Shown here: in pieces, positions 1-64,000 of the stretch | Position numbering within the stretch: the first letter of the stretch is position 1 | How the letters are laid out: each line of letters starts with the position of its first letter | Source of the DNA: Periplaneta americana | Taxonomy: Eukaryota > Arthropoda > Insecta > Blattodea > Blattidae | Assembly (NCBI RefSeq): GCF_040183065.1 | Contig: NC_091124.1 | Span: 64,953,501 to 65,017,500 of the forward strand | Reading direction: 5' to 3' | Length of the DNA stretch: 64,000 bases | Program-made: the position numbers and the translations under genes | The notes under the pieces: generated by a model | Told to the model about the DNA's origin: nothing | The model's input: the letters and a program-made list of their open reading frames with translations, nothing else | The model's database searches: none

Positions 1-368
1 CCAGCAGCGGGATTTGAACCTGGGTTTTCAGCTCTACGTGCCAATGCTTTATCCACTAAGCCACACCAGGTACCCATTCCGGTGCCGGACAGAATCATCT
101 CAGTTTAAGTTCCAACTCTTGGGTTCCCTCTAGTGGCCGCCCTCTGCACTACGTCATAGATGTCTATGAACGAAGGACTGAAGTCCACATATGTGCTGAG
201 GTGCACACGTTATGAGTGACTAGTTGGCCGGGATCCGACGGAATAAGCGCCGTCCTAAATCACAAAGTGATTTACGCATATCATATATATTATTTTAATG
301 TACCGAAGTACATATGATATTTCCATGCAAATATTCTGCGTCATCATACGATGAAAGAGTAATGGATG
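1..368 (-). repeat. tRNA-like SINE/satellite unit, copy A (inverted)
   Basis: Read on the minus strand this is the same unit as the two plus-strand copies that follow. It has a TA-rich block, a short palindrome (taaatcac/gtgattta), a 'ggccactagagggaaccca' block and a tRNA-like segment at 1-70 with an intact B box (GGTTCAAATCC). The T stem and acceptor of this copy are degraded. The unit is cut by the window edge. It meets copy B head to head at the palindrome gccggc (368-373). Confidence 0.8.
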
Positions 369-727
369 CCGGCCAACCAGTCACTCATAACGAGTGCACC
401 TCAGCACATATGTGGACTTCAGTCCTTCGTTCATAGACATCTATGACGTAGTGCAGAGGGCGGCCACTAGAGGGAACCCAAGAGTTGGAACTTGTACCCG
501 GTGTGGCTTAGTGGATAAAGCATCAGCACGTAGAGCTGAAAACCCGGGTTCAAATCCCGGTGCCGGAGAGTTTTTTTCTGTTCCATTACTCTTTCATCGT
601 ATGATGACGCAGAATATCTGCATGGAAATATCATATGTACTTTGGTACATTAAAATAATATATATATATATATATGCGTAAATCACTTTGTGATTTAAGA
701 CGGCGCTTATTCCATCGGATCCTGGCC
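369..727 (+). repeat. tRNA-like SINE/satellite unit, copy B
   Basis: Second unit of the array, about 355 bp before the equivalent point in copy C. The tRNA-like part (497-567) folds as a cloverleaf: acceptor CCCGGTG/TGCCGGA (6 of 7 pairs with two wobbles), D stem GCTT/AAGC, anticodon stem TCAGC/GCTGA with 7-nt loop ACGTAGA, and T arm CCGGG-TTCAAAT-CCCGG. The A box (TGGCTTAGTGG) and B box (GGTTCAAATCC) are those of RNA polymerase III promoters. The tRNA part sits inside the unit and not at its 5' end, so this may be a satellite built from a SINE. Confidence 0.8.
497..567 (+). other. tRNA-like cloverleaf within copy B (not called as a tRNA gene)
   Basis: All four arms pair. The 7-nt anticodon loop is ACGTAGA, giving GTA (Tyr) at positions 34-36, but position 33 is C where functional tRNAs carry U. 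The acceptor has one mismatch at its first pair. Because the segment is repeated inside a longer unit three times and in both orientations, I read it as a tRNA-derived repeat. Confidence 0.6.
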
Positions 728-1052
728 AACTAGTCACTCATAACGAGTGCACCTCAGCACATATGTGGACTTCAGTCCTTCGTTCATAGACATCTATGAC
801 GTAGTGCAGAGGGCGGCCACTAGAGGGAACCCAAGAGTTGGAACTTACACTGAGACGATTCTGTCCGGCACCAGAATGGGTACCCGGTGTGGCTTAGTGG
901 ATAAAGCATCAGCACATAGAGCTGAAAACCCGGGTTCAAATCCTGGTGCCGGAGAGAGTTTTTCTCCGTTCCATTACTCTTTCATCGTATGATGACGCAG
1001 AATATCTGCATGGAAATATCATATGTACTTTGGTACATTAAAATAATATATA
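728..1052 (+). repeat. tRNA-like SINE/satellite unit, copy C
   Basis: Third unit in direct tandem with copy B. The tRNA-like segment is 883-953, with anticodon loop ACATAGA where copy B has ACGTAGA. Copies A and C keep the block 'gattctgtccggcacc' just upstream of the tRNA part, which copy B lacks. The unit ends at an aaaataatatata stretch near 1,050. Confidence 0.8.
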
Positions 1053-2013
1053 TAAAATATCATTTTTGTCAAAAGAAGCTTTGATATTAGTGTGCACACA
1101 GCTTTATAGTGTTCCATCAGAGTCGAAGAGTCTTATTTACCTTATTAGACAATATTTTGACCTATTCATCATTTTACCTGCAGGCTTGACTCATCTTTTC
1201 GTAGGAGTAAAGGAAAGGAAAGGAGTAATGTATAGGCTGAAATATTTCTGTATATCGGAGGTAAAGGACACTATGTCACAAATACTGAATTTTACAGAAC
1301 TAAATGAAAGTGTTCTTTAACATGCTATCTTATGGCACATAGTCCCTTTCCAACAGGCTAACTCGCTCATTATTACGTGTAGAAGTTAGTGCTTTGCATC
1401 ACTAAAAGAAAGCGAAAAATTAAATAGAAATATGCAAAAACCTCAATTTCGTAAAAAAGTTGACATAGTGCCCATCACCTTCTATACACAGATTTATATT
1501 GTATACTACAGAATGTAAAGACGTTGTCCAATAAAATTATATTTTACTTGTGCTTATCATTTTAAACAGTATTTACAAACTTGTTCTAGATAAAAACCAA
1601 CAGAACTAGCCAACGATGAATGAATTGTGCTTTACAGTGATTTTTTTTTTTAAATTTCGATGCAGACAAATGGGAAAACCCTTAAAATTGAATGGCTTGA
1701 TGAAAGGTGAGAGTTGAAGTCGGACACTCAAGTAATCCAGAATATTATTTCTTGATCCATTCCTTTGTGCTACAGGTTAAAAAAACAGTTGAGAAATACT
1801 CCGCAAATTGTACAGATTTCTCTTTTGCACTTCTAGTCCATGTGTTATCAGTACTATCATTTTACAGTTTAAAATGACAAAATATTTCTCCATACATCAA
1901 ATCGCATTGTTGTGCATAAATTTTGTAATATAATAGTTGAGTGCAGTAGATACAAGTTATTAATCTGGACTGTGGCTAAATATTTACTGTCACGGTCTGC
2001 TGCCATTAGATGG

Positions 2014-2046
<33 letters not shown>

Positions 2047-2998
2047 ATACATCAAAACATTGTCGGAACACACTTCGGCATGTGTATGTGAGGCTAGCTG
2101 CTGGCTGGTCGATCTGGACCCTTAAAGGCTATAGCACTACAGATTATTATAGTGTTAAGTACTTACCAGGTCTATAAGAATTGGTAGCAGTTTCTATTTA
2201 TTATACACTTGAATCTTAGGTGCAATAATTTAGAAAGTATTACTACTTCAGTGCAAATCCTAATTACATTATTTGAGGGAAATTCTTTCCATTTTCCCAT
2301 ATAGATGTATTAATAAAACGAATTGGAATGGTCTAGACTTCTTTACGAGATGGAAGAGAAGGTCCCAATGCCATGAGCATCGACAGAGCAGCATTTTTTT
2401 AAACCCCTTTCAACATGTGGCACACTAAATTTGTAATTTAAAATCCCGTGGTACACTCGTGTAATGTAAAGGAGTGGTTCCTAACCATGGAAGAACTGTT
2501 TCCATAAAAAAAGTAAAATACATTTTTTGAAGGTTGGTACCATATTCCACTTACAACCCTGGCAACCCTTATCGCTCGTCAATCATTCTCTTCTCTGCCA
2601 TTCTCCCACATTGTATTTCCTGAATGTTGACTTCTGTTACATTCATTGAAAATTGGCTCTTGTGGACTCATTTTTTTTTAATTACTCCTATCGCTTTATT
2701 TTTCAAATTTTTGCTACGACAACCTTTACTACTTTCATTTTCTCGTAGCACACCAGTGGATCAGTTATGGCACATTAATGTGTCGTGACACACCGGTTGA
2801 AAATGGCTGCCATAGTTTTAGACAGTTATGATCGACGAATTTTGCCTGGAGTCCTTTGTCAGGAATAAGATTCTTTTACATGCCAGAAGTCTACGACATT
2901 GGCCCTCAAGTTTATTTCCCTCCCAAAGCAAGCCATGCTAAAAGATTTTTATCGTTCTTTGAAATTCATTACCCTTGGCCAGGTTTGAGCTGACAAAC
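1053..2998. other. Unassigned AT-rich sequence, possible hAT-type MITE remnant at 2,467-2,812
   Basis: No gene is supported. A 31-base poly(A) run lies at 2,014-2,044. Around 2,467 'gtggttcctaacc' and around 2,795 'ggttgaaaatggctgcc' resemble the two ends of non-autonomous hAT elements (general form CAG..GGTTCTCAACC), with 'tgtgtcgtgacacaccggttg' style sequence between. The match is weak and no target duplication was found. Confidence 0.35.
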
Positions 2999-3230
2999 CT
3001 CAGATGCAATTAATATTTGAGGAGAAAAATTCGCTCCGGCACCGGGGATCGAACCCGAGTCCTTGGTTCTACGTACCAAGTGCTCTGACCACTGAGCTAC
3101 GCCGAATTCAATCCACAACACCGGACCGAATCCTCCTCCTTCAATGTTTCCCTTTGTGGCCTGACTCCAAGTTAGGCATATAATATGTTGATGTATATGT
3201 CCAATGTCAACTGCCATAATACTAGGAGCG
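2999..3230 (-). repeat. tRNA-like repeat family 2, minus copy
   Basis: A tRNA-like segment at 3,035-3,106 on the minus strand has A box TAGCTCAGTGG, D stem GCTC/GAGC, anticodon-like stem TTGGT/ACCAA with loop ACGTAGA, and B box GGTTCGATCCC. It is followed on the minus strand by sequence (3,107-3,195) shared with the plus copy at 3,317-3,637. The 'tttgaggagaaaaattcgc' at 3,016 is the end shared by both copies. Confidence 0.75.
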
Positions 3231-3316
3231 CACTCAGCTGAGTGACTTGTATGGCCGGGATTCCGCAGTTACGTGCACAGTAATCTGTACAAATATATGC
3301 ACTGCAGCTATGAGAA

Positions 3317-3637
3317 TATTATAGATTTATTTTATTAATTTGTCCTACAGAATAATATCTGTGATATTGACAATTAATATTTGAGGAGAAAATATATACG
3401 TCAACATATATGCCTAACTTGGAGTCAGGCCACAAAGGGAAACATTGAAGGAAGAGGATTCGGTCCTGTGCTGTGGATTGAATTCGGCGTAGCTCAGTGG
3501 TCAGCGGCACTTGGTACATAGAACCAAGGACCCGGGTTCGATCCCCGGCACCGGAGCGAATTTTTCTCCTCAAATATTAATTGTCAATATCACATATATC
3601 ATTCTGTAGGACAAATTAATAAAATAAATCTATAATA
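3317..3637 (+). mobile_element. tRNA-like repeat family 2, plus copy with 74-bp terminal inverted repeats
   Basis: The left arm (3,317-3,390) and right arm (3,564-3,637) are reverse complements over 74 bp with only about two differences. Between them lies a tRNA-like segment (3,483-3,555). Its acceptor pairs TTCGGCG/CACCGGA (6 of 7), the T arm is CCGGG/CCCGG, and the D arm is damaged by extra bases. The minus copy at 2,999 keeps only a short piece of the arm. A tRNA-like core between long inverted repeats is not usual SINE structure. It may be a DNA-transposon-like chimera or the product of an inverted duplication. Confidence 0.7.
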
Positions 3638-3884
3638 TACTCAGATGCAATGTTCAGTATGATAACTGCAAAACCACCAAGGGCAACACATTTTGTTGTC
3701 AAACCAGAATGCCAGGAACATTCTACTTTGAGTCTTGTAGATCTCATTAAGAAGCATACGATAGTGTTCAGAAGGATGAAATATATAGATGTCAAACAAA
3801 AAAAAATCCGAAATGTCAAAGAAGTTAGATTAGTCTAAATTTTAAATTGTACAAGGAATATACATAGCTACTCTGAAGAATTTC

Positions 3885-5265
3885 CAACTTGAAAGGACTT
3901 CAGCAAGGGGATACATTATCAACAATATTGTTCAACCTGAGTTTGGAAAAAGCTACAAGAGAGAAGTTTCTATAAACCCCACTGACACCATTTTTAATAG
4001 ATTAGGACAATTTATTGCATATGAAGATGATAATGTTATTAACACAAATGTGTATATCCAATGCTTACCCACTTCACTTGCGTAGTTCGGGTTCTGCACA
4101 CTGCAGATATATGGCAGGATTGTGACCTATTTTAAAGTTGAACAACACTTTGGTGGGTCATGCTATGCATATGTATCTTTGAAGAGTTATGTCGTGTACT
4201 AAGATGTAAGTGTAGTGTAGGGAATGGGTGAGAATGATGATGAAGATGGGGAAGAGAGAGAAAGAAAACCCAGTGCCTACTCCTGTCAAATAACACCAAG
4301 GAGGCTGTCAGGCTTAACGTCCCCATCCGATAGACGAATCACTATCAACTATGATGCCTTCTCTTCATATGCACTGCAGAGAGATTTGCAATTTAACCCA
4401 GGCGTATTGGTGCACAATCTAGTAATCAAAAGTTGTACACTGCACCTCTCCTTCTCTCAAGGTAGAAATTTTACACAAAAAATCTCTGACCCTGCCAGGA
4501 ATCGAACCTGGGTCAGCTAGTCAGAAGACAGACACGCTACCAGAGAAACTAACTCAGCAGGCTCATTAATACAAATGTTAATATATTAAAACAAATATTT
4601 TTTAGAATTGGCTTAACAATTAACAGCAATAAAACTAAATATATGATTGCATCCGGAAATCCAGAGAAGTGGGTCAGTATCAGAAGTCTTGAAATTGAAG
4701 AAATAAATTTTCAAACAGTTGAAAAATTTCAATATTAGGGAACAATTCTATCAGAGTATAATGTCAATGAAAAGAATTCAAAGTAAGATTAACCAAAGAG
4801 AATAAATGTTAGTATGCAATGGAGAATGTTACGAAGTCCAGAAATGTTTCGAGGAACACAAAACTACTGATATACAGAATGACATTAGACCCTCAGTAAT
4901 GTATGCTTTGGAAACCAGGTGTTTCAGAACAAAGCAAATAAATATGCTAACAGTTTGGGAAAGGAAATTACTGAGGGTATATCTGAACCCAAATATGTAC
5001 AAGATAATTGGGAAATAAGATCAAAGAAGGAAGTGAGCCAATAATAACAGACCAAGTATAATCAGTAGAAAAAGCAAAAGAATTGGATGGCTTGGGCATG
5101 TGGCAAGAATGACTGAGCAGATGATTTAAAAGATCTTCATCGGAAAACCAGGAGGGAGAAGGAAAAGGCTGGATGAGAAGATGGAGATGAAGGCAGTAGA
5201 TAGAGCAGAGTGGACAGGCATCTCAAGGAAAGCAAAAGCCCTGCATGGGCTGTAGCGCCAAGGAA
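3885..5265 (+). pseudogene. Decayed LINE reverse transcriptase, split by a SINE
   Basis: The first part (3,890-4,037) reads as the RT active-site region: 'KGLQQGDTLS' followed by 'AYEDDNVI', which corresponds to the conserved A-Y-A-D-D catalytic box (A replaced by E in this copy). The second part (4,579-5,265) continues with 'GLTINSNKTKYMIAS' and 'VEKFQY', then degrades through several stops and frameshifts to the 'RTRKPGGR..RW' type tail. A SINE occupies 4,052-4,564. The segments match in order the two RT fragments at 12.9-14.5 kb. It is non-functional. Confidence 0.75.
4052..4564 (-). mobile_element. SINE family 3 inserted in the RT relic
   Basis: The tRNA-derived head is at the right end on the minus strand (about 4,490-4,560), with B box GGTTCGATTCC in a 'ccagg..cctgg' T stem. 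The body holds 'cgtccccatccgatagacg', a block I associate with conserved SINE bodies. It is flanked by a 14-bp target duplication, attaacacaaatgt (4,038-4,051) and attaatacaaatgt (4,565-4,578), with one difference. The insertion separates two parts of one RT. Confidence 0.8.
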
Positions 5266-7004
5266 TAAATAAGATCTCATTAAATTTAAAGTCTTTAAGT
5301 TTGTGTGCACTGTCTTTTTATTAGTAATTTTCCTTTCAGTTAATGTGAAAATTTGAGTTTTTAAAGTTCATCTGCTCAATTCACATTAACCAATACAAGT
5401 TACACAGATGAACTAAGCAGGTATTACCTGCAACACTTCTTAAAACACCAGAAAGTAAAGCTGAATTACAATTACTTAAGAGAACTTGTTGCCTATTGTT
5501 GAAGGAAATTTGCATTAAGATGTGTGGAGTTACCTACTAATGCTGCCTTCAGGAAATAATTCTTATTCATTACAGACTTGTAATTCTCAATTCAATACCG
5601 GACACTTTGTACTATATTAGAATCTAACCTCCACTCCTTCTTTCAACAGGTTTCTGCCTTTCAGACATCTTACACTGTGACGGATAATTCACTCTGGCTG
5701 TGATCTTCCATTTTTGTTCAAAGTTGCTCACTGATTATTATCTTACATGTCATTTAGCGCTTAATGGCAATTATTTAAAGATATCAATTTGACGTCACTG
5801 AAAACTATACAGATATGTAAGTGTAGGGATGATCTTTTTTTAACAAGTGGGCCTAGGTCCTATTTGGTCTTCATGACGCACTGATCCTGGTCATATGAAA
5901 TTTTATTTTTGTGTGAAGCCAGTTGGGAGACATAAATGTCTTTTAAATATGAATTTATAATCAATGTTAGAATTAAATTTCAATGTCGTCTTTAAGGAAC
6001 AAGAGAATCAAATCCTGATCTGCTAAGGAACTCAACATTCTAAAGAGGACAACAATGATGATATAGCAACACCCAGATGCGGCTGAAGAGCATGGAACTT
6101 AATTTTTTAATCAATAATTACTTTTTCATAACTTCTGCAGAACATAATATGTTTTATATTTTCGCAAGTTCCCTAGACTTACCTTCGAATGAATTTCCAC
6201 TTGGTCATTTTTCCATTAGCAGAACCTGGATTTGGAAACTAAAACCTTCCCAAAATTCTGCTAGTCTGGTGGAACTGAATTCTGAGTGTAGCACCTGCAA
6301 AGTGGAATTCATTATCCCTGATAGGATGACAGGCGAGAAATCCCTAAGGTCTTTTATATGCCAAAAATTCTGCGTGACAAAGAATCTAAGCTTTATTTAT
6401 TTTCCAAATGAATCCCTATTTTTCTTTTGTCTCCCAGAGCTCGAACACACGATACTTCGGTTTACAGAGAAGAATGGTGATCAATAAGGTGCATCCATAC
6501 CAAAGGTAATAAATATTATTTCGTCTGCAATGTTAGTGTTAAGACTGTTTATTAACACTGTCTATTTAACTTCTTTAACTTTCTCTCCACACCAATATGA
6601 AATGTTGAACATCATAAAATGGATCTGAGGAAGAAGGAAATGGTACTTCAATATTTTGAATTTGTAATCAACACAACTGGACCTAAAGTAAAGCTATTTT
6701 AGTTAATTATAACTCAGACATAAAGCAACTAGCAATTCACATACTTTTCTTACAGATTTCTGTTTGGATTGTTTCTGTTATATTTCAATTCTTATGAAAA
6801 CTGAATATATGTATTTTTTCTGGCATACCTAGTTCTTTTTACTTTAGGGTCTACAGACCCATAAATCAAGAGTAACTGAATCACTTACTGCTTGTTCCAT
6901 TCCATGACGATAAAATAAGTATAAAATACCTAGGTAACAGTAACTTTCACGTTCTCAGCTTGTGCACAAACGTAATAAATGATATTTCGTTTATATTAAA
7001 ATTA
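5266..7004. other. No recognisable feature
   Basis: AT-rich unique-looking sequence. An open frame at 6,077-6,487 (136 codons) has no recognisable motif, no splice context and a composition like its surroundings. I do not call it a gene. Confidence 0.5.
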
Positions 7005-7012
7005 TTAATCAC

Positions 7013-8000
7013 TAGGGGGCGGACGTTGATGAAAAGTCATCTTCCTATTTTCACATTAGAACGATGCCTATTAATATAGAAATCCTTTCTATGTTAATAT
7101 CAACGTAAAAGATTAATTTCTCATATTGCATTTTTTGACGTTTTTGAACTATGAACTAATAGATCATTTTTACATTTTTTCGGCATCTTTTGCTTATTTT
7201 TAATATTTTGAAGAACTTTTAGATCATTTTGAATGCATTTTACTTCCTTCTTTACATATAGGCCTGTTACATCCTTTTCTAAGCAAACAGATCAGTTGTA
7301 GGCCCTACTAGTAATTACCTACTGAATAAGTGAATAACAGTGAAGTTTGATTTTATAGTTTGGAACAAACTCTACAGTCCATCCCTCATTTCACTGAAGG
7401 CTTCACCTCACACAACAGCTTAGTTTAAGTGAGGGCTTTGACAGCTACTGTTCTTCTGTCAGTACAAGGGTGTCTTTAGAATTTATGTTTGGAAGAGGGG
7501 AAGTTTTCACTGTTTCCTGGACTATAAGATGCTGTGTCCCCAATATGGTTCAGAAGGAATGTACTATAGTAGACAGTATTTTTAACACAAAGATTGCAAG
7601 AATGTACCCTGCGCCCATAATTTGTTTTGTCATTTACACTCCCTATCTCGAAAGTTTGGTAACAAAAGTGAAAAGTGGGAGGAGACGGAGAATGAAGGCA
7701 CTGACATGGACCACCCCTGATTGAAACACATTGTAAACACTCATTAAAAGTTATAGTTTCATTTTGTTGCATGCCCTTTGCCTTTATCTTAGTCAAATTC
7801 CAGGAAGTTGCCTCCTCTCTCAGACATTTGCAGGGCAGTCATTGAAACAAGGTGACTAACTTTTAAGAAGTTGTTGTGCAAGTACGGTGAATAATATTTA
7901 AATGCCATTTTATTTTAATTTTATGTCATTTTTCCATTATTTTAAGGGCATTTAATTGATCATTTTAGTAGATTTTTAGATCATCAACATCTGCCCCCTA
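7013..8000. mobile_element. MITE-like DNA element with 8-bp target duplication
   Basis: The ends are inverted repeats: TAGGGGGCGGACGTTGATGA at 7,013 against the reverse complement of TCATCAACATCTGCCCCCTA at 7,981-8,000 (18 of 20). It is flanked by exact direct repeats ttaatcac (7,005-7,012 and 8,001-8,008). The 8-bp duplication suggests a hAT-type or related transposase. No transposase is recognisable in the 988 bp. Short open frames on both strands near 7,470-7,800 have no family match that I can see. Confidence 0.75.
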
Positions 8001-8008
8001 TTAATCAC

Positions 8009-9049
8009 TATTTGTTATCTAGTCCAGCCTCGCCATTTTATGTCACTTCTGTGTACACTTTATTATACTCACATGTACAGATGAACAAGTTAACAAGTTT
8101 CAGTCACTTCTGTGTGCCTTTAATTTTGCAGTTTGTTACCTACACGCATAGTTGGAAACACTGATGAATATCACAATAGTCAATGAAAATAATTAATTCA
8201 CAATGTTAACAAAAATTTGTCCATGAACATTGACTGTTAACAAAATCTTTATGGTGTGGATGCATCTTTAGACCAACCAAGGCTACTAAGTGCAATGTTA
8301 TATACATTCGGTAACTACACAGGATGGAAGATATTCAATGACAGTAACGTCACAGAGTAAATCCTTAAGGTATAGAATTTTCCTTTGCCATTTTGTGTTA
8401 TTTCTTTATATTCAATAGGAAATGGACTTTGTGTCTAGAAATAACTGCAACATCACAGTAGTGAGAGGAAAAGATGTAAACTAACATTGCCTGCTGCAAG
8501 CTCAGCTCTGCAAAACTCTCTATGCCCCACCTTATGCAGGCCTTACGATGCAGCACATGTCCATGTTTTGGTAACAGCATTGCAAAACATTAATTAGGTA
8601 AAGCGATTTATTAACAATAATTAATTAAAGTATTAAAATACTCTTAAACTATAAACTTGACAAACATTATGCAAAATATTTGTCTTAACTGAGAACTCTA
8701 CTGTAAAAACGTTTATGAAATGTATATTACTTAATGTGTTTTAAAGATAATACAATAAAAAGTTATCATGCAAAATAATTATTTCTGGGAAATTATATGC
8801 ACAAAGGAACAAAATGGTAGAGGACTTTTCCATTCATTACTATGATAAGGATTCGTTTCTTAAAAGGACTGTAGCTGAACACTTCCATACTGTATAAGAA
8901 AATTAATACTACTTAGTAGTATATGTTACTGTAATTTCATATACACCTGTGTTACCTTTGATGCCAAAGATGTAATTTATTCAACCAGTTGTAATATAAC
9001 GTACTCTATTTGATAATTAAAGTTCAATATTTATTATTTGTTTTAAAAA
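8009..9049. other. No recognisable feature
   Basis: AT-rich sequence with no supported gene, repeat or RNA. Confidence 0.5.
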
Positions 9050-9051
9050 TA

Positions 9052-9675
9052 CAGAGTGTTCCAGCAATAAGTACCAGTTTATTCGTTGGCTGCTGGATGG
9101 CACGGTGCTTCACCAAATTAGAACTTACTGTACATGCATACTTATTAACTATAATATGTTGTATTTAACATTAATTATTATATGCTATATTAATTACAAA
9201 ATTTTGTACTCACCCTCATGATAGTAGCTGCTGGAAGTGTTACCATTTTGCACTATACAGAGTTCATATTGCCATAAAAAATCACTGTTCACATTCATGA
9301 GCTTCACTACACTGATTTGTCTAATTGCATACGAATGTTATCTTTCAGTTGTTCAATTTTGCGAGGATTATTTGCATATACCCTGTTGTTTAGTGTTCCC
9401 CATAAATAAAAATCTAGATGTGAACTCTGTATAGCACAAAATGGTTAAAACTTCCAGCAGTTACTGACATGAGAGTAACTACAAAATTCTGTAATTAATA
9501 GAACATATAATAATTAATGTTAAATACAACATATTATGGTTAGTAAGTATGCGTGTAAGTTTTAATTTGGTGAAGTACCATGAATTTAAGGGCCCGGTTG
9601 CTGGCGGTCGCTCAAGCACCATGCTGTCCAGTGGCCGAAGAATAAACTGGTAGTACTTATTGCCAGAACGCTCTG
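9052..9675. mobile_element. Fold-back Tc1/mariner-type element (transposase remnant in the loop)
   Basis: The ends are inverted repeats, cagagtgttccagcaataag at 9,052 against cagagcgttctggcaataag read from 9,675, and are flanked by TA. The inverted repeat continues for roughly 210 bp in each arm and leaves a loop of about 150 bp. On the minus strand the loop encodes 'FYLWGTLNNRVYANN' and 'KIEQLKDNIRMQL', the C-terminal end of DUF4817-associated mariner-like transposases (usual form 'DFFLWGYLK..VY..NP.TI.ELK..I'). The element is an inverted internal-deletion derivative and cannot encode a transposase. Confidence 0.75.
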
Positions 9676-9677
9676 TA

Positions 9678-10977
9678 TATTGTGACGAAGTATTGTGAGG
9701 AAAAGGAGGCATAGTTCCGCTTCATTTAGATATGGAAATATTATTAATGTTTTAGATGAAAGCTAGACAATCGTTTAATGAGCCATAAAATAAAAATGAT
9801 CATTTTCCAAAAATTACAAGATAGGAGAGGGACCAACAGAGACACATGCGCACACACACATGGTCCCTCTCTCTCTTGGTCATTTACTCCTTCTCATTCC
9901 TATGTATAATTGAAAAATTGACGTCTTAATTTCATAAAAATTACAGCTGAACTCTGATATAGTCATTAAAATCCGGTTATTTTATATTTTCAATGAATTC
10001 TGCTTATTTACGAGAAACTGTAATGGACCGTGATAAAACTGTATGATATAAATAGTTAAAATACAGACAACCTGATGCAAATACACATGCTATGCAATCT
10101 GTTAACACAAATATATTTAAAATCTACGCAAGCAACTGAAATGTTTCTCTACTAACTTTACTTATTTGGCGCTATGCTGGCACATCCAGTGAGTCAAGTA
10201 CTATTCTGGACTGTCAATATGTAGCTTTCAGGTCAACTGTTTCAGTTATCATCCCTGTAACGAAGTTTCACATACTATAAGAAAATAAAGAAATCATTTC
10301 TCAATTCTAGACTCAAGTGAATAACTATAAATCTATTTACTTCATTAGACAGTTTTCATTTACTTCTTTTACAGGTGAACGAAACTCTACACACTCCTCA
10401 GCAATTTTTCTGTTGGTGGTTGTACCTACTCAAGAAACATACAATTGTGCATGCACTTTATTTAACAGGGTGTACGAAATGAACAAAGGGAACATACTAG
10501 TGTATGTTTCTTCTGTTAATGTGCTTAATGATAGAATGTTTTCGGCACAGTGATAGAGCAAATTTTGCTTACTCTACATAAATGCCAAGAGGATAAAAAA
10601 AATCAGTCTGCTCAACAACAAACATATTAAATTTCTCTTTGTCAGAAAGGGGCAGATACTAACTAATACTGTATATGAGATATATAACAGTAAAGTGCAG
10701 TTACAATAAAGCTTTCATGGTTTCGGGTCCTTGGCACCAGATGGTGATCTGGTCACCACCAAGATTCATATCTGGTACTCAGTTTTACAGGAGACTGAGC
10801 ATATACTGGATTCATTTTGGAGGTTACAGCGAAGGTGAAAAATTGTGCCTTAACCAGGGCTTGAATCTCAGGAAGTTTCCATTTCAGTGTCAATTTTTCT
10901 ACTTATAGATCCAACTCAGTCCCTCCTAGCCCTACGGTAAGGCGTACATCTAAATTAATGAACAAAATTAAAATGAT
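9678..10977. other. No recognisable feature
   Basis: AT-rich sequence. A short CA-rich run occurs at 9,845-9,860. No gene or element is supported. Confidence 0.45.
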
Positions 10978-10981
10978 TTAA

Positions 10982-11698
10982 GGGAGATGATGGGTGAAAT
11001 TTCTATTTTCTACATTTTTCAAGCTATGTCCTTGATTTTTTGTACACAATCATGGTGTGATAGATAATGATGTGGGGAGGTTTCACTGTTGTGAATCAGT
11101 TACTGAATTATTAACAGAAATATTTTGGAAAACATGCATATTTCAAAATGAAGTGTGTCGCTCAATTTTTCAGTAAAATGTCTGAATTTTCTTTGGAAGA
11201 CCAGTGGCATATTTAGAAAAACATCAGATATTAGTTTTCCTATATCTTTACTACAAAAGGGAGAAAAGAAATTATAACCACTGCATACATAAAAATAAGA
11301 ATTTCCCATTGCCACTATAAATATTTCATTTTTTTTATTTCAAAAAGTATTCATTTAATCATAAAATTCATGCGCTATTTTGTTAACCACAGTATATAGG
11401 ACATGCCATAAAAATTTCATGTTCCTAGCATCAAAACTGTAAAAACCTTTATACTTCAAACCTGACGAACTGTCCTGAAAAAAAAAAAAGTGTGAGGATA
11501 CAGCTTGTAAAATTTGCATGGAATTAAAGTTCTAGGGTGTAGCCATTTATATATTGCGTAATTTTCATTCTTCCGAGCATAGCAGAGCATTGAAACTTGC
11601 TCAACATATAAATAAGAGATTGCTGATTCATTTTTCACAAGAAAACGAAAAATGCGATTTTTGACTGAAAATGACCAAAATTTCACCTGTCTTCCTCC
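10982..11698. mobile_element. TTAA-flanked MITE-like element
   Basis: The ends GGGAGATGATGGGTGAAATT (left) and GGAGGAAGACAGGTGAAATT (reverse complement of the right end) are inverted repeats. Each is bordered by TTAA (10,978-10,981 and 11,699-11,702). TTAA duplication is typical of piggyBac and Kolobok transposases, and the purine-rich start fits Kolobok better than piggyBac. The 717-bp interior shows no coding domain. Confidence 0.65.
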
Positions 11699-11702
11699 TT
11701 AA

Positions 11703-12867
11703 CAGAATTATCTGTTTCTGTTGCAAGGATACTTAGGCTTTATTGGCCCATTGTGCATTCCAACTCGGGACATTCCCAACCTATACCAGCTGACTATGCT
11801 AAGGTTTGCAGAGTACTAAAATTGAGAGCAGAGAACCCTGCATGTCACTAAACCAGTCTCCTACCAGAATTATCACGCATAACTGAAAAGAAAACTACTG
11901 GAAAGAGGCGGAGGAGAAAGAGTAAAACTAGATTAATATATTTTCTTGATTATAATATATAAACTGATCTATAACATTAAGCTGATTATCTCCCACTATA
12001 AAATCACTAATTAGCTCTTTTATAAATTAATGTTTTTATTTAGTCAATCAAAAGGAACAGAATGAGGTATCCCGAGTGTCACTGTTATTGTATCATCTTG
12101 GGACAGATGATGATGATGACGACGATGATGATGATGATGTCACTAGGGGCAAACTAACACACAAATTTAGCAAAATAGTTGTTTGTATTCACCCAATTAA
12201 TAAAGATTTAGTAATTTAATATTTCACGAGCCTACAAGAATACACACAATATTATTTTAGGTTATGAAAAAACTGGGAAAGATACCTCTGTTAACCAAAT
12301 CACACCCTGGAGAACATTATGAAACAAGTTGCGGCCTTTCCCTATTAAAAAGAAAACAATGTTTGGAAGGTTAGCTTACAAAACAAATTATAATGATTAG
12401 TTTATCATGTCTTAGATTAACTTTCATAAAAGATCGTGTCCAACATCAGGAAAAGGGAGTATTACACTTGTGGACTTCTTCTTTAGTGTGTATCTGAGGT
12501 AGATTTTAAAATCTTGTGAGTTAAAGCATAACTCAATACTGTAATAAATTATATTCTTTTAGATGATGACATTCCTGTACGATTAATTTGCTAATTTATA
12601 TAAGTAAACAGAGTGAAACATTGTGACTGACATCATGTTACACATTGATCTATTTCGTGAACTCCAAATTCTGGTTGTATTGTAACTCTCTGCTCCAAAC
12701 TGCGAAATACTAAAGGATAGTAATTTTAACAGGGAATAGCAAGTGTAACAAAAATAGTATTTGGGCAAATGATGGAAAATTACTGGGTTCCAAAAAAATT
12801 TTGTTCAACAGCAAGTATAAAATGTGCTAAATTTAAAAGTCATAATGGATAACTGAGAAGCTATAAT
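11703..12867. other. No recognisable feature apart from a GAT-rich microsatellite
   Basis: A GATGATGAC-type run lies at 12,108-12,140. No gene is supported. Confidence 0.45.
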
Positions 12868-12945
12868 CTTATTAAGTTAAATACAATGGTCCATCTATGC
12901 TTATCTATATAGGAACAAAATAACTAAAAGTTATTTATACATACT

Positions 12946-13686
12946 TACTTACTTACTGGCTTTTAAGGAACCCGGAGGTTCATTGCCGCCCTCACATAAG
13001 GCCGCCATTGGCCCCTATCCTGAGCAAGATTAATCCAGTCTCTATCATCATATCCCACCTCCCTCAAATCCATTTTAATATTCTGGCCTTCCAACTAACA
13101 CTCTATATGCATTTCTGGATTCGCCCATATGTGCTACATGCCCTGCCCATCTCAAACGTCTGGATTTAATGTTCCTAATTATGTCAGGTGAAGGATACAA
13201 TGCGTGCAGCTCTGCGTTGTGTAACTTTCTCCCTTCTCCTGTAACTTCATCCCTTTTGGCCCCAAATATTTTCCTAAGAACCTTATTCTCAAAAACTCTC
13301 AATCTCTGTTCCTCTCTCAATGTGAGAGTCCAAGTTTCATAACCATACACAACAACCGGTAATATAACTGTTTTATAAATTCTAACTTTCAGATTTTTTG
13401 ACAGCAGACTAGATGATAAAAGCTTCTCAACCGAATAATAACAGGCATTTCCCATATTTATTCTGCGTTTAATTTCCTCCCGAGTGTCATTTATATTTGT
13501 TACTGTTGCTCCAAGATATTTGAATTTTTCCACCTCTTCGAAGTATAAATCTCTAACTTTTATAGTTCCATTTCGTACAATATTCTGATCACGAGACATA
13601 ATCATGTACTTAGACTTTTCGGGATTTACTTCCAACCCTATCTCTTTACTTGCTTCAAGTAGAATTTCCGCGTTTTCCTTAATCAT
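12946..13686 (-). pseudogene. LINE (non-LTR retrotransposon) RT C-terminal region, 5'-truncated
   Basis: An open frame of 203 codons (13,686-13,075) begins just after the RT catalytic box, with 'GLEVNPEKSKYMIMSRDQN' and 'FKYLGATVTN', and continues through 'YKTVILPVVVYG.ETWTL' and 'RRLRWAGHVA' to 'YRVLVGRPE'. A deletion then removes the part present in the copies at 39.7 and 45.7 kb ('GKRPLGRPRRRWEDN') and shifts the frame. The rest ('DLREVGYDDRDWI', 'AAMNLRVP') runs to a 3' tail of TAAG repeats at 12,946-12,958. The 5' end, endonuclease and catalytic box are absent. It lies head to head with the next entry. Confidence 0.85.
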
Positions 13687-14545
13687 TTAAACAAGGGGAT
13701 GGGCTGGCCCCAGTTTTATTTAAATTTAGCCTTGGAATATGTAATTAGACAAATGGAAATACAAACAGACTCAACGGTAGTATATAAATCAGTACAACTG
13801 ATAGCTTATGCTGATGATATTGGCATTTTGGGAAGGTCAAAAAAGGCGGTAGAAGAAGTTTTTACAGAATTAGATGGGAAGGCAGCAGAGATAGGATTAT
13901 ATATTAATACAAATAAGACGAAAACAGTTCTTCAAACTAAAAAATCAGTACAAATAAAGTTATCAAACTGAATAATATTGATATTGAAGTAGTAGAAAAC
14001 TTTAAATATTTGGGTTCCATAGTAAACAAGGAGAATGATGAATTAGTTGAGATAAAAGAAAGAATATTACGAGCTAACAAAGTCTATTTTTCGATGATCG
14101 ACTTGTTGAAATCCCAAACAATACATAGGAATAACAAAATACGATTGTATAAAACAATAATAAGACCAATATTGTGCTATGGTTGTGAGACATGCAAAGT
14201 AAGGCGGAGGAAAGATTGAACAGCTTCGAGAGAAGGATTTTAAGATGGATTTTTGGCCCAGTCCAAGATGAGAAAGGATGGAGAATAAGATATAATTCTG
14301 AGTTATATCAGTTATATAAAGATATGGAAGTATCCAGATTTATTAAATTTAGAAGATTACAGTGGGCAGGACATGTAGTGAGAATTGATGAGAAGTGGAT
14401 AGCAAGAAGGTCCTTCACCCAACAAATGCATGGGAAAAGAATAGTTGGAAAGCCCAGGAAAAGATGGGAGGATGAAGTCAGAAAGGATGCCGTGAATATT
14501 CTAGGGATAAGGGCATGGAAAACGAAGGCCAGAGATAGAGAATTA
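13687..14545 (+). pseudogene. LINE RT fragment of a second, related family
   Basis: This starts at the RT motif 'QGDGLAPV' with a frameshift a few codons later, then 'NLALEYVIRQM', the catalytic 'AYADD' (about 13,807), 'EIGLYINTNKTK', 'YKTIIRPILCYGCET' and 'RRLQWAGHVVR'. A second frameshift falls near 14,195. The fragment stops at 'KARDREL' where it joins the fold-back arm, so both ends are missing. It differs from the minus-strand neighbour throughout ('WIARR' against 'NAYRVL'), so the pair is not one twin-primed insertion of a single element. Confidence 0.8.
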
Positions 14546-14730
14546 AACATGCCAAATAATACATTAATGAAACTATTGAAATATAGGTGTACATGTAAAT
14601 AAGCAAGTGCAATGTGAACCATTATAAAACAAGGTGCATGTATGTGTCATATGTTAATACAAGTTTAGAAACACATTGATAAAAATAACAACATTATACA
14701 CTATTATATAAGTTAAAATGTTAAAAATTA

Positions 14731-15014
14731 AAATATACAAACTGTATTGTGCTAAGAACAGGTTGAAACAGAATGTGTGGGTCCCTAGGATACCCAATGT
14801 GGCAACTCGTAGGAATGTTATGCACAACTGCAAGGAAGTAAACGCAAGATGCATGCTTCTTGTGGCAACTATACGTCATATTTTTACACAAATTTAATAT
14901 GTGTTTACTTCCTTGAAGTTGTGCATACCTTCCTATGAGTTGCCACATTGGGTATCCTATGGACCCACACGTTCTGTTACAACCTGCTCTTAGAACAATA
15001 CAGTTTGTATTTTA
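14731..15014. repeat. Palindrome, arms about 113 bp
   Basis: The left arm (14,731-14,843) and right arm (14,903-15,014) are inverted copies, sharing for example 'acaaactgtattgt', 'gggtcc.taggatacccaatg' and 'caaggaagtaaac', with a 59-bp loop. It lies at the centre of the larger fold-back element. Confidence 0.8.
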
Positions 15015-15943
15015 TGCTTGACCATGCCGAAATGTAGTAATTATACACCTGGTAGCAGTCCTTTAATGCATGTCATTAAAGTACACCTATTCATTAAAGT
15101 TCAGGTTTTCGATTATTCTCAGATATGCAATTGAAAGACAACTAGCAAAATGTCACGCAGGCTGGAAATCCAATACTGTCCAAGAAGGTTATGTTCTGTT
15201 ACTATAATAATTAGCGTTAATTATAAATAATATTCAAATAAATTCAATTTGTCATCTCGTTTTTCAATGTCGAATTCAACTTCAAGGTTATATCAAGTTT
15301 AACGCTTATGTTACTCCCTAGATTATATCAAGGTCGTCGACATTCGTTGCCCGGAAAAAATCAATACTTTCGCGTCTGCGCACATCTCACAATTTATGAG
15401 ATTGCACAAGGTCAGTTTGCTCCCCAGTCACATAAGAATAACATGAATACTTATGAATAATTTCAAGTTAGAAATATGGTCGAGCATAAAAAGTCGTATG
15501 AAACTTTCCTATAATGGTAATTAAGATGCTCGTAGGAATATTATGAAACTCGCTTGCACTTGTTTCATAAACATCCTCGCGTCTTCATTACTATCATTAT
15601 AGGCTCGTTGCATAATGTACTATTTAATTTTTAACATTTTGACTTATATAATAGTTTATACATGTATAATGTTATTTTTATCAATGTGTTTTTAAACTTG
15701 TATTAACATATGACACATGCAAGTACCTTGTTTTATAATGGTTCACATTGCACTTGCTTATTTACATGTACACCTATATTTCAATAGTGTCATTAATGTA
15801 CTCATTTGGCATGTCGAATCTGAAGATGACTCAGTTCAGTCGAAAATGTTCATATCCTAATTTAAAAAAAATATGTACAAATGATGTTTAGTTATTTTGT
15901 TCATATATAGATAAGCATAAACTGACCCTCGTATTTGACTTAA

Positions 15944-16519
15944 TTGAATGTTAAGGTTACTTATATTTCATGAAAATTGGACTTCATCATGAAGGCAACC
16001 ATGTAAAATGTAAATGTACATTGATAACTATATGGAATGGGAATATATAGCTATAGAGGCAAATTTGGTTCGTATTTCTATTTATGCCGAATGACTGGCC
16101 TATGTATCAGGATTTAAAGCAATGAAATGTTTGAACTTTATTGTGTACAATTTTTTTTAACTTCAATTTTGTATAATTAGCCTGATTTACTATTTCTGAC
16201 CTAACAACATTTCAATAAATTGCAATGCTTAATATTTAAAAATAAGAAAGGAACATATTTTCCAAACCATTTTATTTTTTCTTGAAGTTTCTACACATTA
16301 AATACAATAAGGAATACACAACAATGAAATTAACTGTGCTAATGCAAGTCAACAGCAAAAAACCAAACAATCTGCAATAACCAAATACAAACATTTCAAC
16401 TTACTTGACTTCTTGAATGTTATTATTACTCAAGTTGCTTGCAACAGGAGTGAAGTTACTATGTGTATATTAATTTCTAACTGACATGACATTGAAAAGC
16501 AGGAGACAAGATATAAACA
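15944..16519. other. No recognisable feature
   Basis: AT-rich sequence between the fold-back element and the cloverleaf array. Nothing is supported. Confidence 0.45.
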
Positions 16520-16578
16520 CAATCGCCTGTCAACAGAGACAGGGGACTGAGAAGTCCAACAGCGCCAAGCTGTGATTG
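16520..16578 (-). repeat. Cloverleaf unit 1
   Basis: All 21 stem pairs are Watson-Crick. In plus-strand coordinates: outer stem 16,520-524/16,574-578, CCTGTC/GACAGG 16,526-531/538-543, GGACT/AGTCC 544-548/553-557 (loop GAGA), ACAGC/GCTGT 559-563/569-573. Confidence 0.8.
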
Positions 16579-16593
16579 GATGAAACACTAAAA

Positions 16594-16658
16594 CAATCGC
16601 CTGTCAATGGTAACAGGGGACTGACGTGGCAGTCCAACAGCAGCTGGTGCTGTGATTG
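16594..16658 (-). repeat. Cloverleaf unit 2
   Basis: Same four stems. The CCTGTC helix has plus-strand C16,605 opposite A16,612, which is G-U on the minus strand. The second and third hairpins can each gain a sixth pair. Confidence 0.8.
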
Positions 16659-16676
16659 GTCACTTGTGGAGAAAAA

Positions 16677-16736
16677 CAATCGCCTGCCTTCGAGACAGGG
16701 GACTAAAGGCAGTCCAACAGCTCTGTGCTGTGATAG
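16677..16736 (-). repeat. Cloverleaf unit 3
   Basis: Most diverged unit. C16,687 opposite A16,695 is G-U on the minus strand. The outer stem has one true mismatch (A16,678 opposite A16,735). Confidence 0.75.
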
Positions 16737-16739
16737 ATA

Positions 16740-16798
16740 CAATCGCCTGTCAGAGGACAGGGGACTGACTACAGTCCAACAGCAACATGCTGTGATTG
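16740..16798 (-). repeat. Cloverleaf unit 4
   Basis: All core stems are Watson-Crick. The GGACT and ACAGC helices each extend to six pairs. It follows unit 3 by only 3 nt. Confidence 0.8.
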
Positions 16799-16833
16799 GT
16801 TGAGATGTGTGAGCAAGTGAGAAATACAAAATA

Positions 16834-16893
16834 CAATCGCCTGTCAGGAGGACAGGGGACCGAGAGTCCAACAGCTGCCTTTAGCTGTGATTG
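16834..16893 (-). repeat. Cloverleaf unit 5
   Basis: The GGACT helix has C16,861 opposite A16,865 (G-U on the minus strand). The ACAGC helix extends to ACAGCT/AGCTGT. It is first in the transcript if transcribed from the minus strand. A degenerate hairpin with the same GGACT/AGTCC stem follows at 16,908-16,927. Confidence 0.8.
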
Positions 16894-16927
16894 TTGGTAC
16901 TACCTTGGGACTTGGCCTGTTCAGTCC

Positions 16928-19900
16928 AGACTGTCGCTGGCTGGTTGGTTGGTCATTGCCACCACCTCATAAGACTACCTGTCACTCATGCTACCCCAAA
17001 CAACCTCTGATTCAGTCAGCTTAGTTAAGATCAGATTTTATTTTTTCAATGACTGAAGCTTGTTAGAATTAATACGACCCTACACCAAATGCTGTAAAAA
17101 GAATTCCCTAGCACATAAACTAAGTGTAGCTTGAAAATAGCTGACAAAATCAAGGGTCTTTAAGAGGGAATAGGATGCCACTGTAATATAATGAAGTACA
17201 GTTTTCGCTCAAAAAACATTTCAGTATTATCCTTATGCCTGAGCCAAATACTTAAACCTTGTATAATGATGTACGCTACCACTTTTCTTGTGTTACAGTA
17301 AAATAAAACTGTGTTGAATTTGTTTGTACAGTGTCCTTTTCCCTTAGACATTACTTGTAAGATCCCAACATGCAATCCTACATGAGCAACACAATGAGCA
17401 TTTAACAAACACAACACAGAAAGCCATGGCTGTCTTGTCTCCTATATTTTAACTGTAAATTCTGTCTCAGAATACGTATTACAACACACACTGCATTACT
17501 CGATTTTACAAACTTGATGTAAAATTGGACGCAAGTCACAATGCCAAATGAAGAAACATACCGGTATTTTCTGAGGTTGCTTTATTTCAATAGAGATAAC
17601 ATGAAAATCAATAGATTGTTGCCTCCACTTGCATTAAAGCATGGGAATGAGTTAAATACAACATTTCAATTGTTTTGATATTGAAAGTATGGATATTCTT
17701 ACTGTTTATCCACTCAAGGCTGCATGTTAGTCATTTACAAATATTAGTTTAGGGCTCATAGAGAAGTGTCACATTGGGATCTTATAAACAAATCCTCATG
17801 CTTTCTTGCCATGTGAGCACAAAAATGGTGCTTACCTCTGTCAGGAGTGAATTAGTAGTAATAAATAATTATTTTAAAATCTTATGCCTTGCTTCACCAA
17901 CCTTTCTTATACTATCAAATCTACTGGAAGCAGAAGTACAGGCCAAATCTTTAACCCTATAACTGCCAGCTGAATTTTTTTTACTACAACTAAATAGATT
18001 TAAGAAAGAATAACTGAAATGCCTACTTGTCTGTAAGTAATATTAACTCACGTATTTCACAATCTTCGAAACATACTCTTGACGACTGTGGATAGTATAA
18101 GAAAGCATCTGCAAAATGAAGTAACTTTTTACTCTTAAACTTCAGACCTATTACTGAAGGTATGTAACTGTGCATTACTGAGAGATGTAGTTGTTAATTC
18201 CAAGATAAATTTTTACTTCAAAATCATTGCTGGAAGATGAAACTGCTGTTTCCTTTATAATTATAAAAATCAATAATGAAATTTTAATCCTCTGAATAAA
18301 CTTTTAAAAAACGTTAATTAAGTTAAATTTTCAGTCTGCTATTGTGCTAAAAGTCATCCCAGAATTTCAAACGTCAGTTAAAAAAAATCAAATATTCACC
18401 AACCACTTCCCACCATTTAATTTTCTTCATTATGTGATTTCACTGTCCATGCAGTACTTCCAGAATTAATTAAGAGACAATCTAGACTGAATATTCTACT
18501 ACTAATAATAACAGTAATTAAAAAAAAACAACAGAAAAAAGAACAAGAAAATCAATACAACCTGAGAAACCACAGGAACTGAAGAATCTTCAACGAGCAA
18601 TTATATCCTGCAGAAGTAAAAATAAAGTATTATTGTAAACTGAAAATCCCACGAAACAAAGATGAGAAAAAAAAATAGTGGTAATTAATAAAAAAAAATA
18701 TATATATACTTTTCCTAGTTGTGGCTAATGTATTTTCATATAATAATTATGAACATAAATGAGTGAAATGTAGTAAGGAAAGCAAATTATTCTGCATGCA
18801 ACAGTTGGTAACTGAATATACAAATGATTCTGTATGACGTTTTAATTTACCAATCTCTGATCAGGAAATCCTATTCCAATGAAATGCAGCTGTTTCAAAG
18901 CCTATTTTTTTTTCATTTTTTAAAAAATGTGTAGTAATTAAAATAACAGAAAATGAATGAATTACTAGTCAAACAAAATGACGCCACAATTATGTATATA
19001 TAAATACTAAACAATTTCAGTCTTTCACGACAGGACTACTTCATCAATAAGTATTTCTTAAGCACACACATATACAAAGTGGACAGGTTGAAATATACTG
19101 TAATCTGGTGATGGAAAGTATGTCCTAGATTTTCAAAACTCTGTCTATTTACATGCATTTCTCAAGTAAGACTATTAATTTGAAATGCATGTCATATTCT
19201 CGTACCCCTTAGAGAATGTTAAATTGACTATAATGTGTTAGTTATGCTATGACTTACAAGAAATATGAATGTATAATTGTATATGTTGACAATAAAAGAT
19301 TGCTAATATGATGTATGAATGACTTGTAACTCCTCATAAGATTAGAATAAAAAAATAATTAAATTTTATACGGCAGAAACTGTGGGTCTGGCAGTCGTAG
19401 GGTCATTGGCAATGAACAATAAAGACAATTCAAATGTAGGAATGAGTGGCATGTGAAACATGACATGAAGACTGTCTTAGGTGACACAGCTTTAAGAACC
19501 AACCAACTGTACATAGAACTCTGCAACACTATTGTAGCCTAATGTATTTTTTTAACACCTGTACCTAAGTTCATGAACCACATCAAGATACAACACATCA
19601 CAAGAATATGCCAGCATTCAGTGAAACTAAGAGTAAACAAGATAAACACATGATATTGCACATTAGTTGTAAGTTTCATAGGTGTGTTAGGTCGAAGTGT
19701 TGCTAATAAAACTTACCTCATTAAATCATTTAATTACTAAGCATCATACACACAAATTTCAATAATTAAATTACTATTACTCTTATTGGTTAAAACGTAC
19801 ACTTCAATTCATGTACATACTAATCTCCTCACTTTTATTGCAAATTTATGTAGGTAAACAGTAAAATAACATTATAATTTAGCACTTCAATTTCCTTCCG

Positions 19901-20580
19901 TAATATTTATAGTTAGTTACTTGATAGGCAATATAAACTCATTAACATCTCTTAAAATTATTTATAGATGGCATTGAAATTGACACTGGCGGGGTACTGC
20001 ACTGTTAGAAAATACATATACAGCAAGGGATCCATGATGGAAATACAAAGTGAAGGATTTTGTGGCTAGAATTTAGAGACTGCCTGGAATGTAATTTATG
20101 AATGTGAATAATTAAATCTCAGAAAATATGAATTGTTTGCAGTCAAGTTTGAAGTAGAAGATACCACCAAAAGATAGTGAGAGTAAAGTCCTTAAACTGA
20201 TAATGATTTCAGGAAAGTCTAACTCTGATCATCCTGGAGAGCAAACACAATGGGCTGTCCACTGGGCTGATGTGCTCTATTATATTAAAGTTTAACTGTC
20301 AAAATATGCAAACAGTTCAAAATATTCCATATTTGCGAAAGATGAAGAGCATATATGTTTTTGTTCTGTAGAAGTCCACTTATTATTTGCCTGTTTCTGT
20401 ATATAACAGTTCGTTCATGGCAATGTTATATTTTAAATATATTGAAAATTATAGCAGTATTGTGAATGCATTTGTAAGAAGCTATCCCTGAAACGACCAC
20501 GTGCTAAAAATTTTACTTATTAAACATGTTTGTATTCTGTTCTGTAACTTTTTTGTTAAATTTTAACGGCTTGAATACTT
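16928..20580. other. No recognisable gene; possible extended 3' UTR or intergenic DNA
   Basis: AT-rich, no mobile element recognised, no exon-like segment on either strand. If the minus-strand gene ending at 33.2 kb has a long 3' UTR that includes the cloverleaf array, this stretch would be part of it. Nothing in the sequence proves that. Confidence 0.35.
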
Positions 20581-20642
20581 TGTGACCTGGTAGAGTGTAA
20601 GAGAAGGCCCTATGGCCTTAACTCTGCCAGTATAAATAAAGA

Positions 20643-20674
<32 letters not shown>

Positions 20675-20675
20675 G
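20581..20675 (+). repeat. Interspersed repeat 3' end with (ATT)n tail
   Basis: The block 'gtaagagaaggccctatggc' followed by 'cttaactctgccagtataaa' runs into an ATT microsatellite. It resembles the 3' terminus of an insect retrotransposon family with an (ATT)n tail that I recall from other insect sequence. Only about 60 bp of non-microsatellite sequence is present, so this is a severely truncated insertion. Confidence 0.5.
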
Positions 20676-20803
20676 TAGATATTTGTTGGTTAATACAGAT
20701 TATTACTGGTGCGAAGTTTTTTTGATAATCTGCACCATGTCTTAGATGTAAAGGCATAAAAAACATAATATTTTTTTCGCCTAGAACATAGTGAAATACC
20801 CAA

Positions 20804-20851
<48 letters not shown>
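20804..20851. repeat. (ATT)n microsatellite
   Basis: About 16 ATT units. The open frames across it (poly-Ile, poly-Tyr) are artefacts of the repeat. Confidence 0.95.
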
Positions 20852-20853
<2 letters not shown>

Positions 20854-20943
20854 ACTGTGACTTTGCATCTCGCTTTAATAAACACCAATTTCAAAATTTT
20901 GATGCAACTGTGCAATGAAGGACTTTTTTTTGGAACTGTCTTC

Positions 20944-20946
<3 letters not shown>

Positions 20947-20977
<31 letters not shown>
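20947..20977 (+). repeat. Poly(A) tract, 31 bases
   Basis: Uninterrupted A run, possibly the tail of a retroposed sequence ending at about 20,946. No source transcript is recognised. Confidence 0.8.
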
Positions 20978-20978
<1 letters not shown>

Positions 20979-21138
20979 ATAAATCTATCTCTAAAGATAA
21001 CCTCTTCTAGCACTTCTCTTTGATCAATGTGTCATAGCTCTTGTTTTTTGCTGGACCAGCATGAGTTTATGATATGAATATTTAAAGAGTTCCAAGAAAC
21101 TGAGGTTAAAATAGCTGACATAAATATGTTGTTGTTTT

Positions 21139-21460
21139 CTAATGCCAGGCATTTGACAATAAAGTCATTTGACCTCTTGCACTCCAATATTTTTCAAAGA
21201 TATTGTCATGGTCAGCCACTGAAGCACAGATTTTGAGGTGTTCCGAATCCATTTCTTGGTTTGAGTTACACAATGGGCAGTTAGGGGACTGATATATTAC
21301 AATTCTATGCAGGTGTTTGGCCAAACAGTTATGGCCTGTTGCCAATCTAAATGAAACTACAGACGATTTGCATGGTAAATCGGGAATTAACTGTAGATTA
21401 TGATGTGGAGAGTTCCATTTTTCCCTTGACATTGACCTAATTGACATAAATATATGAACA
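21139..21460 (-). pseudogene. Non-LTR retrotransposon C-terminal fragment (CCHC-like finger)
   Basis: The minus-strand frame (21,447-21,139) contains 'VVSFRLATGHNCLAKHLHRI', 'SPNCPLCNSNQEMDSEHL' and 'KICAS'. This is the C-P-x-C ... H-x(3-4)-C arrangement found downstream of RT (and RNase H where present) in Jockey/I-type non-LTR elements. There is no RT or endonuclease nearby, and it begins and ends without element termini. It belongs to a different family from the LINE copies at 13, 36, 39 and 45 kb. Confidence 0.7.
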
Positions 21461-22139
21461 TTCCTTCTGCCATAGCAGACTGCCTAAATGACAATGAATA
21501 CTATATAAATTTAAATTTCTTGATACACAGTTGTAACAAAGATTCAATTCGGTAATACATAATATTATGAGAAAAATTATAATAGGACTATATAATTTGG
21601 TCTTCAATTAATATTGTATAAATGGTTATTTAATATTTATATAGAATCTTTCAAAGCAAGAAGGGCTACATCTAAACAAATTTTCTTTGGGATGGCGAAA
21701 TTTTTACTGAAATGTAAAAACTGTCTTGGAATGGTGCCGTGGCTTCCAATAATCAACCCAATGACATTTCAAAATTTCCAAATGATTAGCTACCAAATGT
21801 GTTTGAAATTTTAATAAATGCAAACTTTAAAAAAAAATAAACACAGTGATTTGATTTTACTGTACATTCTTCAAAATACACTACTTTAGTAGTAGGAAGT
21901 TCATACATCATGGAATATTTTTGTATATCTAACAAAGAAGGGTGGGGAGATCAATTATTAAAACAGTGAGATTTACTCAGTCCTCCCCAAGACAAAAGTT
22001 TTCCATGCACCTACTTCATGCATTATTCATGATAATCATGTTAACATGGTGGATTTACTCTGAAATCAGAATTAAATTTATTCTAAATAATTAATTTAGG
22101 TACTTAAGATGAAATGACTGGTAGGTGAATTATCTGTAA
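21461..22139. other. No recognisable feature
   Basis: AT-rich spacer between the retrotransposon fragment and the DUF7869-type relic. Confidence 0.45.
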
Positions 22140-22330
22140 AACTTAAGCATGGCATGGAGTTCACTGGCCATGGAGCATATGTTCCTGGTCAGCAACAAGA
22201 TTTCATGGTTTAACTTGTAGCATTGAAGTGGCTTCTAACAAAATAGTACTTATTTTCGAGTGTTCGAATTCTAGGTCTTACTAAGATTCATAACTTGGTT
22301 AATACATTTCGAGAAATGGTAAGTGTTCAC

Positions 22331-23250
22331 AATAAGAAGCGAAAAAGACGAAATGCAATGCAGTGCTCACAGAAGTAACTCTGGATGATATTGGATACCA
22401 GCCGGAAAATTCTCTTAAAAGAACTCTTCGGTATCTTTCTCAGCAAATGGGATTTAACTACACTTCTGTTCAAGAGACTATGAAGTTATTTAAATTAAAA
22501 CCATATGAAGACATTACAAAAGCAATTTTTAACGAAAATGAGTTAAGAGCACCATCAAGTGGAGGCGTATTTTTGCCACAATCTGAAATGTGTCATGTTT
22601 TTGCTCTTTGGTCACCTAAAAGAAAGGAATGATCTAAAAAATGAGTTTAAGTAAAATATCAGAAGGCTGTCAAGGCCAGAATAAAAATTTTCGTATGATG
22701 TACTTCTTGTACATGCTAGTACACAGTTTTCAGATGTTGAAATGAGTTATGCACTTGTTCCCCATAAGGGGCCACTCATTTTTGCCAAATGATCAGGATT
22801 TTTCCTTAATTGCAAAGAAAAAACGAACTGCCTCTGGGCAAACTCCAAATAAATGGGAATTATATGATAGTTAGCTGCAGAGTTCATCCAAAACCTTTTG
22901 AAGCAAAGAGGGTTCATACACCAGATTTTCTCAACATCAAGGCAATCAACAGTGAAGCCCTATTTTACTCAGTCTTCTAGATGTCAACTGAAGCTAAAGC
23001 AAATGAGAATGTATATGATTGACAGAGACTCCCCACATGTAGGAATAAGGGACAGTTATTCGGGGCCATGGAGATCTGTGAATATCTGTAAAAGTGTATC
23101 AAGACCTCAAGAAACCGTATGGACTATTGTCTCCAGAAAGCCACTGGGTCTTTGAAAGTGTCCAACCTGATTCAGAAATGGAAACTACCAATACACATGT
23201 TTTAGACATTGAAGGGTCCGATAACAGCAGTGGAGAAGAAAGTTATTAAT
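22331..23250 (+). pseudogene. DUF7869-type transposon protein, internally deleted (copy 1)
   Basis: An N-terminal stretch 'FNENELRAPS' then 'FLPQSEM' (22,529-22,592) is followed directly by out-of-frame sequence matching the start of the conserved core. Then come 'GQNKN' (about 22,675), 'RGHSFLPND' (about 22,770), 'KPF' and 'SYSGPWRSV' (about 23,052), ending at a TAA near 23,250. These motifs (D-x(2)-GQNKN, RGHSFLPND) are those of the DUF7869 domain found in transposon-borne proteins of insects. Compared with copy 2 (52.4-53.4 kb) the segment before GQNKN is deleted, and several stops and frameshifts break the rest. Imperfect inverted repeats at 22,143-22,190 and 23,890-23,938 may be the element ends. 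Confidence 0.7.
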
Positions 23251-23459
23251 CTGCTCCATGAGGAATCCTTTCATGACAAAAAATTGGAGTGTAGTACGCA
23301 CTTAGTAATGACAGAAAAATAGGTTCTACTTTTTAAAGAAACAATAATGATAAATACTATATCTGCAAAACATTCTGCAACACTTTTTTTTTGCCGATGA
23401 TTTGTGCAAAACATTTTGCAACCCCTTTTTTTTGCTGAATTAACTCTGAGGGAATATAG

Positions 23460-23790
23460 TTTCACGTTTTTCCAGCAGGACTCTGCGACGGCACATACAG
23501 CCAATATTTCCTTGCAGGTAATTCATGAAGTATTCAATGATAAAGTCCTCACTTAACAGATGGTCTCCCGATATAACCCTCTGCAATTATTATCTCTGGG
23601 GAACATGGAAAGATTAAGTGTATAGGACAAATTCACATACCTAGGCGAACTAAAGAATAGCATCCCTCAAAAGATGCATCCAATTTCTAAAGAGAACTAA
23701 GAAATGTGATGGTAATTTCATGATCAGATGCCAGAAATAAGTGGAAAATCACGACAGACTGTTCCAGCAGTCTTTTGCATGACATGGATG
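23460..23790 (+). pseudogene. DUF4817-type mariner transposase C-terminal fragment
   Basis: The frame reads 'FQQDSATAHTANISLQVIHE' (second catalytic Asp region, usual form 'YFQQDGATAHTA'), then after frame changes 'LWGTWKD*VYRTNSHT' and 'NSIPQKMHPIS' type sequence. It lies inside the probable DUF7869 element, between its coding relic and right end, so it may be a nested insertion. No ends were found. Confidence 0.6.
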
Positions 23791-24040
23791 AGTACATAAC
23801 TGTTAAAAAAAAAAAAAAAGTATTTTGTTAGTCACTCTAATGCTGCGAGTTTAACTGCGAAATCTTTTTGTCAGTCGGGTGGGAGCATATGCTCCACAGA
23901 ATGTTAATTCCATGATGTGCTCACAGTACTATGCTTAACCGAGTAATAGTACAAAATATGTTAAAACACGTGTTTTGAGAGAAGACGTACTAACACGATG
24001 AAACAAGAAATAAATTTTATCCTATACCATATTGTATATA

Positions 24041-24086
24041 CAATAGAATCCCGCTAATCCAAAATTCCGGATAATCCAAACATGGC

Positions 24087-24141
<55 letters not shown>

Positions 24142-24343
24142 CTAAAGGCTACTATTATTATGTCAGCTTCTTCTGGCGAAGAGCAAATAATAACCAAACA
24201 TCAAAACTGAACAAAGCGGTGGACAGTGAAGGATGGGGAGGAAATAGGCTTGGGTTTGCATTCCTGTTCCCCTCTTAAATCGAAATTTCGATAATTCGAT
24301 CAGGCCCCGGTTTCAATTAGTTCGGACTAGTGAGGTTCTACAG
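24041..24343. mobile_element. pogo/Tigger-type MITE
   Basis: The ends caatagaatcccgctaatcc and ctgtagaacctcactagtcc (reverse complement of the right end) are imperfect inverted repeats of the form CAGTAGAACCTCGCTAATCC seen in pogo-like elements. TA flanks both sides (24,039-40 and 24,344-45). The 303-bp element has no transposase and contains a (GA)n run at 24,091-24,137. Confidence 0.75.
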
Positions 24344-24624
24344 TATTTCAATGACTTAGGGAGTATCTGTTTAACGCTTCCAACTCTAACTTTTCCCCCA
24401 TTCCACTGTTGTTATTTATTGTATATACCTATTTGATTAATTATAATGTTAAGCTTCTGATACTGCAATGCAAAGTACAATACGAATTTTAAAACTATAA
24501 TTCCCCATAAAACAAAGTTTATATTTCAATACCTAATGCCAATATTTATCCATATTTTAAAATAGAAAACATGTCCTTTGACTAAATTTTGTATAAGTGG
24601 ATGATTGAGGTTCCGCCTGGTATG

Positions 24625-24850
24625 TATGTACATCTCACTTGATGATTATGTCAGAGGAAGAACAATTGTTTGTATACATCTGAAGTCTGATTAGTGTAAT
24701 ACGTAACTAGTCAGCAATGTATGCAATGGAGGGGAGAAAGGAACTGGCCACCCTACCCTCAGCTTAGTTGCTTCATGAATGGTGCCTTATTGGTGTCATT
24801 TGTGAGGTTCAAACCTGTCTTCGGGCAGTTGACTAAACAAACAAGTGAAC
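24625..24850 (+). repeat. Interspersed SINE-like repeat, family 4
   Basis: This matches 51,850-52,083 (opposite strand) along its length. Shared blocks include 'gtatacatctgaagtctgat', 'ggaactggccaccctac' and 'cagttgactaaacaa'. No tRNA-like box was found. Both copies lie downstream of a DUF7869 relic in the same relative orientation, at 1.4 kb and 0.3 kb. That may be coincidence. Confidence 0.7.
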
Positions 24851-26406
24851 AAAAGACAATTACAAGGAATAACACACAAGACTTGAGTAACCTTTACAAC
24901 TGAATAATATTATTGCATCAATTCAATGTCACAGTTGCTGCTGAAGTGGCAATTCTATTACAATTTCACCACTTCATGCAACTGTGAGCATTTGAAAAAA
25001 AAAAAAAATTATGTAAAAGTACACTACTTTAGAATGGTTTCCTGTTGTATCAGAATTCTACATAATTTATTAGACTTCTCCAAAATGAAATATAAAAGTC
25101 TGGACGATATACATGTACTTTTTGAAACAAAAATAACTTAATTATTTTAAAAACTGTATTTTCCACATTCAACAAAAGTTTGTAGACTAACTGACAAGGC
25201 AGTGTGGCAGAAATTTGACATGCAATCGAATAATATCACTCAATTTCGAAGCTTTACCTCATACATCCATCTTGCATGCTTCTAAGACATACACATCTTG
25301 CTCTACTATAATTATGGCTTGAAGAGTTTTTGTTGTATGATATAACCAGTCAAGTGGTAATGACATAACATGTAGACTTTTTCTTTTCTCTGTATGATAC
25401 TTGTGCAATATGAATGCTTGTTGTAGCAATGTGTAGGGAACACGATATTGATGAACAATTTATATTATAGAGTTTAGAAACCAATGCAAATCTGAATTCG
25501 CTTACTTTCTTGTTACAGAGAACCTCACCATTTGACTGGATAATAATGAAAGAAAGAAGTTTCTACCAATTCTATGTACACAATAATTATGATAGACAAG
25601 TTCTGTTTCTCTTAAAACTACTTCGTGGGTCTTACCTTCAGTTGTGTTATTGTTATTGAAATCATTATACTGAATGGTTAGGCAGTTCATAAATTATACG
25701 ATAATATCAGAGGAAAAATAGAGAACGCACTATAGAAGCAGACACATGCACACACTTTTCAAAATTAATCATTTAAAAAAAATTGTTGTTCTAAATTTTT
25801 TCCCTGAAATAATAGAAGAAATTTATACCGCATCATAAACTTATCATCCTGTTTGTAATTGTAACTGTATTGTAAGGTTTATGATAAAAAGAAATTTATA
25901 CACGAGATTAAGAAAATCTGCTCATGTCATACAAAATGGCATGTATTTTAGCATGTGCAATGAGAAGCTTTCATTTCAACAAGTGCAGTATAACATAATG
26001 TAAGAGAAAAGATTTCCTAACTGAAAGAAATGCCAAAACTGTATACGAATAAAATAGTTTTCTTTGCAAAAAAAAATCCACACATATATGACATATTAGG
26101 TTACAAATGAAAAAGATAATTCAACACACACGATATATCATTTTAACAATTCTGAATATTAGGAATAACACTGGCTAAAGTACTGAAAACTTATGATTTG
26201 GATGTAGCACAAATATTATGTTACATTCTTATATTGTTTTTTTTTTTTTAATATTACAGAAATTTCTGTCTTACGACATCTTATGTCAATTTACAGGGTA
26301 ATAGTAATTTATTATGAAAGAGAAACATGTGAAATAGATTAGTTTTCGACAACAGCTGTTCGATGTTTTTATACCAATCTCAGAAAATAATATCCAGTAC
26401 TTGTAT

Positions 26407-26440
<34 letters not shown>

Positions 26441-28028
26441 CACAAGCAAACAGAATAGAATGCTGGCACACGCAAGTGATTATGTTGTAAAACAAGTACT
26501 ACATAACACTTTGACAATGGACTTCTGAATTTCCATCAGTTTTGGAAACTATATCGGGTGTTCATGAGACTGTGTAGACCTCTTGCACTACAGATTCTCG
26601 CTGCTTTGATGATGGAACAATGGTATTTGTTCAACATTTATTACATCAAGGTAGAGAACTGAAGAATACCTGACTAAGGGTATAGAGCCATTTATGTGTG
26701 AGAGTTTAATACATTAAATTAATTTTTGGGTCATAAGGAAATGTGCTTACTATACATTTTGGCTACTGATGGGCATCTGTTCAAAATCATTACGGACAGG
26801 ACTACTTGTTTTTCCCTGGCTATGCTCACCCATGCCAGGAACTGTACACCACCACACATTCATATAAATAGTACATGATCCATGCTAACCAACCATCATT
26901 GCATTCATTATACTGTGACTGCAATGGCACTGTAACACTAGGGCCTCATACTAACCATGCACACTGGCAAGGAGGTACGCATATGCATCTCCAAGTTATT
27001 TTACACAAATTATGAGAACAAATGTTTCAATTTACGAGTTAAAGTAAATGTAAAATATTTTAATGGTCTACAGCATGGGGAACTTACAAACTGGAAATTA
27101 TGCAGGAATAGGATTTTAAAATCATATTTTTATAACACCATGAATATAAAGTCCTGATTGGTTGTCTTTCACACATAATGCCAAAGACTCTTAAATCAAA
27201 ATGAATTAGCCCTCTATTTAAGTGACTGCCTTTGTAGTAATACAGAATCTCTCTTTTGTGGCTATTCCTTCAAATTTTCATACAGTTCATGGTCCAAGAA
27301 TAAATATAATCTATTGCTGTAGTCTCTTGTAAAGACAAAATTACGCGAGAATTATTGTAAAACAATTGACTGATCCTATCACAATCAGATACTAAGTCAT
27401 ATACTTCTCAATCTGGTACAGAATTTGCTATTCCAATTTGTGAATTTAACGAAGAATGCAAATTAATGACTATTAAAAGCAATGAAAGGATAACGAAGAT
27501 CTATTAACAGTGATACTCAAATCTTAAACAAAATTATAGAAAATTATAGCATTATTTGGCACTGTGCTGGGGATTTGATTGCAATTTGTTAGCTATTTAA
27601 TTGTACCTATTATCTAAACCTCCCACTCTACCCCATGACTGTTGTTTCTGAGGTTTCTTCCAACACGTTGCTCGCACATAAGAACTCTGAAATTGAAATA
27701 AGTGAATAGAACAGTAAAAGAGAATGACTTATATGGTCTATCCGGTTATGTTACAGTTTTCATAAAAACTATAGTTTTGTTACAAAAGTACCATTGTATC
27801 ATGTACGAAACTCTTTGCAAATCTTTGGTCACATCTATACTAACAGTTTTCAAAATTACTTGTTTATGGTCAACAAATTACAGTCCAAATAAAAAAATAA
27901 AATAAATAAATAAATAAAAGTCAGCTACCTGATGGTAATTAATTTTTTAATGTGCATGACAGAAATTTAGGTTTGCAATAGATAAACGTGTTTGAAAATA
28001 TGTATTTCATTCATTTTTCTCTATTTGT

Positions 28029-28080
<52 letters not shown>

Positions 28081-31000
28081 TGTTGGTTAATTTAATGTTT
28101 GGATTACTGTAAAGGATTATGACACTCTTTGAAAGAACTAAGTTCTCAGGTAACAACTTCAATTTTTTACTTTATTTTTGGATCTATATTCAAGCAAAAA
28201 TATAGGGCACTTAAATAGTTTCCCACATTTTATCAAAGTGACAACATAAATTCAAGTTTATTTAAGCTGAAAAGTAAAATAGTTACAAACTTGAATTCGA
28301 ATTTAGAGTATCTCGTAACAGGTAGCATCAAATTATCTCATTTCGTATTTAAGGAATTAAATAACAATTGTACTACACTTTAATAAAAATATATGGCTTT
28401 GTTAACCCCAAATGTCAAGTTCACTATATGATCTCCTTGAATTACAATCTTTAATATGTCTGTGAATTTAATGACAATCTTTTACTATTTCTTTTAATAT
28501 AACAAAACTGTTAAAATGTTTGATAAAATAATGGCCATGCAGAATTACGCTGATTATTTCTAGCCACTGTCATCTAATATTTAATCTATAATTTCTTTTT
28601 CACTAAAATCATTTCAATTACACTAAAAAAATACTTCATACAAATTTCCAATTAAAAAAAAAAACAAATTTGTAACTTTGCACACAGGAAAGTGGTAAAT
28701 GAACTTAGCAATTTTTATAATGCAAATAAAACTGAATGGTATGGAGCAATTAAATCAAATCTAAGTTCGACAAGATACTTTTGTTATAGTCAATCTAACA
28801 TTGCTTTGAAATATCTCATATATGTCAAATTTGAGAAGCTAAAAGCATACTGTGTATACATTTTATAGTAAGTGACACTAATTTATTGGGTATCTGAGAC
28901 GTTAACTCAATGGGGTAGTTAGTAACGACAGGTTGCTGACATAATTAGTTTCTACATGGCTCTTAATACCCAACAGTTGTATCAATAAAATACTACAGCC
29001 TAAGCAGTGGTGAAACTCCTTCCTATTGCGCAAAACTACTCCCCAAACAGCACAAATAAGCGAGACCCAACACTGGAACAGTGACAAATAGACAAAAAAA
29101 AAAAAAAAGCTCTGCAGAAGTAGAAAGGGGAAACGAAAAAAGGGGGGAGGGAATTTTTCACAGCAGCCTACGTTCCCAATAAATCTACGAGTTCAGATGC
29201 AAGGTTAGTGAGGATTTTAATTGGGAGGAAAAAAAAAAAAAGAATAGTCAAACGAAGGGCTGCTAGTATCTTCATTACTCAGAGGTGAAAGCAGCTACGT
29301 TTGTATCTGTATGTCCCTCTAATGAACATTGTGAAGAAGTCCATATAGATGTTTTATTTATACCAATAAGCATACACATTCAGATCCTTTGTCTCAAGGA
29401 ACAGAAAACAGACTAATAAGGTTTAAAGTTACTAGTAACAAAGAGAAGCCCCGAATGTATCTTGCTGATTGATGCACCACAGATTCCATTAGAAGTGTTA
29501 TTTTCAGTGCCATAAAATATTTCTACTTTCAACCCTGTTTATTGTGCCACCCTATTTAAGGTTGGGTACTCTTCCAAATACAATAATAAATTTATTATTC
29601 TCCAGAGCAAGCCTTACCTTTATTGCTAGTGTATACATAAAGAATAATAAGGCTTGCCACACTAACCTGGAGTTGTATAGGTTGGTACTATGTGGTGATT
29701 GTAGGTTAGAATAGAGACAGGGTTGTCCATCGATAGATCATTCCTGGTACAAAAGACAAATTTAGCGTGTGTTGTAACCAATCATGAAGCAAGTGGTATA
29801 AACAATTACCAATCACAAAAAATTTTTGGTTTTGGACAACAAAAGCTCGAAAAGCCATCATAACATGCCAGTACATGGAGAGAAACAGCATATGAATGCA
29901 TGAAAAAGTCTGTGTAACTTGGACTTTTGAAAGCATCTCAAAAGGCAATATTCATCGATTGACAACCCCATTTAAAAATATGTCTGCTTTACCTGCAAAG
30001 AGGCGTGTGATGCACATGATGCACTAGGCCTTCAATAATGAACGGTACATGCCGATAGCTTTGCCACAAGACACACAAATCCGTGTTCATCACACATCAA
30101 CAATATACAGAGCATACGCTTGCTCACACACGGCTTGCTGTGGCAACAAAACAATCATATTAAACACGCAAGTTGTGTTCAACTGCATGTTAGTGGTGGA
30201 CAGCCTTGCAACATACACCTCAGCAGTGATGAGCAAACTGAGAACCAACACGGGCACACAAATTTGCTATCATATTCCAAACTAACAGTTTCTTCTGATA
30301 TTGTTGGTTTCTACATCTTGTCCTCAATATTCATTAGCTTAGAATATGATACGTCACTACCATCAACCAACGACAATATTACAGTTTAGCCAGGAGGCTA
30401 ACTATAGCTACCAGTAACTTTATTTTTTCTCCCTCTTTTTCATTCTGTATGATTTACAAGAAAGTGGAAACCAATGTAACAAAAAACGTTTCCAGATGAC
30501 CTTTTATAAAGATTATTTATTTGGTTTTATTAGCTGTAATGCATTATCTGCTGTTGGTTTTAATTTCAGCAACTCCTGCCCAAGAACAAAATTATCGTGT
30601 TGGTTGGCAGATGGAAAAGTGTGTGTCTTACAAATTGACAAGTCATGAAGCAAATAAGTTAAAATGACAGAACATGATGGATAGAAGAACCAGTGAATTC
30701 CTTCACATTAAGCTGTAAGAATTTGTTTTAAAATTCATATACCAAAAGTATTGCCATGTGAGATAACAAATAGTGGACAGAAAAACGTGACATCAAGTAA
30801 AGGGGAGGGAGGGGGGGAAGAGGAAAAAAAAAACAACCAAGCTTTGGTTAATACTGACAAGAGAAACGAGTGACTTCACTTTCTGGAAGACTGTGGCTAT
30901 CAAGATTCTGAACTAAAAATATTAAAACAATTTAAACTTTTCTTTGCCCTTGTTCATTAAAGAAAAGAACTACATCTAATCAAATGTGCAGCAACTTGGT

Positions 31001-31240
31001 ATTTACAATTCCACAAATTATATCTGACGTAATTAACTATACTAATAATAAGCATTTTACTAAATATATAGTGTTCAAACAACAAATATTCTTTAGAAAA
31101 ACCGACACTTCTGCGTACTTAAGAACTATTTCATGAGAAAGAATAAAATTGGTTATTTATATAAAAAGAACACCCATTTTAATATTAATCTTTTTCGTGT
31201 CTTACATATAATGACGTGAAATATTACATACATTACTATA
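24851..31240. other. No recognisable gene; microsatellites only
   Basis: AT-rich sequence. It contains (GA)n at 26,411-26,438, (ATT)n at 28,031-28,080, AAAT repeats near 27,895-27,918 and A runs near 29,095 and 29,230. Short open frames, for example at 29,706-29,948 and 30,049-30,389, have no recognisable motifs. Confidence 0.45.
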
Positions 31241-31244
31241 TATA

Positions 31245-31818
31245 TACTGAAATTACTAACTTCCATGTTTTTAAAGCTAAATTCACAAAACTTTTATTAC
31301 TGATGTATTTGGTTAATAATAACATATGTACAAAATTGTATCCCTCTATGATAAATGGTTTGCATTTTATCAATATCGTAATAAAATATTGTATGGCTTT
31401 ATATAAGAAGCCCCTTGCATCACAATTTACATTATTTTAAACTGATATTCATTTATATGATTCTTTATATACATAGGAACATTCTTTTATAATAAAAATT
31501 CTAGTAATTTACAGATTAATTTTACAGCAAAACCCTATAGTTTTGATCCTGTGTATATAAAAATCCATGTAAATGAATATCAGATTATGGCACAAGGGGA
31601 CTTTTCATATAAAGTTATTTAATATTTTAATAAAATATTATAAAATGCAAACCACTTATCATAGGCAGATGGAATTTTGTACATTTATCATTATTAACCA
31701 GATATACCACCAGTGATTAAAATTTGGTGAATCTAGCTTCATAAGTATGGTGGTTATTGATTTCACTATTGTGAACCCATAAAAATATGAAACTTGGAAA
31801 TTTCAGTATAGTGTCCCC
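31245..31818. mobile_element. Fold-back element, right end TTAA-flanked
   Basis: The left arm (about 31,245-31,490) is inverted in the right arm (about 31,540-31,765), with for example 'gataaatggtttgcatttta' against 'gataagtggtttgcatttta' and 'actgatattcattta' against 'ctgatattcatttaca'. The right arm continues outward to 'gtgtcccc' and TTAA (31,819-31,822). The matching left terminus is missing or diverged. No coding domain is present. Confidence 0.6.
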
Positions 31819-31822
31819 TTAA

Positions 31823-33207
31823 ACAAAGAAGAACAGGAAACTAGAAACATTTATCATATGTTAAGCATAAGCACTAATGATCAAAGAAGACCAAAATTGC
31901 TTTGTGTGTGACCACACCTGTATGGAAGACCTTTGCCATCACTGTTCAAAAGAGTTTCTAACAAAACTAATTAATGACAAAGTAAGAATAGTCGCAGTAA
32001 GAGTAGTAATAACAGTGGTGATGTTTGAATAGAAGATGAAATAGTGTTGCATTAAATTAACCAATACAAATTTACGAGTTACAATTTTAGCACTTTGTTT
32101 TTGTCATTTCTATATGTAATTTCAGCATTTTAATACTAACTTCATGTTATAAATACCTTGATATCACCATTTTAACTAAAAAAAAAAAAATAATAACTCA
32201 TACAAGAAGGAAATAAATATTTTTGAATAAGTTTAGAGCATTTTTCTCACGTAATGCAATTTCTGCATTACAATCTAATAAAATCTATAGCAACATAAAC
32301 CTGAGTGAGGCAGTAACTTAACAATAGTACTCTCAAACAATAATATATTATGAATATAGGAAGCAAATTAATTTCAGAATCAATAACAAATGGCAATGAA
32401 GGCATTGTGAACTAATAATAACAATAATAATAATGATAATAATAATGATGATGATGATATGATGATGGTGGTCAATTCCTATAGAAGAAAGCTGTATTAA
32501 GCAATGCATTACACGTTTTATTTTTTAACTCACTATAATTTTCTCAACTAGGACATTTTTCTAATACACTATGAGGCATGTACAGTTTCAGATTAAGACA
32601 ACACAATTAAAATTTCATATATGCATATATAATTAATTTTTTTCAGTATGTAGAACTTAAATTTTTTATGAAGAATAGTAATGTAATCGCTGAAAAGAAA
32701 TTTAAAACATTGTCCACCAAATTTCTTTGACTTCCAAACATAAAAAATTTATTTTTATTATTATAATCTCGTAAATGACAGAAAAAGAAAAAAGCTTTCA
32801 AGACACACTATGTATAAAAACTTGCCATTAATTAGAATTTGCTTCATGCAAAGGAAAATCACTGGTTCTACTTCCTTATATCCATATATCTCACTGAAAC
32901 TATACCAAAGTATTATTTTAATTTCTGCATAAAACTAAAAACTGAGTACAATCTAGCCACATCTGATCCCAATCCAAGCAGGTCCAGGAACAAATCGACG
33001 AGATCCATGCTCAAAAATGTTCACAGTGAAACTTAGAAAAAAATGCAATACATAATTTCTTACAGTGGCCACTTATGTGGCAGTATTGGAGAAATCTGCT
33101 AGAAGATGCAGGGCGACTGACCGTGAGTATGTGTGGTGCAGAGGGAAGGGGTTGCCAATCTAGGGGCCACCAGACCATAGCAGCCAGAGCCCCCCCAACA
33201 AACCTGA
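31823..33207. other. AT-rich sequence, includes probable 3' UTR of the minus-strand gene
   Basis: Immediately downstream (minus strand) of the stop codon at 33,208-33,210. An AAT/GAT microsatellite lies at 32,405-32,465. No coding sequence. Confidence 0.4.
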
Positions 33208-33317
33208 TCATCTGAAGCGTGGGTGCATCATTGGTGTGAGCATGGGGGGGCCAGGGAACGCCATTGGTGGGGCTGCATAAGGATGCATAGCCCCAGGTGG
33301 TAGAGCTCCAATCAAAC
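33208..33317 (-). CDS. Terminal coding exon of an unidentified minus-strand gene
   Basis: On the minus strand an acceptor 'cttgttgcag' precedes 110 nt of open sequence ending in TGA (33,210-33,208). After two bases that complete a split codon it encodes 35 residues rich in Pro, Met and Ala: 'LIGALPPGAMHPYAAPPMAF' then 'PGPPMLTPMMHPRFR'. Its base composition is much richer in G+C than the surroundings, and no transposon matches it. The incoming phase (one base from the previous exon) fits the outgoing phase of the exon at 55,481-55,564, giving a Gly codon at the join. I do not recognise the protein. Low-complexity C-termini like this are common in RNA-binding and nuclear proteins, but that is not evidence of function. 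Confidence 0.6.
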
Positions 33318-35786
33318 CTGCAACAAGTTATTTCACGTAAGTGCTATTCTGTTTTCTAATATATAATATATTACTTCAAGCAATTCAAAAGACGCTATAC
33401 TTTTTGGTGACTGAAATGCATCTATACATTCATTCTGCAATAATTACAAAGTACAACAAATATTTAACATTCGTAGTTCTTATTTTAATATGTTATGTTT
33501 CCACATTTATCAATCAGAAGTTAGCTCATAAATACACATTAAACATATACAAACATTTTATTGTCAAGTGCTGGATGTAAATCGAATTATTCTGAAATAT
33601 GTTTTCTCGAATATTATATGATTATACAACAAAAAAATGAATTGACCAATATACTACCATTCTTGCTAATAAAGCTTATTATTATTATTAATAGATACAA
33701 AGTGAGGTTTTATATCAGTCTCTCACTAAAGAGCTTGTTAATTTCTGTGATAGAAACAATTTTTGTACAAAATTAAGTCACAATAGTTCAAATTATTCCT
33801 CATAATGTTGGCTTACTTTACTTGAGATAAATCATAGAAGTGAATGGTATTTACGAAGAGACACAAATATAATTAAGTTTAAATTTGAAATTTATATATG
33901 ATCACATACAAGAGTCTTCATGTAATGCTATGACAAAGTGTCATTTTAAACAAGCTTCCTACACACCCATTAAATACAATCTGCACTGAGAATAAAATAA
34001 CCATTTACAATGGAATAAGAAAATGAACTGTGTGTGCTCAGTATTTTTCATAGGCAACTTAATTTTGATGAATCTTAAAACTTAAAAAAAACTTAAATGC
34101 TGATTTCTATGCTGTGTACTACTCTCTAATTAGGAATTGCACTCAGTACCTATTTCAGAAATCTGATTTAAAATTCTTGGGTGATAATGAGCCATATGGA
34201 TAGCAGTGCAAAGAAACAAGGGCTGCCCAGTTTACCAATAATATTCTCCCCCTTTTTGAAGCTGAATGGATTTGCATCACAATGCAGACAAAAAACCTCA
34301 ATTACACAAAAGTCATGTGCCTAAAAATATTATAATACAACTGTCCAATGTTTTTATACATTTCCATTTCATTAAACATATTGTCTAAATATATTATCAA
34401 AATACTAAACTTCCTTTCAAATTTTCCAATCAACATTACATCTTGTCAAGTGCATCTCAAAGTGTTTCTTGAATATTACAACAGAGAATGAATGCAAATA
34501 TTTCGTCCATTTAAACCAAATGCATATTTCTTTTTCAACAAAGTTTTTTAAACATAACTTCTCTTGTTGAGTATATGTAAGAGCACTATTGGATTTATAA
34601 GCAGAGGAACAATGAAAGACAAACAGTAATACTAATAAGTTAGTAACTCTTCCCCAACCCCCACAAAACAATTATACTCATTGTTATCAGTGTTCTGTGA
34701 TGTGACAAGGCCCTAATAAGAACTGCAACATATTTTTCAAGAAAACTAAGGTAAAGAAAATTAAAAAGAGTAAGGGAAAGAAAAGTGGCTAGTAAAAGCA
34801 AAAATATCGAGACAAGGGCCAATTTATTTCCACACTGGTCACTAAAAATGATGTGGCTACATTTGACCTGTCACAACCTCGCACATATATTTTATAAAAA
34901 GGCAAAATTCGTGGGTGAAAGAGATATGATATAATATCCTATAATATGTCTTCATAAACAATGGAGATTACCAATAGTGAAAGCGAACCAAGTTCTTTTG
35001 TACCAAGATCTAAAATAACGCTGTTTTCATATTACATAAACTCGTAAGTGAATATGCATAGGGGCCATCATCTTCAAATGCTAATATAATTTTCAACAAT
35101 TCATACACTACAAAATATAAATATATTACAAAAGAAGTCTATTAGTATACGAAATTAAACAACTTTAGTATAGAAGATAAGTCAATGCAAATAATGAAAT
35201 TATTAGATGAAATCGCATATACAATTACAATATTTAAGCTATTTAAGCATATGACTTGTAAAAAATGTTATTTTTGAAACTGAGAGCAACATTATGAATT
35301 ATTTTAGCAGAGAAAATAACGCCAAGTAATGGATATACATGCAAAGCCCACTGTAGTAAATTATGTAAAAGGATGGATATAGAAGATTAACATCGCCAGT
35401 TTTCTTATATGTAGCAGATACAGTGAAACTGAATTTACATTTTTTTATAGCTCTCGTCACATAGATACAGTGAGAAACTCTTAAAACTATGAGTTTGCAA
35501 GCTGGCCGCTTACAGGACAGACTCCCCTGCAACCACTGGAATTTCTGGTTTCTGAGAAACAAGTTTGAAATGCAGGTTGTCAATCAGAATAATGTTCTTG
35601 TCTGCTGACAAGATGATAATGGAGCAATGATGATGAAATTACAATTAAGAGGGAAAATAATGTACTCAGAGAAAACTTTTCACAGAACAATTCTGCATAT
35701 TACAATCAATGTACCAGGAACTAAATTTCATTTTGGTGAAAAGTCACCAACTAAATGGATACTTTTAATGAAGGCAAACATTAATA
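33318..35786. other. Probable intron sequence, no feature
   Basis: AT-rich, between the terminal exon and the pogo element. No exon or mobile element recognised. Confidence 0.4.
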
Positions 35787-36163
35787 CAGTAAAACCCGTT
35801 TTTAAAGAATAATGTCTTAAGTTCAGGCCAAATTACCATAAGAATAATGTAATTCTAGCTTTTAAGAAAATCCAGTTTAAGGAAAATCCTGCTTTTAAAA
35901 AATACTTTTCAAGTGATTTTGTGATAATGAAGCTCAAAATAACGATTCGACTTTCAACAACCAATAGTGCCAGCATATTTGATAGTGCATTTCAATTCAT
36001 AATAATGTACCATCACATGATAGAGTTATTCTTTATCGTTCTTAACGGTCTAGCTTTGCATTCCTTTCACAGAATGGTTGCTTTGCTTGTTTTGTTCTCT
36101 CGAGTTGTGTGGATCCTGTTTTCAAGTTTTTTTGTTAGTTTATGTTGTTTATGCATTGTTATA

Positions 36164-36330
36164 ATGGCAATTAAATGGAAGAAATTAACTACTAGACAGA
36201 AAGAGAAAATGATTAGGGATGTAGAGGTTAATCCTTAAATAACACTATCACATGTGGCAAAAAAAACATGGTTTGCCAACTAATTCATTATGGGGTATAA
36301 TGAAGAAATTTTCAATGTGGTTTGGGTTCA
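36164..36330 (+). pseudogene. pogo/Tigger transposase N-terminus (helix-turn-helix)
   Basis: This begins ATG with 'KWKKLTTRQKEKMIRDVEVN', then a stop in place of the next codon, then 'ITLSHVAKK' and, after a frame change, 'LPTNSLWGIMKK'. It corresponds to the CENP-B/psq-like DNA-binding domain at the start of pogo transposases (basic start, 'K..II..VE.NP', 'VAK.FG.P.STL..I'). The DDE domain is absent. Confidence 0.65.
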
Positions 36331-36474
36331 ACCAGACAGAAAAACATTTGTGCCACACCAATTGAAGAGTTGGAAAATACTGTTATGAAATTTATTGTAA
36401 ATAATAATTGCAGGTCTAATTAAATGGTTACAATAAAGTTTGGTATATAACACACGTTAGTACTACTAATTTTT

Positions 36475-36565
36475 CTTGCTCAGGATAGGGACCAATGGCA
36501 GGCTTATGTGAGGGCGGCAATGAACCTCCGGGTTTCTTAAAAGCCAGTAAGTAACTACAGTATGA
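36475..36565 (+). mobile_element. 91-bp LINE 3'-end insertion
   Basis: It encodes 'LAQDRDQWQAYVRAAMNLRV' and ends in the family 3' tail 'gccagtaagtaac'. It is flanked by an exact 13-bp target duplication, actactaattttt (36,462-36,474 and 36,566-36,578). Same family as the copies at 12.9, 39.6 and 45.6 kb. Extreme 5' truncation is typical of target-primed reverse transcription. Confidence 0.9.
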
Positions 36566-36682
36566 ACTACTAATTTTTAGCCTTTCCTTCCCGTTTTACG
36601 TAAACCCCCTTTTAAAGATAACTCCTATGTGAGGGGGGGGGGATTAATCCCCCAGAGATTCATTCAAAAGGGATTCTACTAC

Positions 36683-39027
36683 ATAACAATTATTGCATAA
36701 TATAGTTATGGAATCAAGGGGCTACTAATTTTCAGTTAACTAAATGTCCAACGTCTTGTTAATGTATCTGAAGGGTTGTAACAGTAAGAGAATTTTAATT
36801 CCACAGGTGTGTGAAATTTAATAATCTATTATATGTAATAAAAGTAAAATGTGCTAATAACTAACAGTTTCACTGTATCTGTACAACGTTAGTGAAATAT
36901 ACGAGAGAACAAGAGTTCTATACAGAAAAGATTATACAAATAAATCAAAAGTAATTCACGCTTTCTCCTGTAGCATACAAGAATCACACCAAGATCCCCA
37001 GGTGTTAAATAAAATGACTTTCTGACAAATTTCAGTTTTAAACAACTCTTGAAAATGTGATTTTCAGAAGAAACAATGTTCAAGCATATTTATTCAATTG
37101 TAAATGATGCTAAAAGCAAATGTGTATCTCCTCACAGATGGCTTTTCAAATTGTACCGTATTATCTTGTTTTTAGGCTGTAATATTTACATAAGAAAAAA
37201 AAAAATTGAATTGGTGGCATAAATGGCATGATTAAATGTACGAATGATACAGAATCTAAAGGAATGAAGATAAGATGTATCTCACTTATTAAAATGATAA
37301 AAATTAGTCATATATCGACATTGCTATGTTACACAGATTAAGTGTCAGACTGTGTAAATAAATCTTTACAATTAACACACTGCTTTGTACGCCATCACTA
37401 TGAACTTCTTAAATTCATATGAATTTTTCTTTAAGTTTTTATTTTAATATTCTAAATCAATACACAGTCTATATTTCCAGTGACATAAAACAACAATAAA
37501 AACAAAAAGAATAAACAAACATGTGATTTTTAAAGAAATTTTTGTGGGATTCACTGCTATTATTAATCTTCACATTGTCAATACTGACACCAATTTTTTT
37601 ATACTGCTTTTACTAATATTTCTTATTCATAATCCAGCAGACTACACTGTATCTGTAATTACACTGACACGAATTTAGTTCCGTTTAGAAGACAACAAGA
37701 CAAACCTAAATATATGGGAATAAAATATTGTTAGTGATGTCAGAATAATATATTATTGATGAATTCTCAATAATATTTACATCTACTACGAAAAGAACGC
37801 CACTTTTTCGAGATGAGATCATGAATTAAAATAGCAATGAGTCCAGATGGAATTTTTTTTATGGTCAGACATTGTTCAGACAGGTTTTTTTAGGATACTC
37901 CCTTTTCTTTTATCATCATTACACTTCTTCTTCTTCTTAATTCATAGTCATTATCATAGTCAGTGCAGTAAGTAGTAGTAATACCGATACATCTTTCATT
38001 GGAGATCAACACCATGGGACCTCTACAGATATAATTTATAAAGAAATGGCCATGGGAATTCCTAGAGTTGGCACCTATGCTCATTTGGATATGACATTAT
38101 ACAAGCAACAGACAATAGAGCAATCCAGAATTTAGGAAACATTTTAATACAAATCCCTCTTGAATAGCATATTTAATACAGCTGATTATTATCCTGTAGC
38201 TATTATGCAAGAAAATAAAACACTACATTTGTGCTCAAGTATGAAATTCAAACTATAATTATCTGTTATCAAAGAACGATAAAAATATTTTCAATAAATA
38301 CAATAAAAACGAATTAAACTGCCTACAAAGTAACATTTAGCACAATCTTATAAATCAGTGATTTTCTTAGATTCACGAGTACTTTAAAAATCGTGACTAC
38401 AGATTTATCAAGCTGGGAAAAGTGTTTGTTTTAAACACTAACGTAATATTTCTCGCAGATATGGCATGAGTATTTATACGACTTCTGTATTCATTAATTT
38501 ATATGACTTCTGTATTCATTAAGTATAAGAGTGTTATAAGGAGTGTTACATATCCCACATTATTATTGTGGTCTCTTTTTAACATAAAGGTAACAAATGT
38601 TCACGCTAATGAAAAGAAAAGACAATTAGGAAAATCATAATTGAAAATAATGGATGACCTAATAAAGATAAACAACGAAGACAGAGTTTCTCATACATGA
38701 GTAATACAAGAACAAACAGTGATATGCTTCATTATTTTCATTTATAGATAAAGAATAAAAGAGAGACAAATTTACATGCTCTAAGGTAGCAAATTTCTTA
38801 GGAAATGCATGCAGAAGAGAAACAGCACAGAATAACAAGCATTACATCATTACACAATATTGGATTTCCATGGAATCTTCAAAAGCAATGACAAGTTACT
38901 ACAGTTGCGTGAATATATCAAGTATTTTCTCTCAGGTTAGAATATTCATGTAAATGCACGCTCTGTTTCTAAACAAATAAAAAACAAACAGATAGCTCCC
39001 ACACTACGTGACAAATGAACAAACCAT

Positions 39028-39086
<59 letters not shown>

Positions 39087-39499
39087 AGAGAGAGAGAGAC
39101 AGATTTACTTGTTGACCCATTAGATCAAATCAACAAATACATCCAATGGATAGGTAATTGCTCTATCATCTACCACTGCTTATGAGGTATCATTCTATTC
39201 ATCTAAATTCATGTATGACTGAAAAAGAGGTAGAATAGTGACAGAAAAACATAAGTAACCTGAGAAACTTGCCTGGACATTACCTCAATCACCACAAATT
39301 CTATTTGGACTTAACGTGATGTGAACCAAATCTTTGATAAAGCTGCTCGACTAAGGGTGTACCTAACAACTTTATGTAGTGTAATAGACTGTGTTGTATT
39401 GATGTAGCTACGTGGATAGATGTAACCTGAATTATACATCAATTACCATAATTCTGAATAATGGAGTGAAAAACTTGTCCGCACAATACAGTACCAATG
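36683..39499. other. No recognisable gene; GT/GA microsatellite at its right side
   Basis: AT-rich, probable intron. A compound (GT)n(GA)n microsatellite lies at 39,029-39,099. Near 38,050 'ggaattcctagagttggcac' weakly recalls a block of the tRNA-like array at the start of the window. Confidence 0.4.
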
Positions 39500-39616
39500 T
39501 ACAGAGCTTTCAAACGGCCGTTCAACTGTGAGTGTGCAGCTATGCATGGCAGCTAGAAGGATACTGTTTGCCAGCAGAGTTGGATATTCATAGCCCTGAA
39601 GACAAGTGCATAGATT

Positions 39617-39836
39617 ACTTACTTACTTACTTACTGGCTTTTAAGGAACCCGGAGGTTCATTGCCACCCTCACGTAAGCCCGCCATTGATCCCTATCCTG
39701 AGCAAGATTAATCCAGTCTCTACCATCATATCCTACCTCCCTCAAATCCATTTTAATATTATCTTCCCATTTACGTCTCGGCCCCCCCAAAGGTCTTTTT
39801 CCTGCCGGCCTCCCAACTAACACTCTATATGGATTT
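39617..39836 (-). mobile_element. LINE 3'-end insertion, 5'-truncated (about 220 bp)
   Basis: The minus strand encodes 'YRVLVGRPAGKRPLGGPRRK', 'WEDNIKMDLREVGYDGRDWI' and 'NLAQDRDQWRAYVRVAMNLR', then a tail of TAAG repeats at 39,617-39,634. The uninterrupted opposite arm of the host element (…tagattgctcatgcaaatt on the minus strand at about 40,835-40,853) shows where the insertion occurred. The flanking duplication is short (gatt). Confidence 0.85.
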
Positions 39837-39849
39837 CTCACGCAAATTA

Positions 39850-40445
39850 CAACAACAATAACCACCTAGGTACATTTATCATAGAAGACATTAGAAATTA
39901 TATCCTTGTACTGCCACACATCTCTCACACCTTTCAAGAAAATTTGCATTAACACATATTAGTTCTTCTTCTGAAATTGCTGCAATTTCTTTTCTTATAT
40001 TGTCTTTCAGTTCTTCAATGTATGCTGGTTATTCTGATACACTTTATTTTTTAAATACCCCTATAAACAGAAATTGCATACAGTAAGATTTTGGAATCGC
40101 GCTGGCCATATTCCCTTACTGATAACTCTATCTTCAAAAATTTTCCCAATTAATGCTAATGAGATATCAGCTGTATGCACTGCAGCGGATTCTTGTTGAA
40201 AAAAATGCCTGTGTGCATTCAATGTCAAATAATTCTTCTATGAATGATGTGATTATGTTATCCCTGCACCTCTGTGCATTCACGGTATTTTTAAAAAATG
40301 TAGGCCCTACAATTCTGTAAGCATTCACTGTGCACCATACACCAATGGCATTTCGTGTATAAGATAGTTTTTCTCCACACCAGTATCTGTTGTTCTGTGT
40401 TGCTACATAAGCATGTAAATAAAACCACGCTTCATCCATGAAAAA
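39850..40445 (-). pseudogene. DUF4817-type mariner transposase, catalytic and C-terminal part
   Basis: Minus-strand 'MDEAWFYLHAYVATQNNRYW' corresponds to the first catalytic Asp motif (usual 'SDEAHFHL.GYVN.QN.R.W'), followed by 'AIGVWCTVNAYRIVGPTFF'. Then, after frameshifts, come remnants of the second Asp box ('QQESAAVHTADISL', catalytic D replaced by E here) and of the 'WPPRSPDLT.CDF.LWG' region, down to the C-terminus near 39,900. Multiple stops make it inactive. Confidence 0.75.
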
Positions 40446-40599
40446 ATTTAATGTGAATCAATGGAGCCATTATTAACATTATTCAATACCCAAATGCAAA
40501 AATATACTCTATGCACATTATCACGTGGCTGCAATTCTTGAACAAATAAAGTGGTACATGGCTATTTTTATTAGACACATTAATTTCGAGATCTTACAG

Positions 40600-40810
40600 T
40601 GGATGTTCTTGTAATACTGTATGTGATTTCTGTTTATGGAGAAATTAAAGTGTATTGGAATAATCCTCATATGTTGAAGAAATTGAAAGACAACATAATA
40701 GAAAAAGGGAAATTGCTGCAATTTCAGAACAAGAACTGTTAATGCAAATTTCTTAAAAGGTGTGAAAGATATGTGGTGACACAAGAACATTATTGCCAAC
40801 ATCTCCTATG
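40600..40810 (+). pseudogene. DUF4817-type mariner transposase C-terminus, inverted duplicate
   Basis: Plus-strand 'EIKVYWNNPHMLKKLKDNI', then 'CERYVVTQEHYCQHLL', the same C-terminal region as on the minus strand at 39,880-40,080. It belongs to the right arm of the fold-back element. Confidence 0.7.
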
Positions 40811-40948
40811 ACAAAGGTTATTGTAATTGTAATTTGCATGAGCAATCTATTAGCTTGAATTATGGGGCTATGAATATCTGACTCTGCCAGCAAACAGCAA
40901 GCTTGCAGCTGCACACTCACGGATGAAAATCTATTTGTAGGCTCTCTA

Positions 40949-42981
40949 TATAAACATTCTCCATATTACAATAAATTTTAAGTTTCAACTTTATAATAGT
41001 TTATGTCCATATGTAAATTACTTTATGTACAGCCAAAATTCTTATAAGAACATAGGCAGAACTTCTCAGCTGCCATATCCGAAAGCGTAAAAACTGGCAG
41101 TTGAAACTAATATGGGGTTCTAAAATAAAGAGGCAATTGCTTGACGTGGTGTAAACACCCACCAATTCTAACACTATCAAACAATCGTGAAAGCCTAAAA
41201 ATAAACATTTACTTTCCCACAGAATGAAATGAAACTGTGCACCATTATAAAGAATGTGCGATTTCAGATCCACCCCTGCTATTAAAATGACTTCATTAAA
41301 ATGGAGATGCGATTTTTTCTTTATTAGTTTTAATGTAAATTATATTATAAATCAAGTACTCTATATACCTACATTCCCAAAGTGTTTATTAATTCATGCC
41401 CATCACACTGAATTTGTTCATTCTTAGTTATGTTATTACAATAACAATGGAAGGCAGCAAACATAGTTCACGGAATAGTAATTTTCTTTCAAACAGGATA
41501 TCAATACGTCATTTTATAGCAACATTACCTCTGCTAACATTAACAAGGCATTTTTTTAGACTTATTCACAATTCAGCTCAGGGAATATTAAGTACTTTGT
41601 TTAGTATGTCAGAGATTTTCGAAGTCTCATCTGAAATCTTACTTGAGACGAAGCTCTTTGAGGGCAAGGCTGGAATTTTATCTAAACTCTCAGAGACAGG
41701 ACAGGGTTCTTTCACATGGTGTAATTCTATGATTTGGGACCACTACTTCTGAAAGGAGACCTTAAAAATTATTACTGTTCTCTTAAAAATCTATTAACCT
41801 TGAATTTCGGAACCAAAGGCAAGAACAGTAATCATGAGGTCACAAACAAGAAGCATAGTAATTGGAGAAAAAGAACATACTGAGCAGAAATGAAAGTCCC
41901 TTTCATGTGATTATTCTTCTTTGCCTTTGCAATCTAGAGTGTGTAAATTGTAAGGGTTCCAAAAATTATAAATAGTACATGAACATGGACTGAGATCTCA
42001 GTGGTGAGAATATTCAAACTGTGATTTGCACACATGTGCAGGTATGTACATGCAAAGTGCTAAAGCTAGCAAGGGCTGCATTCGTTTTATAAAGCATCTG
42101 CATACATGCTTTTTACAGGATTTGTAATGACAATGCCATTACTCATATTAAAAGTGTCATGAAGATGACATGCACTTTCCCATTATACATTTGATGTATT
42201 TTGTAGTAATTCAGTTCCTCTATCAGACTATGAATTAATTATATTACTGCTTATAGTTTATTCCTATGAAATACTACAGTATTTAAAAGATATGCAAAAA
42301 TGGAATAATATACTATGCATCAAAATAAGACACACTACTTGTGTTTTCTGGCTTGCACACAGAGGAATGCTATATAAATGATAGTGGATAATGTATAAAG
42401 AGCCCCTAAGAATTTGTAATACAATGTCTCTTATTTTAAAGATTTTGAATTTTAATTTCAATAACAGTTGGTAGATAGACTGGGAAGTTTGACTAAATTA
42501 CGTAAGCAAACAGATCTTTTGTAACATTAAGTGCTACTGTGAAAATTCATCCACACATAAGACAGGACTAATGATCATTAATTATATTAAAAAAAAAAAG
42601 GAACATACTAATTGTGTAGTCATCTGGTCAGAGACGGAAAAAACTAAAAACTAAAGTCTAAAATTGTTATAAAAATTATAAATAATTCAGTAAATACTTC
42701 TCTTACGAAATCACTTTTTCTTTCATTACCATCTGTATTGTTATATTTGCCATTTTTTTCTGTGTAATACAAAAACGTTATACAGAAAATCGTCTGATTT
42801 GATTTGCTCCGAATTGTCACTATATCTTAAACAAACTTTAATTAATATTTTATTAATTATTACATTTCATGTCCATATCATTACTGAATTAAATGACAGA
42901 GACCCCAAATACGAACAAAATCCATCTAATAGTTCAGGAAAAAATTAATTAAACCTTTTTCTCGCAGCTTAAAAATATATC
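40949..42981. other. No recognisable feature
   Basis: AT-rich, probable intron. An open frame at 41,396-41,752 (118 codons) has no recognisable motif. Confidence 0.4.
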
Positions 42982-42999
42982 CTTTTTATATTTTATATA

Positions 43000-43155
43000 T
43001 GATATGATATGATTTATCGTCATTAAGCAAAACATCCCAAATGGTTGGTGGCCCTTCACATTTCTGTATTTAGGGACTCACCATCACTATTTACAAATTT
43101 CTATACTAAACTATCCAGTTCTCAAAATTACATTCCTGTTCCTAACTTAACACAA
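43000..43155 (-). mobile_element. 156-bp retroposed insertion with ATATC-type tail
   Basis: It is flanked by an exact 18-bp target duplication, ctttttatattttatata (42,982-42,999 and 43,156-43,173). On the minus strand it ends 'gcttaatgacgataaatc' followed by (atatc)n, a microsatellite 3' tail. The 5'-truncated body does not encode a recognisable protein. Confidence 0.8.
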
Positions 43156-43173
43156 CTTTTTATATTTTATATA

Positions 43174-45364
43174 GTGGGGGAGGGGAATTGGAACGACATG
43201 ATAAAAACGCAATTTGTGAAAAATATTGGTATGCAAGAGAATGAACGGTTTCATTGCCAAGTGTTTGGCATTAAAAATATAAATATTTTCCATTTTTTCT
43301 GTATTTTTTAATATAGGTACTTCTTTTTTTTCTTTATTTATTTGTTTCTTTCCTTTCTTCGTTTCGTTATCTGAATAGCTGCTTCATGTGAATTTGCCAG
43401 TCTGTTTGTGTGTTTGAAAGTGTGTCGAGATATATTTTTGCTTGTCAAACAAGGTAACAGAGATTAATGTGAAGTCTCATATAAGATTGTAGTTATTTAA
43501 TATAAAGATGTTAACTAATAATATGAGAAACTAAATTATCAGGAATATAAAATATGTAACAATAATGCATGCTTATTTACTGATGGAGCAGTGGAAATAA
43601 TTTCTAATTTGACATACTGTGTTGTCACTGAAGGAAAGACAATTGACATCTATCATAAGATTTGTTGTACAAGTATGTAATATTTAATAATTTTTCAATA
43701 AGAATATTTCTCGGGAACACAATTTTCTTAATATTAGTATATCTTTTTTTGTGAATGAAAAGTTTTCTAACTAATTGTTCTGTCATAAAAATATACAACA
43801 TGAATCAATATTATCGCCAGATCTTATAGCAGATTTTCACCGCGTACAACTACAAGTTATACAAATATAAGAACTATATTAGCATTTTAAAATATTTCAA
43901 GCTGCAGTGTTAATGCTGAAATCTCTTATATGGTTTTGTATTCTATTTACAGGAGAGAAGGAGACTAAAGTAGCCTACTGTACAGATACTAACATTGTAC
44001 ACGAAATTCAATCATTTCCTCTCTGAAAGTCAACTAATAGGAGTTTTAAGACTTGCAAATTTAAAATCACATCTATGGTTGTATAGTATTATACTTCAAT
44101 AAAAATACTTTCGGATTAAAATGTAACAGTAATGGCACTGTCACTGATACCCTTTATGAAATATACATCCAGCTACATTGGCGAAATGTTATTACAACTC
44201 AAGCAACTACGATTTTTATTTTTGCATTTTATGATTCTAGATACATTATCTTTGGTGTAATTTATACCTTTTTTTTTTGTTTTGTTTTGTTTTGTTTTTT
44301 TTTTCCTTGAAAAAATTTTTGCCATGCAAAATCCGTTATCATTCACAATATAAAGGCGAAAAGTTAAGAAGAGATAGTATCTAGATAATAGAATTTCAAT
44401 TTATTTCACATGCTATTAAAATAATAAAGTGTCATACCTTCTGTCAGTCCCTTGTTAATATGAAGGGGTGTGTAAATTATATACATTCTGTAGCTTGAAA
44501 AGTTGCACTCTCAATGTTTCTGCACATAGAACACCGTTGAACACGTATGTCCACAACATAATTTCCTTAGTTTGATTTAATTTGTTTACTGATAAATTAT
44601 TACAGTACCTACAGTATATAATTTCATGCAAATGTAGTTAAATTCTAAGCCATGTTCCCTTGTAGGCGGATAGACACAAAGAAGATATATAGAACTGCAC
44701 AAATTATTCTTAACACACCTGAAAATTAAACACGATCAAGGTAAATGCAAGTGGAATATCATATTACCATTTATGCACATAATTCATCAATTCATCTGTT
44801 CTTTCATCTGTCACAATGAGAAAAGAGTAGAAACTTCTAATTATAGCAAACACAAACTATTAATTCGACTATTCCAATGCAACATAAAATAAACAGCATC
44901 AAAATACATTTGTAATTCATATTGTGCATGCAAGCTATTCTAATTTGTGATATGAAATGAAACATTATTACCCATTGTGTAATAAGTAAATTTCATCAAG
45001 TGCACATTACATTTTAGCCACTAACTACAAAAGAAATGAAATGTATACAGTGCCATTAAATGATCACAGAAAGAAGCTCGACTGAATTTTTCTTCAGTTC
45101 TCCTTCTGCGTCCTGATTCCAGGTTTAAATTTCGAACATGTTTTGTATCGTTTTTATTACTATTGTATGCTTTATCATGACAACATGCCATTTTTAAGTA
45201 TCATATTACAGCTTATTTCAAGAGTTTTAAAGTAAGTCCAGATAAAACTTTCTACCTTAAATAGGTCATGAGTTATTACAAAATACAAAACATCATGCAT
45301 TTGCAATTCATAAGTTTTTCTGATTTTGTGAAATCAATTAAAAAATAACACTATGCATTTAATA
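43174..45364. other. No recognisable feature
   Basis: AT-rich, probable intron. A GTTTT-type run lies at 44,274-44,300. Confidence 0.4.
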
Positions 45365-45582
45365 TACAGGGTGGAAGTGAAATATCCCCGCAAAATTTCA
45401 GAGTGAATAGCTCATGTTGTATGTAACAATAAAGTGTAATATCATATTGGTGGAAACTTCACAGTTTTCTCAGAAAAAAAAGTTTTCCTTCAAATATTTA
45501 ACATTCTCTTATTCAGTAACTATTACAAGTAGCATCGTAATTTTTGTCCCTATCGATAGAAAATCTAATAAAGAATAATTTA

Positions 45583-46347
45583 CGTGACTTTTGTCTCTTA
45601 TTTACTTATGGCTTTTAAGGAACCCGGAGATTCATTGCCACCCTTACATAAGCCTGCCATCGGTCCCTATCCAGTGCAAGATTAATCCAGTCTCTATCAT
45701 CATATCCCACCTCCCTCAAATCCATTTTAATATTATCCTCCCATCTACATCTCGGTCTCCCCAAAAGTCTTTTTCCCTCTGGTCTCCCAACTAACACTCT
45801 ATATGCATTTCTGTATTCGCCCATATGTGCTACATGCCCTGCTCATCTCAAACATCTGGATTTAATGTTCCTAATTATGTCAGGTGAAGAATACAATGCG
45901 TGCAATTCTGCATTGTGTAACTTTATCTGTTCTCCTGTAACTTCATCCCTCTTAGCCCAAATATTTTCCTAAGCACCTTATTCTCAAACAATCTTAATCT
46001 CGGTTCCTCTCTCAAAGTGAGAGTCCAAGTTTCACAACCATACAAAACAATTGGTAATATAACTGTTTTATAAATTCTAACTTTCAGATTTTTTGACAGC
46101 AGACGAGATGACATAAGCTTCTGAACTGAATAATAACAGGCATTTCCTATATTTATTGTGTATTTAATTTCCTCCCGAGTGTCATTTATATTTTGTTACT
46201 TTCCTCCAAGATATTTGAATTTTTTCCACCTCTTCAAAGGATAAATGTCCAATTTTTATATTTCCATTTCACACAATATTCTGGTCACGAGACATAATCA
46301 TGTACTTTGTTTTTTCGGGATTTATTTCCAAACCTATCGCTTTATGA
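45583..46347 (-). mobile_element. LINE insertion with 42-bp target duplication (RT C-terminal pseudogene)
   Basis: Direct repeats of 42 bp with two differences flank it (45,541-45,582 and 46,348-46,389, beginning tttttgtccctatc and ending aagaataattta). The minus strand encodes the RT C-terminal part: 'NLKVRIYKTVILPIVLYGCE', 'TWTLTLREEPRLRLFENKVL' and, after frameshifts, 'YRVLVGRPEGKRLLGRPR' and 'DLREVGYDDRDWINLA'. The upstream part of RT is missing. Same family as 12,946-13,686. Confidence 0.9.
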
Positions 46348-47985
46348 TTTTTGTCCCTATCAATAGAAAACCTAATAAAGAATAATTTATCACTTTGGCG
46401 CATTTCAATAGCATGGACAGTTCTCGTGTAAATTTAATTAAAAAAAATATATATACTAATTTCAAGCCACTGAATGATGCGAGCAGTTTGCAACAATGTA
46501 GCGAGAGAGAGAGGTTCACATAGAGAAACAGACCGAGTTCATTGACCTCTTACATCTGTAATACAAGAAGAAAGAAGACTATGTTAGTGGCAATGTTGCC
46601 AGACTGCTGAAATTTTCAACTTAATTTTCTAATTAACCTACTGTATGGTTCCCCAGACGTACCATAAAATATGGGATTGTCCCGTTTTTCGCTAATGTGT
46701 CCTGTTGTTTTGAGAAAAGTCTTTGGAACAACTTTCCTTCCCATATTTTAGAGTTCTAAACTGAGAAAAATGGAAAAGTTACAATGTCTATTCCATATTA
46801 CAAATTACAAACATCGCACTTCATCATTGCAGGTAACTATAAATGAGCTATTATGAAACAATTGTTGTGAGTTATTAATTTCTCAAGCCAAGTGATGGTA
46901 ACACCTCAACGGCAATAGTGAATTCCACTTGGCCTTGCCCTTGACCACGCCATGTGTCATATTATGTGATTGTGCCGCGTTGTTGCCAATTACCATTTCA
47001 TATTACCTTACTCCGAGAGAAACAGCATGTTGCTTTAGGAGCAATCTATTTGTGTATGAGTGCTGTTATATATTTTTCAGTTTTCCTGTGGGCCTGTCGA
47101 GTGTTGAACTTTGAATATGCCGAAGAGGGAGTGTATTTTTACAGATACTTTAAAAACTGAATTTCCATTTTTGAGAAAATGAACTAATTTGGGCAAGACC
47201 GACAAAGTGTAGTGTACGATTTGCAGTGGATTGTTTAGCTTTGGGCATGGCGGAAAGTCTGACATTACCCAACACAACGAAAAGACATAAATCTGTATCT
47301 TGAGCTAGTACAAGTGGTAAAGTGAGTGGTTTCTTTACCAAGAAGGTTAGGGGGGAAGTGGAAAAGAATCTTGCTGCAGACGAAGATACTTTCGCATATC
47401 ACACAGGTTTCCATAACCAAAGTTTTAGGTCGATGGATTTTACATCTAAAATAATATGTAAATTGTATGATACAAAATTTACGAGTGGACAAACAAAAAC
47501 ACAATCAATTATTGTAAACTTTTTAGCTCCATTTGAAATCAGTCTATTCAAACAGGAACTGGAGAAAGCAAATTATATATCTATCATGTTAGATGCTTCA
47601 AACTATGGTAGTTCAAAATTAGTACCATTAATGGTTTGATATTTCGTTCCAGAAGAAAGTGTTAAAACCATGATCATAAAATTTACTGATCTTGCTAGTG
47701 AAAGCGCAGAATGACTTACAGATTACATATGGGACTTGCTGAAAGTTTGGAACATTGAGGATAATGCTGTAGCCTTGTCAGCGGACAATACAAATACCAA
47801 CTTCGGTGGATGTTCGAGAAAAGGAAGAAACAATGTGTACCATAAATTGCGAATTAAATTTGGCCATGAATTAGAGTTGATTGCTCAGCTCATATTATAA
47901 ACCATTCTGTGCAAACTGCATTGAATACATTGCCTGTAGACATTCAAGCAATTGTAAGTAAAATATTTCAGCATTTTTATATATA

Positions 47986-48973
47986 CAGTCAACTCTGGAT
48001 ATAGTGAACTCAGTTATAGTGAACATTCGGCTATAGTAAATCGTGGTGCCAACCTGCATACATTAAAAAGAACATTAATATATCTGTTTATGGTGAACCC
48101 TCGCTTCGGTTATAGTGAACCTAAAAAATTAAAGTTACAAGAGTTTTATTTTGACAAATTCTTATTTGAAGTCAGACATTCTTGTATAAAATCGAAAGAA
48201 TGTGTTGAGAACAACATTTTAAGTTTCTTACTCCTTTAGTCAAAGGTAGGATTAGTGATTCCTAGACAATGAGCTGTACTGTAAATCCAGGCAATGCGTG
48301 ACAACCTTGCCTCACTCCACCGTCGAAGGGTTGACATTCTTTTCTCAGGATTTCTAATCCTCCACCGTCAAAAGGTTGCCTCTTGCTCTCAGAAACATTT
48401 CCATTATAACGGATAGCATCAATACAACGGAAAATTAAATTGCCTTCTTTGATCAAAAAATGGCCCAGACATTATGTCCAGAGCATAAATGAAGGAAAGA
48501 TTACAGTGGCTTTCAAACCCCATCCACCCCCTCCCAGTTTCCATTAAGTGACCCAGGAAATTTCAAGGCTGAGTACGCAGTCACACCATAACAGCGTTTG
48601 TCATTTTTACCTGATCAGTTTGTTTCTAATGTTCGAACAGTGAATGTACCGTATAAAAATGTCGAAGCGTAAAGTGTTTTCTTTGGAAGATAAGGCAAAT
48701 ATTATAAGTGACACTGAACGTGGTCTTTCGCAAGCGGACGTGGGTCGACAGCATAGTTTAAGTAAATCAACTGTGAGTAACAGTATACAGTGTAATCCAT
48801 TCCACAAAAATGAAATATTTTAATTACTGTAAAGTATTTTATTTTCTTGTTCACAATTTCATTCTTTCCTGTCATTTAAGGTTAGGGGAGAGCCACTTCG
48901 GATTTAGTGAACCTCAGATATAGTGAACGAAATATGCAAGTCCGCAGAGGTTCACTGTATCCGGAGTTGACTG
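47986..48973 (+). mobile_element. pogo/Tigger-type element nested in the hAT gene
   Basis: The terminal inverted repeats cagtcaactctggatatagt and cagtcaactccggatacagt are flanked by TA duplications (47,984-85 and 48,974-75). Subterminal repeats of 'tatagtgaac' occur at both ends. Dropping the element and one TA restores the hAT reading frame across the junction, apart from one CGA-to-TGA-type stop. At 988 bp, with only a transposase N-terminus, it is an internally deleted copy. Confidence 0.9.
48659..48823 (+). pseudogene. pogo/Tigger transposase N-terminal helix-turn-helix
   Basis: 54 codons: 'MSKRKVFSLEDKANIISDTE', 'RGLSQADVGRQHSLSKSTVS', then a stop. This is the psq/CENP-B-type DNA-binding start of pogo transposases (R-K..SLE.K..II...E.G.SQ..V...H..S.STV). 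The internal deletion removed the rest, including the catalytic domain. Such a fragment might still bind its own termini if expressed, but nothing here shows expression. Confidence 0.8.
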
Positions 48974-49088
48974 TACTCTATATGAGTCCAGTCCCTGAAA
49001 GAATTTTGTGAATTTGTGGACAATGACTATAAAATGATTCTGGGACACTCGAAGACAAGATGGTTGTTGTTGTATCCAGCAATCAAGA

Positions 49089-49189
49089 TTTTTTTTTATT
49101 TTAGTAGGTTATTTTACGACGCTTTAACAACATCTTAGATTATTTAGCATCTGAATGAGATGAAGGTGATAATGCCAGTGAAATGAGTC
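49089..49189 (-). mobile_element. Truncated SINE (family 5) nested in the hAT gene
   Basis: It matches the 3' half of the SINE at 60,303-60,561 ('taggttattttacgacgctt', 'gaatgagatgaaggtgataa'). It lacks the tRNA-like head. It is flanked by the 7-bp repeat atcaaga (49,082-49,088 and 49,190-49,196). The transposase frame resumes exactly after one copy of the repeat. Confidence 0.85.
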
Positions 49190-50831
49190 ATCAAGAGGTT
49201 GAATGAAATGTTTGATGGACTCGAAGCCTATTTTCTTTCAATAGATAAATGTCCGACAATGCTGAAAAATTTTCCAAAACCCAGTGCCGAAGCTGTTTTC
49301 TACTTTCCTGGAGTTGCAGTGGCAAACTGTTCCATACTATCATCAGGAATATAGAAGGCGAAAATATAAGTTCCATTGAAGCTCTATCAATTATACAGTC
49401 ACTGATTGGAAAAATTGAAATGAGAAGAGATTAAAATTTGACACCTACAACAGAAAAGAAACTACTTCATAAGTTACAAGAGGAAGAATTCATTAGTGAA
49501 GAGGCATTTCAGAGCCATAACGTTGATTTCTACAGTACATGTGTATCCTACATAAAAGAATGGTCACAGTTTATGCTGAAATCAGACATGTCTTGGGTGA
49601 AATTGACAAATGGAGCAACATCATTATCTTGGGAAAATGTTCTTCAAACAATCCAAATTATGAATGAGACTAGTGCCATATCAAACATTGTTGAATCTGA
49701 TTTGTTTGATGAGGTAATGATAGTGAAAACAGCTCTGCAGTGCAAAGAAGACACTGAAGTCAAGGACATGTTAAAATCCAAATGTTTAGATGAAGTCTGG
49801 GTGGATCTTTTTAAAAGTACTGAAGGAGAACTCTCAAATTTGAAGAGAGTAGTGGAGTTCATTATTGTATCCCTGGAAAAAATGTGTGTGTCGAAAGATT
49901 ATTTTCTCGCATGAATGCTCTATGGACTGATGAGAAAAATAAATTGTCTGTAAAAACAGTAAAATCAATGCCTGTTGTAAAATCATTCTTCAGTAAGGAT
50001 TGTGTTGCTTTTCATGACATGATTCTTCAAAATAAACAATTGTTAAGCAAAATTCATTCTTCAAAGGAATACTGCAATGTCAAGGAGGATTGATTTATAA
50101 GAATATTGTCACGTGAGTAGTGTATTTTGTAGCTATTTCTGTAATAACTTATTAAAAACAATTTGAAGGCAACTTACATAAAGAAGCTTAAACTTAATGC
50201 AAATATGCTCCATAACAATTTTGTTTACTATTTGTTTATTTATCCTTTGTTAGTAAAGTGTTTGTGTAGTAAACTTTACTACACACACATTTTGAAAGAT
50301 TGGCATATTTGATGGGTGCGCATACTAAACTTACTCAGTGATAACTGATAAGTGTCCTGTATTTTTTTCCAATATGTCTGCGGACCCTAAATTAACCATG
50401 CATTTAATCACGGAACGCAATATATGATTTCTATTCCTTTAAGTGTACCCTAAAATCCCTTTCAATCTGCAGGATTATTTCATTTCCATCCTGTATATAG
50501 TATTATACAACAATCCCACTTCAGCCTACATTTTTGCCCAATTTGATTCAAATCTTAACTGGTAAGGAAATTAGGTTAAGTTTAGATTTAAAACCTCTCC
50601 TGGCACTTCATGTTCATAATCACCCTATCATAATATCATCGGGGCAACGTAACTCCGCCTTCCACGCACCCCAACCTCAGAAGTGGGTTACAAATAAGCT
50701 ATTGCCAGGAGAGAATTCCAGAAATGTAGAATGACAACCTCTCTCTCTGGGGGTTAGGAAAACTGTGTATTTTACAGAATGATCCCTATTACAAATTAAT
50801 TTGAATAATTACAGTTCCATTTATAATATTA

Positions 50832-51514
50832 CAGGGTGATCTGTTTGGGTATGGATAAAATAAAAACACTGTAAAACATTTACTACTCAACTTTATTTGT
50901 TGAAAGTTTGTGCATACAACACTGAAAGATGGGAGATTCCTCAGAGTTCAACATGACCCCAATTACGCACCCTGCACAACTCATAATGGTGATGCAATTC
51001 AGCCCATGTCCGTTGTAACATAAGAGGGGTGATTTGTTGAAAAGCTTAGTCATTTTTACTCTCATATCACCAATGTTCCTGGGTTTCTGTGAATAGAACC
51101 CTCACGAAGAAGTCAGGAGGGGTAGAACTGGGGAGTTTGGGGACCAAGCCTGCGACCTCCTGCATGTTGGTTTTTTAACACAACCTGTTTCTACAAATGT
51201 TCGATACCACAAAGTTATGGAATTGCATTTAGGTACATTACGCACACCATACTCACGTGGAAATTCCCTTTGAACTCTTTTAACACTCTCAAATTTAGCA
51301 TACCAAAGAACACATTGTGCCCGCTGTTGATTTGTAGAAGCCATTTTAATCATCTACGATATTCACTTGTCCTTTCAGATTATGCATTGCTAATGGTAAT
51401 ATATGGAAACGCCCGTCTTTTAATCATAATATAATCAGCAAGAAAATTTTTCTACTATCATAATAGCTTTATAATAATAAATTAATATTATCCATACTCA
51501 AACAGATCAGGCTG
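50832..51514 (-). mobile_element. Internally deleted DUF4817-type mariner element
   Basis: The terminal inverted repeats cagggtgatctgtttgggta and cagcctgatctgtttgagta are flanked by TA (50,830-31 and 51,515-16). The 683-bp element keeps both ends of the transposase gene on the minus strand but not the middle. Confidence 0.85.
50941..51353 (-). pseudogene. DUF4817-type transposase, N- and C-terminal parts joined by deletion
   Basis: The N-terminus 'MASTNQQRAQCVLWYAKFES' is followed by 'VKRVQREFPREYGVRNVP' and 'WYRTFVETGCV', the DUF4817-like helix-turn-helix. After a deletion the C-terminal end 'ITPLMLQRTWAELHHHYELC' and 'RVRNWGHVEL' runs to TGA at 50,943-50,941. The catalytic Asp region is missing. 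The N-terminal ATG is 51,347-51,345 (or 51,353 for a longer start). Confidence 0.8.
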
Positions 51515-51849
51515 TACTGCTCTAAGAATTATGTAAAAGTGAAATTTGCCTAAATATCTATCAATACTGTAACATTTTGACTGTTCCCCTATCCTTAGGA
51601 GCACAGAAATCTCAATCTAAATTGTGACACTGAACAGAAGTCTCGCTTATAAGCTTTTCTTCATATTAATATTGAGTTGAACTACAACAAAGGTAACTAT
51701 TTTCAATTACGGAAGTGAACATGAAAAATTAAATACGTCGTAATATACCACAAAATGACTTCACATGTTTATTTAGCTACAACCCTTCAAATATTTTTTT
51801 CTCAAGTTAAAAAAATCCGAACTTCAAATCAGTTAAACTGCCTTTTCTT

Positions 51850-52083
51850 ATCATTATTGTTGTTTAGTCAACTGTCTGAAGACAGGTCTGAACCTCATAA
51901 GTTTTACCACTAAGAAATCATTCATGAGGCAACTAGGCCAGGAGATAATAGGTTAGGGTGGCCAGTTCCTTTCCCCTCCATTGTATACATCACTGATTAG
52001 CTACATTTTACACTAATCAGACTTCAGATGTATACAAACGATTATTTTTCCTCTGACACTAATCGTCAAGTGAGATGTACTAT
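51850..52083 (-). repeat. Interspersed SINE-like repeat, family 4 (second copy)
   Basis: Reverse-strand copy of the repeat at 24,625-24,850, more complete ('aggccaggagataataggtt' on the plus strand is lost from the other copy). Confidence 0.7.
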
Positions 52084-52415
52084 CTGATAATATATGAAGA
52101 CATTATTTCAAAAACAGCCCTTGTCAAAAATGTTGATTTTTCAGGAAAAGAAAAAAACAACCCCCAGCCTATGTAAATTATAACATCGAAATAAAAAAAG
52201 GTAGACACTTTCTTCAGGATATAAGAATCAGATATAAGATAAACACATTTAAGTTTTTACATATTAGAGACCTATAATTAATTATTGAAATTGGGAGGGT
52301 GTGACATGGGCTATTTTTGTATTAAAATAATACAATTGAAGATTGTAATAATATTAATTCAAAATTAAATTTTGTATTGTAATATCAGTAAATTAACAGG
52401 AAAACACAACACATA

Positions 52416-53400
52416 TTAATAACTTTCTTCCCCACTGCTATCATCGGACCCTTTAATGTCTACAACATGTGTATCGGTAGTTTCCGTTTCTGAAACAGGT
52501 TGGAGACTTTCAAAGAACTGGCGACTTTCTGGAGACAATACTCCATACAATTTTCTCAGGTCCTCCATTTTTATCGCTTGATCTTCAAGGCTTCATTGTA
52601 AAGGTGGCAAACGTTAGTTCTTGAGGTATTGATACCCTTTTATGAATATGCACAGATCTCCATGGCCCCGAATAACTGTCCCTTACCCCTACATGTGGGG
52701 AGTCTCTGTCAATCCTATACATTCTCAGTTGCTTTAGCTTCAGTCGACATCTAGCAGACTGAGCAAAATAGGGCACCACTGTAGCCTTGATGATGTTGAG
52801 AAAATCTGGTGTATGAACCCTCTTCACTTCAAAAGGTTTTGGATGAACTCTGCAGCTAGCTATTATACCATCCCACTGATTTGGAGTTTGCACAAAAGCA
52901 GTTCGTTTTTTCTTTGCAATTAAGAAAAAGTTCGAATCGTTTGACAAAAATAGTGCCCCCTTATGAGGAACAAGTGCATAACTCGTTTGGACATTCGAAA
53001 ACAGTGTACTAGCATGTACAGGAAGTACACCATACCAAAATGTTTATTTTGGCCTGGACAGCCGTCTGTTATTAGGTGACCAAAGAGCAAAGACATAACT
53101 TCATTTTGTCCCTTCTTACCAACTGTTTCATGATAGGTAAACAGTGTTTCCTCATCATTTGACAAATCATGTACTCCAAAACAATAATGCCAAAGCTGGC
53201 AAGAGTAGTAGATTACATTGGATCTTAGTTATGGGACAGGCAAATTCTGCATGTAATCGAAAGTCGATACTGTAGCTATGCCTCTACGGGCTCTTTGTCT
53301 GTATGATCGTTTCATGCCATAGAAAGCCTCTGTTTGAAAGATGTATTTGTTTCCGGTCATGAGTTTGACATTTTTCATCATTGCTTCCACAAGCTTCTAT
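52416..53400 (-). pseudogene. DUF7869-type transposon protein (copy 2), central and C-terminal part
   Basis: In minus-strand order: 'NKYIFQTEAFYGMKRSYRQR', 'TVSTFDYMQNLPVP', 'VIYYSCQLWHYCFGVHDLS', 'YHETVGKKGQNEVMSLLFGH', 'DGCPGQNK', 'LIRGH', then a frameshift, 'SNDSNFFLIAKKKRTAF', 'VHPKPFEVKRVHTPDF', 'RIDRDSPHVGVRDSYSGPWR', and a C-terminus sharing the acidic-Ser end of copy 1. The D-G-C-x-GQNK and RGH motifs are the conserved core of DUF7869, thought to be an RNase H-like transposase fold. Frameshifts and stops interrupt it. The N-terminal end appears to lie apart at 54,600-54,745. Confidence 0.75.
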
Positions 53401-53987
53401 CTGTTGGGTCAAGGTATCACATAAGGTTCAGGTATCAGAACTAGGTAGTCCGAAGGAAATATTAAAATTTTCTGTAAAATATACCAATACTTAGATATGG
53501 TAGGATACTTGAATGTGATGTACCTTCATAAACATATTGCGCATTTCTTTAACTGAAAGTGTTTCTAGCAGGTACAATTTATGAGGATTTCTCCGTATAG
53601 AGTAATGATTACTGCCGGGGATTGAATGATAATCGATGCATAACCAGCGTTTCAGTTTTCTTTGGAACCACCTTGGGGCGATTACTGTGTTTATCTCTGG
53701 AGTCAGTAGGAGATTTCTGATAGTTCAGTCATTATGCCTGTACAGTACGAAGATGCCCTCTTGTTATCCCATGCAAACTCATAAACGCATTGTGACAAAT
53801 AGGCACATCTTTGGATATACCATCTAACTTATTCTCACCTTATAATACAAGCTGCCACGTATTTCCCTACATGATTAGTATGTTATTGTCCCTCTACTTT
53901 AATTTTCTTAATAAAATCTTCCTTTCAGCCCTTTCGTTTTCTTTTCTGAAATTTTAATTCACTTCCATCGTTACTAGCCATGATGTA

Positions 53988-54363
53988 CAGTAGTGACAAA
54001 AAAAAACTGGACCGACCCTTGTAGCTGATTTCAGAGCCTCGTTCACTCCAGAGCGTCGGTGCATATTCCTTGGACCCGAAATCACCTGTGCAGTTGAACA
54101 ACAGCCACACAGCTGGTTACTGTTTTCATCTTCATTGAGTAACAAACACCCATATTATCTTCATATATGTAGGCAAAATTTGGTTTATACAGTAGAATTC
54201 CTCGCATCCGGCAACTGTGGGACGAAGCCAGTGCCGGACACCTGATTTTTCCGAATAATTGGAAGATACTATTCGGGTCCAAGGAATATGCACCAATGCT
54301 CTGGAGTGAACAAGGCTCTGAAATAAGCTACAAGGATCGGTCCGGTTTTTTTTGCCATTACTG
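53988..54363. repeat. Palindrome, arms about 92 bp
   Basis: The left arm (53,988-54,080) and right arm (54,272-54,363) are inverted copies of about 90% identity ('ggtccaaggaatatgcacc', 'ctggagtgaac', 'ggtcggtcc'). The spacer contains a pogo-like terminus 'cagtagaattcctcgcatcc' at about 54,190, so this may be a rearranged pogo-type MITE. Confidence 0.65.
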
Positions 54364-54599
54364 CACAAGATACTAAAATGGAATGCTCAATGACTTCACT
54401 GTTGCAATATGAAACATTTAAATATTTATTCAATTTAACACAATGCTGCCAATAGTTATTATATAATGCATAATGTACCTAATCAATTCAGTGCTGAAAA
54501 CATTTAACAAAAGAACAACCCATGTCAGCTGACAAGGGCAATTTTTGTATGAAAGCAGAATGACATGGGCTGTTTTTGTAGAATCGATGTTTTTTCTTA

Positions 54600-54745
54600 T
54601 GGCTACTGCACCTGACACAGAACGTTTTTGGCTTTTAAATACATTTCAGATTGTGGCAAAAATGCGCCTTCATGTGATGGTGCTCTTAACTCATTTTCGT
54701 TAAAAATTGACAAGGGCTGTTTTTGTAATAATGTCTTCATATGTA
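54600..54745 (-). pseudogene. DUF7869-type protein, detached N-terminal piece of copy 2
   Basis: The minus strand reads 'FNENELRAPS' and 'FLPQSEM', the same phrases as copy 1 at 22,529-22,592. It is separated from the rest of copy 2 by about 1.2 kb that includes a palindrome, suggesting an insertion between them. Confidence 0.6.
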
Positions 54746-55036
54746 CAGTTCCCCAAAAAAGGAATGAGACAATGGAATATTCTAAGTCCCAGATGCAAGA
54801 CACTGCACATGATCAGAGGCTTGGAGCCCAGATACACAAGATAACGAGTAATTCAGTTATTTAAATTCAATCAATTTGGTTTGTTGTTGGAACTAGTTTC
54901 GAAACTTACTTGAAAAAAAAAAAAAAGTAAATGTGTTGTAAAAATAGATAAATATATATATATATATAAAAATCGTGCATTAACATCGAAATTTAGGCCT
55001 ACATGGCGAGATCGACTTGCCTCACAGAAGAAAGAC

Positions 55037-55115
55037 CTTCCGTCTTGTCTCAATAGCTCAGTCGGCTAAAGTTTCTTTGTGTCATGCAGGAGGGAGCAGG
55101 TTCGAGCCCTATACC
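55037..55115 (+). repeat. tRNA-like repeat (SINE head), family 6
   Basis: It has A box TAGCTCAGTCGG and B box GGTTCGAGCCC at tRNA spacing, preceded by 'ccttccgtcttgtctcaa' and followed by 'ctataccggcgag'. The acceptor ends do not pair, so it is not a tRNA gene. Confidence 0.55.
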
Positions 55116-55480
55116 GGCGAGTTTTCTTTTATTTCCTTAATAATGTTAAAACTGAGTTTTACAGAGTCCTGGGATTAAGTGATCGATTGTGAGCACAATG
55201 AGACTTGTTTTTGATAAGTGTTAATGGTCAGTCAATACAAAATTAAAAATTATAATATTATAAAAAAATTAATGATTGCGTTATTTATGGAAAATATATA
55301 TTAAAAATGCGTGACTCTGCAACATATGTATTTTAACAAATAATTATTATAATTTAGAACTTATGATGTCATTGTAAATGGAGTAATTTTTTTAATAATA
55401 ACAATGAAATTTAGAACGTTCTTAACAAGCATTAAGGAACTGACTTTAAATATCAATAATAATTACATTTTAATACTAAC

Positions 55481-55564
55481 CGTATGAGTCACCAAGACGA
55501 GTGGTGACACAAGTGTTTGTCCAGCCATTTGGTCTCACTGCAGGCAGTGTGCCGTTCCAAAATA
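55481..55564 (-). CDS. Internal coding exon of the unidentified minus-strand gene
   Basis: The acceptor 'attgtttttcag' and donor 'gttagt' (minus strand) bound 84 nt with one frame fully open. After a split first codon (xTA) it reads 'FWNGTLPAVRPNGWTNTCVT' then 'TRLGDSY', leaving one base G. Length is a multiple of three. The outgoing phase fits the terminal exon at 33,317 (G+GT = Gly), implying a 22-kb intron if they are consecutive. The other two frames contain stops. I do not recognise the protein family. The minisatellite begins about 10 bp upstream of the acceptor. Confidence 0.5.
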
Positions 55565-55576
55565 CTGAAAAACAAT

Positions 55577-56640
55577 GCTATATCACGACAAGGACCAAGA
55601 GAGCAGTTACAAAAGCGACCATGACAAGCACAACAAGGACCATGACAAGACAATGGTGCTTGTCGTGATTCTTGTTGTGAGACTTATTGTGGTCCTTCTC
55701 ATTGAGCTCATTGTGGTGCTTACTGTGGTCCTCGTCATGGTCCTTACCTTTATCCTTGTTGTCTTTGTTGTGATCTTTGTCGTGTCTTTGTCTTTATCAT
55801 GGTTGTTATCGCGATTTTTGTTGTCTTTATTGTGGTCCTTATCATGGTACTTTTCCAGTCATGGTCCTCATCGTGGTGTTGGTCCTTGTCATGATTCTTA
55901 TCGTGGTGCTTGTCATGGTCCATATCGCAATCCTTATCATCCTTGTCTTCGTCCGTGCCATGGTCTTTCTCATGTTTTCAGGGTCCTTATTGTAGTTGTG
56001 ACCCATATTGTGGCTCTTATCGTGATCTTTATTATGTTGCTTGTCATGGCCAATGTATTGGTCCTTTTTATGGTTCCAGTCGTTATCCCTGTCTTTGTTT
56101 TGTCCTTATGATCCTTATCATTGTCCTTATTGTCTTTGTTGTGATCCTTGTCACAGTGCTTGTCATTGCCTATGTTGTGAGACTTATTGTGGCCCTGTTG
56201 TTTTTGACACGTTCCTTATCGTGGCCACTGTTGTCTTTTTCATGACCTAATCGTGGTCCTTGTTGTCTTTGTCATGGTCCTTATTACAGTATTTGTTGTC
56301 TTTGCCATGGTCTTGGTCCTTATTGTGGTCTTGGTTGTTATCATGGTCCTTTTGTGGTCCTTATTGTGATCCTTATAATGGTCCTTACTGTAGTGCTTGT
56401 CATGTTCCATGTCATGATTCTTTTTGTGGTCCTTGTCTTTGTCTTTGTTTTTGTCATAGTCCTTACAATGGTAGTTGCTGTTGTCTTTGCCATGATCCTC
56501 ACCGTGGTTTTTGTTATCTTTCTCTTAGTCCATATCATGGTCCTGGTTCTTGTCGTGATCCTTATTGTGTTCCTTGTCTTTGTCCTTTTCGTGGTCCTTA
56601 TGGTCTTTGTCATTGCTCTACATTTATCAAACAGAACAAC
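55577..56640. repeat. Degenerate GTCCTT-based minisatellite, about 1.06 kb
   Basis: Imperfect 12-bp units of the type GTGGTCCTTRTC / ATGGTCCTTATT fill the interval. In the first 65 bp the units lie in the opposite orientation (aaggaccatgacaag), and they switch to the GTCCTT orientation near 55,650, giving a short inverted repeat. Because the unit lacks stop codons in several frames it creates long hydrophobic open frames on the plus strand and Lys/Arg/Thr-rich ones on the minus strand. I treat these as artefacts. Confidence 0.85.
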
Positions 56641-56938
56641 ATTGTTTTTTCCCCTGTGATAAGTGACTTTTTGCCACAAGGTTCCTTCCATACTTTCATA
56701 AAATCTAAAATATCATGGGATGTAATCAGGGACTTGTACCAGAAATGGACAGATAACTGACAACATTTTGACTGGTGAGTAATTTGGAATAGGGTGAAAA
56801 TACGCATGCACTGCCAGATGTCTTCCCTATATGTGGTTAAGTTGATATTGTATGAACCGTGCTATAGAACTTAGACTTCTGCACCTGGAAGAGTCGTCTC
56901 ATTTCTTTTTTGGGGAACTGTACATATCAGCCAGAATC

Positions 56939-56940
56939 TA

Positions 56941-56984
<44 letters not shown>

Positions 56985-57000
56985 CATCATCATCATCATC
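56939..57000. repeat. (ATT)n/(ATC)n microsatellite
   Basis: About 15 ATT units followed by six ATC units. Confidence 0.95.
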
Positions 57001-58656
57001 AAATAACGCTTTTGTTTTTTGTACGTTGTATGTAAACCTTCTGTAGGTTCTTTTAAATTGAAGTATGGACTGAGGAAATTGATTAAAAACATGCAGTATA
57101 TATACAAGAGTTATCATGTAGCCACCTTTTATTGGTCCCTGTTTCGGTCCTAGCATTTTACACAAGAATTTAAAAGTGAAATAGAGTTTAACTGATAATA
57201 TTTGAATAATTTTTTTATATTATGCTTTTAAACATAATGTATATTGAATAACAACATTAAAGAACTGACTTCTTTTCTGAAATGTGGAGTTAACACACAT
57301 TAATCTCTCATTGAATCACTGATTTACTGCTCCTTAAAACAAAACTATACTACAATAATAAATAATAGTATTTATTACAACTATATGTACAAATATGTAT
57401 AACTTTCAGCCATTTTTATTTGTTCTGAAGACCTTGCTCGAGACTTCTTGGAGTGAGGATGATTGGTGGAATGATGACAAAGGTGAAGGGAAACAGGGAA
57501 ACCTCTCACACTCACTCTGTCCATCACAAATTCCTTTATGATCCAGACAGAGATCGAATCTTGGTCAGCAAACTATGGTAATAAATAAACCTGTTATATT
57601 TTGTGGCTATAATGTGTGTCAAGTACACATACACACACAAACACATGCAAGCATGTTAGATGCATTTATGTAGCATATAATGAAGCATTAAATTACATTA
57701 ATACCTGATATTTCTATTACAAGTAAAGCATGATGTTCATCCTCAACAAACTGCCTAGATATTATTACAGAATTTCCTTTGAATTTCAATAAAAATTTAC
57801 TATTAAAGTAGCACGGTTTAAAACATTCAATTCGAATACACACTTGAAGTTTGTAAAAAACTTGTTCCATATGCCTAGATGGGATATGTTTCTAATGTCA
57901 TTAAATCTTTACTGGAGGTACAAACGAGGAAACGTAATATTTTATGTTCCACATGAAGAAATGGCTTCATGCAGTGACAATATAATAGCTCATCGACAGT
58001 AGTATTGCTGTTGGACTATATAACATGAGGCAGTGATGTCATGCAGTGAACAAACAAAAGTATAGGACGAGTCCATATCATATGAGGGAAGTATTGTAAA
58101 AATGGAAGAGACATTGCAACGTAAGCACATAATCAATGGGATTTAATAACCCCTGTATTTTTCTTTTATTTTTTTTTCCCTTGCTTTTTTAATGGATATG
58201 GAGTAATCATTTTTTCATTAACAGCAATGTCTTCGAAAGAAGGAAATAAATTTCATCTCTATGGCTGCTTCTCTTTCAGTTGAAAGAAATTATATTTCCA
58301 ACCAACAGTTGTGCATGATTATTGATACAGCTATTGTCTGATTCTATGTAGCATATATGAAGACGTGAAAAATGTTTGAAATTACAATGAGCGATTCTCC
58401 TCCACATAAAACAAACAGGGTATGTGTGCATTTAGGTCATTTATTTAGTAATTTATAATTCTAATTTCAAACTTACCATGCATTTCATGGTCTGCCAAGT
58501 ATACTAATCAAGTATAATAAAAAGTGTGATAATGAATAAAATTTAACAAATGCAATTGCAATTAGATGCGGAACTAAGAAAAACAAACTCAAAAAATGAT
58601 GAACACATTCATAAAATACAAATGCACTGACATGTTAATTAAGTTATACTTTGGTA
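57001..58656. other. No recognisable gene; possible SINE fragment at 57,420-57,570
   Basis: AT-rich. On the minus strand near 57,545-57,565 'gattcgatctc' resembles a degraded B box, with 'ggatcataaaggaatttgtg' beside it. This is weak evidence for a SINE remnant. Confidence 0.35.
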
Positions 58657-58658
58657 TA

Positions 58659-59984
58659 CGAGGCCTGTCTAAAAAGTATCCGACCTTTAGCCAGAAAAAA
58701 ATATTTCAAATACCTGACGGGGTTGGGACCCTAATCCCCTTCAAAGTAGGCCCCTTGTGCTTGCACACACTTAGCCCACCGATTCTTCCACTGCCGGAAA
58801 CACCTCTGAAAGTCTACTTTTGGAATGGTGTTCAGCTCCGTCATCGCGTTCCGCATTATCTCTTCTCTACTCTCAAAACGGGATCCTTTCAGTGGTGTCT
58901 TCAACTTTGGAAACAACCAGAAGTCGCAAGGAGCCAGGTCTGGAGAGTAGGGAGGTTGGCGAACGGTTGTAATTCCATGTTTGGCCAAGAAAGTGTGGAT
59001 CAATTGGGATGAATGTGCGGGAGCGTTATCGTGATGCAAGTGCCAGTTGTTCGCCGTCCACATGTCTGGTCTTTTGCGCCGAACTGCATCACGGAGTCGC
59101 CAGAGAACATCGTGATAGTACTCCTTTGTCACCGTTTGTCCTTCCGGTGCGTATTCGTGATGCACAATTCCACGGACATCAAAGAAAACAGTCAGCATCA
59201 CCTTGATTTTGCTTCGCACCTGCCGCACTTTCTTCGGCCTTGGAGACTCGGGATGCTTCCATTGCGATGACTGTCTTTTTGTTTCTGCGTCGTACCCGTA
59301 CACCCATGACTCATCTCCAGTTATCACGGTGTTCAGAAACCCAGGATCATTGTTGGCGGTGTCCAGAAGGTCCTATGCAACGTCACGACGGAGGTCTTTT
59401 TGTTCCGGGGACAACTTGGGCACGAATTTCGCAGCCACTCGGTTCATGTTCAAATCATCACGCAAAATTGCATGTGCAGAATCTTTACTCACTCCAACCT
59501 CTTCGGCAATCTCCTGCACGGTCAAACGACGATCTGCCATCACCAAATTTCGCACCCTCTCAACAACAGCTGCACTCCGAGCAGTTTGGGGCCTGCCACA
59601 ACGCTGCTCACTCTCCGCTGATGTGCGGCCATCTTTGAATCGGTTGAACCACTCCTTAATTTGTGTTACACCCATCGCATCTTCCCCAAACACCTGCTGA
59701 ATCTTACGAATTGACTTTGAGAATCACCAAGCTTTTGACAAAATTTGATGCAGTATCTTTGCTTAATTCGTTCAGTCATCTTGCGAGAAAACTAAATCCG
59801 ACAAACACTTAGAACAGCACCTTACTTGGCGATCACCAGCCAGTGACTGGCACAAGCGAATGCAGTGAAAAAATTCAAGCATGCGCATTACGGTTCCTCC
59901 TTCCACCGTGCACAGTGGCGCTGCCTTAGAATCACTACTTTGCGCGGGAAAATTTAAGGTCGGATACATTTTAGACAGGCCTCG
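58659..59984 (-). mobile_element. mariner transposon, nearly full length
   Basis: The terminal inverted repeats cgaggcctgtctaaaaagta and cgaggcctgtctaaaatgta (reverse complement of the right end) continue as 'tccgacctt'. They are flanked by TA (58,657-58 and 59,985-86). Length is 1,326 bp, the usual size for mariner. It carries one transposase gene on the minus strand. Confidence 0.95.
58731..59779 (-). pseudogene. mariner transposase, two lesions
   Basis: The start 'MTERIKQRYCIKFCQKLGD' is followed by a frameshift near 59,725. The frame resumes with 'AMGVTQIKEWFNRFKDGRTS' (helix-turn-helix region) and runs to an in-frame TAG near 59,372. It then stays open for 198 codons with 'VITGDESWVYGYD' (first Asp), 'WHLHHDNAPAHSS' (second Asp) and 'YSPDLAPCDFWLFPKLK' (third Asp). 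The last two catalytic Asp are separated by 34 residues, the D,D34D signature of true mariners. The three catalytic residues are all present. The frameshift and one stop make this copy inactive. Confidence 0.95.
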
Positions 59985-60302
59985 TAGATGGTTCCTTAAG
60001 ATGTTGAGTGACCCCTTCAAGGCAGCTAACATCAACTATACGCCTCTGCAATATCTCTTTAACCTGAATCCCAGATATCGTTAAGGAATGTTCTAAATTT
60101 TAATAACAAATATAAATTGATGGTTAGTAATATAATTTCTTTAACCTTTTTGCTGCTTAGGCCATCAAAGTAATGACAGACAAATTCATTACGTATCTTT
60201 GTGCCGACCATTACTCTGCCGGCGCAGATGATGCAATAGAAACAAGTCTTCCAAAGCACAGAATGGAATCTCTGAACATGGTTTTAACTCATAATTTAGT
60301 TT

Positions 60303-60561
60303 TTATTTTATTTTAGTAGGTTATTTTACGACGCTTTATCAACAGTTTAGGTTATTTAGCATCCGAATGAGATGAAGGTGATAATGCCGGTGAAATGAGT
60401 CCGGGGTCCAGCACCGAAAGTTACCCAGCATTTGCTCATCTTGGGTTGAGGGAAAACCCCGGAAAAAACCTCAACCAAGTAACTTGCCCTGACCGGGAAT
60501 CGAACCCGGGCCACCTGGTTTCGTGGCTAGACGCGCTGACCATTACTCAACAGGTGTGGAC
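60303..60561 (-). mobile_element. SINE family 5, full-length copy
   Basis: The minus strand has a tRNA-like head (about 60,480-60,560) with B box GGTTCGATTCC in a 'cccggg..cccgg' context, a body with 'ggggttttccctcaacccaa', and a 3' end 'taacctactaaaataaaa'. It is flanked by an exact 11-bp target duplication taatttagttt (60,292-60,302 and 60,562-60,572). The truncated copy at 49,089 shares the 3' half. Confidence 0.9.
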
Positions 60562-60572
60562 TAATTTAGTTT

Positions 60573-63500
60573 GATATGTTAAGAATATATTCCCCAAGTT
60601 TCATGTATATATTCAACCTGCAAATAATTTGTAAAAAAAATCAGCAATTAAAAGGTTAATGGTGTAAGACAGAGATATATTTAAGCCAGTGTATCCTCTG
60701 AGATGGTGCCCATTGATTTCTCATTATCTTACAAGTTTCTCATATTTTCGAGTTAAATGTTGCAAATTTCCTTTCAAATGCATTAAAACCTATAGACCAT
60801 CACACAAACAGAAATTTAGACAAAGTACTCAAATATATACGTATTGAAAAAATGTTATCAATATGTATTTTTATTAACAATTAAAAAGAAACTACCGAAG
60901 TGAATTCTATAGTTTTGTTCACATAATAAATACCTAAATTTCTGTATCACTATTTCGTATATGTGCTACATTAAAATTGTAACAATTGACTTTACCAAGA
61001 GCATATACTCTTGAATATCATTAAAAAATAAATTACAAGATAAATAAGATTACAAGTCACGAAAGCATGTAAAGCAATTAAAAATAAGACTTTGAGAAGA
61101 TTAGACATCCATTGTGCAAGCAATGAAAAGCAAACTACTATAAATCCACTTCACTTCACAACACAACATATCACAGCTTCAGCCTGAATAAAATTATTAG
61201 GAGGCAATAAGTTCCTACAAATGCATTAGGACTCTATCTGCAAGAAGTGGAATAAAATTTAAGGAGACACTGACATAACATTACGAATTTAAGTATGTAA
61301 ATTTCCTGAACTTAAGACACCAACTAAACGATCTAATGTTCACACAATAACTTAAGAAAAAAAAAGACAATACAGTCAATACACTCATTTGTTGCTGCAA
61401 TATATTCTCGAGTGTGCTTCGTGTAAGAAAATCAGCGTACTCCATTACAGGCAATCATTATTAAAATAAGCATGCAAACTTTCATAAACGCTCACACAAA
61501 GATGGTACGAAATTCATACCTTTAACTGGGTCCATTTGCAGAACTTTAAATTAAGAGTTGCTCTTTTCCATGCTCCTTAACAATGTGTAGTAATTAGAAT
61601 AATTGAAGCATAAGTACACTTGTTTACTATGTGTAAAGAATACCAGCACACACTACAATCCTACAATTTAAAATGCGCAGTTTGATTTGTTCTCGATTGT
61701 TCTAATTAAAATGCAAACAAATTTTTATACATCTTTGGCATCAAACAAAGGTAAAATTACACTCTCTTTCTCCCCTTAACAGATGGCAACTTTAAAAACG
61801 GGTGTCTGCTGTCTGTCTCTTTCTGGCTTCACACAATTACAAGTACAAAGAGATCCATTTATAATTTGTGCGCGGTTTAGCATGTATTATTGCATTAGTA
61901 ATTGGCACTTACATAATCTGCTCTCACATAAACTGATTCATCTTTATGGCAAAACTGTTCATGCTTGTAACATAAGCATATCGTTAGATACACAAACCCC
62001 ACTAACTGAAAAACATATCAATGACTCAGCTTGGGGCTGTTGTCAACTGAAATACTTTCTCTAACAGCAGACTATCACTTGCTTCAGTGCAGAGAGACTT
62101 CCCTTCAGCACTGTAGTGTCTCTCATTCTAATTCAAAGGTTTGGTACATATTAAGCAGAGAATTATTTTAGTGGAAACTTATTTACAGAATAAAAACTTT
62201 ATATAGAAAGTGTTAAAAACACATTTGCAAATTTTGTTGCATACATCCAGAATTTCGCACTCCACAATCTCAACCTATGCATGCACAAGTTATGCATTAT
62301 TGAATTTTTAGCCAATTTTACTACATATAAAAAAAAATTGGGATTTACCGAAATCACATAAAATGTTGAAAATAATCACCTTCTTGCTGAATACAGCCTC
62401 TATATCTAGTCGTTTCGAAATACACTCTGAATTTTCTGTGTACTATGCATTGCACAACATTTTGTGTACAAAATGGCAAATTCCTGTAAATATCCTAAGT
62501 GGTTTTCGAGGGCTTAACTATAATCTTGACTGAATATCAGCTGTTCTTTTATAAATTTACACTTTCTCTTCATCTTACATTTTTCTAATTAGCCATTTAC
62601 GAAATAATGCAATACCATGTCTTGGTTGGTATGGGAGATTCTGTATATCTGTAAATAAGTTTCCAGTAATATGATTCTCTGTACAATACTGTACTGAACT
62701 ACAGTGTTAGAATGACTGAATGTTCACGTGCAGCTGCTTTCCCAAAAGGCTGACTCAACTACAGGCACAAGTGATGAAAGTGTCTATGAATTACTGCAAC
62801 AATGCATGCTGGACTACTCTCAAATTATAAATTGATCTATTTGTATCTACCGCTAACAAATCAAGTTACTTCGTTCATAGTATTGACCATGATAATACCA
62901 AATCATTTAATGGAACACTTTATGTGAGTTATAAATAGTACGAAAGATTTGAATAACTGTAATTCTTTATTTAAAGCTTTGGAAAGATAAGATAAGAGGA
63001 AGAAGTTAGGAAAAACAGACTCCTACACATTTAGAATTAATAAATTCCCAGCTAGGAAAGTTTTATTTATAATCTCAGATGAACACTGTTACACATTTTT
63101 CGAGAAAATATCTCATAAATGCGAATGATCTTCTGTTGCAGCATTTCTAACTAATGCTGTTTCTGAGGTTGATCAAATTTCAATAAAAATGGCATATCTT
63201 AGAAATGTCTCAGATTTTACGTAGATCTATTAATATAATGTAGAAAAAAATATATACATAATATACATGTATATATATTTAATAATAAAAAGAATAATAC
63301 TTTGTCTGCATTGTATGAAAGGCATTATTTCATACAAGATTACAGTTACGATTACTTAGGCTGACCATTATATACTGAAGACAAATTTTAATGGCCATAT
63401 ATGACAATGGAGAAAAAAATTACAGTAAAATAGAAATAGAAAAAGAGAGAAAAAAAAACAAATACTTTCAATTCCCACACCTAATTTTGAAATCGCAGCG

Positions 63501-64000
63501 TCAGCTATGAATCGAATAAATTTTTAATTCAAAACTTGGTACCTAAAAAACTCTCACCCATTGTGATCTAGAATATAAAATAGTCTGTCTTCAAAATTAT
63601 AAACAAAAGTGTTCTTAAACTACCGAACTGGTTTGAGATACGTATTTAATTATTTCTAGTTTTTAAATAATATGAAATTATCACATCAGATGAGACATTT
63701 CTGGGGGGGGGGGGGGAAACAACATTTTTGTTGTTTTAATGATCAAAATCGAAGCATGTGCCATTCGTAAAAAAAAAACAGTAAATAAATGCTAAGAGTA
63801 TAAAAAACTGAATAAAAAGTCTTTTTATAACTAAATCTAAATGGAAATTGGTATTGTAAGGGAGTAAATAAGACAGGTCAAGGAGCTAATGTTCTGACAA
63901 GTTAGTTGCACCTGGTGACATGGTGCTTTATTGATATATTCAACAGTAACTGTACAGAACTATTCCAATATAAACACGAACTTGTTAAAAAAATATATAT
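60573..64000. other. No recognisable feature except a possible microexon
   Basis: AT-rich. A 24-nt candidate exon on the minus strand (61,520-61,543) is discussed under findings. A run of about 15 G lies near 63,700. An open frame at 61,783-62,064 has no recognisable motif. Confidence 0.4.

Follow-up and report, generated by a model that had tools for sequence, protein, structure and literature searches.

Structured elements known in the long noncoding RNAs (lncRNAs) of animals are few, and the tandem modules of XIST-A and roX have shaped the understanding of RNA-protein recruitment. SPEN binds the A-repeats of XIST with high affinity only if four or more units are present, and duplexes between repeats have been modelled (PMC10870365, in part). 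In roX2, the dsRBDs of MLE recognise both shape and sequence (PMC6451107, in part). A third kind of element, the lncRNA cloverleaf of mascRNA and menRNA, has a four-way junction without tRNA linkers (PMC11693755, in part). Here, we describe an array of five cloverleaf units in the cockroach Periplaneta americana. It occupies positions 16520-16893 of the window, that is, of the whole 64,000-nt stretch analysed (C8:64953501-65017500), to which all positions below refer. An array of such kind was not found described in the open-licence literature. We consider that it represents, with a probability of about one half, a single-copy noncoding structured RNA acting as a multivalent docking platform.

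Anatomy of the units and their pairing

The units are 59, 65, 60, 59, and 60 nt long, and the spacers between them comprise 15, 18, 3, and 35 nt (Table 1). With few changes per unit, all five follow the consensus 5'-CAATC-G-CCTGTC-loop-GACAGG-GGACT-loop-AGTCC-A-ACAGC-loop-GCTGT-GATTG, in which an outer stem of 5 bp encloses hairpins 1, 2, and 3 of 6, 5, and 5 bp, respectively. At the junction, single-nucleotide linkers (G and A) occupy two of the four joints; the other two are flush, one between hairpin 1 and hairpin 2 and the other between hairpin 3 and the outer stem. The flush joints suggest two coaxial stacks per unit. The re-located units and their pairing bear out the original prediction of five 59-65-nt units, each with an outer 5-bp stem and three hairpins.

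Table 1. Features of the array and its 3' side (window positions; MFE, minimum free energy; + and -, strands)
Feature	Position	Strand	Description
Unit 1	16520..16578	.	full four-way junction; MFE structure is the junction, -26.2 on +, -22.7 on -
Unit 2	16594..16658	.	longest loops; hairpin 1 has C-A (+) or G-U (-) as its innermost pair
Unit 3	16677..16736	.	weakest unit; outer stem has A-A on + (T-T on -), hairpin 1 has C-A on + (G-U on -)
Unit 4	16740..16798	.	full four-way junction, best fold: -27.2 on +, -25.3 on -
Unit 5	16834..16893	.	short hairpin-2 loop; closing pair is C-A on +, G-U on -
Spacers	16579-16593, 16659-16676, 16737-16739, 16799-16833	.	A-rich, mutually unrelated; 33 A in 71 nt
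Possible sixth-unit remnant	16908..16927	.	hairpin-2-like GGACT...AGTCC alone

When the units are aligned by a model derived from units 1-4, 101 of the 105 stem cells (96.2%) form standard pairs on the plus strand, with no G-U among them. If the partner 3' columns are slid by 1-3 positions, the fraction of paired cells falls from 96.2% to 31.6-44.4%. Unit 5, left out of this model, was recovered by it at 60.1 bits. Over the window and 100 kb on either side, the unit model found nothing beyond the five units and one weak overlap on the opposite strand (18.9 bits).

We also searched for four-way junctions that are Watson-Crick paired throughout and whose inner stems reach 5 bp or more, with linkers of 0-1 nt and loops of 3-9 nt. 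The 264 kb of the window and its flanks contain three of them, all within the array, namely units 1, 2, and 4; units 3 and 5 fall outside this set, as one pair is missing in each. Such junctions were seen in none of 3000 shuffles of 16500-16910 and in none of 30 shuffles of the window. Lowering the inner-stem minimum to 4 bp added six places of background in the 264 kb; their GC content is 0-36%, and one is a run of TA dinucleotides.

The possible remnant of a sixth unit was rejected as a unit by the unit model (best 6.1 bits). The occurrence of GGACT...AGTCC in the 200-nt 3' flank was reached in 0.32% of 20000 shuffles; the motif is absent from the 200 kb of flanking sequence, and the rest of the window has three further occurrences, at 175, 414, and 767. 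Further downstream, AATAAA is present on the plus strand at 17302, in an A+T-rich stretch with the same hexamers on both strands.

A protein-coding repeat was considered and rejected. The unit starts modulo 3 are 2, 1, 0, 0, and 1, with frames shifting between units, and the unit lengths are generally not multiples of three. A 116-aa open frame on the minus strand (16530-16880) spans the array; the stem blocks carry no stop on this strand, and the frame has no Pfam match.

The array had been set apart from tRNAs on its first description, rightly so, since neither ARAGORN nor the Rfam tRNA model makes a call within it. A small-RNA precursor had also been proposed. Processing of the Dicer/Drosha type requires longer hairpins, and the predicted ones have 5-7 bp, which makes this type unlikely. 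More generally, we think it very improbable that the cloverleafs are cut out of a small-RNA or tRNA-like precursor, e.g. by RNase P/Z as mascRNA and menRNA are. The units do resemble mascRNA and menRNA in size and in the cloverleaf itself, likewise without tRNA-type linkers (PMC11693755, in part), and on the plus strand the flush joint of hairpin 3 and the outer stem is like that of the T arm and the acceptor stem. However, the outer stem has 5 bp, not 7, and the loops, being at chance identity, would not make the T-loop/D-loop contact; on these grounds, a mascRNA-like tRNA mimic was rejected. In addition, Rfam makes no call on the array.

Conservation of stem letters and conflicting strand signals

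Pairwise identity between units is 404/420 (96%) in the stems and 20/20 at the junction nucleotides. The loops have 82/191 (0.43), as compared with a mean of 0.39 and a maximum of 0.455 in 200 sets of random letters, and the spacers 48/156 (0.31). This agrees with the earlier claim that the paired positions are nearly invariant and the loops and spacers variable. By contrast, the claim that structure and not sequence is kept finds no support, because none of the 21 pairs is altered on both sides and only 4/105 stem cells depart (three C-A and one A-A on the plus strand). The covariation score is 0, a result of weak power as it comes from five units of one genome. The stem letters are thus conserved as well as the fold, and the support for structure rests on complementarity.

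The contrast between stems and loops is the pattern that purifying selection on the stems and junction would leave in copies made long ago. Neutral ageing would wear stems and loops equally; hence either the stems and linkers have been selected, or the copies acquired fresh loops when they were put together. Selection on stems and linkers seems the simpler reading. As the loops are saturated, selection for pairing alone should permit swapped pairs, and their absence suggests that the letters matter or that the stems must match those of other units. The array shows strongly conserved structure without covariation, and standard covariation tests would miss such cases. It would also offer a case of repeats held identical without gene conversion of the loops.

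The strand signals are in conflict. The mispairs favour the minus strand, where the C-A mismatches of the plus strand become G-U, so that a derived 104/105 cells pair; still, this is a weak signal, as all three C-A lying in one direction would arise by chance once in four times (two-sided). The purine bias points to the plus strand, with purines at 53/83 loop positions (43% in the hairpin-3 loops) and at 50/71 spacer positions. The unit energies, lower on the plus strand in four of five units, and the z score of the whole array favour the plus strand as well. The AATAAA at 17302 points the same way, though hexamers of this kind are found on either strand there.

Such ambiguity would fit a double-stranded element, and the main rival to an RNA platform is indeed an element acting at the level of DNA, with RNA irrelevant. 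It might consist of five compound binding sites (four conserved blocks per unit) or form a cruciform, and serve as an enhancer, an insulator, or a site of recombination or replication. The stem letters are conserved, as they are in binding sites, the pairing is equally good in DNA, and some of the unit blocks resemble what we take to be homeodomain/TALE and CCAAT-type sites. On the other hand, binding sites alone fail to predict the nesting of four perfectly complementary stems joined by 0-1 nt. For a cruciform to be extruded stably, arms of 5-6 bp in a four-arm layout are short. On balance, we regard the DNA element as rather unlikely.

A single locus among repeats

Searches of the 3.23-Gb genome (3,231,669,367 bases, 91 contigs) with conserved-core patterns yielded 5, 4, 3, and 2 matches, every one a unit of the array; some units were missed by some patterns owing to loop length. 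The controls yielded 0. A DNA search with 16500-16910 returned the array locus alone. These searches relied on exact patterns and on word seeds, which strongly diverged relatives would escape. Within this reach there are no further copies in the 3.23-Gb genome, and the cruciform-forming satellite suggested earlier is ruled out to the same extent. As a single locus, the array is not an expanding repeat.

The 10-mer CAATCGCCTG is found 1792+1870 times in the genome versus 382+381 for the reversed control, being ∼5 times commoner. The unit was absent at 8 examined places with CAATCGCCTG among the 100 matches listed, and the excess of this 10-mer is not counted as evidence for relatives of the array.

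The array has no match in Rfam 15 at the gathering score, consistent with the initial statement that it belongs to no known RNA family; below the threshold, 16400-17000 has three matches of 15.5-19.7 bits (E 1-2.3). Matches were found in 24 stretches of viral contigs and in 118 stretches of prokaryote genomes, 80 of which were among the matches listed, with a single match in each. The unit model, run on 100 of the 104 viral and prokaryote loci among the matches listed, gave at best 22.2 bits versus 69-82 for the units, and we read these matches as chance. In sum, the array is neither coding, nor a tRNA, nor an Rfam family, nor a repeat family within the reach of the searches.

Both flanks of the array are rich in transposon pieces. 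A dispersed repeat at 15606-15961 ends ∼560 nt before the array; 41 further places, 74-93% identical to it, were listed in the genome, among them an inverted copy at about 14547-14732. Reverse-transcriptase pieces were noted by eye at 13075-14602 (RVT_1 was below the Pfam cut-off), as was a remnant of a mariner-like transposase at 58731-59723 on the minus strand. Degenerate tandem repeats with periods of 11-32 nt occupy 55569-56760 and carry frames rich in Asp/His/Lys/Arg or in Val/Leu on the two strands. Among 20 open frames taken from the window and its flanks, Pfam recognised transposon pieces and weak matches only, and no host gene; these frames were chosen from 58 of at least 85 aa in the window and 930 of at least 60 aa in the 264 kb, so that genes with short exons could escape.

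The window also contains tRNA-Tyr-like sequences called by ARAGORN at 497-568, 883-954, and 3033-3106, where Rfam agrees, and at 3483-3557, called by ARAGORN alone. Two have the anticodon GTA and two ATA, and the first two lie in near-identical flanks repeated within the window. They look like copies of a tRNA-derived or tRNA-carrying repeat, not like an ordinary gene cluster.

Given these surroundings, the array could be functionless now, either as the relic of a tandem element with more mutable loops and spacers or as a recent patchwork of copies. The repeats around the locus and the possible decayed piece on its 3' side would suit such an origin. Nevertheless, neutral ageing would not leave the stems at 96% and the loops and spacers at chance. 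No source copy was found in the genome, and the adjoining segments 15962-16515 and 16894-17700 match only themselves in it. We therefore give little credence to a functionless array.

As for the chromosome, the X was considered with a dosage-compensation RNA in mind; a trans-acting RNA gene is not necessarily X-linked. In the fly, the ephrin gene is located on Muller element F, and it serves here to mark the ancestral X of insects. Element F has its homologue in the X of the German cockroach (PMC6894488, in part). In P. americana, ephrin is on C10, MUN-domain exons are on C17 and C10, and the array is on C8.

Predicted folding, inter-unit pairing, and relation to known systems

Folded singly, units 1, 2, 4, and 5 have the junction as the minimum-free-energy structure on both strands, and unit 3 on neither. 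The z scores of units 1-5 are -4.95, -2.22, -0.86, -5.00, and -3.08 on the plus strand and -3.12, -3.69, -1.80, -4.64, and -3.35 on the minus strand. For the whole array, folded as a 384-nt molecule, they are -7.57 and -5.56, respectively. The predicted lowest-energy fold of the whole array differs from five cloverleafs. The five-cloverleaf structure has -114.4 kcal/mol versus a minimum of -158.8 on the plus strand, and -106.6 versus -141.7 on the minus strand, the cloverleaf energies leaving out extra pairs available to some units. When the array is folded as a whole, the consensus pairs reach mean probabilities of only 0.24-0.61 on the plus and 0.28-0.64 on the minus strand. When the pair span is limited to 70, the minima are -133.5 (plus) and -124.4 (minus), and the units that keep the full junction are 1, 2, and 4 on the plus strand, 4 and 5 on the minus strand.

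The expected numbers of pairs on the plus strand are 51.5 within units and 52.0 between units, i.e. about half are inter-unit. In controls with unit-specific stems, for which the stems were shuffled separately per unit with loops and spacers unchanged, they are 85.2 and 8.2 (∼9% inter-unit), and none of 60 such controls, made for the plus strand only, was as high as the array. Identical stems thus enable the units to pair with one another, at a cost to independent folding. Because of this competition, separate cloverleafs would need co-transcriptional folding or a bound protein. Since independent folding is costly with identical stems, the letter-for-letter conservation would require either a partner that reads sequence or inter-unit pairing that is itself useful.

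If pairing between units were primary, the identical stems would build a duplex scaffold within or between transcripts, and the cloverleaf would be the form of a unit without a partner. This would explain both the excess of inter-unit pairs over the controls, which cover the plus strand only, and the fact that 0 pairs have compensatory replacements. Yet it leaves the invariant one-nucleotide linkers and the junction geometry within each unit unexplained, and we judge it improbable.

We thus return to the multivalent docking platform. The array would sit inside a longer transcript, an lncRNA or an untranslated region. Each unit would take the form of a compact four-way junction, probably during synthesis; the outer stem and hairpin 3 may make up one stack, hairpins 1 and 2 the other. 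The putative partner would most likely be a protein that binds double-stranded RNA or junctions. It would recognise the shape together with the letters of the stems, and five copies on short flexible spacers would provide avidity. The working form may partly be an inter-unit duplex, as modelled for the A-repeats of XIST. The original prediction of a cis-acting multivalent RNA array stays the best reading in this form, although it draws no support from covariation and has to contend with the competing inter-unit pairing. More tentatively, and with some doubt, one may see here a class of noncoding RNA new to animals: a module of an lncRNA or UTR, present in a single copy, whose five near-identical junctions on flexible spacers could switch between cloverleafs and inter-unit duplexes. 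Coming from an early-branching lineage of winged insects, a repeated junction-based module of this kind would make a small testable case for the joint roles of multivalency and stem sequence in RNA recognition.

The comparisons that follow draw, for the lncRNAs, on parts of the papers cited above. Similar to tRNA, each unit is a cloverleaf with three hairpins. Unlike tRNA, it has an outer stem of 5 bp, free loops, and joints of 0-1 nt. The mascRNA and menRNA cloverleafs are closer, as lncRNA elements of similar size with the same kind of junction; however, they have a 7-bp acceptor stem and conserved contacts between the T-loop and D-loop, while in the array the outer stem has 5 bp, the loops are free, and the unit is present five times in tandem. 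Like exon 3 of roX2 in Drosophila, the array combines several structured domains with flexible linkers, but the roX2 domains are stem-loops and the units of the array are near-identical cloverleafs. With the A-repeat of XIST, a mammalian lncRNA, it shares the tandem arrangement of short structured cores and variable linkers. It differs in sequence and fold, and C8 bears no sign of being an X by the positions of ephrin and the MUN-domain exons; moreover, the unit of the cockroach array, known here from sequence, is a complete four-way junction.
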